DNA of 45,664 bases from Verrucomicrobiia bacterium Tous-C4TDCM (GTDB lineage: Bacteria; Verrucomicrobiota; Verrucomicrobiia; Verrucomicrobiales; Akkermansiaceae), in assembly GCA_002304315.1 (NCBI GenBank), contig NEUO01000009.1:1-45664 (forward strand), given 5' to 3'. This document shows positions 1 through 45,664 of the stretch, one piece after another. The notes beneath the pieces were generated by a model. It saw only the letters and a list, made by a program, of their open reading frames with translations, had not been told where the DNA came from and did not search any database. Made by a program: the position numbers and the translations under genes. How positions within the stretch are numbered: position 1 is the first letter of the stretch; each line of letters starts with the position of its first letter.

Positions 1-147
1 CGAGCCCATCCCCTGGATCTAAAATCGAAGCGCCCGGAGCGGTGCGAATCCGTGGCGGGCCGCTCCCGCCGCCGCGCGCTACCCGGTAACGGGAATTTCC
101 CGCCTGAGTTTTCCACACCGATCCTCTTCATTGCGCCCTGACCCGGT

Positions 148-771
148 TCAGCGAAGAGTCGCGGCGATCTCGGTGGCGAGGCGGGCGAGGAGGCGGCTTT
201 GGGCGGCGGCAACGGCGTCGAAGCCGTCGGAGGTGAGGGGCTCGGTGCCGGACCAGGATTTCGAGGCGGTCAGGCGGCGGTCGGGCAGCGAATAGACGCG
301 CCAGGCGGCGTCGAGCACGGCATCGCCATCCGCGGTGCCGTGGAGCTGGCGGATGTCGAGGGTGACTTGGTAGCGCAGTTCGCCGTCGCTGCCCCAGGGA
401 TAGGTCCGGATGTTGCCGGTGCCGAGGCGACGGCCGAGGTTGGTGGCGGTGACGCGGGCGATGTTTTCCTCAAGGTCGCCGGCCCAGCGGTGGGACTCGG
501 CGATGGACATGCGGTTGCCGCCTTCCTGGAAGACCAGGTTGGTGCGGTCGAGGTAGCCGGCAAGCGATACCGGGCCGACGCCGATGGCCGTGCCGCCGCC
601 AGCCGGCGCGGGGCCTTCGGCGGTGAGGACGTAGAAGGATTTGGGGGTGGCGCAGCTGGCGGCGAGGAGTGAGAGCGCGAGAACGAAGAGGCGCTTGAAG
701 TTCCAAGTGAAAAGTGCCAAGTGCCAAGGAAGGCAGGAAGAAGCTTGGGGCATTGTCGGATGGCTATTCAT
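148..771 (-). CDS. pqiC: PqiC-like ABC-transport auxiliary lipoprotein
   Basis: This is the last gene of a pqiAABC operon. The family (PqiC/YmbA, DUF330) is an outer-membrane lipoprotein that works with the MCE protein PqiB in lipid transport across the envelope. A signal peptide with a lipobox is visible: KRLFVLAL, then LAASC, with the Cys as the lipidation site, followed by KSFYVLTAE, typical of the family's first strand. The start is unclear. ATG codons at 771 and 753 and a TTG at 720 are all in frame, none has a good ribosome binding site, and a 7-base repeat array (698-729) lies in the N-terminal coding part. The TTG at 720 would give the most usual signal peptide. Family assignment is fairly sure; the start is not. 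Confidence 0.75.
   Translation of the reverse strand: MNSHPTMPQASSCLPWHLALFTWNFKRLFVLALSLLAASCATPKSFYVLTAEGPAPAGGGTAIGVGPVSLAGYLDRTNLVFQEGGNRMSIAESHRWAGDLEENIARVTATNLGRRLGTGNIRTYPWGSDGELRYQVTLDIRQLHGTADGDAVLDAAWRVYSLPDRRLTASKSWSGTEPLTSDGFDAVAAAQSRLLARLATEIAATLR
698..729 (-). repeat. Heptamer array, type A (copy 1)
   Basis: Read on the minus strand, this is a run of 7-base units: TTGGCAC, TTGGCAC, TTTTCAC, TTGGAAC, TTC. Spacing is exactly seven bases. The same unit order occurs at 6251-6281. It overlaps the start region of pqiC, so it is probably translated in part. Confidence 0.85.
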
Positions 772-836
772 TGGCACTTGGAACTTCTAACTTGGAACTT
801 CGCCGATTGGCACTTGGAACTTCTCACTTGGAACTT
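771..836 (+). repeat. Heptamer array, type A (copy 2)
   Basis: Two blocks of 7-base units lie end to end: TTGGCAC, TTGGAAC, TTCTAAC, TTGGAAC, TTCGCCG, one extra A, then TTGGCAC, TTGGAAC, TTCTCAC, TTGGAAC, TT. The array fills the gap between pqiB and pqiC, and its last bases overlap the pqiB stop codon (835-837). Confidence 0.88.
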
Positions 837-2487
837 ACCGGCCTTTGGCGCGGGGCTTGGGGTCGGCGGAGCCTTCGCGGCCGAAGAGGAGGGAGTTGGG
901 CTTTTCTTCGATGGAGTCGGAGAGGACCTTGAAGGAGCGGAGGGCGGAGCGGAGTTCGTCGAGGGTGCGGCTGAGGTCGCCCTGGACGGCACCGTTCGGG
1001 CCGAGGCTGTCGACGCTGCTGCGGACTTGCTTCAGGGTGGCATCGAGCTCCGCGGTGAGGTTCTGCGTGTTCTCGCTGGCGAGGAGCTTTTTGGCTTCGG
1101 CAAGCATGGCCTCGGCCTCGTCGAGGGTGCCGCGGACATCCTTGACGGTGATGGCGATCTCGTCGGCGGCGTTACCGAACTTGGTGAGGGTGCTTTCGAG
1201 CGGCAGGGCTTCGAGCTTGGCGAGGATGGCATTGACCTTGTCCTGGAGGCGGGCGAGGCCGGAGGATTCGGTCGGGATCACGTCGAGGTCGCCGACTTTG
1301 GAAAGCTGGGCGGGCGAGGCGGTGGGGAGGAAATCGAGGTCGATGTAAAGCGCGCCGGTGAGCAGAGATGCGGTGCTGAGGGTCGCGCGGAGGCCGCGGC
1401 GGACCGATTCGGCGAGGATCTGGCCCTGGTCTTTGATGTCTTCGACGGCCTTGCTGAGCGTCTCGGTATCGATCTCAATGATCACCGGCACGCGGGAATC
1501 GCCGACCGGCGAGTATTCGAAGCTGATCTCGACGACCCGGCCGAGCGGGATGCCGCGGAATTCCACCGGGGCACCGGGGGACAAGCCGCGGACCGACTGG
1601 TCGAAGAAGACGATGCAGCGGTGGTCGGGAGTGAAGACGGATTTCTCCGCGGCGTCCTGGTCGGGGAAGAGGGTGAAGGTGGTGCCGTCCTCAATCGGCG
1701 CGCCGGAGATGCCGCCCTTGGGTACGGAGAAGGAGGCACCGCCGCTAACCATCGACTGGAACGAGGGCGTGCTCAGCTTGAAACCGTCGGCCCCGGCGGT
1801 GACGTCGATGCCGCTGGTGTTCCAGAAGCAGGTGCCGTTGCGGACGAGGTCGGCGTATTTGTCGTCGATGAAGACATCGAAGCGGATGCGGCCTTCCCCG
1901 AGGTCGAGCGTCCGGCGTTCGACGCGCCCGACTTCGAAGCCACGGTGATAGATCGGCGAGCCGGAGGTCAGCGAACCGGCGTCCTCGGCGACCAAGGTGA
2001 GGCGGAGGCCGGGGACGTTGGCGCTGGTGACGGGCGGCTCCTCAAGGCCGTCGAAATGGTGCACCACCGCCGGTTCGTCGCCGGGTTCGAGCTCGATGTA
2101 GGCGCCGGTGATCAGGGTGCTGAGGCCGGAGATGGTGGAAGTGGAAACGCGGGGGCGGACGACCCAGAAGCGGCTGCCGGAGCGCAGCAGGTGCTCGGCC
2201 TCGGGATCGATGCGGACCGACGCGACGACCGTGCGGAGGTCGTCGGCGAGCTCGATGTCTTCGACCACGCCGACGCGGACCGAGCGGCAGCGGATTTCGG
2301 TTTTACCTGCCTCGATGCTATCGGCGGTCTCGAAGCGGACGTAGGCCACGGGGCCTTTGCCGGCGTAGTGTTTCCAGACCAAGGCGCAGGCCACGACCAA
2401 GGCGACGGCGGGCACCACCCAGACGCTGCTCCAGCGACGGCGATGGCGGACGACGGCGCGCGGTTCCTCGTGTGAATCTTCACTCAT
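835..2487 (-). CDS. pqiB: PqiB-like MCE-domain lipid transport protein
   Basis: This 550-residue protein of the PqiB/MlaD (MCE) family would bridge the periplasm and carry lipids between the inner and outer membranes. After a basic, cytoplasmic N-terminus comes one membrane anchor (about 19-40, WVVPAVALVVACALVW). Three MCE-like repeats follow, seen from AYVRFETADSIEAG, LRLTLVAEDAGSL and CIVFFDQSVRGLSPGAPVEFRGI. The last 120 residues or so are a helical, probably coiled-coil tail (LEALPLESTLTKF..., AEAMLAEAKKLL), as in E. coli PqiB. The start overlaps the end of pqiA2 by 8 bases, so translation is probably coupled. Length agrees with the family. Confidence 0.93.
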   Translation of the reverse strand: MSEDSHEEPRAVVRHRRRWSSVWVVPAVALVVACALVWKHYAGKGPVAYVRFETADSIEAGKTEIRCRSVRVGVVEDIELADDLRTVVASVRIDPEAEHLLRSGSRFWVVRPRVSTSTISGLSTLITGAYIELEPGDEPAVVHHFDGLEEPPVTSANVPGLRLTLVAEDAGSLTSGSPIYHRGFEVGRVERRTLDLGEGRIRFDVFIDDKYADLVRNGTCFWNTSGIDVTAGADGFKLSTPSFQSMVSGGASFSVPKGGISGAPIEDGTTFTLFPDQDAAEKSVFTPDHRCIVFFDQSVRGLSPGAPVEFRGIPLGRVVEISFEYSPVGDSRVPVIIEIDTETLSKAVEDIKDQGQILAESVRRGLRATLSTASLLTGALYIDLDFLPTASPAQLSKVGDLDVIPTESSGLARLQDKVNAILAKLEALPLESTLTKFGNAADEIAITVKDVRGTLDEAEAMLAEAKKLLASENTQNLTAELDATLKQVRSSVDSLGPNGAVQGDLSRTLDELRSALRSFKVLSDSIEEKPNSLLFGREGSADPKPRAKGR

Positions 2488-3109
2488 GGGTATCGGAAAG
2501 GTCGGCCCCGGTGTGGCGGTCCCACAGCAGGCGGGGGTCGAAGCTCATGGCGGCAAACATGGTGAGAACGACGACGGCTGCAAACGAAAGGATCGCGGGG
2601 CCGGGCACGACGGTGGACAGCGCGCCGACTTGGACCAGGGCGACGAGAATGGCAACGACGAAGACATCGACCATCGACCAGCGGCCGACGAGTTCGGTCA
2701 GGTGGTAGAGGCGGGCGAGGTTTTTCGGCGAGGCGTGGGTTTTGCCGGCGGCGGCGAGGCAGAGCCAGATGAGGGCCAGCATTTTGAGGATGGGGATCAG
2801 GATGCTGGCGGCGAAAATGATGGCGGCGACGAGCAGGTCGCCCTTTCGCCAGAAGCTGATGACGCCGGACATGATGGTGTCGCTTTCCGGCCCACCGATG
2901 CCGCCGACGGTCATGATCGGCATGAGGTTGGCGGGGAAATAGAGCGCGATGGAGGCGAGCAGGAAACACCAGGTCCGTTCGAGGCTGCGGGGTTTCCGAA
3001 GGTGCAAGGCGCCGTGGCACCGCGGGCAATTTCCGAGCGCGACCGGGCTGACCTTCCCGCAGAGGTGGCAGGAGGCGAGGCCTTGGGCGGCGGCGCTGCG
3101 GATTTCCAT
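2480..3109 (-). CDS. pqiA: PqiA-like membrane protein, C-terminal half as a separate gene
   Basis: This 209-residue integral membrane protein matches the second half of E. coli PqiA/YebS. It begins with a zinc ribbon (CHLCG at about 14-18, CPRC at about 28-31) followed by four predicted membrane segments and the family motif GRWSMVDVFVVAILVALVQ. In E. coli both halves form one polypeptide of about 420 residues; here they are two genes. The ATG at 3109 shares one base with the stop codon of the upstream half (TGATG), which fits translational coupling and a heterodimer. A longer reading frame extends further upstream but only runs antisense-like through pqiA1 and was rejected. Confidence 0.9.
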   Translation of the reverse strand: MEIRSAAAQGLASCHLCGKVSPVALGNCPRCHGALHLRKPRSLERTWCFLLASIALYFPANLMPIMTVGGIGGPESDTIMSGVISFWRKGDLLVAAIIFAASILIPILKMLALIWLCLAAAGKTHASPKNLARLYHLTELVGRWSMVDVFVVAILVALVQVGALSTVVPGPAILSFAAVVVLTMFAAMSFDPRLLWDRHTGADLSDTHE

Positions 3110-3768
3110 CAGGGCTTCTTGTGGAGGGCGATTTCGAGGCGGTCCCAGAGTTCGAGGCGATCGATCCCGGCCATCGCGGCGGCGGTGCAGAAGACCAGGC
3201 CGGCGAGCGCCCAGAGGCCGACGCCGAGGTGGATCTCGCCGACGGAGCCGAGTTTCAAGAGGGCGACCAGGATGCCGAGCAGGAAGACTTCCAGCATGCT
3301 CCACGGTTCGCAGAGCTGGAACCAGCGGGTGACGGATTTCGCGCCGGGGAGGGCGATGCCGAAGCGCAGCGGGGCGGCGACGTAAAGGAGTCCACCGACG
3401 AGGACCAGCGGGGCGATGACGGTGAAAAACACAGCTCCGACGGCGACCAGCGGATTTCCCTCGCGGTACATCGCGGCGGCGGCTTCCAGGATGGTCAGCT
3501 CGCGACGGACGCTGCCGGCGGTCACGGTGATGCTGGGGAAGAGGTGGACCAGCACCATGAAGATCAGCGCGGCGGAGGAGAAGGCGGTGGCGCGGGCGAG
3601 GGAGCGAGGGCGGTTCTGATAGAGCATTTCGCCGCAGCGGCAGCAGTGGGCGGCATCGCCTTCCGGCAGACGGGGGGCCTCCTGCAGGGCGTCGCAAAAC
3701 GGGCACGCCACCTGGATCGGCGCGTCATCGAGACGCGGCCAGGAGAGGGCGGGCAGGTGGCGTTTCAT
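3109..3768 (-). CDS. pqiA: PqiA-like membrane protein, N-terminal half as a separate gene
   Basis: This 219-residue membrane protein is the first gene of the pqi operon. It has an N-terminal zinc ribbon (CPFCDAL at about 22-28, CCRCGEML at about 42-49) and four predicted membrane helices, with the PqiA motif CEPWSMLEVFLLGILVALLKLG. PqiA proteins are inner-membrane partners of the PqiB MCE protein. The start ATG at 3768 is preceded, across a 13-base gap, by a 7-base repeat array (3781-3815) that must lie in the leader. The operon promoter therefore lies in or beyond the 3782-3941 gap; I could not place it. Confidence 0.9.
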   Translation of the reverse strand: MKRHLPALSWPRLDDAPIQVACPFCDALQEAPRLPEGDAAHCCRCGEMLYQNRPRSLARATAFSSAALIFMVLVHLFPSITVTAGSVRRELTILEAAAAMYREGNPLVAVGAVFFTVIAPLVLVGGLLYVAAPLRFGIALPGAKSVTRWFQLCEPWSMLEVFLLGILVALLKLGSVGEIHLGVGLWALAGLVFCTAAAMAGIDRLELWDRLEIALHKKP

Positions 3769-3780
3769 CCTGAAAAGCGA

Positions 3781-3815
3781 GTTGAGAGTCGATGGTTGAG
3801 TGTTGATAGTTCAGA
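3781..3815 (+). repeat. Heptamer array, type B (copy 1)
   Basis: Five 7-base units in a row: GTTGAGA, GTCGATG, GTTGAGT, GTTGATA, GTTCAGA. It faces an inverted copy at 3884-3920, so the two arrays flank a 68-base stretch in the gap upstream of pqiA1. Confidence 0.85.
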
Positions 3816-3883
3816 TCCAGCGGTTTGGGTCGTTGTCGTGCTTGATCGTTGAAGTGGAAGGGCATTTCGGCGTGGACTCTTCT

Positions 3884-3920
3884 GCATCGACTATCGACCA
3901 TCGACCCTCAACTCTCAACT
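3884..3920 (-). repeat. Heptamer array, type B (copy 2, inverted)
   Basis: On the plus strand the units read GCATCGA, CTATCGA, CCATCGA, CCCTCAA, CTCTCAA, CT. On the minus strand this is the same GTTGARR / GTCGATR family as at 3781-3815, so the pair is inverted and could form an imperfect long hairpin. Confidence 0.85.
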
Positions 3921-3941
3921 TGCCTTCCCCAAGCTGGCGGA

Positions 3942-4760
3942 TCAAAGAGGCCGGGCATAGGTGCCGCAGCGGTTGTGCCAGCCTTCGCGACAGCGGGCTT
4001 CGCCGCGGTCGGGAGGGGCGTTGTCGATTCGGCGGGAAAGCATCTGTTTGGCGCTGGCGGCGAATTCGGCGGCGGCGGGTTGGCCGGCGGGGACGTCCTT
4101 CATGCTGCCGAGCACCTGGAGCAGGCCCCAGCCCTTGCCTTGGTAACGCTCGGAGGCCTGGGTGCCGTCGCCTTTGAAGTTCACGTAATCGATCACCGCG
4201 TAGGTGCCGTTCGGGGTGGCGGCGACTTTGTTGTAGTTGCTTTGGAGCCGGGCGCGGTCGGAGGCCGGGGCGGCGGCGAGGACCTTTGGCAGGGCGGCGC
4301 GGGAGCGGGCGATGATGAAATCGGTCTGCACGGACACGTTTGCCGCCAGCCAACTGCGCAGCGCCGATAGCCGTGGGCCACGGAAGTCCTGCTGGAAGGC
4401 GGCCTTGCTGGTCCAGGGCGAGTGGCGTTCGAGCGCGACGGCCGGCGGCTGGGCTCCCTGCTGGCGGGCGAAGGCGACGAATTGCGGCCAGCTTTCCTCG
4501 AAGCGGCCATTGAAACCGGCGGGATACCAGATGAAGTGGCCGATTCCCAACGACGGGAATTCCTCGCCGGCGTTCCACATGGTCAGTCCCTCGACGGTGC
4601 CGCCGGACTCGTTCTGCCAGATCTTTTTGCCGATGGCGGCCTTCTGGGCGGCGCTCAGCGAGCTGGCGGCGGGATTGGCGGCGGCTTGGCCGGTCAGCGA
4701 GCCCGGTCCGCAGGCGGCGAGGGCCAGGCTGGCGAGGAGGATGAAACGGAAAGATTGCAC
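3942..4760 (-). CDS. Lipoprotein of unknown function, possibly lysozyme-like
   Basis: This 272-residue protein starts with a lipoprotein signal peptide (MQSFRFILLASLALAAC; Cys17 would be lipidated). After a short Ala/Ser linker comes KKIWQNESGGTVEGLTMWN and FPSLGIGHFIWYP. A conserved Glu followed about 20 residues on by a GIGH motif recalls the E...TIGYGH signature of GH24 lysozymes, so a cell-wall role is possible, but this is my inference from a short resemblance. The C-terminus contains two Cys and many Arg (EARCREGWHNRCGTYARPL). It is probably transcribed alone: the pqi operon lies downstream, and the divergent DUF3147 gene starts only 43 bases away. Confidence 0.7.
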   Translation of the reverse strand: MQSFRFILLASLALAACGPGSLTGQAAANPAASSLSAAQKAAIGKKIWQNESGGTVEGLTMWNAGEEFPSLGIGHFIWYPAGFNGRFEESWPQFVAFARQQGAQPPAVALERHSPWTSKAAFQQDFRGPRLSALRSWLAANVSVQTDFIIARSRAALPKVLAAAPASDRARLQSNYNKVAATPNGTYAVIDYVNFKGDGTQASERYQGKGWGLLQVLGSMKDVPAGQPAAAEFAASAKQMLSRRIDNAPPDRGEARCREGWHNRCGTYARPL

Positions 4761-4803
4761 GACGCCGTATTTCCACGACTTTCAGGCCAACCGCAAGCAG
4801 GAC

Positions 4804-5193
4804 ATGGACAAGATTCCCTGGGACAAGCTCTTCAAGCTCACCGGCTACGACGTGGTGAAGCTCCTCCTCACCGCGTTCATCATCCTGATGGTGACCAAGG
4901 TGCAGATCTTCAGCGACCGGCTTTCGGCGCTGCTGATCGCGCTGCCGTTCACCTCGCTGGTGGCGATGTTCTGGATGCAGGCGGAGAAGCAGCCGGCGGA
5001 AAAGATCGCGAATCACGCCGAGGGGACCTTCTGGTTCGTGCTGCCGACCTTGCCGATGTTCCTGATTCTGCCGTGGATGCTACGGCACGGTTGGGGCTTC
5101 TGGCTGGCGCTGGGGGTGAACTGCCTGCTGACGACCGGATTTTTCTGGCTGACGGTGGTGGTTCTGCGGCGCTTCGGCATCAATCTCATGTGA
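4804..5193 (+). CDS. DUF3147-family membrane protein
   Basis: The 129-residue product has four predicted membrane helices. The segment LIALPFTSLVAMFWM..., then EGTFWFVLPTLPMFLILPWML and GFWLALGVNCLLTT, matches what I remember of the DUF3147 family (about 120 residues, function unknown). An in-frame opening extends far upstream, but that part is antisense to the lipoprotein gene. The ATG at 4804 (MDKIPWDKLFKLTGYD) begins the recognisable protein. It is divergent from the lipoprotein gene, so the 4761-4803 gap would have to hold both promoters. Confidence 0.8.
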   Translation: MDKIPWDKLFKLTGYDVVKLLLTAFIILMVTKVQIFSDRLSALLIALPFTSLVAMFWMQAEKQPAEKIANHAEGTFWFVLPTLPMFLILPWMLRHGWGFWLALGVNCLLTTGFFWLTVVVLRRFGINLM

Positions 5194-5358
5194 TTTTGGC
5201 ACGATTCGGTTTTTGCCCTTGTCATCTCGGGGTTGATTTGGTCTTTCCCGCCCTCCGGCCGATTCAGGTCGTCACGGAATTTCAGGCACGGCATGTCTCC
5301 CGATAACATCGTCCCCATCGAGCAGCCGAAGCCCCATTCCCGGTTTCCAGGTACATCC

Positions 5359-5571
5359 ATGAAAAGTGATCTTGTCGAGAAAGCGTCCGAGATTGTCAGC
5401 GATCCGCTGATCTTGATCAACATGGTCTCCAAGCGGGTAAAGCAGCTGAACAGCGGCCGTTCGCCGTTGATTCCGACCCGCCCTAGCATGGGTGCCGCGG
5501 ACATCGCCCTGACCGAAATCATCGAGGGCAAGATCCGTCTGGTCCCCGGTGGTGCCACGGAGTCGCCTTGA
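5359..5571 (+). CDS. rpoZ: RNA polymerase omega subunit
   Basis: The 70-residue product matches the omega subunit, a small assembly factor that binds the beta' subunit of RNA polymerase. The key region is intact: SDPLILINMVSKRVKQLNSG followed by ADIALTEIIEGKI, the usual 'R..L..G..pl......ia..EI..GKi' pattern. I chose the ATG at 5359 because it puts the conserved region near the N-terminus; an in-frame ATG at 5293 would add 22 non-conserved residues. It lies 41 bases before smpB, and the two are probably co-transcribed. Confidence 0.87.
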   Translation: MKSDLVEKASEIVSDPLILINMVSKRVKQLNSGRSPLIPTRPSMGAADIALTEIIEGKIRLVPGGATESP

Positions 5572-5612
5572 GCGGCGTCCCGCCCCGCGCCCGATTCGTG
5601 GCGTGACATCCC

Positions 5613-6071
5613 ATGAGTGCGGAAATTTCCAACAACCGGAAGGCCCGCCGTGATTTCAATATCTCGGAGACCTACGAGGCCGGGATTGAATTGAAGGGCA
5701 CCGAGGTCAAATCGATCCGGGCGGGGAAGGTGAATATTTCCGATGCGTTCGCGCGGGTCGAGCGGGGACAGTTGTTTCTTTACGGCTGCGACATCCAGCC
5801 GTGGGAAACCGCGGGGAAGTTCTTCCAGCACGAGCCCAAGCGCCCGCGGCGGCTGCTGGTTCACAAGAAGGAAATCCTCAAGCTGGATCAGGCGACTTCG
5901 GTCAAGGGGGCGTCTCTGCCTTGCCTGCGGATGTACTGGAAGAACGGCTGCGTGAAAATCGAGCTCGGCGTCGGCAAGGGCAAGACCCACTCCGACCTGC
6001 GGCATAGCCTGAAGGAAAGAGTCGAGCTGCGGGAAGCCCAGCGCGAGGTGGCGAGGTTCAACCGGCAGTAG
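5613..6071 (+). CDS. smpB: SsrA-binding protein SmpB
   Basis: SmpB binds tmRNA and brings it to stalled ribosomes for trans-translation. The 152-residue length is usual. Signatures seen: NNRKARRDFNISETYEAGIEL (family N-terminus), GTEVKSIRAGKVNISDAFARV, HEPKRPRRLLVHKKEI, and the basic C-terminal tail THSDLRHSLKERVELREAQRE that inserts in the decoding centre. No ssrA gene is visible near it. A paired palindrome (6088-6243) follows directly. Confidence 0.96.
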   Translation: MSAEISNNRKARRDFNISETYEAGIELKGTEVKSIRAGKVNISDAFARVERGQLFLYGCDIQPWETAGKFFQHEPKRPRRLLVHKKEILKLDQATSVKGASLPCLRMYWKNGCVKIELGVGKGKTHSDLRHSLKERVELREAQREVARFNRQ

Positions 6072-6087
6072 GCGGGAGCGCCAAAGC

Positions 6088-6243
6088 CGGGAGCGCTGGT
6101 CTGCGACCGGCCGAACGGTCCAGCAAGGTGGTCTGGTTCGAGCGCTTTCCCTCGGCCTGGGAATGCATCGAAGCCGGCTTCGGGCCGAGGAGTGGATACG
6201 GGCAGCTGGGGACCGTTCGGCCGGTCGCAGACCGGCGCTCCCG
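6088..6243. repeat. Long inverted repeat between smpB and plsC
   Basis: A left arm (6088-6121) and right arm (6210-6243) of about 34 bases are reverse complements with one mismatch. The arms share the core GGGAGCGCYGGTCTGCGACC with the shorter palindrome at 32731-32799, so this is a dispersed family. The interior (6122-6209) has a smaller CTCGGCC/GGCCGAG hairpin. It may act as an mRNA end or stabiliser after smpB; there is no T-tract. Confidence 0.8.
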
Positions 6244-6250
6244 GGTTGGT

Positions 6251-6281
6251 TTGGCACTTGGCACTTTTTCCTTGGAACTTC
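6251..6281 (+). repeat. Heptamer array, type A (copy 3)
   Basis: Units TTGGCAC, TTGGCAC, TTTTTCC, TTGGAAC, TTC, in the same order as in copy 1 at 698-729 (minus strand). It ends 11 bases before the GTG start of the acyltransferase gene. Confidence 0.87.
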
Positions 6282-6292
6282 ATCCTCCGCCC

Positions 6293-7492
6293 GTGCGCCG
6301 CCTCCGCAACGACCTCCCCTACACCTTCCGCCCGCCGCAACCGGCCGGCTGGTTTCGTCCGCTGGGGCTGTGGGCGAACCGCTCGATTTTCATGGAACGG
6401 AAGTTCCGCGTCGCGCGGCTGGAGATCGAGGGCTTCGAGCGGGTGAAGGCGCTTTCCCAAGTCGGCCACGCCGTGCTGCTGGCCCCGAACCACGCGGACC
6501 ACGCCGACCCGCACGTGATGATCGACGCCATCGCCCGCCACGGGATGCGTTCGCATTTCATGGCCGCGCGCGAGGTCTTCGAAATCAGCAAGGGCGGCGC
6601 CTGGGCGCTCCAGAAGATGGGCGTGTTTTCGGTCGACCGCGACGGCCCCGACCTTTCCGCGATCAAGACCGCGATCACCTTGCTGGAGAAATCCAGTGAC
6701 CCGCTGGTGATCTACCCCGAGGGCGAAATTTACCATCACCACGAGCGGCTGGACCCGCTGCACGAAGGCGTCGCCTCGATCCTCCTGAAGGCCGCGACCC
6801 GCCTGAGCGGCGAAAAGCAGGCCTACTTGGTGCCGGTTGGCATCCGCTTCCGTCACGATCCCGCGGTGGAGGCGACTTTTTGCGCCCGGCTGGCACGCTT
6901 GGAGGATCGCATCGGCTGGACCCCGCGGCCGGCGATGCCTCTCGACGAACGGATTCTCAGGCTGGGGGCCGGCCTGCTCGGGTTGAAGGAGATGGAGCAC
7001 CTCGGCGAATCCGGCCGCGGCCCGCTGCAGGAGCGACTCACCACGCTGTGCGAAAGCCTGCTGGCCGCCGCAGAAGCCCGCCAGGGCCGCGATGCCAAGT
7101 CACTGACCGCCCCCGAGCGCGTCCGGGCCCAGCGCTACCGGATCCGCCGGCGCTTGCTCGATCTTGAGAATCCGCCGTCGCCCGCCGAGAAAACCGCGCT
7201 GCTCGACGACCTCGACCGCGTCTTCACCGCGCTCCAGGCGCACAGCTACATCGGCGACTACCTGCTCGCCGAGGCCACCCTCGACCGCCGCGCCGAGACG
7301 ATCATGAAGCTGGAGGAGGACCTGCTCGGCTTCCCAACTTATCCGGCGCCGCGGGTCGCGCACGTGGCCGCGGGCGAGCCGGTGCCGGTCAGCGAGCTGC
7401 TGGCCTCTGGCGGACTGCCCGCAAAAGGTGGGGCAACCCCGTTGACCGCCTTGTTGGAAAACCGCCTGATCGAACTTCTCGCCCGACTTTGA
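6293..7492 (+). CDS. PlsC-family 1-acyl-glycerol-phosphate acyltransferase
   Basis: The 399-residue protein carries the acyltransferase signatures: NHADHADPH (an HX4D catalytic motif, residues about 63-71) and YPEGEIYHHHE (the FPEG-type substrate motif, about 143-153). The first 230 residues form the PlsC domain; the rest is helical and not recognised. The family moves fatty acyl chains to lysophosphatidate or similar acceptors at the membrane. I chose the GTG at 6293 because the frame upstream runs through a palindrome and a heptamer repeat, and the protein begins VRRLRNDLPYTF here. The stop lies 3 bases before the next start, so the two genes are one unit. Confidence 0.85.
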   Translation: MRRLRNDLPYTFRPPQPAGWFRPLGLWANRSIFMERKFRVARLEIEGFERVKALSQVGHAVLLAPNHADHADPHVMIDAIARHGMRSHFMAAREVFEISKGGAWALQKMGVFSVDRDGPDLSAIKTAITLLEKSSDPLVIYPEGEIYHHHERLDPLHEGVASILLKAATRLSGEKQAYLVPVGIRFRHDPAVEATFCARLARLEDRIGWTPRPAMPLDERILRLGAGLLGLKEMEHLGESGRGPLQERLTTLCESLLAAAEARQGRDAKSLTAPERVRAQRYRIRRRLLDLENPPSPAEKTALLDDLDRVFTALQAHSYIGDYLLAEATLDRRAETIMKLEEDLLGFPTYPAPRVAHVAAGEPVPVSELLASGGLPAKGGATPLTALLENRLIELLARL

Positions 7493-7495
7493 GCC

Positions 7496-8191
7496 ATGGC
7501 CCCCTTCATCGCACTACTGCTCATCGTGATCGTTTCCCTGCTGTTGGTGCAGCTCGGTGCGAACGCCCTGAACCTGACCGGCATGTCGCGCTCGGCCTCG
7601 CAGTTCCAAGCGGCGTCGGCATTCTTCGGGGTGGGCTTCACCACCCGGGAGGCCGAAATGGTGGTCGAGCATCCGGTGCGGCGGCGGATCATCCTGCAAC
7701 TGATCATCGCCGGGAACATCGGCATCACTTCGGCGCTGGCGGCCCTCGTGGTCACTCTGATCCAGTCGAACCAAACCGACGCCCACTTCTGGCTGATCAT
7801 ACCGCTATTGATCGCCGGGATCGTGGGGTTCGGCCTGCTGATGAACGTCGGCTGGATCAAGCGCCCGCTCGATGCCCTGATGCGCCGTTTCCTGACCCGG
7901 GCCGGGGTGATCCGGGCGCTCGACTACGAGGTGCTGCTGCACGTCCAGGACGGCTTTTCGGTGTCGGAGGTCGAGCTGGTGGAAGGGCACCCTTTCGTCG
8001 GCCAGGCACTCGGGGCGACGAGGCCCTCCGACCGGGGGATCGTGATCTTGGGAATCCACCGCAAGGACGGGACCTTCGCCGGAGTCCCCGGCAAGCACGC
8101 GGTCCTCCATGCCGGAGACATCGCCATGATCTACGGCTCCGATGCCGCGGTGAAGCGGATGAGCGAGGGCTACGGGGCGGAATCCAAGTGA
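7496..8191 (+). CDS. Membrane protein with TrkA C-terminal (RCK_C) domain
   Basis: The 231-residue protein has an N-terminal membrane helix (about 3-25), a conserved stretch (GMSRSASQFQAASAFFGVGFTT), two more helices (about 60-85, 95-118), and a cytoplasmic RCK_C/TrkA_C domain from about 150 (VELVEGHPFVGQALG ... VPGKHAVLHAGDIAMIYG). RCK_C domains bind small ligands and gate ion transport, so a part in K+ or other cation transport is likely but not proven; the substrate is unknown. It follows plsC after 3 bases. Confidence 0.8.
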   Translation: MAPFIALLLIVIVSLLLVQLGANALNLTGMSRSASQFQAASAFFGVGFTTREAEMVVEHPVRRRIILQLIIAGNIGITSALAALVVTLIQSNQTDAHFWLIIPLLIAGIVGFGLLMNVGWIKRPLDALMRRFLTRAGVIRALDYEVLLHVQDGFSVSEVELVEGHPFVGQALGATRPSDRGIVILGIHRKDGTFAGVPGKHAVLHAGDIAMIYGSDAAVKRMSEGYGAESK

Positions 8192-8285
8192 TTCCGTGCT
8201 TGCAAACCCCGCCGTTTCCGCTTTCTTCCGCGGTCCCGATCCAGGGCAGACCGGTCAAGTTGGCGGGACTGAAAAGACTACGAAA

Positions 8286-8546
8286 ATGAGCGAAAGCACC
8301 AATATCAACCTCGCGGACTTCAAGATCCACGACACCGACACCGGCAGCGCCGATTACCAGGTCGCCCTGATGACCCAGCGGATCGTCCACCTGACGGCCC
8401 ACTTGCAGATCCACAAGAAGGACACCTCGTCCCGCCGCGGACTGCTCAAACTGGTCGCCCAGCGCCGCAAGCTGCTCGACTACGTGCGAGCCAACTCGGA
8501 AGAGCGCTACCAGAAGCTCCTGGCAGGCCTCAGCCTCCGCAAGTAA
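8286..8546 (+). CDS. rpsO: 30S ribosomal protein S15
   Basis: An 86-residue S15 with the usual landmarks: HDTDTGSADYQVALMTQRI, LTAHLQIHKKDTSSRRGLLKLVAQRRKLLDY (16S rRNA h22 binding) and NSEERYQKLLAGLSLRK. S15 is an early binder of the 30S platform. The rpsO-pnp order is widely conserved. The leader holds a small hairpin (CGGTC 8231-8235 with GACCG 8249-8253) that could serve autoregulation, but I see no proven S15 leader fold. No strong ribosome binding site precedes the ATG. Confidence 0.97.
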   Translation: MSESTNINLADFKIHDTDTGSADYQVALMTQRIVHLTAHLQIHKKDTSSRRGLLKLVAQRRKLLDYVRANSEERYQKLLAGLSLRK

Positions 8547-8560
8547 GCCCCTTTCTCCCC

Positions 8561-8588
8561 GACGGCCACGGTTCACTCCGTGGCCGTC
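8561..8588 (+). terminator. Strong hairpin between rpsO and pnp
   Basis: An 11-bp perfect stem (GACGGCCACGG with CCGTGGCCGTC) closes a 6-base loop. No T-tract follows, so it is more likely a processing or partial termination site than a full intrinsic terminator. In E. coli the rpsO-pnp gap holds an RNase III site; a similar role here is inference. Confidence 0.55.
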
Positions 8589-8726
8589 GTGCTTGAAACG
8601 GCGGGCACCGGGAAACGTTTTCCCGTCCGCCGCCGGACCCCCCCGCTTTTGAATCGGGGAACGATCCGGAACCTAACACCGCTTCCGGCATGTCGCCGGT
8701 GGCACCCACACTGAAAGATAGAAAAG

Positions 8727-10868
8727 ATGAACATCCATAAAGTCACGGGCCAGGTCGGCTCGAACCCCATTACCTTCGAAACGGGTAAAATCGCCAAGCT
8801 CGCCGATGGTGCCGTCATGGTGACCTCCGGCGAAACCGTGGTCCTCGTGACCGCCGTGTCCGCCACGAAAGTGAAATCCGGCCAGACCTGGTTCCCGCTT
8901 TCCGTCGAGTACAAGGAAAAAGCCTCCGCCGCCGGCCAGTTCCCGGGCGGCTACTTCAAGCGCGAAGGACGTCCGACCGAAAAGGAAATCCTGACCTGCC
9001 GCATGACCGACCGGCCGCTGCGCCCGCTGTTCCCGAAAGGCTACCTTTACGAAACCCAGATCATCGCGCTGCTCCTCGCCGCCGACCAGGTCAACGACTC
9101 CGACATCCTGGCGATGAACGGCGCGTCCGCCGCCCTCGCCATCTCCGACATCCCCTTCGCCGGCCCGATCGGTGCGGTGCGCGTCGGCCGCGTCGATGGT
9201 GAATTCATCATCAACCCGGTGTTCGAAGACCGCGAGCAGAGCGACCTCGACCTGATCTACGTCGGCAACAAGACCGACGTCATCATGATCGAAGGCGCCG
9301 CCAACGAGATCTCCGAAGAAGACTTCATCAAGGCCCTCCACTTCGCCCAGGGCGCGGTGACCACGCTGGTCGAAGCTCAGGAAGAACTGGTTCGCCTCGC
9401 CGGCAAGCCGAAGCGCGAATACACCGTGACCGTGGCCAAGGAAGAGCTCCTCGAGATCGGCTACGAGATCGCTGGCAGCCGCATCGAAGACGCCATCTAC
9501 GCCCCGTCCAAGGTCGAGCGTGGCAAGAAGGTCGGCGTGCTCCGCGACGAAGTGGAAGCCGCGATCAAGGCCCGCTACCCGGAGTCCACCGACTTCGACG
9601 TCGAGCAGGTCTTCGAATACATCCAGAAGAAGGCCTTCCGCATTTCCATCATGGAAAAGGGCGTGCGTGCCGACGGCCGCCAGATCGGCGATCTCCGCCC
9701 GCTGTTCGCCGAAGCCAACTCGCTGCCCCGCGTCCACGGCTCCGCCATCTTCGCCCGCGGTGAAACGCAGGCGATGGGCATCTGCACGCTGGCTCCGGCC
9801 GACGAGAAGCAGTTCTTCGACAACTACGCCGGTGGCGAGGACAGCAAGCGCTTCATCCTCCACTACAACTTCCCTCCGTTCTCGGTGGGTGAGTGCGGCC
9901 GCATGGGTGGCATCAACCGTCGCGAAATCGGCCACGGCGCGCTTGCCGAACGCTCGATCGCCCCGGTCATCCCGGACGTCGCCGATTTCCCGTACGCCAT
10001 GCGCGTCTCGTCGGAAGTCATGGAGTCCAACGGCTCCACCTCGATGGCCACGGTCTGCGCCGGCACCATGTCGCTTCTCTGCGCCGGTGTCCCGCTCAAG
10101 GCTCCGGTCGGCGGCATCTCCGTCGGTCTGGTGACCGAGTGGAATGACGACGGCACCATGAAGTCCCACAAGGCGCTGCTCGACATCATCGGTTCCGAAG
10201 ACTTCTACGGTGACATGGACTTCAAGCTCTGTGGCACCGACGCCGGCGTCACCGGTTACCAGCTCGACCTGAAGCTCGCCGGTCTCCCGATGGCGATCCT
10301 CGAGGAAGCCATCCACATGGCCAAGGCCGCCCGCACCACGATCATCGCCAAGATGACCGAAGCCGTGTCCGGTCCGCAGGAGCTCAGCGCCCACGCGCCG
10401 CGCATCGTGTCCGTCAAGATCCCCGCCGACCGCATCGGCGAGCTCATCGGGCCTGGTGGCAAGAACATCAAGGGCATCCAGGCGGAGTCCGGCGCCGACA
10501 TCAACATCGAGGACGACGGCACCGTTCACATCTACGCTTCCAAGCAGGAAGGCCTGGAGCGTGCGAAGGCGCTGATCGACCGGATGTTCCAGGAGATCGA
10601 AGTCGGCAAGGTCTACACCGGCAAGGTGGTCAGCATCACCAACTTCGGTGCCTTCATGGAAGTGCTCCCCGGCAAGGACGGCCTGATCCACGTTTCCGAG
10701 CTGGCCGAAGGCCGCACCGAGAACGTCGAGGACATCGTCAAGAAGGGCGACATCATCACCGCCAAGTGCATGGGCGTGGATGAAAAGGGCCGCGTCAAGA
10801 TGAGCCGCCGCGCGGTGCTTCGCGACGAGAAGGCCAAGGCCGCCGAGGGCGAGCCTGCCCAAGGTTGA
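8727..10868 (+). CDS. pnp: Polynucleotide phosphorylase
   Basis: This 713-residue 3'-5' exoribonuclease degrades RNA with phosphate and is a core degradosome enzyme. Domains in order: first RNase PH-like domain (about 5-140), helical linker, second and catalytic RNase PH-like domain (about 310-540, with FPPFSVGECGRMGG and the Asp pair in DFYGDMDFK), KH domain (about 555-610, IGPGGKNIKGI as the GxxG loop), S1 domain (about 620-690, GKVYTGKVVSITNFGAF). All are intact. The usual long acidic tail is short (ends AEGEPAQG). An overlapping opposite-strand reading frame is a mirror effect of GC-rich codons. Confidence 0.98.
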   Translation: MNIHKVTGQVGSNPITFETGKIAKLADGAVMVTSGETVVLVTAVSATKVKSGQTWFPLSVEYKEKASAAGQFPGGYFKREGRPTEKEILTCRMTDRPLRPLFPKGYLYETQIIALLLAADQVNDSDILAMNGASAALAISDIPFAGPIGAVRVGRVDGEFIINPVFEDREQSDLDLIYVGNKTDVIMIEGAANEISEEDFIKALHFAQGAVTTLVEAQEELVRLAGKPKREYTVTVAKEELLEIGYEIAGSRIEDAIYAPSKVERGKKVGVLRDEVEAAIKARYPESTDFDVEQVFEYIQKKAFRISIMEKGVRADGRQIGDLRPLFAEANSLPRVHGSAIFARGETQAMGICTLAPADEKQFFDNYAGGEDSKRFILHYNFPPFSVGECGRMGGINRREIGHGALAERSIAPVIPDVADFPYAMRVSSEVMESNGSTSMATVCAGTMSLLCAGVPLKAPVGGISVGLVTEWNDDGTMKSHKALLDIIGSEDFYGDMDFKLCGTDAGVTGYQLDLKLAGLPMAILEEAIHMAKAARTTIIAKMTEAVSGPQELSAHAPRIVSVKIPADRIGELIGPGGKNIKGIQAESGADINIEDDGTVHIYASKQEGLERAKALIDRMFQEIEVGKVYTGKVVSITNFGAFMEVLPGKDGLIHVSELAEGRTENVEDIVKKGDIITAKCMGVDEKGRVKMSRRAVLRDEKAKAAEGEPAQG

Positions 10869-10885
10869 TCGCACCGACTCATTCC

Positions 10886-10921
10886 AAAGCCCGGTCTTCC
10901 GCAAGGGGGGCCGGGCTTTTT
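10886..10921 (+). terminator. Rho-independent terminator of pnp
   Basis: A 9-bp perfect stem, AAAGCCCGG (10886-10894) with CCGGGCTTT (10911-10919), runs into a T-tract. It lies 17 bases after the pnp stop. Confidence 0.9.
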
Positions 10922-10925
10922 CGTG

Positions 10926-11085
10926 GAGTGTCGCGTTGAGGGGAGTGTCGCCTTGACGGCGACATGGCACGGACGAGCGGCATTCTGCCGCCCGTTGCCT
11001 TCCGTGTCGCGTGGCTGAAAGCCGCCCGACCATCGTCATGTCGCCTTCAAGGCGACACTCCTATCGAAGGCGACACTACGATCTA
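10926..11085. repeat. Paired palindromes between pnp and galK
   Basis: Two REP-like units face each other: GGAGTGTCGCCTTGACGGCG (start about 10942) and its near reverse complement ending at about 11062. Each contains its own TGTCGCC/GGCGACA hairpin. Partial extra copies sit at about 10926 and 11067-11080. On the minus strand the outer unit begins GTAGTGTCGCC, so a GTAG tetranucleotide precedes the hairpin as in classic REP elements. Confidence 0.75.
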
Positions 11086-11095
11086 AGGGAGTCCC

Positions 11096-12274
11096 CTAAA
11101 TCAAGTGCGCGCCGAGCGACGGCCGCGAGGCGAAGATCTGCGGAGTGATGCCGGTGGCTTCGTGATATTTGTTCGAAAGCGTGGCGGCGATCTCGCGGGC
11201 CTTGCTGGATTCGCAGAGGGTGACGGTGGAGCCGCCGAAACCGCCCCCGGTCATGCGGGCGCCGATGACCCCGCCGCTGCGGCCGATGGCGCGGGCGATC
11301 TCGACCATGAGGTCGAGCTCCACGCAGGAGACTTCGAAGTCATCGCGCAAGGAATCGTGGCTGGCGGCCATGAGCGGGCCGAGCGCTTCGAAGTCGTTCT
11401 TCGCGAGGGCTTCCGCCGCGGCAATGGTGCGGGCGATCTCGCCGACGACGTGGCGTGAGCGGCGGTTGACGGGATCGCCGAGGGCGTCCCAACGCGCTTC
11501 GACATCGGCGAGGGTGGCGCCGCGCCACGAAGGCTTGCCGATCACGGCGAGGCCGTCCTCGGTGTTCTTGCGGCGGGCCGCGTAGCCGCCGTCGGACAGC
11601 TCGTGATGGACCATCGTGTTGGCGATCAGCACCGTGAGGTCGGGGTTTTCAAACGGCACCAGCTCGGGTTCGCCGGTCTGACAGTCGATCAGGATCAGGC
11701 GGCTCGGCTTGCCGAAGGCGGAGGCGAACTGGTCCATGATGCCGCAGGGCACGCCGGCGAAATCGTGCTCCGCCTTCTGGCAGAGCAGCGCCTTTTCCTT
11801 GGTGTCGAGCACGGTGTCGACCAGGCCTTCGAGCAAGGTGGCGACGCAGCATTCAAGGGCGGCGGAGGAGGAGAGTCCGGCACCTCCGGGAACCGAGGAC
11901 AGGATGTAGGCGTCGAAACCCGGCAGGTGATGGCCGCGCTGTTGGAAGCCTTGGAAGACGCCACGCAGGTAGTTGGCCCACTTCGGCGCGGAGATTTCCT
12001 GCGGGATGTTCAGGGGCAGGATCGCCGGTTCACCACCGAGGGCGGTGGCGACACGGGCTTCGCTCGTCCCGTTGAGCGCGGCGGCGATCACGATGTAGCG
12101 GTCGATCGCGAACGGCATCACGAAGCCGTCGCAGTAGTCGATGTGTTCGCCGATCAGGTTGACGCGACCGGGCGCGGCGGCGGTCACGGTGGCGTCGATG
12201 CCGAAGTGTTCCCGGAGGCCGGCGGCGGCATCGGAGGCGAGATCGGCGAGGGATGGGGCGAGGTCGAGGGGCAT
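11096..12274 (-). CDS. galK: Galactokinase
   Basis: The 392-residue GHMP kinase phosphorylates galactose to galactose-1-phosphate with ATP, the first Leloir step after mutarotation. All three GHMP motifs are visible: GRVNLIGEHIDY (36-47, galactokinase signature), PGGAGLSSSAALE (about 128-140, ATP binding) and GARMTGGGFGGS (about 342-353). GIMDQFASAFG contains the catalytic Asp. It lies downstream of the SGLT-like symporter but behind a terminator (12369-12396), so it may rely on read-through or its own promoter. No galT is present in the window. Confidence 0.96.
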   Translation of the reverse strand: MPLDLAPSLADLASDAAAGLREHFGIDATVTAAAPGRVNLIGEHIDYCDGFVMPFAIDRYIVIAAALNGTSEARVATALGGEPAILPLNIPQEISAPKWANYLRGVFQGFQQRGHHLPGFDAYILSSVPGGAGLSSSAALECCVATLLEGLVDTVLDTKEKALLCQKAEHDFAGVPCGIMDQFASAFGKPSRLILIDCQTGEPELVPFENPDLTVLIANTMVHHELSDGGYAARRKNTEDGLAVIGKPSWRGATLADVEARWDALGDPVNRRSRHVVGEIARTIAAAEALAKNDFEALGPLMAASHDSLRDDFEVSCVELDLMVEIARAIGRSGGVIGARMTGGGFGGSTVTLCESSKAREIAATLSNKYHEATGITPQIFASRPSLGAHLI

Positions 12275-12368
12275 GGGATGACTGGGCGGAAGGGTGTTGA
12301 AATCCCCGCAACAGGCAAAGGGGAAAACTTGTCCTCGTTTGCCGCAGGTTGGGGGGCGCAGAAAGAAG

Positions 12369-12396
12369 AGGCCCCGCCCGGGTTCGGGAGGGGCCT
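12369..12396 (-). terminator. Intrinsic terminator after the symporter gene
   Basis: Stem AGGCCCC (12369-12375) with GGGGCCT (12390-12396), extended inward by CCCG/CGGG (12377-12380, 12385-12388). Read on the minus strand, the stem is followed by a pyrimidine- and T-rich stretch (TCTTCTTTC). It sits 28 bases after the symporter stop. Confidence 0.8.
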
Positions 12397-12424
12397 TTGG
12401 AGGAATCGGGAATCTCCGAGCTCT

Positions 12425-14335
12425 CTACCAGAAGACGATGTAGAGCCCGAGCGTGATCAGGATCAGGATGCCACCGACCAGCTTGGCGCCCTTCGATTCG
12501 TCGAGGTCCATGGTGGTGTTGACCTTGAACTCGAAGCGCTCCGGCAGCGGTTTGATCAGGGCGATGATCCACATCAGGATCAGCACCGCGAAGAAGCAGA
12601 CGCCCATCGCGTCGAGGAAGGCCAGCGAGGTATACGTATCGAGTGCCCAGTAGAGGATCGGGTTGATCACCAGGCCGGCCACCCCGCACATCCATCCGCC
12701 GCGGCGGTTCAGCATGCCGAAAACGAACACGGCGAGGATGCCCGGCGAGGCGTAACCCTGGAACTGCTGGATGTATTTGAAGATGGATCCGAACTTGTCG
12801 AGGTTCGGGGCCAGCAGGCAGCCGATCACCGCGAACACGCCCACCGAAACGCGGCCGGCGAAAACCAGGCCCTTCTGGGTCGACTGCGGGCTGATGTAGC
12901 GCTGGTAGATGTCCATCGTGAAGATGGTCGATGCGGCGTTGAGCACGGCGGCCAGCGAGCTGACGATGGCACCCATCAGGGCGGCGATGATGAAACCGCG
13001 GATGCCGGTGCCTTCGGGCAGCAGGTTGCGCATCAGCAGGGTGAGCGCTGCGTCATACTTGTAGCCTTGGATCGGGTGCAGCTTGAGTTTCTCGTCGGCC
13101 AGAGCCGCCTTTTCGAGCGCGGCGGGGATCAGGGCAAAGCGCTGTTCCTCGGTGATCGCGGCGGGGTTGATGCCCTCGATGCTGATTCCTTTCGCCGCGA
13201 GAACCGCGAGGTTATGGGCGTCGATCGCGGCGGCCTGCTCCTTGTTGAAGCGGGCCCACTGGATGCCTGAGATGAACGCGTGACCGGACTCCGGCTTGCC
13301 CAGGTTTTCCTCCAAAGCGGTCCACTCCGCGGCGTTCTTGCGCTGGTCGATCTCCTTGAGCTCGCCGCTGTAGAGGTTGAAGGCGATGATGCCGGGGATC
13401 ACCACGATGAAGGGGATGAGCAGCTTCATGCCCGCCGCGAACACGATGCCCTTCTGGCCCTGGCGCAGCGACTTGGAACCGAGGGTCCGCTGGGTGATGT
13501 ACTGGTTGAGGCCCCAGTAGTAGAAATTCGGGATCCACAGGCCCAGGAAGATGGCGGAAATCGGGATGTTCTTGTCCCACTGAGGAAGCGCCATGTGCAT
13601 TTTCTCGTGGTTCAGCGCCATGAGCTTTTCGAGCGCTCCGGCGTCGTCCGCGACCGGACGGGGATTGACGCCGCCGGGCATGAGGTCGGCGACGGCGGTG
13701 GAGCCGAGCTTGTCCATGGCATACCAGGTGATGATCGCAGCACCGATCATCAGGGCGATGCCCTGGATCAGGTCGGCCCAGGCCGAGGCGTTGAGGCCGC
13801 CTGCGGCGATGTAAACCGCGGCCATCATGCCGATCGTCCAGCACCAGCCGGTGAGTCCCAGGTCGAGGAAGCTGTGTCCGGTGAAGAGCTCGCTCATCGT
13901 GAGCGCCCCGAGGTAGATCACGCCGGTAAGCGAAACGAAGATCAGCAGGACCATCGTCATGAAGGCCATGATCGCCCGGGTGGCGTCGCCGAAGCGCTGC
14001 TGGAAGAATTGCGGCATCGTGAAGATGCCGGTGCGCAGGAAATACGGCAGGAAGAAGAACGCGACCACGGAGAGGGTCACGGCGGCCATCCACTCGTAGC
14101 TGGCGATGGCCAGGCCGAGGTAGTCCGCGGCCTGGCCGGACATGCCGACGAGCTGCTCGGAGGAAATGTTCGCGGCGATCAGCGAGATGCCGATCAGCCA
14201 CCACATGAGGCCGCGGCCGGCCAGGAAGTAGGACTCGGAGTCCTTGCCTTCGCCTTTCGATTTGTAGAGGCCCAGTCCGATGACCGCGGCGATGAAGGCA
14301 AGGAAGACGACGATGTCGATGGTGGAGAAACTCAT
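12425..14335 (-). CDS. SGLT-type sodium/galactose (sugar) symporter
   Basis: This 636-residue member of the sodium:solute symporter family closely resembles Vibrio vSGLT along its length (ESYFLAGRGLMWWLIGISLI; FYYWGLNQYITQRTL; AIVSSLAAVLNAASTIFTMDIY; LYIVFW at the C-terminus). Residues that bind galactose in vSGLT have counterparts: Gln in SSEQLVGMSG, Glu in IASYEWM, Asn/Tyr in IPNFYYWGLNQ, and Gln in YIQQFQGYASPG. With galM upstream and galK downstream, galactose is the likely substrate. About 14 helices are expected. Residues about 325-420 form a hydrophilic loop some 65 residues longer than in vSGLT, which accounts for the greater total length. Confidence 0.93.
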   Translation of the reverse strand: MSFSTIDIVVFLAFIAAVIGLGLYKSKGEGKDSESYFLAGRGLMWWLIGISLIAANISSEQLVGMSGQAADYLGLAIASYEWMAAVTLSVVAFFFLPYFLRTGIFTMPQFFQQRFGDATRAIMAFMTMVLLIFVSLTGVIYLGALTMSELFTGHSFLDLGLTGWCWTIGMMAAVYIAAGGLNASAWADLIQGIALMIGAAIITWYAMDKLGSTAVADLMPGGVNPRPVADDAGALEKLMALNHEKMHMALPQWDKNIPISAIFLGLWIPNFYYWGLNQYITQRTLGSKSLRQGQKGIVFAAGMKLLIPFIVVIPGIIAFNLYSGELKEIDQRKNAAEWTALEENLGKPESGHAFISGIQWARFNKEQAAAIDAHNLAVLAAKGISIEGINPAAITEEQRFALIPAALEKAALADEKLKLHPIQGYKYDAALTLLMRNLLPEGTGIRGFIIAALMGAIVSSLAAVLNAASTIFTMDIYQRYISPQSTQKGLVFAGRVSVGVFAVIGCLLAPNLDKFGSIFKYIQQFQGYASPGILAVFVFGMLNRRGGWMCGVAGLVINPILYWALDTYTSLAFLDAMGVCFFAVLILMWIIALIKPLPERFEFKVNTTMDLDESKGAKLVGGILILITLGLYIVFW

Positions 14336-14458
14336 GGGTCAGGCGTTGGTTTTTCTTGGGAGGAAACTATTTCAGGGAAGGCACCCGTCTCTAGCAAGGC
14401 GCTAGTGTGTGTTCCCCATGTCCAGGGTGGCGCTCGGGGAAGCTCGGATATCCTCTCC

Positions 14459-15607
14459 TCACTCGGCGGAAAACTTGTGCACCATCACGTGGGTGTAGGT
14501 CTCGCCCGGCTTGAGCACCGCACTGGGGAAGGACGGCTGGTTCGGCGCGTCGGGGAAGTTCTCGGTTTCGAGGCAGAGGGCGGTGCGGTGGGCATACTTC
14601 ACGCCGCCTTTGCCGTTCGCGGTGCCATCGAGGAAATTGCCGCCGTAAAACTGGATCGCCGGCTTGTCGGTTGAGATCTCCAGCACGCGGCCGCTCTTGG
14701 GGTCCTTGAGGCGGGCGGCCAGGCGGATGCCGGACTTCGGAGTCAGCACCCAGGCGTGGTCGTAGCCGCCGCCGAACTTGAGGGCTTCGAAGTCCGCGCC
14801 GACGCGGTCACCGATCACGGTCGGCTGGGTGAAATCCATCGGGGTGTCCGCCACCGGGGCGAGCGCGCCGGTCGGGATCAGGCCGACATTGGTAAGCAGG
14901 AATTTGTCGGCATCCAGCATCAGGACGTGATCGTTGATCGAGGTGCCCGGATCCCCGCTGAGGTTCCAGTAACTGTGGTGGACGATGTTGAGAACGGTCG
15001 GCGCGTCGGTGGTGGCGCTTGCTTCCCATTTCAGCTCGTTGGCATCGGTCAGGGTGTAGGTCACCTTGGTGGTGAGGGTGCCGGGATAGCCTTCCTCGCC
15101 GTCCTTGGAGACGTAGGTGAAGGTCACCGAGTTGCTCGCCTCGTTGGCTTCGCCGGTCCACATGACCTTGTTGAAGCCGACATTTCCGCCGTGGAGGTGG
15201 CAGGGGATGCCGCCGGGCTCGTTGTTGGCGGCGAGGGTGTATTCCTTGCCGTCGAGGGTGAACCTGCCGTCCTTGATGCGGTTGCCGAAGCGGCCGACGG
15301 TCGCGCCGAAGTAGGGGTTTTCCTTGGAAAGATAGCCGTCCGGGCTGTCGAAGCCGTGGGTCACGTCGGCCAGCTTGCCGGCCTTGTCGGGGACTTCCAT
15401 GGAAACCAGCGTCGCGCCCAGGTCGGTGAGTTTGGCCCGCAGGCCGTTCGAGTTGGTGAGGGTGAAGAGCTTGGCCTCGCGGCCGTCGGGGAGTTTGCCA
15501 AAGGTATTCACGGGGATCTTGGAGTCGGAGCCGGAAGCTGCGCCGGGCTTTCCGCAACTGGCAAGGCAGGCGGCAGCCATTAAAGTAACGAGAGGGATGG
15601 TTTTCAT
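14459..15607 (-). CDS. galM: Aldose 1-epimerase (galactose mutarotase), lipoprotein form
   Basis: This 382-residue mutarotase interconverts alpha and beta sugar anomers. It has a lipoprotein signal peptide (MKTIPLVTLMAAACLASC), so it would act outside the cytoplasmic membrane, before uptake by the neighbouring symporter. Family motifs: GATLVSMEVPDKAGK, NPYFGATVGRFGNRI, CHLHGGNVGFNKVMW (His), VLNIVHHSYWNLSG (catalytic His), GGGYDHAWVL, and TALCLETENFPDAPNQPSFPS with the catalytic Glu. An in-frame opening upstream (to 15832) lacks a signal peptide, so I took the ATG at 15607. The symporter gene follows after 123 bases in the same direction. Confidence 0.95.
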   Translation of the reverse strand: MKTIPLVTLMAAACLASCGKPGAASGSDSKIPVNTFGKLPDGREAKLFTLTNSNGLRAKLTDLGATLVSMEVPDKAGKLADVTHGFDSPDGYLSKENPYFGATVGRFGNRIKDGRFTLDGKEYTLAANNEPGGIPCHLHGGNVGFNKVMWTGEANEASNSVTFTYVSKDGEEGYPGTLTTKVTYTLTDANELKWEASATTDAPTVLNIVHHSYWNLSGDPGTSINDHVLMLDADKFLLTNVGLIPTGALAPVADTPMDFTQPTVIGDRVGADFEALKFGGGYDHAWVLTPKSGIRLAARLKDPKSGRVLEISTDKPAIQFYGGNFLDGTANGKGGVKYAHRTALCLETENFPDAPNQPSFPSAVLKPGETYTHVMVHKFSAE

Positions 15608-15767
15608 GGGTTTCTCAAACGGGGTTGAGGTTTGAAACAAGGAGGGTGGGCTGTAAATCCGAAATCCCGACTTTGTTTCTGGGTTTCTCACCTCGTCCGT
15701 TTTTCCGGCCAAAGCCCACATGTTTGGAAAACCTCCGCTCCGGCGAGGGCGCTTCGGGGGAAATGGC
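15608..15767. other. Gap upstream of galM; nothing definite
   Basis: This stretch must hold the galM promoter (minus strand) and the end of the accessory cassette. Base composition is lower in GC than the housekeeping genes. I see no gene, clear terminator or repeat. Confidence 0.4.
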
Positions 15768-16112
15768 TCACACAATTCCGAGTCCGGCTGCTCGGGCAAA
15801 CGAATACGCAAACACTGCATTCGAAATCGCACTCACGACAATGCAAGCAATCGCAGGACCCTTCATCCGCCCCCCCTTGATCGAAAGCTCACCAACGAGC
15901 GATGCGGCCAGAAGCACGAGCGACCCGAGCCAAAAAAGAAATCCAAGCAAGCCCACTGACTCGACGAACCGCAGTGACTCGGCAATCCCATAAATGTAGG
16001 CCGCCGAGAACAACGAACTCATTCCGCTTACGAGTCGGAACCTGCTTGGTTTCCCTGAGATGAAAACAAGGACCAAGCCCGAACCAGCGGCACCAATAAT
16101 CAAAAAGTGCAT
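15768..16112 (-). CDS. Small membrane protein, last gene of the accessory cassette
   Basis: The 114-residue product has about four predicted hydrophobic helices (LIIGAAGSGLVLVFIS, SSLFSAAYIYGIAES, VGLLGFLFWLGSLVLLAASLVGE, IACIVVSAISNAVFAYSFA) and no recognised family. The gene starts 3 bases after the stop of the 302-residue gene upstream, so it belongs to the same transcript. Its GC content is below that of the flanking housekeeping genes. A small polytopic protein at the end of a secreted-protein cassette would fit an immunity or membrane-chaperone role, but this is only inference from position. Confidence 0.6.
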   Translation of the reverse strand: MHFLIIGAAGSGLVLVFISGKPSRFRLVSGMSSLFSAAYIYGIAESLRFVESVGLLGFLFWLGSLVLLAASLVGELSIKGGRMKGPAIACIVVSAISNAVFAYSFARAAGLGIV

Positions 16113-16115
16113 GAG

Positions 16116-17024
16116 CTACGTAGGCGGTTGTCCGATGAAAAAGCGCCACGCCCCTTCCGTGTGTATCAGCGGGGGCATGCTATTCCTGATCACCCCTTCA
16201 GAGTCGAAGACGTAAACCTTTGCAATGAGTCGTCCGGCAAGATTTGGATCCCAGGCAGCCCCATCAAAAACGTCCAGCAGACTCGGCTGTCGGTATATAT
16301 ACCCTCCGAAGCTTTGCACAAACTGCTCTCTGGTCACATCGGGTATTTCAATTCCCGAGGCATGAGCCCCACCGCTAATGAAAAACCATTCCCGAGGATT
16401 CAGGACGGCGTCCACGGCGAGCCTGTTAAGCCGGTCAATCGCTCCTAGCAAAGAACTGTATTTATCTTCATTTGCAGTCTTTCGATTCCACGCTTCCTCG
16501 TAAGCCTCAACAACGCTAGAAGGAATCACCATTTTTTCTCCCGCCATGAAGCCGATCTTCCCGGTTAGTTGACTCGGGAAATAGCGGCCGCTTCCCGTGA
16601 AGTTCAAGAAGCGGTCTGGGTGCTGTAGAACTCCGTTTACCGCTATCTCTGGCGCTCCAAGAGAGTCAATATAATCGTGCGATTTGAGATGCCAAAAGGT
16701 CAGACTTAAGTCATAAATGATCGCCTTCTGCAGCTCAGAAGGGATTGGGAACTCAAAGGCGACTGCTACTTCGAGCCCGCCAGCAGAAAGGCTGACTAAT
16801 GGTTCTTCGGGAAGCCAAGCTCTAGCCATCGCGTCGCTCAATTTGGTGCGCCCTTCGCCCCGCAATCCTTGCCCGCCTTCGGCTTTTGCTTTGGCAACTT
16901 GAAGATGCTCGCCCGGTTTTAGGACGTCTATTTCATCAGGATCGATCTCATGTGTTACATATGCAAGAAATACACCTATCAAGATTAATGCCAAAATTGC
17001 CGTAATGTTCTTATGTTTTCTCAT
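16116..17024 (-). CDS. Membrane-anchored protein of unknown function (cassette gene 4)
   Basis: This 302-residue protein has one N-terminal helix (MRKHKNITAILALILIGVFLAYV) that may be an uncleaved anchor; the rest should lie outside the cytoplasm. I recognise no domain. Visible features: VEVAVAFEFPIPSELQKAI-like strand-rich centre, IDSLGAPEIAVNGVLQHPDRFLNFTGSGRYFP, and ISGGAHASGIEIPDVTREQFVQSFGGYIY. The start overlaps the previous stop in an ATGA, and the next gene starts 3 bases after its own stop. The base composition is clearly lower in GC than galM or the plus-strand genes beyond, which suggests acquisition by transfer. Confidence 0.75.
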   Translation of the reverse strand: MRKHKNITAILALILIGVFLAYVTHEIDPDEIDVLKPGEHLQVAKAKAEGGQGLRGEGRTKLSDAMARAWLPEEPLVSLSAGGLEVAVAFEFPIPSELQKAIIYDLSLTFWHLKSHDYIDSLGAPEIAVNGVLQHPDRFLNFTGSGRYFPSQLTGKIGFMAGEKMVIPSSVVEAYEEAWNRKTANEDKYSSLLGAIDRLNRLAVDAVLNPREWFFISGGAHASGIEIPDVTREQFVQSFGGYIYRQPSLLDVFDGAAWDPNLAGRLIAKVYVFDSEGVIRNSMPPLIHTEGAWRFFIGQPPT

Positions 17025-18211
17025 GGCGTAGCACCCGGTTCAAGTCTTGGTTTATCGTTAGGAAGTGCAGGTCGAACTTCAAGGTATCGCCCTGCAAAAA
17101 TTCCCTCGTACATGATAGGCCAGGTTAGATTCGTCCCGTCTTGCCTTGTGGGGTTACCGTCAAGTTGAAGCGCCCAAATGAAAGGTTTTACATCCGCCTC
17201 AACGTGTGGGAGAGGATTCAGATTCGCTGGAAATGGAGCCGCTTTGTCCGCCGATCCAGCACTAACGCCGCTTTCAAGCAGCACCCCGCGCTCGTCTAAG
17301 CAAACTTGGTGGCCGTGCCCGCCGGGCGTTGCGTACGAACGTTGTTCAAAATAGCCGTCGGGGTGGAAACGAGTATTAATTTCTTTGGGGACTCCGTAAA
17401 AGTATGGGTTGAAATTTTGATCCGGGCGCGGAAGGTACCCATCAGATTCAGGGATTGTCTCAATGCGATTGAACACTGGAGGCAGCTCTTGAAGCCAAGC
17501 GGTATCCGCTTTTTCTGCATTATACCAGTCATCAAAACTTTGCTCAGTCGAGCGTGTAATCACATTCAGATACAGGGATTCGATCACGTCGTTCCCGCCA
17601 TTTGCCAAGACTTCGATTAAATAGACTGTGATGTCGTCATCAGGTGGCTCGCCGACCCAGTTCAGATCGTGGTTTACGACCTGACCATTACTTCTCCAAT
17701 CCAAATTATCCTCGTAGAGTTCCCGAAGATTAGGGTCATCAGCGCCCGCGAGATAATCAATTAGGTCAATCCACTGGTCTTGCCATACGTGTGCAACGCA
17801 CTTGCGCCGATTCCCGAAGAATCCTTCTTTATTCTGCCGGGTTTCGAGGTTTCTCAGGTGAGTTTTGTCCGGGCCTGCTTCATCATGTGGATAGGTCTTA
17901 AACTCTACCGGGAGGAGGAGAGCCAGCGTTAGAGCTGAGGAACTGGGCTTTCGAATTTTCGCCACGGCCATTCCGGTATCCATCATCTCAAGGATATCGA
18001 CTTCCTCCGGTGCCGGAGTGCCCACGAGCGAGTTCAAGGGATACCACTCGCCATTTGCCCTGATCCGGTTGTTGGCTTTGTCGAGCGCCCAGCCTTGTTG
18101 GGTCACGGCGTCGATCCGGACTTTGCCGGTCCCGCCATCTGCCTTCCGAAACGCGGCTCCGTTTTCTGATATGAAAACTCCGTTTGTTCCCGCTACGAGA
18201 TTCCATTTCAT
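17021..18211 (-). CDS. Unknown protein with a composition break; possible effector tip (cassette gene 3)
   Basis: The 396-residue product has no signal peptide. Residues 1-80 or so (WNLVAGTNGVFISENGAAFR ... NRIRANGEWYPLNSL ... VDILEMMDTGMAVAKI) are encoded by DNA as GC-rich as the upstream gene; beyond about 17,950 the DNA becomes visibly less GC-rich and the protein changes character (EFKTYPHDEAGPDKTHLRNL ... RRKCVAHVWQDQWIDLI). Near the C-terminus lies RSYATPGGHGHQVCLDERG then SGVSAGSADKAAP, a His- and Asp-containing motif that looks catalytic. I do not recognise the family. The start overlaps the preceding stop (ATGA) with no ribosome binding site, so translation must be coupled, or the two frames were once one protein. 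Confidence 0.75.
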   Translation of the reverse strand: MKWNLVAGTNGVFISENGAAFRKADGGTGKVRIDAVTQQGWALDKANNRIRANGEWYPLNSLVGTPAPEEVDILEMMDTGMAVAKIRKPSSSALTLALLLPVEFKTYPHDEAGPDKTHLRNLETRQNKEGFFGNRRKCVAHVWQDQWIDLIDYLAGADDPNLRELYEDNLDWRSNGQVVNHDLNWVGEPPDDDITVYLIEVLANGGNDVIESLYLNVITRSTEQSFDDWYNAEKADTAWLQELPPVFNRIETIPESDGYLPRPDQNFNPYFYGVPKEINTRFHPDGYFEQRSYATPGGHGHQVCLDERGVLLESGVSAGSADKAAPFPANLNPLPHVEADVKPFIWALQLDGNPTRQDGTNLTWPIMYEGIFAGRYLEVRPALPNDKPRLEPGATP

Positions 18212-19467
18212 GGGCAGGGCGTTGCAACAAGCTGTTGCTCGATGATCGTCGCCGAATGGACCATGGATTCCTCGGGTAGCTGGGCCCGGCTTTCGAATCC
18301 ACCGGTAGATGGATTCTTGCGCCAGTAACCCCTCTCGGCGACCACGTTGACGCTTTTCTCGATCCGGGCTTCGGAAGAACCTGGATCACCGTCGCCCGGT
18401 AAAGGTGTTCCGTCCGGCGAATAACGCATGGTGAAAGGTTGTCCTTCTCCCAGCCAGTTACGACCGATGGTTACTCCGTCCCGGTTGTCGCGAATGTCGT
18501 CGTGATAGCTCGTTGGGCAGGTCCAAGGTGAGAAGGTTGCGGCCACTGGATCCCACAGAGAATCAGCGTGTCCGTTGCTGCCGACAGGGAAATGGAATCC
18601 TGGCACTTTTCCTTCGACCACTACCGGCCCGAATCCGGCGAACTCCCCTTCTGGCGGGGAGTTGCCCGGGAGAAACAGATGAACAGCCTGATGGCGGTCG
18701 ATAACGATTCTACCGGTGGTCTCAGACGCCTCGATCCGGCTGAGAAGCATCGTGCCATCCTCGTAAAGGTCGTCAAGGTGCAGCTCCTCGGGATCCTCCA
18801 CTGCAAGTTCGATCACGGCGAAGCGCGGATGGGGGCCGGGCCTCCAGTTGATCACGATGTCGGTGCGGTCCGCGTCGATATCATTCTCCGCGTTGTCTCC
18901 GTCGAAATTGGTGAGAGTGGCGTTCGGATGGGCCTGAACGCCACCCTCAAACGCTTGCAGGTTGGTCATGCCGCTTTCGCCGAACTGCAAGCTGCCGATG
19001 GCAGGATCATTCGGGTCGAGACCGTGGGCGACCGCCCAGCCGTCTGGAATTCCCGTGTCAGACGTGGAAAACTTCAGGGGATGGGATTGCGGCGTTCCGG
19101 CCACTTCTTCTTCGTTCGAACGACCGTCGCCGTCGGTGTCCCAATTTTCCAGGGTGACGCCGGGAGGACAGGATTCGTCCGTGTAATGCAGCCGGTAGAA
19201 GCCGCGCGCGCCCGTCCCGTCCACCTCGTAGCTTACCTCAACTCCAGTCCCGCTGTCGATAACCGGCATCCAGTGCCATTCGACGAGGGGATCGCTGCCG
19301 ATCGAGATCTGAAGGAAGTAGGTCCGGCCGGGATGACCCTCCCAGCACAGGTATTTGTCGTTCGGGGGCACGATGAGGAGTTCGGAGCCTTGGTCGATGC
19401 CGGGCTGCTGCGCAGAGAGCGGCGGGACCGGGGCGAGCAGGAGCGCGCAAAGCAGGAGATTTTTCAT
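18208..19467 (-). CDS. Secreted protein with DxDxDG calcium-binding-type repeat (cassette gene 2)
   Basis: The 419-residue protein has a cleavable signal peptide (MKNLLLCALLLAPVPPLSAQ). Residues about 110-165 carry a thrombospondin type 3-like segment (WDTDGDGRSNEEEVAGT ... SDTGIPDGWAVAHGLDPND), common in secreted and surface proteins of this group. The remainder (DADRTDIVINWRPGP, VHLFLPGNSPPEGEF, MRYSPDGTPLPGDGDPGSSE) is not a family I can name. I chose the ATG at 19467 because it begins the signal peptide; longer versions would bury it. The stop overlaps the next start by 4 bases, and the start is 19 bases after the stop of gene 1. It probably forms the exported backbone of the cassette. 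Confidence 0.8.
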   Translation of the reverse strand: MKNLLLCALLLAPVPPLSAQQPGIDQGSELLIVPPNDKYLCWEGHPGRTYFLQISIGSDPLVEWHWMPVIDSGTGVEVSYEVDGTGARGFYRLHYTDESCPPGVTLENWDTDGDGRSNEEEVAGTPQSHPLKFSTSDTGIPDGWAVAHGLDPNDPAIGSLQFGESGMTNLQAFEGGVQAHPNATLTNFDGDNAENDIDADRTDIVINWRPGPHPRFAVIELAVEDPEELHLDDLYEDGTMLLSRIEASETTGRIVIDRHQAVHLFLPGNSPPEGEFAGFGPVVVEGKVPGFHFPVGSNGHADSLWDPVAATFSPWTCPTSYHDDIRDNRDGVTIGRNWLGEGQPFTMRYSPDGTPLPGDGDPGSSEARIEKSVNVVAERGYWRKNPSTGGFESRAQLPEESMVHSATIIEQQLVATPCP

Positions 19468-19486
19468 CGGGATGATGTTCGGGTGC

Positions 19487-20329
19487 TTAGCGTGCATTTT
19501 CGGCGGGGACCGTTTCCATGAGGTAGCGGCTGCCACGGTGCGGACGAATCCAGAAAGTCTCGTCGCGGGGAGGGACCGGGTTGGCACTTTCCCAAGCCGT
19601 ACGGGCCTTTCGATGGCGTTCGAGATCGGCTTGGAAGATTTCCAGGCGAGTCTCCTCGTTTACGAGAAGTTCCTTGATCAGGTGGATCGGTGTGGTCCCG
19701 AGCAGATTTTCGGGGTCACCCTTCAGCAAGCGAATTGAGCCGTTAGCCACTTCTGAATGGTCGGGGAATGCACGCAACCCGAGATTTCGCGTGCGTTTCG
19801 TGTCGACCATGGAATGGAGCAACATCAGATCGTAGTTTTCGCCATTCCGGACGAAGCGGCCGATTCCGGCGAGCAAGCCAAGATCAAAGCCGCAGACGGC
19901 TTCGTAGGGGGCGCGAGTGTCCGGATGCTGCCAGCGGACGATGCTGACACGATGATCGTAGACCGTGGCACCGAGTTGGATCGAGTGCCGCCGCCGGTAG
20001 ATTTCCCGAGCAAGGTCATCCGCGGTGCGTTCGCGGATGACCTGCGGCCGAGGCTCAGGTGGACTTGGGATGTCGGGAAGTGTGGATGGCTCGCCCCGGA
20101 GAATCGTCAGGGTTTTGCCGTTGCCGGAAGGAACCGTGGTCGCTGCGTCGATCCGGATCGCGGGGACCTGCTTCGGTGGCACAGGAGCCGGAGGAACAAA
20201 TTCCGCGACGGCGAGAGATCCAGGTATGGTGGCCCGGTCTGCGGTCGCTGGGGCTGGATCCTGGCTTCGAAGTTGTAACGGGAAGAAAACCGCAAGGTAG
20301 GCGGCGAAACAATGGAGCCCAGTTTTCAT
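19487..20329 (-). CDS. Secreted protein of unknown function (cassette gene 1)
   Basis: This 280-residue protein begins with a signal peptide (MKTGLHCFAAYLAVFFPLQLRSQ), followed by a proline-rich linker (FVPPAPVPPKQVPAI; PDIPSPPEPRPQ) and a globular part from about 95 (REIYRRRHSIQLGATVYDHRVS ... LLHSMVDTKRTRNLGLRAFPD). I recognise no family. It is the first gene of the five-gene minus-strand cassette, so the promoter should lie in the 20330-20683 gap. I took the ATG at 20329 because upstream in-frame residues are not signal-like. Confidence 0.75.
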   Translation of the reverse strand: MKTGLHCFAAYLAVFFPLQLRSQDPAPATADRATIPGSLAVAEFVPPAPVPPKQVPAIRIDAATTVPSGNGKTLTILRGEPSTLPDIPSPPEPRPQVIRERTADDLAREIYRRRHSIQLGATVYDHRVSIVRWQHPDTRAPYEAVCGFDLGLLAGIGRFVRNGENYDLMLLHSMVDTKRTRNLGLRAFPDHSEVANGSIRLLKGDPENLLGTTPIHLIKELLVNEETRLEIFQADLERHRKARTAWESANPVPPRDETFWIRPHRGSRYLMETVPAENAR

Positions 20330-20683
20330 GTGAGGAAGTCGTTCAAGGTAGCCTTCCTGGTGGACGGGGAGTGAATAAGCCGCAACTGAACGGCCGCAAC
20401 GGCCTTTGGCCACTCCCGAAGGAACGACTTGGACATACGCCGCCGCCTCCCCGGCCGTTTGGCCTGGTTGGCGGCATCATTGCGGTCGATGCCAACCGTC
20501 AGTTGAGAGGCTACTCACACCTCGTCCTCGGCAAAACGAACCAGGTTATGAAGACGAGGATCGCCGAGTCGAGGGGAAACGCAGCGGGCCTTGAAATCTC
20601 CGAGCTGCCCTGAGATCCGCGTCGGGCGGGGTCGGGCAAGATTTCCTTGTTTCGATCCGTTGGGGGAGGAGAAACAAGGCCCC
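20330..20683. other. Divergent intergenic region, 354 bases
   Basis: The gap separates the minus-strand cassette from the plus-strand GAF gene and must contain both promoters. I see a small GC-rich inverted element (GGCCGCAACGGCC near 20391-20403) but no convincing gene, terminator or promoter pair. A good ribosome binding site (GGGGGAGGAG, 20661-20670) precedes the GAF start. Confidence 0.5.
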
Positions 20684-21127
20684 ATGAAACTCACAATCGA
20701 TACCGCGGCGGATGCCGCCACCTGGCTGACCGGCGTGCTGGCGGAATTTTCCTGCCAAACCGGGACTTTGCACCGCGCAGACGGGGAGTTCCTCGACCTC
20801 GTCGCCCACGTCGGGGTGCCGGAAATGCTGATCCCGAAGATCTCGCGGATTCCCTTCGGCAAGGGGATCGCCGGTGCCGCAGCCGAGCGCCGCGAGCCGG
20901 TGGAGCTTTGCAATCTCCAGCAGGACCTCGGCGGCGTGGCCCGGCCGGACGCGCGGCAGACCCAGGTCTCCGGCTCGCTGGCGGTGCCGGTTTTCTCGCC
21001 GGATGGAGCGAAGGTGCTGGGCACGCTGGGCATCGGGATGATGGCACCGCATGATTTCACCGACGACGAGAAGGCGCGGCTCGCGGGGATTGCGGCGGAA
21101 GTGGGTCGTCACTGGGCCGCAAATTGA
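20684..21127 (+). CDS. GAF-domain protein
   Basis: A 147-residue protein made of a single GAF domain: the family's sensor fold for small molecules or redox signals. Seen: LIPKISRIPFGKGIAGAAAERREPVEL and VSGSLAVPVFSPDGAKVLGTLGIG, followed by FTDDEKARLAGIAAEVG, the usual C-terminal GAF helix. It resembles the size of free methionine-(R)-sulfoxide reductase, but the three Cys pattern of that enzyme is not present (only Cys near 26 and 68), so I would not call it that. The ATG at 20684 follows a strong GGGGGAGGAG ribosome binding site by 13 bases. Confidence 0.82.
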   Translation: MKLTIDTAADAATWLTGVLAEFSCQTGTLHRADGEFLDLVAHVGVPEMLIPKISRIPFGKGIAGAAAERREPVELCNLQQDLGGVARPDARQTQVSGSLAVPVFSPDGAKVLGTLGIGMMAPHDFTDDEKARLAGIAAEVGRHWAAN

Positions 21128-21174
21128 AGCCCGTGCAGCCCCGGTCATTGACCCGCGGGCCAATGGATCGTTAG

Positions 21175-21675
21175 ATGGCGGCCATGACACCCGTCGAGGC
21201 AGCGAAGAAGATACTCGACACGATGCTCGGGCACCTCGGCTTCCACCCGGAAATCGAGATCCACGACAGCGAGGAAGAGCCGTGCCTGCAGATTCTGACC
21301 ACGCGCAGCGAGTTGCTGATCGGCAAGGACGGCGAGCGGCTCGATGATCTCCAGTATCTGGTCAACCGCGTGCTGCGGAAGCATTTCCCGAAAGCTCCGC
21401 GCGTCCGTATCGACTGCGAGCATTACCGCGCCATCCAGGAGGACAAGCTGTCCGCCGAGGTCCGCGCTGCGGCAGACGGCGTGAAAGCGACCGGCAAGCC
21501 CTTCAAGATGCGCCCGCTCAACGCCTACTACCGCCGGCTGGTCCACAATGCTCTGATCGATGATCCGGACGTGGAAAGCGTTTCACCCGGCGGCGACGAC
21601 CGTCTGAAGAGGATCCTGATCCGCACCCGTGGATCGTCCGCCTCCGCCGACAGCCCGAGCGCCAGCGCCGAATGA
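21175..21675 (+). CDS. Jag/KhpB-like KH-R3H RNA-binding protein
   Basis: The 166-residue protein contains a Jag-type KH domain (residues about 10-80, with IGKDGER as the GxxG loop and LDDLQYLVNRVLRKHFP) and an R3H domain (about 95-155; RPLNAYYRRLVHNALIDDP contains the R-x3-H motif, and DDRLKRILI the closing strand). Such proteins bind single-stranded RNA and, in other bacteria, affect cell-envelope growth. No yidC or rnpA lies nearby, unlike the usual jag context. ATG codons at 21175 and 21184 are both possible. Its stop overlaps the start of the next gene (ATGA). Confidence 0.86.
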   Translation: MAAMTPVEAAKKILDTMLGHLGFHPEIEIHDSEEEPCLQILTTRSELLIGKDGERLDDLQYLVNRVLRKHFPKAPRVRIDCEHYRAIQEDKLSAEVRAAADGVKATGKPFKMRPLNAYYRRLVHNALIDDPDVESVSPGGDDRLKRILIRTRGSSASADSPSASAE

Positions 21676-22139
21676 AAAAATTCCTTTTCGACTGCGGCAC
21701 GCACGATCCGCTGGCGTCCTCGGGACTGCTGGTGCTGCGGCTGGGTGCCGGCCTGATGATGATGTTTGGCCACGGCATCCCGAAGTGGCAGAAATACTCC
21801 GAGATGGTCGGGGAATGGAACACCGTGCCGGCGATCTGGCCGCTGTCCTACATGACGGCCCCGATGAGCCTGATGGCGGCGATTGCCGCGGAGGTGTTCG
21901 CGTCCGCATTGATCGCGCTGGGGCTGATGACCCGGCTCGCGGCCTTCGTGCTCGGCTTCGCGATGTGCGTCGCCGCCTTTCAGTTCCACGGGGCGAGCGA
22001 TTGGTTCCTGCCGGCCCCGGGCGCGAAAGAGCCGGCACTGACTTACCTGCTGTTCTGCTTTGTCCTGATCGTCACCGGAGCCGGGCAGTGGTCGCTCGAT
22101 GCCGGGTTCGCCCACGACAAGCGCCGACGCCGCCGCTGA
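21672..22139 (+). CDS. DoxX-family membrane protein
   Basis: A 155-residue polytopic protein with about four helices. The family features are GLLVLRLGAGLMMMFGHGIPKW near the N-terminus, LMAAIAAEVFASALIALGLMTRLAAFVLG, and FHGASDWFLPAPGAKEPALTYLLFC. DoxX-type proteins are often linked to thiosulfate or redox chemistry, but most, as here, have no defined function. A highly basic tail (HDKRRRRR) ends the protein. The start overlaps the R3H gene by 4 bases and the thioesterase starts 3 bases after the stop, so these are one operon. Confidence 0.88.
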   Translation: MKKFLFDCGTHDPLASSGLLVLRLGAGLMMMFGHGIPKWQKYSEMVGEWNTVPAIWPLSYMTAPMSLMAAIAAEVFASALIALGLMTRLAAFVLGFAMCVAAFQFHGASDWFLPAPGAKEPALTYLLFCFVLIVTGAGQWSLDAGFAHDKRRRRR

Positions 22140-22142
22140 GCC

Positions 22143-22490
22143 ATGGAAACGCACCGACTCGTTCTGCCGGAAGACCTGAATCATTTCGGGGCGCTGTTCG
22201 GCGGGCGCTTGTTGGCATGGGTTGATGAAGCGTGCTGGATCGCCGCCTCGCTCGACTTCCCGCATTGCCAGTTCGTGACCATCGGCATGGACAAGGTGGA
22301 GTTCCGCCACTCGGTGCGGCAGGGGACCATCCTTAACATCCGCTGCGAGCGGGAGAAGGAAGGCCGGACCTCGGTGAGCTACCGGGTTGAGGTCTTCGAC
22401 CGCCGGAATCCGGAAGCGCCCGCGATTTTCTCGACGGCGATCACTTACGTCAGCGTCGATGACACGGGGCGGAAGCGGGCGATTCGTTAG
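22143..22490 (+). CDS. Acyl-CoA thioesterase (hotdog fold)
   Basis: The 115-residue product is a single hotdog domain of the YciA/BFIT type: LVLPEDLNHFGALFGGRLLAWVDE contains the conserved N-x3-G-x2-FGG pattern with the downstream Asp, and VDKVEFRHSVRQG-like residues (MDKVEFRHSVRQGTIL) form the second strand pair. It would hydrolyse acyl-CoA thioesters in the cytoplasm. Chain preference cannot be read from sequence. It follows the DoxX gene by 3 bases. Confidence 0.88.
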   Translation: METHRLVLPEDLNHFGALFGGRLLAWVDEACWIAASLDFPHCQFVTIGMDKVEFRHSVRQGTILNIRCEREKEGRTSVSYRVEVFDRRNPEAPAIFSTAITYVSVDDTGRKRAIR

Positions 22491-22528
22491 ATGAAATTCC
22501 AGGCAGAGTGGCCCCGACTTTCTTTGAG

Positions 22529-22774
22529 ATGAACTGCCCGCATTGCCATCGTCTTCTCTACAGCCGCCAGCATCCGCGCTGCGGACATTGCGGGGGGCTG
22601 CTGCCGGAGGAGATGCGGCTGGCACCTCACGAGATCGATGAGATCAAGGCGGAGATCCGCGAGATCGATGCTCGGCGGGCCAAGGCGAAAGAGAAGGACG
22701 AGGAAGAGCGCGAGGCTGCCCGGCGGCGGAACGACAGTGCGGGCGGCGGAACGGGTGGGGGAGTATTCGGCTGA
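22529..22774 (+). CDS. Small zinc-ribbon protein
   Basis: An 81-residue product begins MNCPHCHRLLYSRQHPRCG and continues HCGGLLP, two CxxC pairs that make a zinc ribbon. A charged helix (IDEIKAEIREIDARRAKAKEK) and a Gly-rich end (GGGTGGGVFG) follow. Function is unknown; such proteins are often small regulators or scaffold factors. A GTG at 22508 would add seven residues. It lies 38 bases after the thioesterase and before the FAD dehydrogenase, in the same direction. Confidence 0.7.
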   Translation: MNCPHCHRLLYSRQHPRCGHCGGLLPEEMRLAPHEIDEIKAEIREIDARRAKAKEKDEEEREAARRRNDSAGGGTGGGVFG

Positions 22775-22820
22775 GCCCGGACTTGCCCCGCGCCGGTCCC
22801 CCTGCCATCACGCGTGACCG

Positions 22821-24377
22821 ATGATCGAAACGATCGACCTGATCCTGCCCCTCGAAGCCTCCGGGGATGAGGCGGCGTGGAAGGATGCCGCGGCGAAGAA
22901 GCTCGGGCTCGCGCCATCGCGGGTGACGGGCGTGCGGCTGTTGAAGCATTCGCTCGATGCCCGTCAGCGGGCGGTGAAGGTCCAGCTCCGGCTCGAGGTG
23001 GCGGTGGACGAGCCCTTGCCGGCGGAAGTCACGCCGGTCTGGTCCGCGCCGGCCCTGCCGCGCGATGCGAAGACGGTGGTGATCGTCGGCTGCGGCCCGG
23101 CGGGGATGTTCGCGGCGCTGCGATGCCTGGAACGCGGGCTCAAGCCGATCGTGCTGGAGCGCGGCAAGGATGCCTCCGCCCGCCGCTTCGACCTCGCGCC
23201 GATCCTGCGGCAGGGGACGGTGATCGAGGATTCGAATTACTGCTTCGGCGAAGGTGGTGCGGGGACTTTCTCCGACGGCAAGCTCTACACCCGGGCCACC
23301 AAGCGCGGTCCGGTCGCACGGGTCTATGAGATCCTGGTCGCCCACGGCGCGCCGACGGCGATTCTAACAGACGCGCATCCGCACATCGGATCGAACCTGC
23401 TGCCGAACGTGGTCAAGGCGATGCGCGCGTCGATCCTCGAAGGCGGTGGTGAGGTGCGGTTCCAGACCAAGGTGGTGGATTTCATCACGAGCGGCGACCG
23501 GCTGCGCGGCGTGGTCACCGCGGCGGGCGAGGAAATCATCGGTGATGCCGTGATTCTGGCGACCGGTCACAGCGCGCGGGACATCTACCGCTTGCTGGCA
23601 GCGAAGGGGATTTTGTTAGAGCGCAAGCCCTTCGCGGTCGGCGTGCGGATCGAGCACCCGCAGCCGTTCATCGATGCCGAACAGTATCACCTCCGCCAGG
23701 ACGAGCCGCGGCCCGACCTGCTCCCGGCGGCGAGATATGCGGTGGCGACCAAGATCGACGACCGTGGCGTGCATTCGTTCTGCATGTGCCCCGGAGGTTT
23801 CATCGTGCCGGCCTCGACCGAGAACGACGAGGTGGTGGTCAACGGCATGAGCCTGGCCCGCCGCGACTCGCCGTTCGCGAATTCGGGGTTGGTGGTGACG
23901 GTCGAGCCGGAGGACACGGATTCCTTTGCCAAGGAGCATGGCGTGCTGTCGGGCATCGCGTATCAGAAGGCGCTGGAGGTCGCGGCAAAGCAGGCCGGCG
24001 GCGGCGGGCAGGTCGCGCCGGGGCAGCGGGTGGCGGATTTTTTGGTGGGGAAGGTTTCGGCCGATCTGCCGAAGACGAGCTACTTTCCCGGCGGCAAGTC
24101 GGCGCCGCTGCATGAGATTTTGCCGTCGGGGATCGTGCGGAGGATGCAGACCGGCTTGCGCTTGTTCGACCGGAAGATCCGCGGTTATGCCGGCAAGGAG
24201 GCGCTGCTGTTAGGGTTCGAGACGCGGACCAGTTCGCCGGTGCGGATCCCGCGGCGCGACGATACGCTGGAGCATCCGGCGATGAAGGGGCTGTATCCGT
24301 GCGGGGAAGGCGCGGGATTCGCCGGGGGAATCGTCAGTGCGGCGCTGGACGGGATGCGGGTGGCGGAGGTGTTGTAG
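22821..24377 (+). CDS. FAD-dependent dehydrogenase (COG2509 type)
   Basis: The 518-residue flavoprotein has an N-terminal domain of about 80 residues (SRVTGVRLLKHSLDARQRAVK) followed by the FAD-binding Rossmann motif VVIVGCGPAGMFAALRC (about 88-104). Other family marks: YCFGEGGAGTFSDGKLYTR, GDAVILATGHSARDIYRLL, VHSFCMCPGGFIVPAS and, at the C-terminus, LYPCGEGAGFAGGIVSAALDGM. This matches the uncharacterised FAD-dependent dehydrogenases of COG2509. The substrate is not known. The stop codon (TAG, 24375-24377) lies at the edge of a REP-like repeat. Confidence 0.9.
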   Translation: MIETIDLILPLEASGDEAAWKDAAAKKLGLAPSRVTGVRLLKHSLDARQRAVKVQLRLEVAVDEPLPAEVTPVWSAPALPRDAKTVVIVGCGPAGMFAALRCLERGLKPIVLERGKDASARRFDLAPILRQGTVIEDSNYCFGEGGAGTFSDGKLYTRATKRGPVARVYEILVAHGAPTAILTDAHPHIGSNLLPNVVKAMRASILEGGGEVRFQTKVVDFITSGDRLRGVVTAAGEEIIGDAVILATGHSARDIYRLLAAKGILLERKPFAVGVRIEHPQPFIDAEQYHLRQDEPRPDLLPAARYAVATKIDDRGVHSFCMCPGGFIVPASTENDEVVVNGMSLARRDSPFANSGLVVTVEPEDTDSFAKEHGVLSGIAYQKALEVAAKQAGGGGQVAPGQRVADFLVGKVSADLPKTSYFPGGKSAPLHEILPSGIVRRMQTGLRLFDRKIRGYAGKEALLLGFETRTSSPVRIPRRDDTLEHPAMKGLYPCGEGAGFAGGIVSAALDGMRVAEVL

Positions 24378-24622
24378 GGTGGCGTAGCACGTTGCGATTG
24401 GGGGGCGGACCGCTGCACCGGAGAGCTTCGTGGCCGGGTGAACGGACGGCCGCGAGAAGCGCGCAACTTGCAAAGTTGCGCTACTTCGTGCCGAAGATGC
24501 CGGCACGGCGTTGTAGCGTGACGTTGCACGTTGCGATGGGGGGCGGGGCGCTTTACCGGAGAGCTTCGCGGCCGGGTGAACGGACGGCCGTCAGAAGCAC
24601 GCAACTTGCAAAGTTGCGCTAC
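24374..24622. repeat. Tandem BIME-like element (two REP pairs)
   Basis: Two units of about 110 bases repeat with a period of 138-139. Each starts with GTAG and a hairpin on the plus strand (ACGTTGCACGTTGCG in unit 2) and ends with CGCAACTTGCAAAGTTGCG followed by CTAC, i.e. a GTAG-led hairpin on the minus strand. In between lie shared sequences such as CCGGAGAGCTTCG and GGCCGGGTGAACGGACGGCC. Unit 1: about 24374-24484; unit 2: 24513-24622. The outer ends overlap the stop codons of the two converging genes. Confidence 0.85.
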
Positions 24623-25488
24623 TTGGGGAACCCCTTCCGCGGTTCCCAGTCTAACAGGTCTTTGGCTTTCCTGACATCCGCCAAGGTCGCCGGTACGTCG
24701 GCGGGGTGCTCGGGGCCGTATGCGACCTTCGCCTTGAGCCCGGTCCACTGTTCCGCGGCGCGGAGCATGTCGTTGACCGAGTGATTCGTACCGGTGCCGA
24801 TGTTGAAGACTTCGAAGCCGGTTCCACTCCATCTGATCGCGGCTTCCACCGCGCGGGCCACGTCGGACACGTGGGTGAGGTCGCGCCGCTGGCTGCCGTC
24901 GCCGTGGATGGTGATGGTTTCGCCGGCGAGGATCTTTCGCCGGAAGGATTCCAATGCGAGATCCGGTCGCTGGCCCTCGCCCCAGACTGCGAAAAGTCGG
25001 AGCGCGATAAAGTCGATGCCGTGGAGTCGCGTGTAGAGCCGGCCCCATTGCTCGCCCTGTTGCTTGGTCAGCGCGTAGGGACTGCATGGTGCAAGAGCAT
25101 CGTCTTCGGAACTCGGATTGCCGTCGGTCGGGCCGTAGACGCTGGAGGAGGAAGCGAAGAGGAAGCGCGGGGTGCCGTGCTGGCGGGCGTGCTCTAACAG
25201 GCGGAGGGTGCCGCCGAGGTTGGTTTCGAGATAGTCGAGCGGCCGCTCGATGGACGGGCGCACCCCGCCGAGGGCAGCGAGGTGGACGATGGCGTCGAAG
25301 CGCGACGCGGGGAGTGCGCCGTCGCGGAGATCGCAGATGATTTCATCGACGCCTTCCGGATGCGGCGCGGTGGGGGTGCCCAGGTCCAGCGCGGTCACGT
25401 GGTTCGTTGCGGATAGATGCCGGACGACATGATAGCCGATGAATCCGGACGCGCCGGTGACGAGGACGGTGGGCTTGTTAGACGGCAT
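24619..25488 (-). CDS. NAD-dependent sugar-nucleotide epimerase/dehydratase
   Basis: The 289-residue protein is an extended short-chain dehydrogenase: VTGASGFIGYHVVR (10-23, NAD binding) and the catalytic SPYALTKQQG (Tyr and Lys of YxxxK) with SSSSVYGP ahead of them. It resembles UDP-glucose 4-epimerases and related dehydratases; the exact substrate is unclear. Its start overlaps the end of the double glycosyltransferase by 11 bases, so it probably supplies a sugar nucleotide for the same glycan. The stop codon lies in the BIME-like repeat. Confidence 0.9.
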   Translation of the reverse strand: MPSNKPTVLVTGASGFIGYHVVRHLSATNHVTALDLGTPTAPHPEGVDEIICDLRDGALPASRFDAIVHLAALGGVRPSIERPLDYLETNLGGTLRLLEHARQHGTPRFLFASSSSVYGPTDGNPSSEDDALAPCSPYALTKQQGEQWGRLYTRLHGIDFIALRLFAVWGEGQRPDLALESFRRKILAGETITIHGDGSQRRDLTHVSDVARAVEAAIRWSGTGFEVFNIGTGTNHSVNDMLRAAEQWTGLKAKVAYGPEHPADVPATLADVRKAKDLLDWEPRKGFPK

Positions 25489-28171
25489 CCGGCAGGAAGA
25501 GTTCGAGGTAGTCGTTCGTCATACGTTCCAGCGTGAAATGACGTCGGATGTGCTCGCGCGCGGCCTGGCTCATCGCGTCGTGGCGGTCGGGATCGGTGGT
25601 GATTTCGATCATGGCCTTGGCGAGGGCCGGGATGTCCCGGGCGGGGACGAGGAAGCCGTTGACGCCGTCGATCACCTGCTCGGAGGCACCGCCGATGTCG
25701 GTGGCGATGACGGGCAAGCCGGAGGCCAGTGCTTCGAGCGAGGCGTTCGGACAACCGGCGGGATCGGAGATCATCACGAAGACATCGCAGCTTGCATGGA
25801 AGCCCCCGATGTCATGGGTCTCGCCGAGCCACTCGACGGGGAGGCCCTCGGCGAGCTGCCTCAGTTCCACGGCGCATTCCTCTGCGCCGGTCTCCACCCC
25901 GCCGGCGATGCGCAGGACGCAGTCGGGCAAGTCCGGCAATGCCAGGCGGAAGGCTTCGATCAATTCGTCGAGCCGCTTTTGCGGGCTGATCCGGGCCGCG
26001 GTGCCGAAGATGAAGGCGCCGCTGACCGCGGGGCGGCGGCGCGGGGCATCGGGCAGGAGGACGCCGTTGGGAATGACCTTCACCGGTGCACCGATCGCTT
26101 CCGCCCGTTTCGCTTCCCTGCCGTATTTCACGACGAAGCTCTTCAGCAAGCGCCCATAGTCCGGCGGCACACGGCAGGGGAGTCCCGGCGGCGGGTTCTC
26201 CATGGTGTGGTCGAACGAGCTGAACCACATCTCGCCCGGTGATATGTCATGCACCGGGGTGAAGGGCAGCGCGTCGGTCAACAGCAGCTTGTGGGGGGTG
26301 ATCGCGTTCCAGAAGACGAGCGTGGCGGGTGGATCGGCGGTCATTTCGGCGAGGATCAGGTCGACGCCTTCCTGGGGCTCGATCAAGCCGGACGGCGGCG
26401 GGACGAAGACGTCGATGCCATGTTCGAGCAAATCAGTGCGGCCGGCGCTGGGGTGCTCCGGATACTCTTCCAGCAGGGCGAGCCGGATTTTGTGGCCACG
26501 CCCGTGGAAGGATTTCGCGAGGCGGCGGAGGGAGGACTGCGCGCCGCCCATGGAGAGGTTGTTGGTGACGAACCACAGCGTGGTCGGCGGGGTCGCGGGC
26601 CGGCAGGCGACTTGGCGTGCGAAGCGTGCGACCCGGTCGGTCATCCGGTCGGTGGTGAAGTCTCGCCAGACCCGCCGGTGGGCGGAGGGTGGCGGCGCGA
26701 GCAGGGCGTCGGCGATGGCTTTGGCGAAGCGGACGGCGCACTCGGGCGGGCAGGCGACCGGAGTGTCCTGGCTGCTGATCGGATCCAGCAGAGTCACGGC
26801 GGGATTTCGCCATGCCAGTTCCCGCGTGCCCCCATTGTCGAAAGCGATCACCGGCCGCCCCGACGAAAGCGCTTCGAGATGGGCGAGACTCAGTCCTTCG
26901 TGATCGCTGCACGAAACCATGGCGTGGGCCTTTGCCAGCACCTCGCGCACCGGCAGCTTTCCCTCGGTCCATGCGACCTCGACGCCGTGGGCGGCCGCTT
27001 CGCGATCCACTGCGGAGCGGCTTGCGAGCGCGTCTGCCAGGTCCGCGGCGGTCTCGCCGGCGATCACGAGTCGCACCGGCGAGAGGACACCGCGTGCCGC
27101 GAGTTCGGCACGGGTCGCCGCGACGATGGCCGGCAAACGCTCAAGGCGCTTCTGGGGTCGTGGATTCGCAACGCAGGCCAGCGTGAAACCATCATCCACC
27201 GGCGGCAGCGGGGTTTCGGGAAACTCATGGGGCCGGATGCCGTTCCAAACGGTGCGGACCGGCACTTGCGGCAATCGTTCCCGCAACTCCGCCTCTGCGG
27301 CTTGCGAACAGGCGAGCATCAGCGCCACCTCGTCCTTGCCCAGGGTCTCCCAATCATTCGGCCAACCTTCGCGGCTGTTGTGGAGGGTGGCGATCAGCGG
27401 GATGCCGGACTTCGCCAGCGCCCGGGTTTCCGAGGCATTGATCAGGTGGACGTGGAGCAGGTCCGCGCCGTGGACGACGCAGAGCTTCGCAAGGATCCCG
27501 GCCCGCTCGCTGCGGCGGAGATGGGATAGGTCGAGCGTCCCGGACGGAGTATCGAGCGCGGTGCGGTGAGGCTTTCCCAAGGTCACCAGCCGTGCCGCGA
27601 TGCCATGGTAGGGCAAGGCCACCGCGAGATCGCGGGCGATGGTCTCCGCCCCGCCGTGTTGCAGGCTGGTGACGATCTGATAGACCGTAAGACGCTCGTC
27701 GTTCGCGGCGAGATCGAGCGGTGACCAGTGGACGACGCGTGCGGAAGAAGGAAGCGGCCCGCCGTTCAAGCGTGCTGCCGCGGAGTCCGGCGAGGCGTGC
27801 CATTCGCAGACCGGCGGCGGAAGATCGTGCGGGTAGTCACCGCCGTGCTTGGCGTGGAAATCGTGCCAGGCACCGGTGGTGGGGAGGCCGATGGCGACGA
27901 GCGGCCGGGTTTCTAACAGAGGGGGCGGACGGAAGGCTTCGGGGGCGCGGAGTACCTGGCCGGCCTGGATGATGAGGGTGGGAGCTTGGGTTTCGGATGG
28001 GGCGGCGAGCTTGATGCCCGCGGCTTCGAGACTGCGGTGGGTGCGGGCGGCGAGCCAGGGGCGGCGGGGGTCGGGGTCGAGGATGTGGGCGACGGGGAGC
28101 GAGACGCTCCCCGGACGGACTGGAGCAGGATGCTCCAGCCACGGTGGCGGGATTGATCGCGAGAGGGACAC
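25478..28171 (-). CDS. Double GT4-type glycosyltransferase
   Basis: This 897-residue protein holds two GT-B glycosyltransferase modules. An N-terminal segment (about 1-160) is not recognised. Module 1 (about 165-520) starts VYQIVTSLQHGGAETIARDL and has the nucleotide-sugar motif DHEGLSLAHLEALSSGRPVIAFDNGG with a complete EX7E. Module 2 (about 555-895) starts LWFVTNNLSMGGAQSSLRRL and has DPAGCPNASLEALASGLPVIATDIGG, in which the first Glu of EX7E is replaced by Ala. The start is GTG at 28171, 6 bases after the stop of the FGE-like gene. The protein probably adds two sugars, or one module is regulatory, in building a cell-surface glycan. Confidence 0.9.
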   Translation of the reverse strand: MSLSRSIPPPWLEHPAPVRPGSVSLPVAHILDPDPRRPWLAARTHRSLEAAGIKLAAPSETQAPTLIIQAGQVLRAPEAFRPPPLLETRPLVAIGLPTTGAWHDFHAKHGGDYPHDLPPPVCEWHASPDSAAARLNGGPLPSSARVVHWSPLDLAANDERLTVYQIVTSLQHGGAETIARDLAVALPYHGIAARLVTLGKPHRTALDTPSGTLDLSHLRRSERAGILAKLCVVHGADLLHVHLINASETRALAKSGIPLIATLHNSREGWPNDWETLGKDEVALMLACSQAAEAELRERLPQVPVRTVWNGIRPHEFPETPLPPVDDGFTLACVANPRPQKRLERLPAIVAATRAELAARGVLSPVRLVIAGETAADLADALASRSAVDREAAAHGVEVAWTEGKLPVREVLAKAHAMVSCSDHEGLSLAHLEALSSGRPVIAFDNGGTRELAWRNPAVTLLDPISSQDTPVACPPECAVRFAKAIADALLAPPPSAHRRVWRDFTTDRMTDRVARFARQVACRPATPPTTLWFVTNNLSMGGAQSSLRRLAKSFHGRGHKIRLALLEEYPEHPSAGRTDLLEHGIDVFVPPPSGLIEPQEGVDLILAEMTADPPATLVFWNAITPHKLLLTDALPFTPVHDISPGEMWFSSFDHTMENPPPGLPCRVPPDYGRLLKSFVVKYGREAKRAEAIGAPVKVIPNGVLLPDAPRRRPAVSGAFIFGTAARISPQKRLDELIEAFRLALPDLPDCVLRIAGGVETGAEECAVELRQLAEGLPVEWLGETHDIGGFHASCDVFVMISDPAGCPNASLEALASGLPVIATDIGGASEQVIDGVNGFLVPARDIPALAKAMIEITTDPDRHDAMSQAAREHIRRHFTLERMTNDYLELFLPDAV

Positions 28172-28177
28172 CGCGGA

Positions 28178-29614
28178 TTAGTAAGCCGAGGGGAAGGTCG
28201 GGGGGCGGCGGCGTTCTTCGCGACGGTCGTCGTCGTGGGGGAAGGGTGGGGGATCGCTGATGAGCGGCGGCGGGATCGAAGCGAGTTCTTCGCCGCCATC
28301 GACCGCAACCACGCTGACCGATTCGGGGAAGCCGCCGGTGAAGACGAACTGGCCTTCGACGCCGGGGCGATAGAGCAGCTCTTGTTCGGCGGCGACGCCG
28401 GCCACGACATAGCGGAGCCGGAGCAGGGTGCCTTCGGGCCAGTTGCCATCGATCCAAAAGCCGTCGTTCACCTTGCGGATCGGCGCGCGGCCCGGTGGCA
28501 TGTGTGAGCGGTCGAGGAAGGCCCGGGTGGGCGGGGTGGATTGCGACCTGCGGATGAAGTGGAACAGCAAGCCCGCAATTGCCAAAGGGATGAGGAGGCA
28601 AAGTAGGCCGCCGAGGATATTGGAGGATGGTTCGGAAGTTCGGGCGGGAGGATCGTAAGGAGTGGCTTGGCTTGGCCGGGCGGGCGGGGTGACTTCCGCC
28701 GGGCGTGAGTCGGATTCGACCGGGGGAAGTTCATCCACATCCACCGGCTTGGCCCGGGGTGTCTCATTGGCTTCGAGCGCGGCGACGATGCGGAAGCCGA
28801 TGTCGGCATTCCGGCTGCGCGGGTCGGCGCGGTAGCGGGCGGCGCTGCGGGAGTTCCTGGCCTCGCGGATCCACGAGCCACCGCGGAGGACGCGGCGCGG
28901 CTTGTCGCTGAGGTTGGGATTGGTCTGGAGGGGATCGGTCGCCGCGCCGGCGGGGTAGGGCGTATACCAGTCGAGGCACCACTCGGAAAGGTTGCCGCCG
29001 ATGGAGAAGCCCCAGGCATTCGCAGGCTTCGAATCGACGGGGCGGGTGCCGTTGCCGGCGTTGTCCTTGTGCCAGGCGATGTCCTCGCCGTGCCACGGGG
29101 TGCTGGTGCCGGCGCGGCAGCCGTATTCCCATTGCGCCTCGGTTGGGAGGGTGATGGCGCGACGGGTCTTTTTGGTGAGCCAGGTGCAGAAGGCCTGAGC
29201 GTCGGGGAAAGTGACGAGGCAGACCGGGTGATCGGGCGTTTGCGGGAAACCGGGATTGCGCCAAGTGAATTGCTTGCGCTGGGCGAGGACCGCACCGTCC
29301 CAGCCGTAGCCGCCGCTGGTGCCCACCTCCGACTCGGTGCGGTAGCCGGTTTCGGCGATGAAGCGTTCCCACTGGCCGCGGGTGACGGCCGTGCGGCCAA
29401 GGTAGGAGTCGCGGGTCAGCTTGACCTGGCGTGCAGCTTCGTCGGTGCCGCGGCCGGGTTCGGATTCGGGAGAGCCTTGGGTGAAACCGCCGGCGGGGAC
29501 GAGGATCAGGTCGAGTGTCGTGCCGCTCCCGAGGTCGAGTTTCAGCGTGGGCTCCGCGGCGGGGGCGGTTGCGCAGAGAAGGGCGATGAGAAAGGGGAGC
29601 GGGGAGGGTTTCAT
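28178..29614 (-). CDS. FGE/SUMF1-like exported protein with membrane anchor
   Basis: The 478-residue protein has a signal peptide (MKPSPLPFLIALLCATAPAAE), a formylglycine-generating-enzyme-like domain (about 30-260), a proline-rich linker, one membrane helix (about 310-332, ILGGLLCLLIPLAIAGLLFHFI) and a C-terminal domain of about 120 residues with no family I know. Domain marks are LTRDSYLGRTAVTRGQWERFI, LPTEAQWEYGCRAGT, GNLSEWCLDWY and RVLRGGSW. The catalytic Cys pair of true FGE (CxxRGGS-type) is missing: here the segment reads RRVLRGGSW. It is therefore likely a non-catalytic or different member of the family. It heads an operon with the glycosyltransferase and epimerase. Confidence 0.88.
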   Translation of the reverse strand: MKPSPLPFLIALLCATAPAAEPTLKLDLGSGTTLDLILVPAGGFTQGSPESEPGRGTDEAARQVKLTRDSYLGRTAVTRGQWERFIAETGYRTESEVGTSGGYGWDGAVLAQRKQFTWRNPGFPQTPDHPVCLVTFPDAQAFCTWLTKKTRRAITLPTEAQWEYGCRAGTSTPWHGEDIAWHKDNAGNGTRPVDSKPANAWGFSIGGNLSEWCLDWYTPYPAGAATDPLQTNPNLSDKPRRVLRGGSWIREARNSRSAARYRADPRSRNADIGFRIVAALEANETPRAKPVDVDELPPVESDSRPAEVTPPARPSQATPYDPPARTSEPSSNILGGLLCLLIPLAIAGLLFHFIRRSQSTPPTRAFLDRSHMPPGRAPIRKVNDGFWIDGNWPEGTLLRLRYVVAGVAAEQELLYRPGVEGQFVFTGGFPESVSVVAVDGGEELASIPPPLISDPPPFPHDDDRREERRRPPTFPSAY

Positions 29615-29683
29615 CGGCGGTGATGATGCAAATGTGAGGGATTCCGGCGATTACAAGTTGGTGGGGGAGTTTCCCAGCGTGAG

Positions 29684-29764
29684 GTGTCCCGTTGGGACAC
29701 GGGAAACCAACTCAGCCCACCCGGCACTTCGTGCCGGGCTTTTATGAGTGGTCCCGTTGGGACC
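29684..29764. repeat. Cluster of three small palindromes before the FGE-like gene
   Basis: GTGTCCCGTTGGGACAC (29684-29700) and GGTCCCGTTGGGACC (29750-29764) share the same stem-loop core, GTCCCGTTGGGAC. Between them lies CCGGCACTTCGTGCCGG (29721-29737) followed by GCTTTT, which could end transcription in the plus direction. The cluster fills the 29615-29838 gap, which otherwise shows nothing clear. Confidence 0.75.
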
Positions 29765-29838
29765 CAAGGCAAGGATGGGCCCCGCATCGGCTCGGAATGC
29801 AAGGCCGCGCCGCTCCTCCAGGAACCACACGATGCCGA

Positions 29839-32691
29839 CTAATGCGCCGCCAGCCAGTTCGGGCCGGTGCCGTGCTCGACGAGAATCGGCACGTCGCCGG
29901 GCAGGGGCAGGGCGGTTTGCATGGCATCGAGGATCTTCGGGATGAGCTCGGCCTGTTCCTCTGGGGCGAGGTCGAAGACGAGTTCATCGTGGACCTGGAG
30001 CAGCATTTTCGTTTGGTACGGCGTTTCCCGTAGCAAGGCGTCGATGCGGATCATCGCCAGCTTGATCATGTCGGCGGCGCTGCCCTGGATCGGGGTGTTG
30101 ATGGCGGCGCGTTCGGCGTTGCCGCGGATGGTGGGATTGCCGGACGTGAGATCGGGGAAGTAGCGGCGGCGGCCGGCCAGCGTCTCGACGTAGCCGCTTT
30201 CGCGGGCTTCCTGGATGGTGCGGTCCATGAACTCCTTGATGGCCGGATACTGCTTGAAGTAGTTGTCGATGATCTCCGCGGCCTCGCCGCGCGGGATGGC
30301 GAGGCGCTGGCTGAGGCCGAAGGCGGAGATGCCGTAGATGATGCCGAAGTTCACCATCTTCGCGCCGCTGCGCTGCTCACGGGTGACTTCGCTTTCGGCG
30401 ACGCCCCAGACTTTCGCGGCGGTGGCGGTGTGGATGTCGCGGTGGTCGCGGAATGCGTCGATCATCGAGGCGTCGTTGGCGAGGGCGGCCATGACGCGGA
30501 GCTCGATCTGGGAGTAGTCGCAGCTCAAAAGTTGATAGTGGATGGTGGATGGTGGATGGCTGGAACGCGGGACGAAGGCCTTGCGGATCTGTTTGCCGAG
30601 GGCGGAGCGGATCGGGATGTTCTGCAGGTTGGGATCGGTCGAGGCGAGGCGGCCGGTGGCGGCTACGAGCTGGTGGAACTGGGTGTGGATGCGTCCCGTT
30701 TCCTTCACGATGTGGCCGGGGAGGGCGTCGAGGTAGGTGCCTTTGAGCTTGGTGGCCTCGCGGTATTCGAGGATCTCGTCGATGATCGGGTGCTTGCCGG
30801 CGAAGGTCGCGAGGGTCTGCTCGTCGGTCTTGAACTGGCCGGTCTTGGTCTTCTTCGCCTTGTCGGCGAGGCCGAGTTCGTTGAAGAGGATTTCGCCGAG
30901 TTGCTTCGGCGAGTTGAGGTTGAAAGGTCGTCCGGCGTGGACGGCGATCGTCTTCGTGAGCTCGTCGATCCGCTGCTGGAGCTGGCCGCCGATCTCGACG
31001 AGGGCGGCGGGGTCGATGGCAATGCCTTCCATTTCCATGCGGACGAGAACGGGGAGCAGCGGACACTCGATGTCCTGGAAGACGTGCTGCTGGCCATCAA
31101 GGAGCGGGCGGAGTTTCTCGGCGAGCTGCCAGGTGACGTCGGCGTCCTCGGCGGCGTATTCGGCGAGGGTGGCGAGGGGAATGGCGGTGATATCGAGGTT
31201 CTTGGAGGCTTTCTTGACCTCGGCGTAGGCGAAGAGGTCTTCCGATTGCCGATTGTCGATTGTCGATTGAGGATTTGCGATGTCGGCGAGCTTGATGGGG
31301 GCGTAGCCGAGCATGGTCTCGCTGAGGTAGTCCATGGTGTGGCGCTGGTCGGGGGTGACCAGGGCGTGGGCGAGCATGGTGTCGAAGAAGGGGCCGGCGA
31401 CCTCGATGCCGTGGTGGTGGAGGATGGAGAGGTCGTATTTGAGGTTGTGGCCGATTTTCTCCGCCGGGGCGGAGAGGGCCGATTGAAGATTGTCGATTGT
31501 CGATTGTTGATTGTTGATCGGGAGATACCAGGCTTCGTGGGATTGCCAGGAGAAGGCGACGCCTAACAGTTTTGCTTCGAAGCGGTCGAGGCTGGTGGTC
31601 TCGATGTCGAAGCAGAAAGACTTTTGTTGGGAGAGGAGGGCGAAGAGCTCGGCTTGTTTCTCGGGGGTGTCGGCGAGGTGGTAGGTGTGGGGGACGTCGC
31701 GGATGGTTTTGAAGGTGTCGAAGAGGGTGGGTTGGGGGGGAGAGGCGGGATTTTCGGAGGATTCGCGCGGAATGAATTGCCGTTGGCCATCTCCGCTGCG
31801 CTGCGGTTTCGCGCTCCCAGTGCTGTTGCCGAAGAGGCGCTTGGTGAGGGAGCGGAATTCGAACTCGGTGAAGAGGTCCTTGATCGCCTCGTCGTCGCGG
31901 GGGGAGACGAGGAGGTCCTCCCAGGTGACGTCGATGGGGGCGTCGATGATGATGGTGGCGAGATCCTTCGAGAGCAGGGCCTGGTCGGCGTAGGTCTCAA
32001 GGTTCTCCTTCTGCTTGCCCTTCAGCTTGGAGGTGTTGGCGAGGAGGTTTTCGATTGAGTGGAAGTCGGCGATGAGCTTCTGCGCGGTTTTCGGGCCGAT
32101 GCCGGGGACGCCGGGGATGTTGTCGACCGAGTCGCCCATCAGGCCGAGCAGTTCGATGATTTCGTGCGGGTTCTGGACGCCCCAGATTTCAGGGAGCTTG
32201 GAGAGGCCGATCACCTCGTGTTCGTCACCCTTGCGGCCGGGCTTCCACATGAAGGTGGTGGCGCTGATGAGCTGGGCGAAGTCCTTGTCGGGGGTGACCA
32301 TGTAGGTTTCGAAGCCTGCGGCCTCGGCGCGCTTGGCGAGGGTGCCGATCAGGTCGTCAGCCTCGTAGCCGTCGATTTCCAGCAGCGGCAGGTGGAAGGC
32401 CTGGCAGAGGCGCTTCACGTGCGGGATGGCGGTGGCGAGTTCCTCCGGCATCTCGTCGCGCTGGGCCTTGTAGGCGGGGAATTTCACGTGGCGCGGGGTC
32501 GGCGCGGAGGTGTCCCAGGCGACGCCGAGGTGGGTCGGCTTCTCCTTGTCGAGGATGGTCAGCAGGGTGTTGATGAATCCGTAGAGGGCGGAGGTGTTGA
32601 CGCCCTTGGAGTTGCGGATGGGATTCTGGATGAAGGCGAAATGGGCCCGGTAAACGAGGGCCATTCCATCCAGCAGGAAAAGTCGCGGCAT
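29839..32691 (-). CDS. polA: DNA polymerase I with heptamer-encoded loop insertions
   Basis: The 950-residue enzyme fills gaps and removes RNA primers. All three domains are present: 5'-3' exonuclease (about 1-290; EIDGYEADDLIGTLAK, GDSVDNIPGVPGIGPKTA), proofreading 3'-5' exonuclease (about 345-545; DIETTSLD, HNLKYDLSIL and YAAEDAD supply the acidic residues) and polymerase (motif A DYSQIELR, motif B RSGAKMVNFGIIYG, motif C QVHDELVF). Three loops are built by 7-base repeat arrays: about residues 390-404 (INNQQSTIDNLQS), 472-483 (NPQSTIDNRQS) and 712-721 (HPPSTIHYQ), at positions where E. coli PolA has other loops. All motifs are intact, so the enzyme should be active. Confidence 0.96.
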   Translation of the reverse strand: MPRLFLLDGMALVYRAHFAFIQNPIRNSKGVNTSALYGFINTLLTILDKEKPTHLGVAWDTSAPTPRHVKFPAYKAQRDEMPEELATAIPHVKRLCQAFHLPLLEIDGYEADDLIGTLAKRAEAAGFETYMVTPDKDFAQLISATTFMWKPGRKGDEHEVIGLSKLPEIWGVQNPHEIIELLGLMGDSVDNIPGVPGIGPKTAQKLIADFHSIENLLANTSKLKGKQKENLETYADQALLSKDLATIIIDAPIDVTWEDLLVSPRDDEAIKDLFTEFEFRSLTKRLFGNSTGSAKPQRSGDGQRQFIPRESSENPASPPQPTLFDTFKTIRDVPHTYHLADTPEKQAELFALLSQQKSFCFDIETTSLDRFEAKLLGVAFSWQSHEAWYLPINNQQSTIDNLQSALSAPAEKIGHNLKYDLSILHHHGIEVAGPFFDTMLAHALVTPDQRHTMDYLSETMLGYAPIKLADIANPQSTIDNRQSEDLFAYAEVKKASKNLDITAIPLATLAEYAAEDADVTWQLAEKLRPLLDGQQHVFQDIECPLLPVLVRMEMEGIAIDPAALVEIGGQLQQRIDELTKTIAVHAGRPFNLNSPKQLGEILFNELGLADKAKKTKTGQFKTDEQTLATFAGKHPIIDEILEYREATKLKGTYLDALPGHIVKETGRIHTQFHQLVAATGRLASTDPNLQNIPIRSALGKQIRKAFVPRSSHPPSTIHYQLLSCDYSQIELRVMAALANDASMIDAFRDHRDIHTATAAKVWGVAESEVTREQRSGAKMVNFGIIYGISAFGLSQRLAIPRGEAAEIIDNYFKQYPAIKEFMDRTIQEARESGYVETLAGRRRYFPDLTSGNPTIRGNAERAAINTPIQGSAADMIKLAMIRIDALLRETPYQTKMLLQVHDELVFDLAPEEQAELIPKILDAMQTALPLPGDVPILVEHGTGPNWLAAH
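30531..30558 (+). repeat. Heptamer array, type B, inside polA
   Basis: Units GTTGATA, GTGGATG, GTGGATG, GTGGATG in exact 7-base register. On the coding (minus) strand they give the residues HPPSTIHYQ just before the LLSCDYSQIELR motif A of the polymerase domain. Confidence 0.88.
31244..31278 (+). repeat. Heptamer array, type C, inside polA (copy 1)
   Basis: Units GATTGCC, GATTGTC, GATTGTC, GATTGAG, GATTTGC. The coding strand reads NPQSTIDNRQS, in the region between the DxxSLAE-type segment and YAAEDAD of the proofreading domain. Confidence 0.9.
31481..31522 (+). repeat. Heptamer array, type C, inside polA (copy 2)
   Basis: Units GATTGAA, GATTGTC, GATTGTC, GATTGTT, GATTGTT, GATCGGG. The coding strand reads PINNQQSTIDNLQS, in a loop before HNLKYDLSIL of the proofreading domain. 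The orientation is the same as that of copy 1. Confidence 0.9.
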
Positions 32692-32730
32692 GGGGGGAGG
32701 CTAGGGGGAGGGAGCGACCGGAGGCAAGGT

Positions 32731-32799
32731 CCGGGAACGCCGGTCTTCAGACCGGCAGTCGGGGACCACTCGAGCCGGTCTGAAGACCGGCGCTCCCGG
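32731..32799. repeat. Inverted repeat upstream of polA
   Basis: Arms 32731-32757 and 32772-32799 are near reverse complements. Each also contains its own GCCGGTCT/AGACCGGC hairpin. The outer bases (GGGAGCGCCGGTCT) match the palindrome at 6088-6243, so the two belong to one family. It lies in the divergent gap between polA (minus) and the proline-rich gene (plus). Confidence 0.8.
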
Positions 32800-32857
32800 G
32801 GGGAAGGGAAAAATCTGGTCAAAGGTTGGGCGAAATCCCTACGTATGGGGCATAACG

Positions 32858-33481
32858 ATGAAGTTCTTCTTCCCCATCCTCTGCGTCGCGGCTGCCGGAA
32901 TCGCGGGTTACTCCTTGGAACCCTCGATGCGGCCGACCCTGACCGGGCAAGCTCCAGCGAAGGCGAAGACTCTTGCGGATGCAGGAATCACGGATCCCGA
33001 GCCACCGCCGGTCACCCCTCCTCCGGTGACTCCGCCGCCGGTGGCGCCCCCGGTCACGCCGCCGCCGGTCGAGCCGCCGCCGGTGGTGACGAATGTTCCC
33101 GAGCCGGTCCCGGTGACTCCTCCGCCGGTCGAGCCGCCGCCGGTGGTGACGAATGTCCCCGACCCCGCTCCGGTCCCCGACCCCGTGACCCCACCGGCCA
33201 CGCCGCCGACGCCATCCGGTGCGCTGGGGCCTGAGGATATCGTGAAGCTGATGCAGGACAGCATCCGCGCGAAGCAGGTGAAGGAGTTCACCTTCGACCA
33301 GGTGCTCGGCTGGAAAGCTGGGGAGGAAGAGGAAGTCGACGGCGCGAAGTACCAAACCGGCGTCGCGGCTTACAAGGCGGAGACCATTTTCGGAGTCAAG
33401 ACGATCCAGGCGAAGGCGCTGATCCAGGGCGGCGAGGTCAAGAAGTGGATCTGGCCGAACAGCGGGATGGAGATCAAGTAG
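32858..33481 (+). CDS. Proline-rich exported or anchored protein
   Basis: The 207-residue protein starts with a signal-like helix (MKFFFPILCVAAAGIAGYSLE). Residues about 48-122 are a Pro/Val-rich linker (TPPPVTPPPVAPP, VEPPPVVTNVPEPVP) with a 20-residue repeat. The C-terminal part (about 125-207; EDIVKLMQDSIRAKQVKEF ... GVKTIQAKALIQGGEVKKWIWP) is a small folded domain I cannot name. The linker resembles those that span the periplasm or cell wall. It is divergent from polA; the leader contains TGGTCA and TACGTA 18 bases apart, a weak promoter candidate at about 32817-32846. Confidence 0.75.
   Translation: MKFFFPILCVAAAGIAGYSLEPSMRPTLTGQAPAKAKTLADAGITDPEPPPVTPPPVTPPPVAPPVTPPPVEPPPVVTNVPEPVPVTPPPVEPPPVVTNVPDPAPVPDPVTPPATPPTPSGALGPEDIVKLMQDSIRAKQVKEFTFDQVLGWKAGEEEEVDGAKYQTGVAAYKAETIFGVKTIQAKALIQGGEVKKWIWPNSGMEIK
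33062..33156 (+). repeat. 60-base direct repeat in the proline-rich gene
   Basis: A 35-base identical block (33062-33096 and 33122-33156) recurs with a 60-base period, coding for PPVEPPPVVTNVP twice. The identity at all codon positions points to recent duplication. Confidence 0.85.
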
Positions 33482-33500
33482 GCGCGGGGAACGGGTGATC

Positions 33501-33567
33501 TACTGGACCGCGGACTTTAGTCCGCAGGCGATTGAATTTCGAGCGGACTGAAGTCCGCGGTCCAGTA
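33501..33567. repeat. Paired palindrome after the proline-rich gene
   Basis: Left arm 33501-33525 begins TACTGGACCGCGGACT, right arm 33543-33567 is its reverse complement with few mismatches. Each arm also contains the hairpin GCGGACT-AGTCCGC. The same left arm recurs at 43185-43212. It lies between the converging proline-rich and M32 peptidase genes, where it could act as a bidirectional mRNA end. Confidence 0.85.
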
Positions 33568-33589
33568 AACCGGGAGTCGTTCCATCCGG

Positions 33590-35053
33590 TCAGAGATAGC
33601 GGGATTTCAAGTGCGCAAGGTGGGCCTCCGGGGAAGGAGGGCTGCCGGTGGCGGCTTCGATGATTTCGGCGGGGGTGGGGACGGCGCCGCGGGCGTGGAC
33701 GTGTTCGCGCAGCCAGCCTAACAGCGGGGCGTAGTCGGCCTTCGAGTTGGCGGTGGCGATTTCCGGGCGAGAGGTGGCGGCGGCGAAGAGCTGGGCGGCG
33801 TTGAGGTTGCCGAGGGTGTAGGTGGGGAAGTAGCCGAGGCCGCCCATCGACCAGTGGATGTCCTGGAGGCAGCCGCGGGCGTCGTCGGGCGGGGTCATGC
33901 CGAACAGGTCGCGGAAGCTTTCGTTCCAGGCGGCGGGCACGTCCTTCACCGACAGCTCGCCCGAGACGAGGCGGCGTTCGAGGCCGAAGCGGAGCAGGAT
34001 GTGGAGGTCATAGGTGGCTTCGTCGGCTTCGACCCGGACGTAGGAGAACTCGGCGCGGTGGATGGCGGCGAGGAAGTCATCGAGGGTGATGGCGGCGAGC
34101 TGCGGGAAGTGTTTCGCGGCAACGGGCAGCCATTTCTCCCAGAAGGGGCGGGAGCGGCCGACGTGGTTCTCCCAAAGTCGCGATTGGGATTCGTGGATGC
34201 CGAGCGAGGCGGCGTCGCCGGAGGGTAAGCCGAACTCGGCGTCGGGCAGGCCTTGCTCGTAAAGGCCGTGTCCGGCCTCGTGCATCACGCCGAAGAGCGA
34301 CGATGTGAAATCACCCTCGTCGTAGCGGGTGGTCAGTCGGACGTCGCGCGGACCGAGGGTGGTGCAGAAGGGATGGGTGGTGGTGTCGATGCGGCCGGCC
34401 TTGAAATCGAAGCCGAGGGACGCGGCGACTTCGGCGTTGAAGGCCTGCTGGGCGGCGATCGGATAGGGACCGGCGGGGAGCTTCGCGTCGCGGTTGTTAG
34501 AACGTTCGACCGCGGCGGCGGCGAGGTCGCGGAGGCGGGGTTGGAGGGCATCGAAGAGAGTCGCGATCCCGGCGGCGGTGGCGCCGCGTTCGTAGGCATC
34601 GACCAAGGCGTCGTAGGGTTCGGCGGAGTAGCCCCAGCGCTCGGCTTTTTCGCGGGCGATGGCGAGGAGGGCTTCGAGGTGCGGGGCGAAGGCGGCGAAA
34701 TCGGAGGTCTTGCGGGCGGCGGCCCAGGCTTGCTTGCCGAGCGAGGAGGCCACGGCTTCGCGGGCGACGAGTTCGCCGGGGAGCTTGGTGGCGCGGTCGA
34801 ATTCGCGGCGCATGGCGGCGGCGAGGGCGGGCGCGCTTCCTTCGGCTTCGGTGGCGGCGAGGGCATCGCCCCAGGCGGCGGAGGTGCCGAGTTCGTGGGC
34901 CTTTTCGGAAAGCCAGGCGAGCTGGTCGGCGCGCCACGAATGGCCATCGTCGGGCAGGTAGGTTTCCTGGTCCCAGCCGATCACGGAGGCGGCGCTGGCG
35001 ACGACGGCCCGTTCGCGGGCGAGGGTGCGGAGAAGGTCGAAGGCGGTGGTCAT
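33590..35053 (-). CDS. M32-family metallocarboxypeptidase
   Basis: The 487-residue zinc peptidase removes C-terminal residues. The family motifs are clear: VIGWDQETYLPDDG near the N-terminus, MHEAGHGLYEQGLP (HEXGH zinc site, about 258-271), GIHESQSRLWENHVGRS, SYVRVEADEATYDLHILLRF and WSMGGLGYFPTYTLGNLNAAQ. It acts in the cytoplasm. I took the ATG at 35053 (MTTAFDLLRTL) because upstream in-frame residues (to 35203) cross a palindrome and are not conserved. Confidence 0.94.
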   Translation of the reverse strand: MTTAFDLLRTLARERAVVASAASVIGWDQETYLPDDGHSWRADQLAWLSEKAHELGTSAAWGDALAATEAEGSAPALAAAMRREFDRATKLPGELVAREAVASSLGKQAWAAARKTSDFAAFAPHLEALLAIAREKAERWGYSAEPYDALVDAYERGATAAGIATLFDALQPRLRDLAAAAVERSNNRDAKLPAGPYPIAAQQAFNAEVAASLGFDFKAGRIDTTTHPFCTTLGPRDVRLTTRYDEGDFTSSLFGVMHEAGHGLYEQGLPDAEFGLPSGDAASLGIHESQSRLWENHVGRSRPFWEKWLPVAAKHFPQLAAITLDDFLAAIHRAEFSYVRVEADEATYDLHILLRFGLERRLVSGELSVKDVPAAWNESFRDLFGMTPPDDARGCLQDIHWSMGGLGYFPTYTLGNLNAAQLFAAATSRPEIATANSKADYAPLLGWLREHVHARGAVPTPAEIIEAATGSPPSPEAHLAHLKSRYL

Positions 35054-35108
35054 GGGCGGAGCTTGGCGGCGGACGGTGGTGGGTGCAATGACGGAGGCGG
35101 GAGGATCT

Positions 35109-35133
35109 GCCATGGACTGCGGCAGTCCATGGC
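35109..35133. repeat. Perfect palindrome between M32 gene and ornithine-cyclodeaminase-like gene
   Basis: A 12-bp perfect stem, GCCATGGACTGC with GCAGTCCATGGC, separated by one base. It lies in a divergent gap, so it is not a terminator of either neighbour; an operator or a dispersed repeat half is possible. Confidence 0.7.
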
Positions 35134-35189
35134 CGTCGGCCCACGGGAGGCTTGCCTCGGTCGGAGCTGCGGGGAAACTCGGCGCATCC

Positions 35190-36128
35190 ATGAAGATCCT
35201 CACCGACGATCACGTTCACGCGGCGCTGCGTTATCCGGAATTCATCGATGCCTTGCAGGAAGGCTTCGCGGGGGATTTCACGATGCCGCCGCGGCAGGTG
35301 ATGCTGCTGGATCCGGAGTCGGCAGGGCACGATGCCTTCGCGATGCTGCCGTCGTGGAACGACGAGGTGATCGCGCTGAAGGCCTTCACCTACTTTCCGG
35401 ACAACAAGCCGCCGTATCGTTCGCTGTATTCGAAGATCCTAGTCTTCGACCGCGCGCATGGCGAACCGCTGGCGCTGGTGGACGGGAGCTGCGTGACCTA
35501 CTGGCGGACGGCCGGTGTTTCGGCGCTGGCTTCGCGGTATCTTTCGCGGGCGGATGCTTCGACGATGCTGCTGTTAGGCACGGGAAATCTAGCGCCCTAT
35601 CTGATCCGGGCCCATGCCAGCGTGCGGGCTTTGAAGACGGTGCGGGTGTGGGGTCGTGATGCGGCGAAAGCACGGGCGGTGGTCGAGCGGATGGCGGGAG
35701 AACTGCCGGGGATTGGCTTCGAGGTGGTGGAGGATCTGGAGACGGCATGCGGCGAATCGGACCTCGTGGTGGCGGCGACCGGCAGCCCGGAGATCCTGAT
35801 CCGCGGGGCCTGGCTGCGGGCGGGAACGCATTGCGATTTCCTCGGCAACCACCACGCGACGAAGCGCGAGTGCGATACCGAGGCGGTGATCCGCTCGCGG
35901 GTTTATGTCGATACCCGGGCGAACTGCTTTCGCGAAGCCGGGGAGATCCTGGTGCCGATCGAGGAAGGGGTGTTCTCGAAGGAGCAGGTGGTCGGGGAAT
36001 TGGCGGAGCTGTGCCGCGGGAGCGTGCGGGGGCGGAACTCGGCGGAGGAGATCACGCTGTTCAAGTCGGTGGGCTGCGCGCTGGGGGATTTGTGCGGGGC
36101 GCTGGCGACGTGGAGGGCGTCCTGTTAG
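35190..36128 (+). CDS. Ornithine cyclodeaminase/mu-crystallin family protein
   Basis: The 312-residue NAD(P)-binding protein belongs to the OCD/mu-crystallin family (ornithine cyclodeaminase, alanine dehydrogenase and relatives). Marks: FTMPPRQVMLLDPES, VIALKAFTYFPDNKPPYRS (Lys that contacts the substrate), LLLGTGNLAPYLIRAH (nucleotide-binding loop, about 129-144), and FKSVGCALGDLCGA containing the conserved Asp. The exact substrate is open, and the family is often misnamed. It converges with the agmatine deiminase-like gene. Confidence 0.88.
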   Translation: MKILTDDHVHAALRYPEFIDALQEGFAGDFTMPPRQVMLLDPESAGHDAFAMLPSWNDEVIALKAFTYFPDNKPPYRSLYSKILVFDRAHGEPLALVDGSCVTYWRTAGVSALASRYLSRADASTMLLLGTGNLAPYLIRAHASVRALKTVRVWGRDAAKARAVVERMAGELPGIGFEVVEDLETACGESDLVVAATGSPEILIRGAWLRAGTHCDFLGNHHATKRECDTEAVIRSRVYVDTRANCFREAGEILVPIEEGVFSKEQVVGELAELCRGSVRGRNSAEEITLFKSVGCALGDLCGALATWRASC

Positions 36129-36147
36129 GCCGGATGACTGAGTTGGG

Positions 36148-36265
36148 AACAACGAAAGAGACGAAATTTCAGATCGTTGTGTGACGGGAGCGGAGCATCT
36201 GGCGGGTGTTCAGATCCGCTTTCACCATGCCTCGATTTTCGCGGAGTTTCGCCCGTTTCGTTGTT
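36148..36265. repeat. Long-range inverted repeat between two converging genes
   Basis: AACAACGAAA (36148-36157) and TTTCGTTGTT (36256-36265) are perfect 10-base reverse complements across 98 bases. The right arm is followed by TGCTTTTTTCC, so transcription from the left could end here. No gene lies between. Confidence 0.55.
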
Positions 36266-36284
36266 TGCTTTTTTCCTCCAAGAG

Positions 36285-37331
36285 TTAGGCCGGCTGCTGC
36301 TGCGAGATGCAGTGCAGCGTGCCGCCTTCCTCGACGAGGTCGAGGCAGTCGATGCCGGTGACCTCGCGGTCGGGGAAGAGTTCGCGGAGCAGGCCGAGGG
36401 CTCGGTCGTCGTTGCGCTTTTGGCGGAATGTGGGGACGAGCAGGCCGCCGTTGACGATGAGGAAATTGACGTACGATGCGGGTAGTAATGGCAGCCGCCA
36501 GCCGGGGACGGCGCAGGCTTCGGGCAGGGCGATTTCGATGACTTCGAAATTCCGGCCGTCGGGGCGGGTGAAGTCGCGGAGGCGGTTGAGGTTGTCGTCG
36601 AGCACCGGGTGGTTCGGTGATTCGCGGTCCTTCTCGACGCAGGCGACGATCATCGAGTCGTCGACGAAGCGGGCGAGGTCGTCGATGTGGCCGTCGGTGT
36701 CGTCGCCTTCGATGCCCTGCTTGAGCCACAGGATGTCGCGGACGCCGAGGGTGTCGCGGAGCTTTTGCTCGATCTCGCGGCGGCTCAGGTGCGGATTACG
36801 GTTAGGATTGAGGAGGACGGCCTCGGTGGTGAGGAGCTGGCCGAGGCCGTTGATTTCGATGGCCCCGCCTTCGAGGATCATGCCGCCTTCGAAGCGCTTC
36901 AGGCCGAGCGAATCGGCGACGGCGCGCGGGATGTCGTCGTCGAGGTCGTAGGGCGGGAACTTGCCGCCCCAGGCATTGAAGTCCCAGTCGGAGATCGCGA
37001 GTTCGCCGGAGTCGCGGTGCTTGAGGAAGATCGGGCCGTGGTCGCGGCACCAGACGTCATTGTGCGGGTGGTCGAAGAGTTGAACTCGTTCGGGGACGGC
37101 CTTGGCGCGATTGCAGGCGGCGGAGATGGCGTCGTGATCGCTGCCCGGTGCGTTGATGCGGACGGTCTCATGGAGGCTGACGGCGGCGGCGATCTCCGCG
37201 AACTTTTGCCAGATCAGATCGCGCTTGGCCCCGCCCCAATGGCGCGGGTCGTCGACCGGCCAGGATAGCCAGACGGCTTCCTGCGGGGACCATTCGGGCG
37301 GCATCGCGAATCCTTGGGCGGCGGGAGTCAT
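36285..37331 (-). CDS. Agmatine deiminase-family protein
   Basis: The 348-residue protein belongs to the guanidino-group hydrolases that turn agmatine into N-carbamoylputrescine. Key regions: DVWCRDHGPIFL, FEGGMILEGGAIEINGLG, DDTDGHIDDLARFVDD (catalytic His and Asp) and, at the C-terminus, EEGGTLHCISQQQPA with the catalytic Cys. All catalytic positions seem present. I chose the ATG at 37331; a start at 37352 would add seven residues. It lies back to back with the ADP-ribosylglycohydrolase gene, with 43 bases between. Confidence 0.92.
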   Translation of the reverse strand: MTPAAQGFAMPPEWSPQEAVWLSWPVDDPRHWGGAKRDLIWQKFAEIAAAVSLHETVRINAPGSDHDAISAACNRAKAVPERVQLFDHPHNDVWCRDHGPIFLKHRDSGELAISDWDFNAWGGKFPPYDLDDDIPRAVADSLGLKRFEGGMILEGGAIEINGLGQLLTTEAVLLNPNRNPHLSRREIEQKLRDTLGVRDILWLKQGIEGDDTDGHIDDLARFVDDSMIVACVEKDRESPNHPVLDDNLNRLRDFTRPDGRNFEVIEIALPEACAVPGWRLPLLPASYVNFLIVNGGLLVPTFRQKRNDDRALGLLRELFPDREVTGIDCLDLVEEGGTLHCISQQQPA

Positions 37332-37374
37332 GTGGCGGGAGGAAAGCAGCATCGATCTTGGCGCGGAAGCGGGA

Positions 37375-38292
37375 ATGTGGTTTGTTGCGGAGGTGACGAA
37401 CGAAGAGAGTCGGGCGTTGGCGAGGGTTGTGTTGGACGGGCTCTCCGTGGGGGATGCCTTCGGGGAGGCCTTTGCCTACAGTCATCACGATATGCGGCGG
37501 CGGGTCGCCGCGGGAGTGCCGGCGGGGCCGTGGTGGTGGACCGATGATACCGCGATGGCGCTGGGAATTGAAGAGTGCCTCCTTCGGGCCGGGAGCATCG
37601 ACGAGACGGTGCTGGCTTGGATCTTCGCCCGCAATTTCAAGCGCGAGCCGGATCGGGGTTACGGCAAGATGGCGCGCCGGGTCTTGCAGCAGATCGGAGC
37701 GGGAGTCCCGTGGGAAGAGGCCTCGCGTGGAGCTTTCGACGGCGGATCGATGGGAAACGGGGCCGCGATGCGGGTCGGGCCGCTTGGGGCTTGGTTTGCG
37801 GATGATCTGGACCGTGTGGTGAGCGAGGCGGTGAAGTCGGCACGCGTCACGCATTGGCATCCGGAAGGAGTGGCGGGAGCGGTCGCGGTGGCCGTGGCGG
37901 TCGCGTGTGCCTGGCAGAATCGCGGGACGGAGGCTGAGTTGGCACGGGAGCTGATCGGTCGTGAAGTGATGGCTCGAACGCCTGCCGGCGGCACTCGCGA
38001 GATGATCGGGGCCGCGCTGCGGATGGAGCCGGAGACGGAGTTGGGGCGTGTCGCAAGAGAGCTCGGAAACGGATCGCTGGTGACGGCGCCCGACACCGTG
38101 CCGTTGGTGGTTTGGTCGGCTCTGCGTTCTCTGGATGACTTCGCCGGCGCGATCGTTACGACGGTCGAGGCGGGTGGGGATTGCGACACGAATGCCGCGA
38201 TGGTCGGGAGCATTCTGGTGGCACGCCTTGGGAGGGATTCGATTCCGGTGGAGTGGCTGGAAGCTCGCGAGCGCCTGCCGCCTTTGCCCTGA
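37375..38292 (+). CDS. ADP-ribosylglycohydrolase-family protein
   Basis: The 305-residue protein shows the Mg-binding motifs of the DraG/ARH family: GLSVGDAFGEAF near the N-terminus, WWWTDDTAMALGIEECLL and, near the C-terminus, GGDCDTNAAMVGSILVARLG. These enzymes remove ADP-ribose from proteins or other targets. GSMGNGAAMRVGPLG and VTHWHPEGVAGAVAVAVAVA are also family-typical. The ATG at 37375 starts the recognisable protein. The target is unknown; no DraT-like ADP-ribosyltransferase lies in the window. Confidence 0.92.
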   Translation: MWFVAEVTNEESRALARVVLDGLSVGDAFGEAFAYSHHDMRRRVAAGVPAGPWWWTDDTAMALGIEECLLRAGSIDETVLAWIFARNFKREPDRGYGKMARRVLQQIGAGVPWEEASRGAFDGGSMGNGAAMRVGPLGAWFADDLDRVVSEAVKSARVTHWHPEGVAGAVAVAVAVACAWQNRGTEAELARELIGREVMARTPAGGTREMIGAALRMEPETELGRVARELGNGSLVTAPDTVPLVVWSALRSLDDFAGAIVTTVEAGGDCDTNAAMVGSILVARLGRDSIPVEWLEARERLPPLP

Positions 38293-38371
38293 TGCCCAGA
38301 AAAACTGGCATATCCGCAGAACGTTTGGTTTTCGCGTGAAACCGTGTGTTTCGTGACGTATCGAGACGCTC

Positions 38372-39562
38372 ATGAAACGACGTGGATTCCTCGGAAAAGT
38401 GGCGAGCGGTTCGGTGGCAGGGGCGGCGGGGATTTCCGCGGCGCAGGAAACGCCGGCGGCGGCCGGGCCGCTGGTGAAGACGCCGGCGGTGGTGATGGCC
38501 CCTCGGCAGGATGGGGTGGAGGTGGTGTGGGCGGTGTCGCGTTTGGCGAAGGGCCGGGTGGAGTGGAAGGGAGAGGACGGCAGCTCGGGCACGGCGGCGG
38601 CGGATCGCTTCGGGATGGTGCCGCAGGGCGATGAGATTTTGCGGGTGAGGATCGGAGGCTTGAAAGCGGGCGGGAAGTATCAGCTCCGGGCGATCACCGA
38701 GGCGGCGGATGGCAAGGAAAAGGTCGAGGGATCGTGGAAGAAGTTCGGCACGCTGGACCCGCTTGGGAAGTCGACCGAGTTCGTGGTGTGGAACGACACC
38801 CATCAGAACGCGGCGACGATCGAGAAGCTGCACGCGTTGACCCCCGGCGGGGATTTCCTGCTGTGGAACGGCGACACCTGCAACGACTGGCATCAGGAAG
38901 ACTGGCTGGTGCCGACGCTGCTTCATCCGGCGGGTCAGGACGTCAGCGAGGGCCGGCCCTTGTTGCTGGTCTGGGGCAATCACGACGTCCGCGGCAAGTG
39001 GGCCTACAAGGTGCCCGAAATGGTGGCGACGCCGGAAGGGCGGCCGTTTTGTGCCTTCCGCAGCGGGCCGGTGGCGGTGATCTGCCTGCACACCGGTGAG
39101 GACAAGCCGGACGATCATCCGAGCTTCGGCGGGCGGGTCGCCTTCGAGGCGCTGCGCAAGGAGCAGGCGGAGTGGTTGAAGGAGGTCATCGCGCGGCCGG
39201 AGTTCCGCGACGCGCCCTACCGGATGGTCTTCTGCCACATCCCGCTGCGGTGGACGAGCGAGGAGGTGAAGGACTACGCGAAGGGCGGCTACGATTCCTT
39301 TAGTAGATCGAGCCGCGAGGCATGGCATGATGCGCTGGTGACTTGGGAAACGCAGGTCGTGGTGTCCGGCCACATGCACGAGACGGCGTGGATTCCCGGT
39401 TCGGCGGAATTTCCCTACGGCCAACTGGTTGGCGGCGGCCCGCAACCGGAGCGGGCGACCTGGATCGAGGGCAAGGCAGATGCGGCGGCGCTGCGCTTCG
39501 TGATGAAGGGGCTCGACGGGAAAGTGATCGAGACCGTGGAGTTCAAGCCGCTGGCCACGTAG
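38372..39562 (+). CDS. Tat-exported metallophosphoesterase
   Basis: The 396-residue protein begins with a twin-arginine signal (MKRRGFLGKVASGSVAGAAG), then an N-terminal domain of about 100 residues resembling the fibronectin-type module of purple acid phosphatases (VVMAPRQDGVEVVW ... GLKAGGKYQLRAI). The calcineurin-like phosphoesterase domain follows with WNDTHQN, LLWNGDTCND, LLLVWGNHDVRG, VFCHIPLRW and VVVSGHMHET, all the metal-binding motifs. It would act outside the cytoplasm on an unknown phosphoester. Confidence 0.9.
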   Translation: MKRRGFLGKVASGSVAGAAGISAAQETPAAAGPLVKTPAVVMAPRQDGVEVVWAVSRLAKGRVEWKGEDGSSGTAAADRFGMVPQGDEILRVRIGGLKAGGKYQLRAITEAADGKEKVEGSWKKFGTLDPLGKSTEFVVWNDTHQNAATIEKLHALTPGGDFLLWNGDTCNDWHQEDWLVPTLLHPAGQDVSEGRPLLLVWGNHDVRGKWAYKVPEMVATPEGRPFCAFRSGPVAVICLHTGEDKPDDHPSFGGRVAFEALRKEQAEWLKEVIARPEFRDAPYRMVFCHIPLRWTSEEVKDYAKGGYDSFSRSSREAWHDALVTWETQVVVSGHMHETAWIPGSAEFPYGQLVGGGPQPERATWIEGKADAAALRFVMKGLDGKVIETVEFKPLAT

Positions 39563-39568
39563 CAGGAC

Positions 39569-41455
39569 TCAAGGAGCCACGCGGGCGCGGTAGAACATTT
39601 GCGATTGGCCGGCATCTCCCGTCACCGGGATGGACATGCCGGCGGGCGGGCTGAAGGTGGTGACCATGGTCCGGGTACTCCAGGTGCCGAGATTGGCGCT
39701 GGCTTCGATGACGTAAGGGGCGAAGCGGACCGGATCGAGGGTGAGGGTGCGGGTCGCCGGGTTGAAAGTGAGCTTCGCAGGACCGGACTTCGGATCGATC
39801 GGGCTGGTGCCGAGATAGCGCTCCGTCCGGTTGTCGAGGCCGTCTTTGTCGGGATCCGAGAGCGGGTGATGCGCACTGCCGACCGCTCCCACGGTCATCA
39901 CGCCGAAGAAGCCCTGCAACCAGGTGTTAGGAAGTCCGTCGGATGGCGAGCTGTCCCTGTGGTAGCCTGTAATGTTGAAGAAGCAGAGGGCGGACTTGTT
40001 GACTCCGTCCGACAAGCTGAACAGCGCCCGGTGGTAGTACTCACCGTTGGCAATCTGATCGGGGGTGAGATTCAGGAGTTCGCTGTAGCTGCCAGGCGAA
40101 GTGTAGCTGATGGTATTGCCGCTGAGCGAGAACATGCTCGGGTCCGTCGTCGGATGCAGGGCGACGGTCACCGGGGTGCCTTGCACGTCACCGCCGGTCA
40201 CGCTGATCCGGTCGATGCCGACGCCGGTGGGGGCTGCGTTTGCGGCCTTGGGATTGCCGCTGGTCGCGATCACGGCGCGGAGAATGCGGTCGGTTGAGAA
40301 AGGCGGGGTATTGAGCGGGTAGCCGAAGCGGATCCGGTCCTCGTCGTATCCGCGGATGTCGGCACCCCGTCCGTCCTGATGAGAAGAGTAATACATGGCC
40401 GCGTCCTTGAGCAGCGGTGCGGTTTCCGCGGAGTTCTCACTGGAATGGGTGAGGCCGAGGGCGTGGCCGATCTCATGGGTTAAGACTTCGGCGAAGTTCA
40501 CCACGTTGGCCATCGACGGGGCCCGGTGGTTGAGCACGACATGACCTTGGGGCAGACGAAGGAAAGTCCGGCCGGCCAAGGTGCCGCCGCTGCCCTCGAT
40601 TCCATAGTGGCCGGGCACGCTGATCCTCGACCCGCCGATTCCTAGCGTCGCAATGTCGGGGATTGCTCCGTGGTTGTCGTGCAATTGAATGCGGATCTTG
40701 CCGTCGGTGGAAAGGATCGTGCTGGCGGCGACCCCCAGGGAGGCGGTTCCTTCGATCTTGAATTTGAGGGAGGAGACTTCCGACCAGGCGTCGAGAGCGT
40801 CCTGGACAATTGCGAGGGCTCCATTGACGTCAATTCCCACCGGAAGCTTGGTTGGATCGATGTCGACCACGCAAGGAATCGGGGCACCCGTATCGCAGAC
40901 GATGTGACGGTAAGGGATCGAGCCGTTCTCAAAGTATCCCGTGCTGGTAATCCGGGATCCCGGCACGCCCGAGTTCTCCTGAAAGAGAGTAGTGTCAGAA
41001 AGCTTCGGCATCTTCCCACGTGCTCCGTTATGGAAGTAAGTGCGGAGGGCCTTTTTCTCGTTGGGGGTGCCGCGGTTCTTCAGTGTGCGGAAGGGAACCG
41101 GACGCCAGCTCCCGGCGGCATCCTGCCGAAGGTGGAGAATGCAATCGTCGCCTACCGAAAGGTCCAGCCCGAGCGAGGAGAGTTCGACGAGACCGCCGCG
41201 GCGCCCGCCCGGGGTCTCAAAGACGAGTTCATGGGGTGCGTCGCCTTTCAGCCCTCGGTTGAGTTCCGCGGTGTGGCGGGTGAATAGAGAGCCGCCCGGG
41301 GTATCGATCGTTTCCACGGCGGTAATCCGGTATTCCCCGATTGCATGAGCTCCCTGGAAAACTTCGCTGGGTTCATGATGCTCACAGCAGCCGGCGATTG
41401 CGATGGCAGGGGATGAGACGACGAGGGCCGCGATGGCAAGGGTCTGTATTTTCAT
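39569..41455 (-). CDS. Secreted metzincin-type zinc protease
   Basis: The 628-residue protein has a signal peptide (MKIQTLAIAALVVSSPAIAIAG) and then CCEHHEP. The zinc site VLTHEIGHALGLTHSS (HEXXHXXGXXH, about 311-326) puts it in the metzincin/matrixin group. Residues about 385-480 look like a beta-sandwich module, and a DPDKDGLDNRTERYLGTSP segment (about 542-560) resembles a calcium-binding repeat before a C-terminal strand-rich domain. It would act outside the cell. The leader is notably AT-rich (41500-41545). Its stop lies 7 bases from that of the phosphoesterase gene on the other strand. Confidence 0.9.
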   Translation of the reverse strand: MKIQTLAIAALVVSSPAIAIAGCCEHHEPSEVFQGAHAIGEYRITAVETIDTPGGSLFTRHTAELNRGLKGDAPHELVFETPGGRRGGLVELSSLGLDLSVGDDCILHLRQDAAGSWRPVPFRTLKNRGTPNEKKALRTYFHNGARGKMPKLSDTTLFQENSGVPGSRITSTGYFENGSIPYRHIVCDTGAPIPCVVDIDPTKLPVGIDVNGALAIVQDALDAWSEVSSLKFKIEGTASLGVAASTILSTDGKIRIQLHDNHGAIPDIATLGIGGSRISVPGHYGIEGSGGTLAGRTFLRLPQGHVVLNHRAPSMANVVNFAEVLTHEIGHALGLTHSSENSAETAPLLKDAAMYYSSHQDGRGADIRGYDEDRIRFGYPLNTPPFSTDRILRAVIATSGNPKAANAAPTGVGIDRISVTGGDVQGTPVTVALHPTTDPSMFSLSGNTISYTSPGSYSELLNLTPDQIANGEYYHRALFSLSDGVNKSALCFFNITGYHRDSSPSDGLPNTWLQGFFGVMTVGAVGSAHHPLSDPDKDGLDNRTERYLGTSPIDPKSGPAKLTFNPATRTLTLDPVRFAPYVIEASANLGTWSTRTMVTTFSPPAGMSIPVTGDAGQSQMFYRARVAP

Positions 41456-41588
41456 GGGAGGTGCAGGTGACAAGGCTCCATTTGCACTCCAATACTACAG
41501 TTCTCCAGAAATTTTAGTAAAATTAACTATTTTTTAAATTTCTCCTCCAAGGTGGACCATTTTCGCGAAGTCGGCGTTGTCCCTGCAG
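41456..41588. promoter_or_regulatory. AT-rich promoter region of the protease gene
   Basis: The stretch 41500-41545 is strikingly AT-rich in an otherwise GC-rich region (minus strand: TTAATTTTACTAAAATTTC). A TAGTAT about 50 bases before the ATG could be a -10 box. The boxes are not certain, but the composition fits a strong or specially regulated promoter. Confidence 0.4.
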
Positions 41589-42542
41589 CTACGGTGCCGG
41601 GGCGATCGACGGCGGATGCGGCTTGTGCTTCCACTGCATCAGCAGATTGGCCGCGAGGATCAGGGCACCGCCCGCGACCAGCGAGGTGGTCAGCGATTCG
41701 TTGGGGTAGAGCTGCCCGGTGAGCTTGCCCAAGAGCATCGGGAGAAACATCGCGAAGCCGGCGGTGAAAAGGGGCTCGGTGGTGTAGATCAGGCCGGCTT
41801 CGGTGGCGGCGACGCGGGGTTGGAAGGAATTCATGAGGCCATAGGCACCGACCGAGCAGAAAAGAGCGAGCATGAGGACCATCAGGAAGGCCGGCCACGA
41901 AGCTCCGGCGGTCAATAGCGCAGCGGGCTCCGGCGCGACGAAGGCGGAGATGGGTAGGAAGATCAGCGCGATCGCGACGCACATGGTGAAGGTGACGACG
42001 AGGCCGCGATTCCCCTCGTACTTCGGGTTTTCCAGAGTGAGGATCTGGAAGGTGAAGACGAACGATGCGGCGAGGGTCGCGAGTTCGCCTTTGCCGAGCT
42101 TCAGCTTATCCGGGGTGATGCCGGAGAGGATCGTGCCGCCCATGATCACCAGTGCGGTGGCGATGACGATCTTGTGCGTCGGCAGCGAGCGGGTCCGCAG
42201 GCAGGCGATCAGGGGCAGGATCACGCAGTAAGCCTGGGTCAGGAAAGCGGAGGTGGAAGCCTCGGTGTAGGCGAGTCCCCAGGCCTGGAGGGCCATGCCG
42301 AGTCCTCCCCAGAGTCCGAGCCATGAGCCTTGTTCGAGTTCCCGGCGATTTGGCCGCTGATGGAGCAGCAGCGGAGCCATTAGGAGTGCGGCAAACGTGA
42401 AGCGGGCCATCTGGAGCCAGCACGCGAGGAAGGTCTTCGATGCCTCCGGCAGACGCGCCGATTGTTCCAGGTCGAGCGCCTTGATGACGGGGAAGCTGAG
42501 CCCCCAGAGGGCGCAGGCGAGGATGAGGAAGAAGACGGGCAT
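41589..42542 (-). CDS. EamA/DMT-family transporter
   Basis: The 317-residue protein has about ten predicted helices in two EamA-like halves (FFLILACALWGLSFPVIKAL; LKLGKGELATLAASFVFTFQILTLE; AATEAGLIYTTEPLFTAGFAMFL). DMT transporters export metabolites such as amino acids; the substrate is unknown here. Expression is probably independent: the Uma2 gene ends 24 bases upstream on the same strand. Confidence 0.9.
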   Translation of the reverse strand: MPVFFLILACALWGLSFPVIKALDLEQSARLPEASKTFLACWLQMARFTFAALLMAPLLLHQRPNRRELEQGSWLGLWGGLGMALQAWGLAYTEASTSAFLTQAYCVILPLIACLRTRSLPTHKIVIATALVIMGGTILSGITPDKLKLGKGELATLAASFVFTFQILTLENPKYEGNRGLVVTFTMCVAIALIFLPISAFVAPEPAALLTAGASWPAFLMVLMLALFCSVGAYGLMNSFQPRVAATEAGLIYTTEPLFTAGFAMFLPMLLGKLTGQLYPNESLTTSLVAGGALILAANLLMQWKHKPHPPSIAPAP

Positions 42543-42566
42543 GGCACTGAAAGCGGCCAGCCTTGA

Positions 42567-43142
42567 TCATCCGACGCTCGCGGGGAAGTCCGGACACAGC
42601 GTCGATGTGCCGATGGCTTCGGACGGGGCGCTTTTCATGAAGAAGAACATCCGGCCCTTTTCGTCGCAGAACCAAACCTCCTCCGCGCCGGCTTCAAAAA
42701 GGAGCGCGCGTTTTTCGTCCATCTCTGCCCGGGTGTTTCCCGGCGAGAGGACCTCCACGCAGATTTCCGGGGCGATGATCAAAATGTTCTCACGTAGCGC
42801 GTCGCGTCGGCGTGAGGGGGAGATCCAAACCGAGTCCACTCCCCGAATTCCTTTCTTGGTCGAGACGGGACATTCGGTCGAAGCCCCGTCATGGCCGAGG
42901 GTTTCCCCCAAAAGGTAGGCGATCCGATACTGATAGGTGGAATGGCTGAAACCGGGAGGAGGGCGCATGAGAATGTGGCCGAAGGCGTCGGACTCGATGC
43001 GTCCTTCCACTTTGAGGAGCTCGGGGTTGGCGCAGATTTCTTTCCAGCGCGCGAGGTTGAACGCGTGCCGGTCGCGGATTTCAGGGAGATCGAGAACCGC
43101 AATCAACAGCGGGGATCCTAGCGGATTCGGGGCGGGGTGCAA
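42567..43142 (-). CDS. Uma2-family (DUF820) putative nuclease
   Basis: The 191-residue protein carries the Uma2 core: ENILIIAPEICVEVLSPGN, then RAEMDEKRALLFEAGAEEVWFCDEKGRMFFF, a restriction-endonuclease-like fold with the catalytic E...EVLSP arrangement. The N-terminus (FSHSTYQYRIAYLLGETLG) also fits the family. Its role is unknown; the family is common in Cyanobacteria and Verrucomicrobiota in many copies. It lies next to the EamA gene, with no restriction system nearby. Confidence 0.88.
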   Translation of the reverse strand: MHPAPNPLGSPLLIAVLDLPEIRDRHAFNLARWKEICANPELLKVEGRIESDAFGHILMRPPPGFSHSTYQYRIAYLLGETLGHDGASTECPVSTKKGIRGVDSVWISPSRRRDALRENILIIAPEICVEVLSPGNTRAEMDEKRALLFEAGAEEVWFCDEKGRMFFFMKSAPSEAIGTSTLCPDFPASVG

Positions 43143-43184
43143 TCCTGCGGATTTGGGGCTGCGTGGGAGTGGAATTTGCGGGTG

Positions 43185-43309
43185 GTGTACTGGACCGCGG
43201 ACTTTAGTCCGCCCGAAATCAAAGACAGGCGGACTAAAGTTTGACTGCGGTAAGCGTGATTGAGTGTCGCAGTCCGTCTCCGCTTCGCTCCGGCTGCGGT
43301 CTAGTACAC
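43185..43309. repeat. Paired palindrome, second copy of the TACTGGACCGC family
   Basis: The left arm (43185-43212) is the same as that at 33501-33525, with GCGGACTTTAGTCCGC inside. The outer right end GCGGTCTAGTACAC (43296-43309) mirrors GTGTACTGGACCGC with one mismatch. The interior is degenerate compared with the compact copy. Confidence 0.75.
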
Positions 43310-43337
43310 GAAAGGCCTTGCGAGCGAGAATGGTTTG

Positions 43338-44129
43338 TTAGAGAAGCTCCGGCTTTCGCTTCCGCTTTTCAAAAAGCTGCGTCTCCCGGTAACCCGCCGA
43401 CTTCGCCCAGCTGATCGCCTTCGAGAAATCCCGCGCCACCTCGCCGGGGGCATGGGCATCGGACGAGATCACCAGCGGAATTCCAGCCTGGCAGGCAAGT
43501 TCGAGGAAACGCGGGTGCGGGTAAGCCTCGGCGCAGGGCTTGTGCCAGCCGGCGGTGTTGAGCTCGATGGTGCCGCCGGAGGCGGCGATGGCTTCGATGG
43601 CGGGCTCGTAAAATCGGGAGAGATCGCCGGGCGGGCGGTGGGAGAATTTTTTGACGAGGTCCGGGTGGCCCATGATGTCGAACAAACGGCTGCGGGCCAT
43701 TGCGGCGTAGGTTTTCCAGTAGTGGGTCCAGACCGCCTCGACATCCGACTCCGCCCAACGGCCGAGCCACTTCGGGTTGTCGAAATCCCAGTCGCCGAGG
43801 TAGTGGACGGAGCCGATCAGGTAGTCCCATGGGTAGCGGCCGGCCAAGTCCTCGATCCAGCTTTCGCAGCCCGGCAGCCAGTCGCACTCCAGTCCGGCAC
43901 GGACCGGCAGCGGGCCGGCGGCGGCGCGGGCGCGGACGATCCAGTCGAAGTAAGCGGGCAGCTCGGCCTCGTCCATCCGCCAGTCATCGAAGGGCTCCGG
44001 CCGGACCGGCGCGTGGTCGGAAATGCCGTATTCGCTGAGACCTGCGGCGAGGGCGGAGGCGATGTATTCCTCCGGCTCGCCCGTGGCGTGGCGGCAGAGC
44101 GGGGTATGGGTGTGATAGTCGCCGGGCAC
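43338..44129 (-). CDS. hisK: Histidinol-phosphatase (PHP family)
   Basis: The 263-residue PHP-domain phosphoesterase matches the HisJ/HisK histidinol-phosphatase type: DYHTHTPLCRHATGEPEEYI (first metal motif, 4-23), SDHAPVRPE, LECDWLPGCE, YLIGSVHYLGDWDFDNP, DIMGHPDLVKKF, IELNTAGWHKP and ISSDAHAPGEV. All metal-binding His/Asp/Glu are present. It would make histidinol from its phosphate. No other his gene lies in the window, so a different phosphatase substrate is possible. It is divergent from pta; 83 bases separate them. Confidence 0.9.
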   Translation of the reverse strand: MPGDYHTHTPLCRHATGEPEEYIASALAAGLSEYGISDHAPVRPEPFDDWRMDEAELPAYFDWIVRARAAAGPLPVRAGLECDWLPGCESWIEDLAGRYPWDYLIGSVHYLGDWDFDNPKWLGRWAESDVEAVWTHYWKTYAAMARSRLFDIMGHPDLVKKFSHRPPGDLSRFYEPAIEAIAASGGTIELNTAGWHKPCAEAYPHPRFLELACQAGIPLVISSDAHAPGEVARDFSKAISWAKSAGYRETQLFEKRKRKPELL

Positions 44130-44212
44130 GAAACGGTCGGGGATTCGGGTTGCTTGACTTTCGTTAGGGATACTAGAGTGCCGCCCGCACGCAAGCCCCG
44201 CCGGGATTTCCG
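44130..44212 (+). promoter_or_regulatory. Promoter candidate for pta in the divergent gap
   Basis: TTGCTT and TAGAGT, 18 bases apart (about 44150-44179), resemble -35 and -10 boxes leading towards pta; TTGACT overlaps. The fit is moderate. Confidence 0.3.
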
Positions 44213-45289
44213 ATGACCCAAGACCTTTCCAGCCCCGTTCCAGCGGGCAATCCGTTCACCGACTACCTGATCGCCAAGCTCCGCAACCATCCGAAGCGGA
44301 TCGTCTTCACCGAAGGCGAGGACCTGCGGGTGTTGCGCGCGGCCGAGCGGCTGGTAAACGCCGAAGCCGCCGTGCCGGTGCTGCTCGGGTCGCGTAATGC
44401 TATCCGCGGGATGGCCGCGGAAAACGGCATCAGCCTGAAGTTCATCAACGTCATCGAGCCCGCGAAATCGTCCGATCTCGGTCTTTTCTGCCAGCATTTC
44501 GCCAAGGTCGAACGTTACCGCAAGAACAGCGCGGCCGACCCTGCGGATGTGATGTCGCGGCCGCACTACTTCGGCGCGATGATGATCCAGTACGGCCACG
44601 CCGACGCCCTGGTCGGCGGCAACCAGTCGCTTCCGGCTGCCCTATTCCGCGCCTTGCTCCATACCGTGCAGCCGATGCCAGGGGTGTCGAAGATGTTCGG
44701 GATCATGGCGCTGGTGGCCCCGCACTTGCAGCATTTCGGCAGCGATGGAGTGCTATTCCTGGCCGACTGCGGCCTGATTCCGCAGCCGACGGTCGATCAG
44801 CTCGCGATGATCGCGATTGAGACCGGCAAGCAAGCCAGGCATTTCCTCGGCCGTGAGCCGCGGATCGCCCTGCTCAGCCACTCAACGAAGGGATCCTCCG
44901 GCACCGAGGACGCGCGCCGGATGGCCGCCGCCACCGCGCTGGCGGTCGAGCATGCCAAGGCCGCCTACCTCGATTTCTCGATCATCGGCGAAGTCCAGGC
45001 GGACGTTGCGTTGGACCCCACCGCATCGGAAATCAAGCTGCCCGACGCCGGGAACCGCCAGCCGGCCGACGTGCTGGTGTTTCCGAATCTGGATGCCGCG
45101 CACATTTCCCTGAAGCTGCTCCAGCACTGCGCCGGGGCGATCAATTACGGCCAGATCCTTGCCGGCCTGGCCCGACCGGCCGCGCAGGTGCCGCGCACCG
45201 CGTCGGAGGAGACGATTTTCGGCACTGCCGCGGCGGTCGGGGTGGAGGCGATCAAGTATCACCAGCTTTATCCGGACGGCGAGGTCTGA
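44213..45289 (+). CDS. pta: Phosphate acetyltransferase
   Basis: The 358-residue enzyme interconverts acetyl-CoA and acetyl phosphate. It is the short form with only the PTA_PTB domain: RIVFTEGEDLRVLRAAERL, DALVGGNQSLPAALFRALLHTV, GVLFLADCGLIPQPT, LLSHSTKGSSGTEDARRM, GEVQADVALDPTASEIK and the closing VLVFPNLDAAHISLKLLQHCAGA. No ackA is next to it. The 170 bases beyond the stop lead to the cysJ-like gene. Confidence 0.95.
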   Translation: MTQDLSSPVPAGNPFTDYLIAKLRNHPKRIVFTEGEDLRVLRAAERLVNAEAAVPVLLGSRNAIRGMAAENGISLKFINVIEPAKSSDLGLFCQHFAKVERYRKNSAADPADVMSRPHYFGAMMIQYGHADALVGGNQSLPAALFRALLHTVQPMPGVSKMFGIMALVAPHLQHFGSDGVLFLADCGLIPQPTVDQLAMIAIETGKQARHFLGREPRIALLSHSTKGSSGTEDARRMAAATALAVEHAKAAYLDFSIIGEVQADVALDPTASEIKLPDAGNRQPADVLVFPNLDAAHISLKLLQHCAGAINYGQILAGLARPAAQVPRTASEETIFGTAAAVGVEAIKYHQLYPDGEV

Positions 45290-45312
45290 ACTTGGCGTGA
45301 CGGCGCTGTGAC

Positions 45313-45420
45313 GCGAGGGGAGGGGATTTCCAGGAATCAGGCTCACCGCACCGGTCAATCCAACCCATGGCGGGGTTCGCCCGGTGGCATGAAACGCGCT
45401 TGAACGCGACTCCCCTGTGC
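45313..45420 (+). ncRNA. Possible structured leader RNA of the cysJ-like gene
   Basis: Seen by eye: an outer stem AGGGGAG (45316-45322) with CTCCCCT (45410-45416), an inner stem CACCGG (45349-45354) with CCGGTG (45381-45386) that encloses AACCC/GGGTT (45362-45366, 45373-45377), a short GATTTC/GGAATC pair (45325-45330, 45333-45338) and CGCG/CGCG (45395-45398, 45405-45408). A multi-branched junction 40 bases before a sulfite-reductase start suggests a riboswitch or attenuator, but it matches no riboswitch consensus I know. Confidence 0.35.
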
Positions 45421-45459
45421 AAACGTCCGCCGCCTGGGCCCGGGAGCCTTTCCGCTTCA

Positions 45460-45664
45460 ATGTCCTCCTTCATCCAAATCCCCGACGACGCACCCTTCAA
45501 CGCCGAGCAACGAGACTGGCTCGGTCAGTTCCTCTCCGAGTTGTTGGCAGGTGCCTCGACCGCTTCCGCTCCTGCCGGCCCCGCCGTGCCGGTGACCATT
45601 CTCTGGGGCTCCCAGACCGGCAGTGCCGAGGGGCTCGCCAAAAAACTGATGAAGACCCTCAAAA
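45460..45664 (+). CDS. cysJ: Sulfite reductase flavoprotein (CysJ-like), 3' end outside the window
   Basis: Only the first 68 codons are present. The product begins MSSFIQIPDDAPFNAEQRDWL, then after an Ala/Pro linker TILWGSQTGSAEGLAKKLMK, the FMN-binding loop of a flavodoxin domain as in NADPH-sulfite reductase flavoprotein or related diflavin reductases. It would carry electrons from NADPH to sulfite. The family identity rests on this loop and the typical N-terminus, so other diflavin reductases cannot be excluded. Confidence 0.75.
   Translation, partial: MSSFIQIPDDAPFNAEQRDWLGQFLSELLAGASTASAPAGPAVPVTILWGSQTGSAEGLAKKLMKTLK

What the first reader, a model, noticed from the sequence alone, without database searches (positions are those of the whole stretch)
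30531..31522. Three 7-base repeat arrays lie inside the polA coding sequence and are translated
Arrays at 30531-30558, 31244-31278 and 31481-31522 keep exact 7-base register and are made of units such as GATTGTC and GTGGATG. They encode QSTIDN-type and HPPSTIHYQ segments. By comparison with my memory of E. coli PolA, they sit in loops, away from the catalytic motifs, which are all intact. Seven-base units change frame unless three or more are added together, so only selected copy numbers could survive. This looks like a mobile or expanding repeat family that tolerates gene insertion, comparable to Rickettsia palindromic elements or cyanobacterial STRRs, but of different sequence.
Basis: partly seen in the sequence, partly recalled or inferred. 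Interest (0 to 1): 0.8.

Follow-up and report, generated by a model that had tools for sequence, protein, structure and literature searches.

The report
Translated seven-base repeats from IVS-like elements
Three runs of a repeated seven-letter DNA unit sit inside a bacterium's DNA polymerase I gene and are translated; the same repeats form the mirror-image ends of small stem-loop elements around a poorly understood four-helix protein in several bacterial phyla, which suggests where these common repeats come from.

Summary
polA (29839-32691, minus, 950 aa) of an unnamed Akkermansiaceae draft genome carries three period-7 arrays in loops. Of 79 polA loci from a relatives scan, 20 carry such arrays, all at the same three loops but often with different units. 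LeuS and MutS show the same recurrence.

Their origin looks traceable. Inverted heptamer arrays flank genes of the four-helix 23S-rRNA intervening-sequence protein (PF05635). Left and right flanks are complementary in 57 of 61 Akkermansiaceae loci (not all independent), 21 of 25 loci from other lineages and 10 of 12 plasmid loci; random places and mismatched pairs reach this in 10-16%. The arrays can pair into an RNA stem with the gene in the loop, as in rRNA intervening sequences. In-gene arrays of this genome match its own PF05635 element ends (mean 21.2) far better than those of other genomes (9.9). Unit order is conserved between copies, and one operon junction shows filled, empty and solo-array states.

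I read the polA arrays as solo end-repeats, kept where they stay in frame. Active mobility is not shown: recent full-element copies were not found, and slippage clearly lengthens some arrays.

The parts
29839..32691 (-). polA, DNA polymerase I, 950 aa, host gene of the three arrays
   Evidence: Pfam DNA_pol_A 2.5e-151, 5'-3' and 3'-5' exonuclease domains
31481..31518 (-). array at site A (residues about 392-404), coding strand ATCAACAATCAACAATCGACAATCGACAATCTTCAATC, CAATCNN family; in the 3'-5' exonuclease domain
   Evidence: relatives without it read YLPYSDSLL and similar, others carry ISNLKSQISDLKS and similar
31242..31275 (-). array at site B (residues about 473-484), CAATCNN family, in a stretch of low model confidence
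30530..30559 (-). array at site C (residues about 711-721), CCATCCA family, loop between a helix and the strand that leads to motif A
697..836 (.). gene-less inverted pair of AAGTGCC/AAGTTCC-type heptamer arrays over the 5' end of the ABC_trans_aux lipoprotein ORF (148-777 minus)
   Evidence: inverted repeats 35 nt 89% and 30 nt 93% complementary; fold of 690-838 z -6.05
3774..3926 (.). gene-less inverted pair of GTTGAGA/GTCGATG-type heptamer arrays in a stretch between called genes
   Evidence: inverted repeat 37 nt 78% complementary, 79 nt between the arms; fold of 3770-3905, which leaves out the end of one arm, z -3.08

Best explanation
The polA arrays are solo copies of the end repeat of a family of intervening-sequence-like (IVS-like) elements. 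A complete element is: tandem heptamer array, gene for a four-helix-bundle protein of family PF05635 (related to the Avd protein of diversity-generating retroelements), inverted heptamer array, about 450-500 bp in all. In RNA the two arrays can pair into a long stem with the gene in the loop, as in the classic IVS of 23S rRNA. Single ends and gene-less inverted pairs are dispersed in the genome. Where one landed in, or overwrote, a loop of a gene such as polA, leuS, mutS, uvrA or purL, it survived if the net change kept the frame and, as a rule, if its C-rich strand was the coding one. A 7-bp unit reads the same heptapeptide cycle in all three frames of a strand, and on the C-rich strand that cycle usually has no stop, so the insert is nearly frame-independent. 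Shown: arrays, recurrence at the same loops, open frames, inverted arrays around PF05635 genes, same repeat families in genes and at element ends of the same genome, ordered units, filled/empty/solo states at one operon junction. Inferred: that copies move, that the PF05635 protein helps them move, and that the RNA stem is processed.
For: PF05635 flanks: complementary left and right flanks (score >=16) in 35 of 36 Akkermansiaceae loci (all 11 of 11 context groups), in 22 of 25 further family loci and in 21 of 25 loci of other families and phyla, against 10-15% of mismatched pairs, 14.7% of 2000 random places and 6 of 78 short genes of G000. Lag 7 on at least one side in 33 of 36, 18 of 25 and 17 of 25; single random windows 1.45%. 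Plasmid loci: 10 of 12 complementary, mismatched pairs 15.9%; at a stricter 20, 6 of 12 against 6.8%. Own-genome match: 17 in-gene arrays score 21.2 on average against 5 own elements and 9.9 (highest set mean 12.5) against 12 sets of 5 elements of other genomes. Unit order: 28 of 48 heterogeneous arrays have a match of >=26 elsewhere; shuffled unit order gives 11.4 on average and 19 at most in 30 shuffles. The G000 MutS array and the G006 polA site-A array are identical over 38 nt. livG-livF junction: element present, absent, or one array alone. Fold z -7.73 for the CAATC-ended element of this genome. Coding strand C-rich in 15 of 17 in-gene arrays; all three frames open in 57 of 66 arrays on the C-rich and 10 of 66 on the G-rich strand. 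Protein relatedness and end-repeat similarity go together at unrelated sites (1 of 500 permutations reaches it), for example L315 and L317 of this family and L360/L361 of Rhodopirellula/Stieleria, about 61% identical proteins with GTTGAGA-type ends.
Against: No recent full-element duplication was found in eight genomes: same-genome PF05635 elements share at most 82% identity over short stretches, apart from one 90.6% pair in G000 that lies at two contig ends, so its contexts cannot be compared. The protein/end-repeat correlation is weak overall (rho 0.12), and its highest-scoring pair consists of two loci below the Pfam cut-off. Family loci are not independent: the 36 fall into 11 context groups, one of 22. 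Arrays far outnumber complete elements (six PF05635 hits over the cut-off in G000 against 69 arrays in a quarter of the genome). Some arrays are long and homogeneous and must have grown in place. One array-positive genome (G007) has no PF05635 hit. Two of 12 plasmid loci have heptamer flanks in direct, not inverted, orientation. The second folded element is only z -2.92. No RNA data. The 20 array-bearing polA loci of the named scan are all from MAGs.
Confidence: 0.6

Rival explanations
1. Plain in-place slippage: each array arose from a chance 7-bp seed in its own gene and grew by polymerase slippage; no copying between places is needed.
For: Heptamers are over-represented among bacterial simple repeats and a slippage cause has been proposed (PMC4692102, passages seen). 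Long homogeneous arrays exist. Native sequences at sites A and B hold ATC or ATCC seeds in register (seen by eye).
Against: Unit order is conserved between dispersed arrays; a 38-nt identity links two different genes in two species; within a genome, arrays at different places share unit types with its own element ends (by eye).
Confidence: 0.2
2. Reverse order of cause: heptamer arrays are older intergenic repeats, and PF05635 genes insert into them as favoured targets.
For: Arrays are much more numerous than PF05635 genes.
Against: Insertion into a tandem array would leave direct flanks; the flanks are complementary, hence inverted, in 57 of 61 family loci. The element-free livG-livF junctions L392 and L394 show no array; L395 has only ACGAATGACGAA, under two units.
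Confidence: 0.08
3. The arrays are binding sites of a regulator of translation or transcription, kept for that function, as proposed for TAACTGA repeats of Beggiatoaceae.
For: Such a role was proposed for TAACTGA repeats, and repeats inside ORFs were noted there too (PMC4679880, abstract and one section seen).
Against: Units differ between and within genomes, and arrays sit in loops of several unrelated genes.
Confidence: 0.05
4. The shared loops carry selected peptides: a 7-bp repeat encodes a heptad-like amphipathic segment, so protein-level selection made the same peptide again and again.
For: Site-A arrays keep a helix-like pattern similar to the native SDSLLPALRS segment, and the model has a helix from 396.
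Against: The period is in the DNA and crosses all codon phases; sites B and C have low model confidence, and site C accepts unrelated inserts in L049 and L050.
Confidence: 0.05

Closest known systems
23S rRNA intervening sequences (IVS) with the S23p ORF (Leptospira, Coxiella)
   Same: Terminal inverted repeats form a stem, a PF05635-type ORF lies between; size near 430 nt; tandem GACAGAT heptamers are reported just upstream of the Coxiella S23p ORF, with copy number varying between strains (PMC4990558, passages seen).
   Different: The elements whose contexts I read lie between protein genes, not in rRNA; both ends are heptamer arrays with many different units; gene-less and solo copies lie in and between genes.
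Heptameric repeats of bacteria (cyanobacterial STRRs, Xanthomonas/Nostoc GGGAATC-type, Beggiatoaceae TAACTGA)
   Same: Seven-base tandem units, dispersed, with variable positions in the Xanthomonas case (PMC4692102 passages, PMC4679880 abstract and one section; STRRs recalled).
   Different: No link to PF05635 was stated in the passages that I saw; here arrays recur in the same loops of housekeeping genes.
Rickettsia palindromic elements
   Same: Dispersed repeats translated in frame inside protein genes (recalled; only a search listing was seen).
   Different: The polA arrays are direct tandem repeats, not palindromes.
Avd of diversity-generating retroelements
   Same: Related four-helix-bundle family: PF22296 bAvd-like is a second hit of one of three tested proteins, just under its cut-off; homology is stated in PMC10053308 (passage seen).
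   Different: No reverse transcriptase or template repeat was looked for near these elements.

Membership tests
IVS element | PF05635/S23p ORF between terminal inverted repeats | tested here: met
   For the complete elements. Not for the polA arrays, which have no ORF or partner array
IVS element | stem with the ORF in the loop | tested here: met
   Computed folds of two elements only: z -7.73 and -2.92
IVS element | location in 23S rRNA | tested here: not met
   The elements whose contexts were read lie between protein genes, such as livG-livF and the efflux genes of L361; rRNA genes were not searched
IVS element | excision by RNase III | not testable with these tools
   No RNA data
Rickettsia palindromic element | in-frame presence inside protein genes | tested here: met
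Rickettsia palindromic element | palindromic repeat | tested here: not met
   Each polA array is a direct tandem repeat of one orientation
Cyanobacterial STRR | heptanucleotide tandem units | tested here: met
Cyanobacterial STRR | descent from the cyanobacterial repeats | not tested
   Only a shared period and a shared PF05635 association were seen
MITE | short gene-less element with terminal inverted repeats | tested here: met
   Window pairs 697-836 and 3774-3926; not for the polA arrays
MITE | target-site duplication and a transposase acting in trans | not tested
   No duplication was sought; array ends are not sharply defined
Slippage-type simple sequence repeat | units independent in order between places | tested here: not met
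   Unit-order shuffle test; long homogeneous arrays do fit slippage

The most novel reading that the evidence does not exclude
Much of the long-unexplained heptamer repeat content of bacteria (Verrucomicrobiota, Planctomycetota, Bacteroidota, Cyanobacteriota) is the end-repeat debris of one class of mobile IVS-like elements encoded only by an Avd-related four-helix protein. Its mostly stop-free, frame-independent ends make it an element that can enter essential genes as protein sequence.
Probability: 0.4. Interest if true: 0.88.

Novelty: new variant of a known kind. Interest (0 to 1): 0.74.

Why it matters
Heptamer repeats have been known to be over-represented in bacteria without an agreed cause, and PF05635 genes are scattered through operons, CRISPR loci and rRNA genes without a known job. 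A link between the two gives both a testable origin. If the repeats do move, they are a source of new in-frame protein segments in essential genes such as those of DNA polymerase I, leucyl-tRNA synthetase and MutS.

Tried and rejected
Chance: rejected. Codon-level low complexity: rejected, since the register is 7 nt and crosses codon phases. Simple insertion in multiples of three units: rejected, since arrays replace native codons and lengths vary in steps of 3 nt. Insertion of PF05635 genes into pre-existing direct arrays: disfavoured by the inverted flanks. Recent transposition of whole elements inside one genome: sought in eight genomes and not shown. The 90.6% pair in G000 is at contig ends; other same-genome pairs share at most 82%, apart from three pairs of overlapping loci of neighbouring elements that match at 100% by construction. 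Phage records: no tblastn match for one PF05635 protein. The library holds only open-licence papers, so this is weak evidence of novelty. PMC6749651 was read in its first part only; it treats repeat units of 10 nt and more.

Limits of the counts. The gene caller was my own (codon log-odds), so coding/non-coding splits are approximate. Of the 17 in-gene arrays, those in L152 and probably L293 may lie in wrongly extended gene starts; the one in L267 was not identified. Stretches of G000 were partly chosen because one search had found matches there; therefore also gives a subset without those contigs (33 arrays in 707,574 bases, 6 in called genes, 23 outside, 4 partly). The 25 genomes were chosen mostly for being rich in arrays. 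Of 87 PF05635 loci held, 21 without full flanks were left out; one of the remaining 66 had no usable ORF. Five loci below the Pfam cut-off were scored apart (2 of 5 complementary, no lag 7). The 25 loci were not grouped by context. Of 24 plasmid records with a match, 12 were fetched; for one of them (L429, unannotated) I guessed the gene ends. In one search the reversed pattern also has matches in a few of the 195 genomes (for example 30 in G154 and 13 in G167), so it is not a perfect zero control there.
Full report
WHAT IS THERE. The window is contig C196 of an unnamed, 72% complete draft genome of 4.28 Mb in 206 contigs; the nearest named isolates by polA are Haloferula and Luteolibacter, in the Akkermansiaceae, Verrucomicrobiota (family name from record titles and recall). 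polA (29839-32691, minus) encodes 950 aa with the Pfam domains of DNA polymerase I. Three period-7 arrays lie in it at 30530-30559, 31242-31275 and 31481-31518. The excess over chance is clear in the window (6 lag-7 segments against 0.3 expected), in the genome (46 overlapping pattern matches at about 22 places against 0 for the reversed pattern) and in a 1.07-Mb sample (69 lag-7 segments; periods 4, 5, 10, 11, 13 give 0-2, period 8 gives 12, multiples of three give 17-22 up to 12).

RELATIVES. A scan returned 79 polA loci, some partial. Lag-7 arrays at threshold 11 occur in 20 of these, 31 segments in all, and every one lies at site A (query residues 391-397), B (469-473) or C (709-712). Over the 109 loci scanned (30 further loci included, partly the same genes) period 7 has 36 segments, 14 (a harmonic) 26, 9 has 13, 12 has 6, others 0-5. 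The units differ: CAATCAA, AAATCTC, CAATATC, CCATCCC and others. Close relatives lack arrays as blocks: L032 (92% identical protein) has none, L031 (93%) has A and B but not C. Inserts replace native codons: with arrays, site C grows from 75 to 93, 96 or 108 nt in the compared stretch, and site A stays at 93 or grows to 99 nt. In L049 and L050 site C holds other inserts that look palindromic by eye (102 and 153 nt).

OTHER GENES. In the G000 sample, arrays lie inside Pfam-identified genes of LeuS, an SNF2-type helicase, MutS, UvrA and a PurL-like protein besides PolA; arrays also touch the start regions of ORFs with M20 peptidase, DUF58 and ABC_trans_aux domains, where the gene start is doubtful. 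For two of them I looked at relatives. The MutS loop carries arrays at score 11 or more, with several unit types, in 5 of 30 loci (L160, L173, L174, L188, L189; L177 reaches 10.6). In 25 genomes chosen mostly as array-rich, LeuS site 1 carries arrays (score 10 or more) in 6 and site 2 in 5 genomes. Arrays are nevertheless depleted in coding DNA: 6 of 33 inside genes where 82.5% of the sequence is called coding. In genes of at least 900 bp, 15 of 17 arrays have the C-rich strand as coding strand; 57 of 66 arrays are open in all three frames on that strand and 10 of 66 on the other. Since 7 is not a multiple of 3, a regular array gives the same heptapeptide cycle in each frame of a strand; this follows from arithmetic.

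STRUCTURE. An AlphaFold2 model of PolA (mean pLDDT 85.7, 22 sequences) puts site B in a stretch of low confidence (blocks 59 and 42), site C in a loop (block 68) between helix 697-705 and strand 720-726, and site A at the start of helix 396-407. So 'loops' is right for B and C and only partly for A.

SOURCE OF THE REPEATS. Of 29 neighbouring array pairs within 1.5 kb, 14 are G-rich then C-rich, that is inverted. [quoted passage not shown] I then took PF05635 genes as the starting point. The family occurs in 150 of 195 genomes of the host's family. For loci over the Pfam cut-off and with full flanks, left and right flanks are complementary (score >=16) in 35 of 36; these fall into 11 context groups, one of 22 loci, and all 11 show it. 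A further 22 of 25 family loci and 21 of 25 loci of other families and phyla, reached through Bacteroidota, Planctomycetota and other Verrucomicrobiota genomes, show it too. Controls: 10-15% of mismatched pairs, 14.7% of 2000 random places, 6 of 78 short genes of G000. Period 7 is the period concerned: over 66 loci, 41 left and 42 right flanks reach the threshold at lag 7, 33 and 32 at its harmonic 14, and at most 8 on one side at any other lag from 4 to 15; random windows 8 of 600 at lag 7. Twelve plasmid loci (11 cyanobacterial, one Gemmatimonadota) give 10 complementary pairs, with 15.9% of mismatched pairs as control; at score 20 it is 6 of 12 against 6.8%. The two exceptions, L426 and L427, have heptamer arrays in direct orientation.

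LINK BETWEEN THE GENE ARRAYS AND THE ELEMENTS. The two unit families in polA, GATTGNN and GATGGNN, are found at the ends of PF05635 elements of the same genome (L357/L145 and L322/L343). The 17 in-gene arrays match five own elements with a mean score of 21.2, against 9.9 for random sets of elements of other genomes (highest set mean 12.5); the 46 other arrays behave alike, 21.3 against 10.6. Dispersed arrays share the order of their unlike units beyond shuffles, for example GATTGAC-GATTGTC-GATTGAG-GATTTTT at an element end (L145) and at another place (L266). At the livG-livF junction the element is present in G000, G008, G009, G094 and G151, absent in G003, G029 and G072 (the G029 junction has ACGAATGACGAA, under two units), and in G010 a single array remains, followed by AAACAGCCATG, the same leader that precedes the PF05635 start in G000; the G026 junction was tried and not resolved. 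Elements at unrelated sites with related proteins tend to have related ends (rho 0.12; wrong-orientation control -0.10; 1 of 500 permutations), most clearly L315 and L317 of this family with L360 and L361 of Rhodopirellula maiorica and Stieleria sedimenti. In the family sample, 63 of 64 genomes with CAATC arrays have PF05635, against 87 of 131 without; relatedness and genome size are not controlled.

MECHANISM. The arrays of the CAATC-ended element pair into a near-perfect stem of about 45-50 pairs that encloses the ORF (z -7.73); the GATGG-ended element is weaker (z -2.92). This is the form of the 23S rRNA IVS. In Coxiella the IVS is reported to have a 28-bp terminal stem, RNase III excision, and three tandem heptamers GACAGAT before the S23p ORF, whose number varies (PMC4990558; passages seen). 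PF05635 genes have been reported inside cas loci (PMC3936711, passages), in rRNA insertions of CPR bacteria (PMC11270868, passages), and as related to Avd (PMC10053308, passage). I infer that the polA arrays are solo ends of such elements. How an end is copied into a gene is not known; overwriting without length change at site A in L049 and L107 fits gene conversion between arrays at least as well as insertion.

AGAINST. No recent whole-element copying was seen, the cognate correlation is weak, family loci are partly the same insertion, arrays outnumber elements greatly, and slippage evidently lengthens some arrays. The 20 array-bearing polA loci of the scan come from MAGs; the element structure itself was also seen in complete cyanobacterial plasmids and in draft genomes of isolates such as Stieleria sedimenti.

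VERDICT. A real, in-frame, dispersed repeat in loops of essential genes; best explained as debris of IVS-like elements with a PF05635 gene. The family tie is well supported, the movement is not yet.

Noticed in passing
L045 and L068 polA site B; L197 and L207 LeuS site 1: A second kind of translated repeat, peptide AAVSNRQA or AASNRQA, shared by two different genes; in L045 its DNA holds the palindrome GGCGGTTTCCAACCGCC. The same loops thus seem to accept heptamer arrays and REP-like palindromes.
   Followed up: partly
L050 and L049, polA site C: Other inserts (78 and 27 nt longer than the empty form), palindromic by eye, in frame at the loop before motif A.
   Followed up: no
L361:2952-3033 (Stieleria sedimenti) and L360:2952-3033 (Rhodopirellula maiorica): An inverted pair of GTTGAGA-type arrays lies inside the frame of an efflux-type gene next to a PF05635 element with the same kind of unit.
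   Followed up: partly
L156:7911-12809, called as one 1632-aa ORF: PurL-like protein with five heptamer arrays, including a translated inverted pair at 8786-8877, and a stretch matching Kinase-PolyVal (PF18762) in the middle.
   Followed up: no
L425 (Picosynechococcus plasmid) and L427 (Pseudanabaena plasmid): PF05635-type genes between cas10/cmr2 and cmr3, and between cas6 and cas4; L427 has long heptamer arrays on both sides in direct orientation.
   Followed up: no
window 24371-24624: Tandem repeat of 138 bp, 1.8 copies, 89% alike.
   Followed up: no
window, about 29683-29760 and 32738-32800: Short inverted repeats (GTCCCGTTGGGAC-type and CCGGTCTTCAGACCGG-type) on either side of polA, seen by eye.
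   Followed up: no
G000 contig ends: L141:1-59, L144:14480-14692, L149:10864-10958, L286:1-123, L299:1-141: Long, rather homogeneous heptamer arrays sit at contig ends, so they probably break the assembly and their number is underestimated.
   Followed up: no
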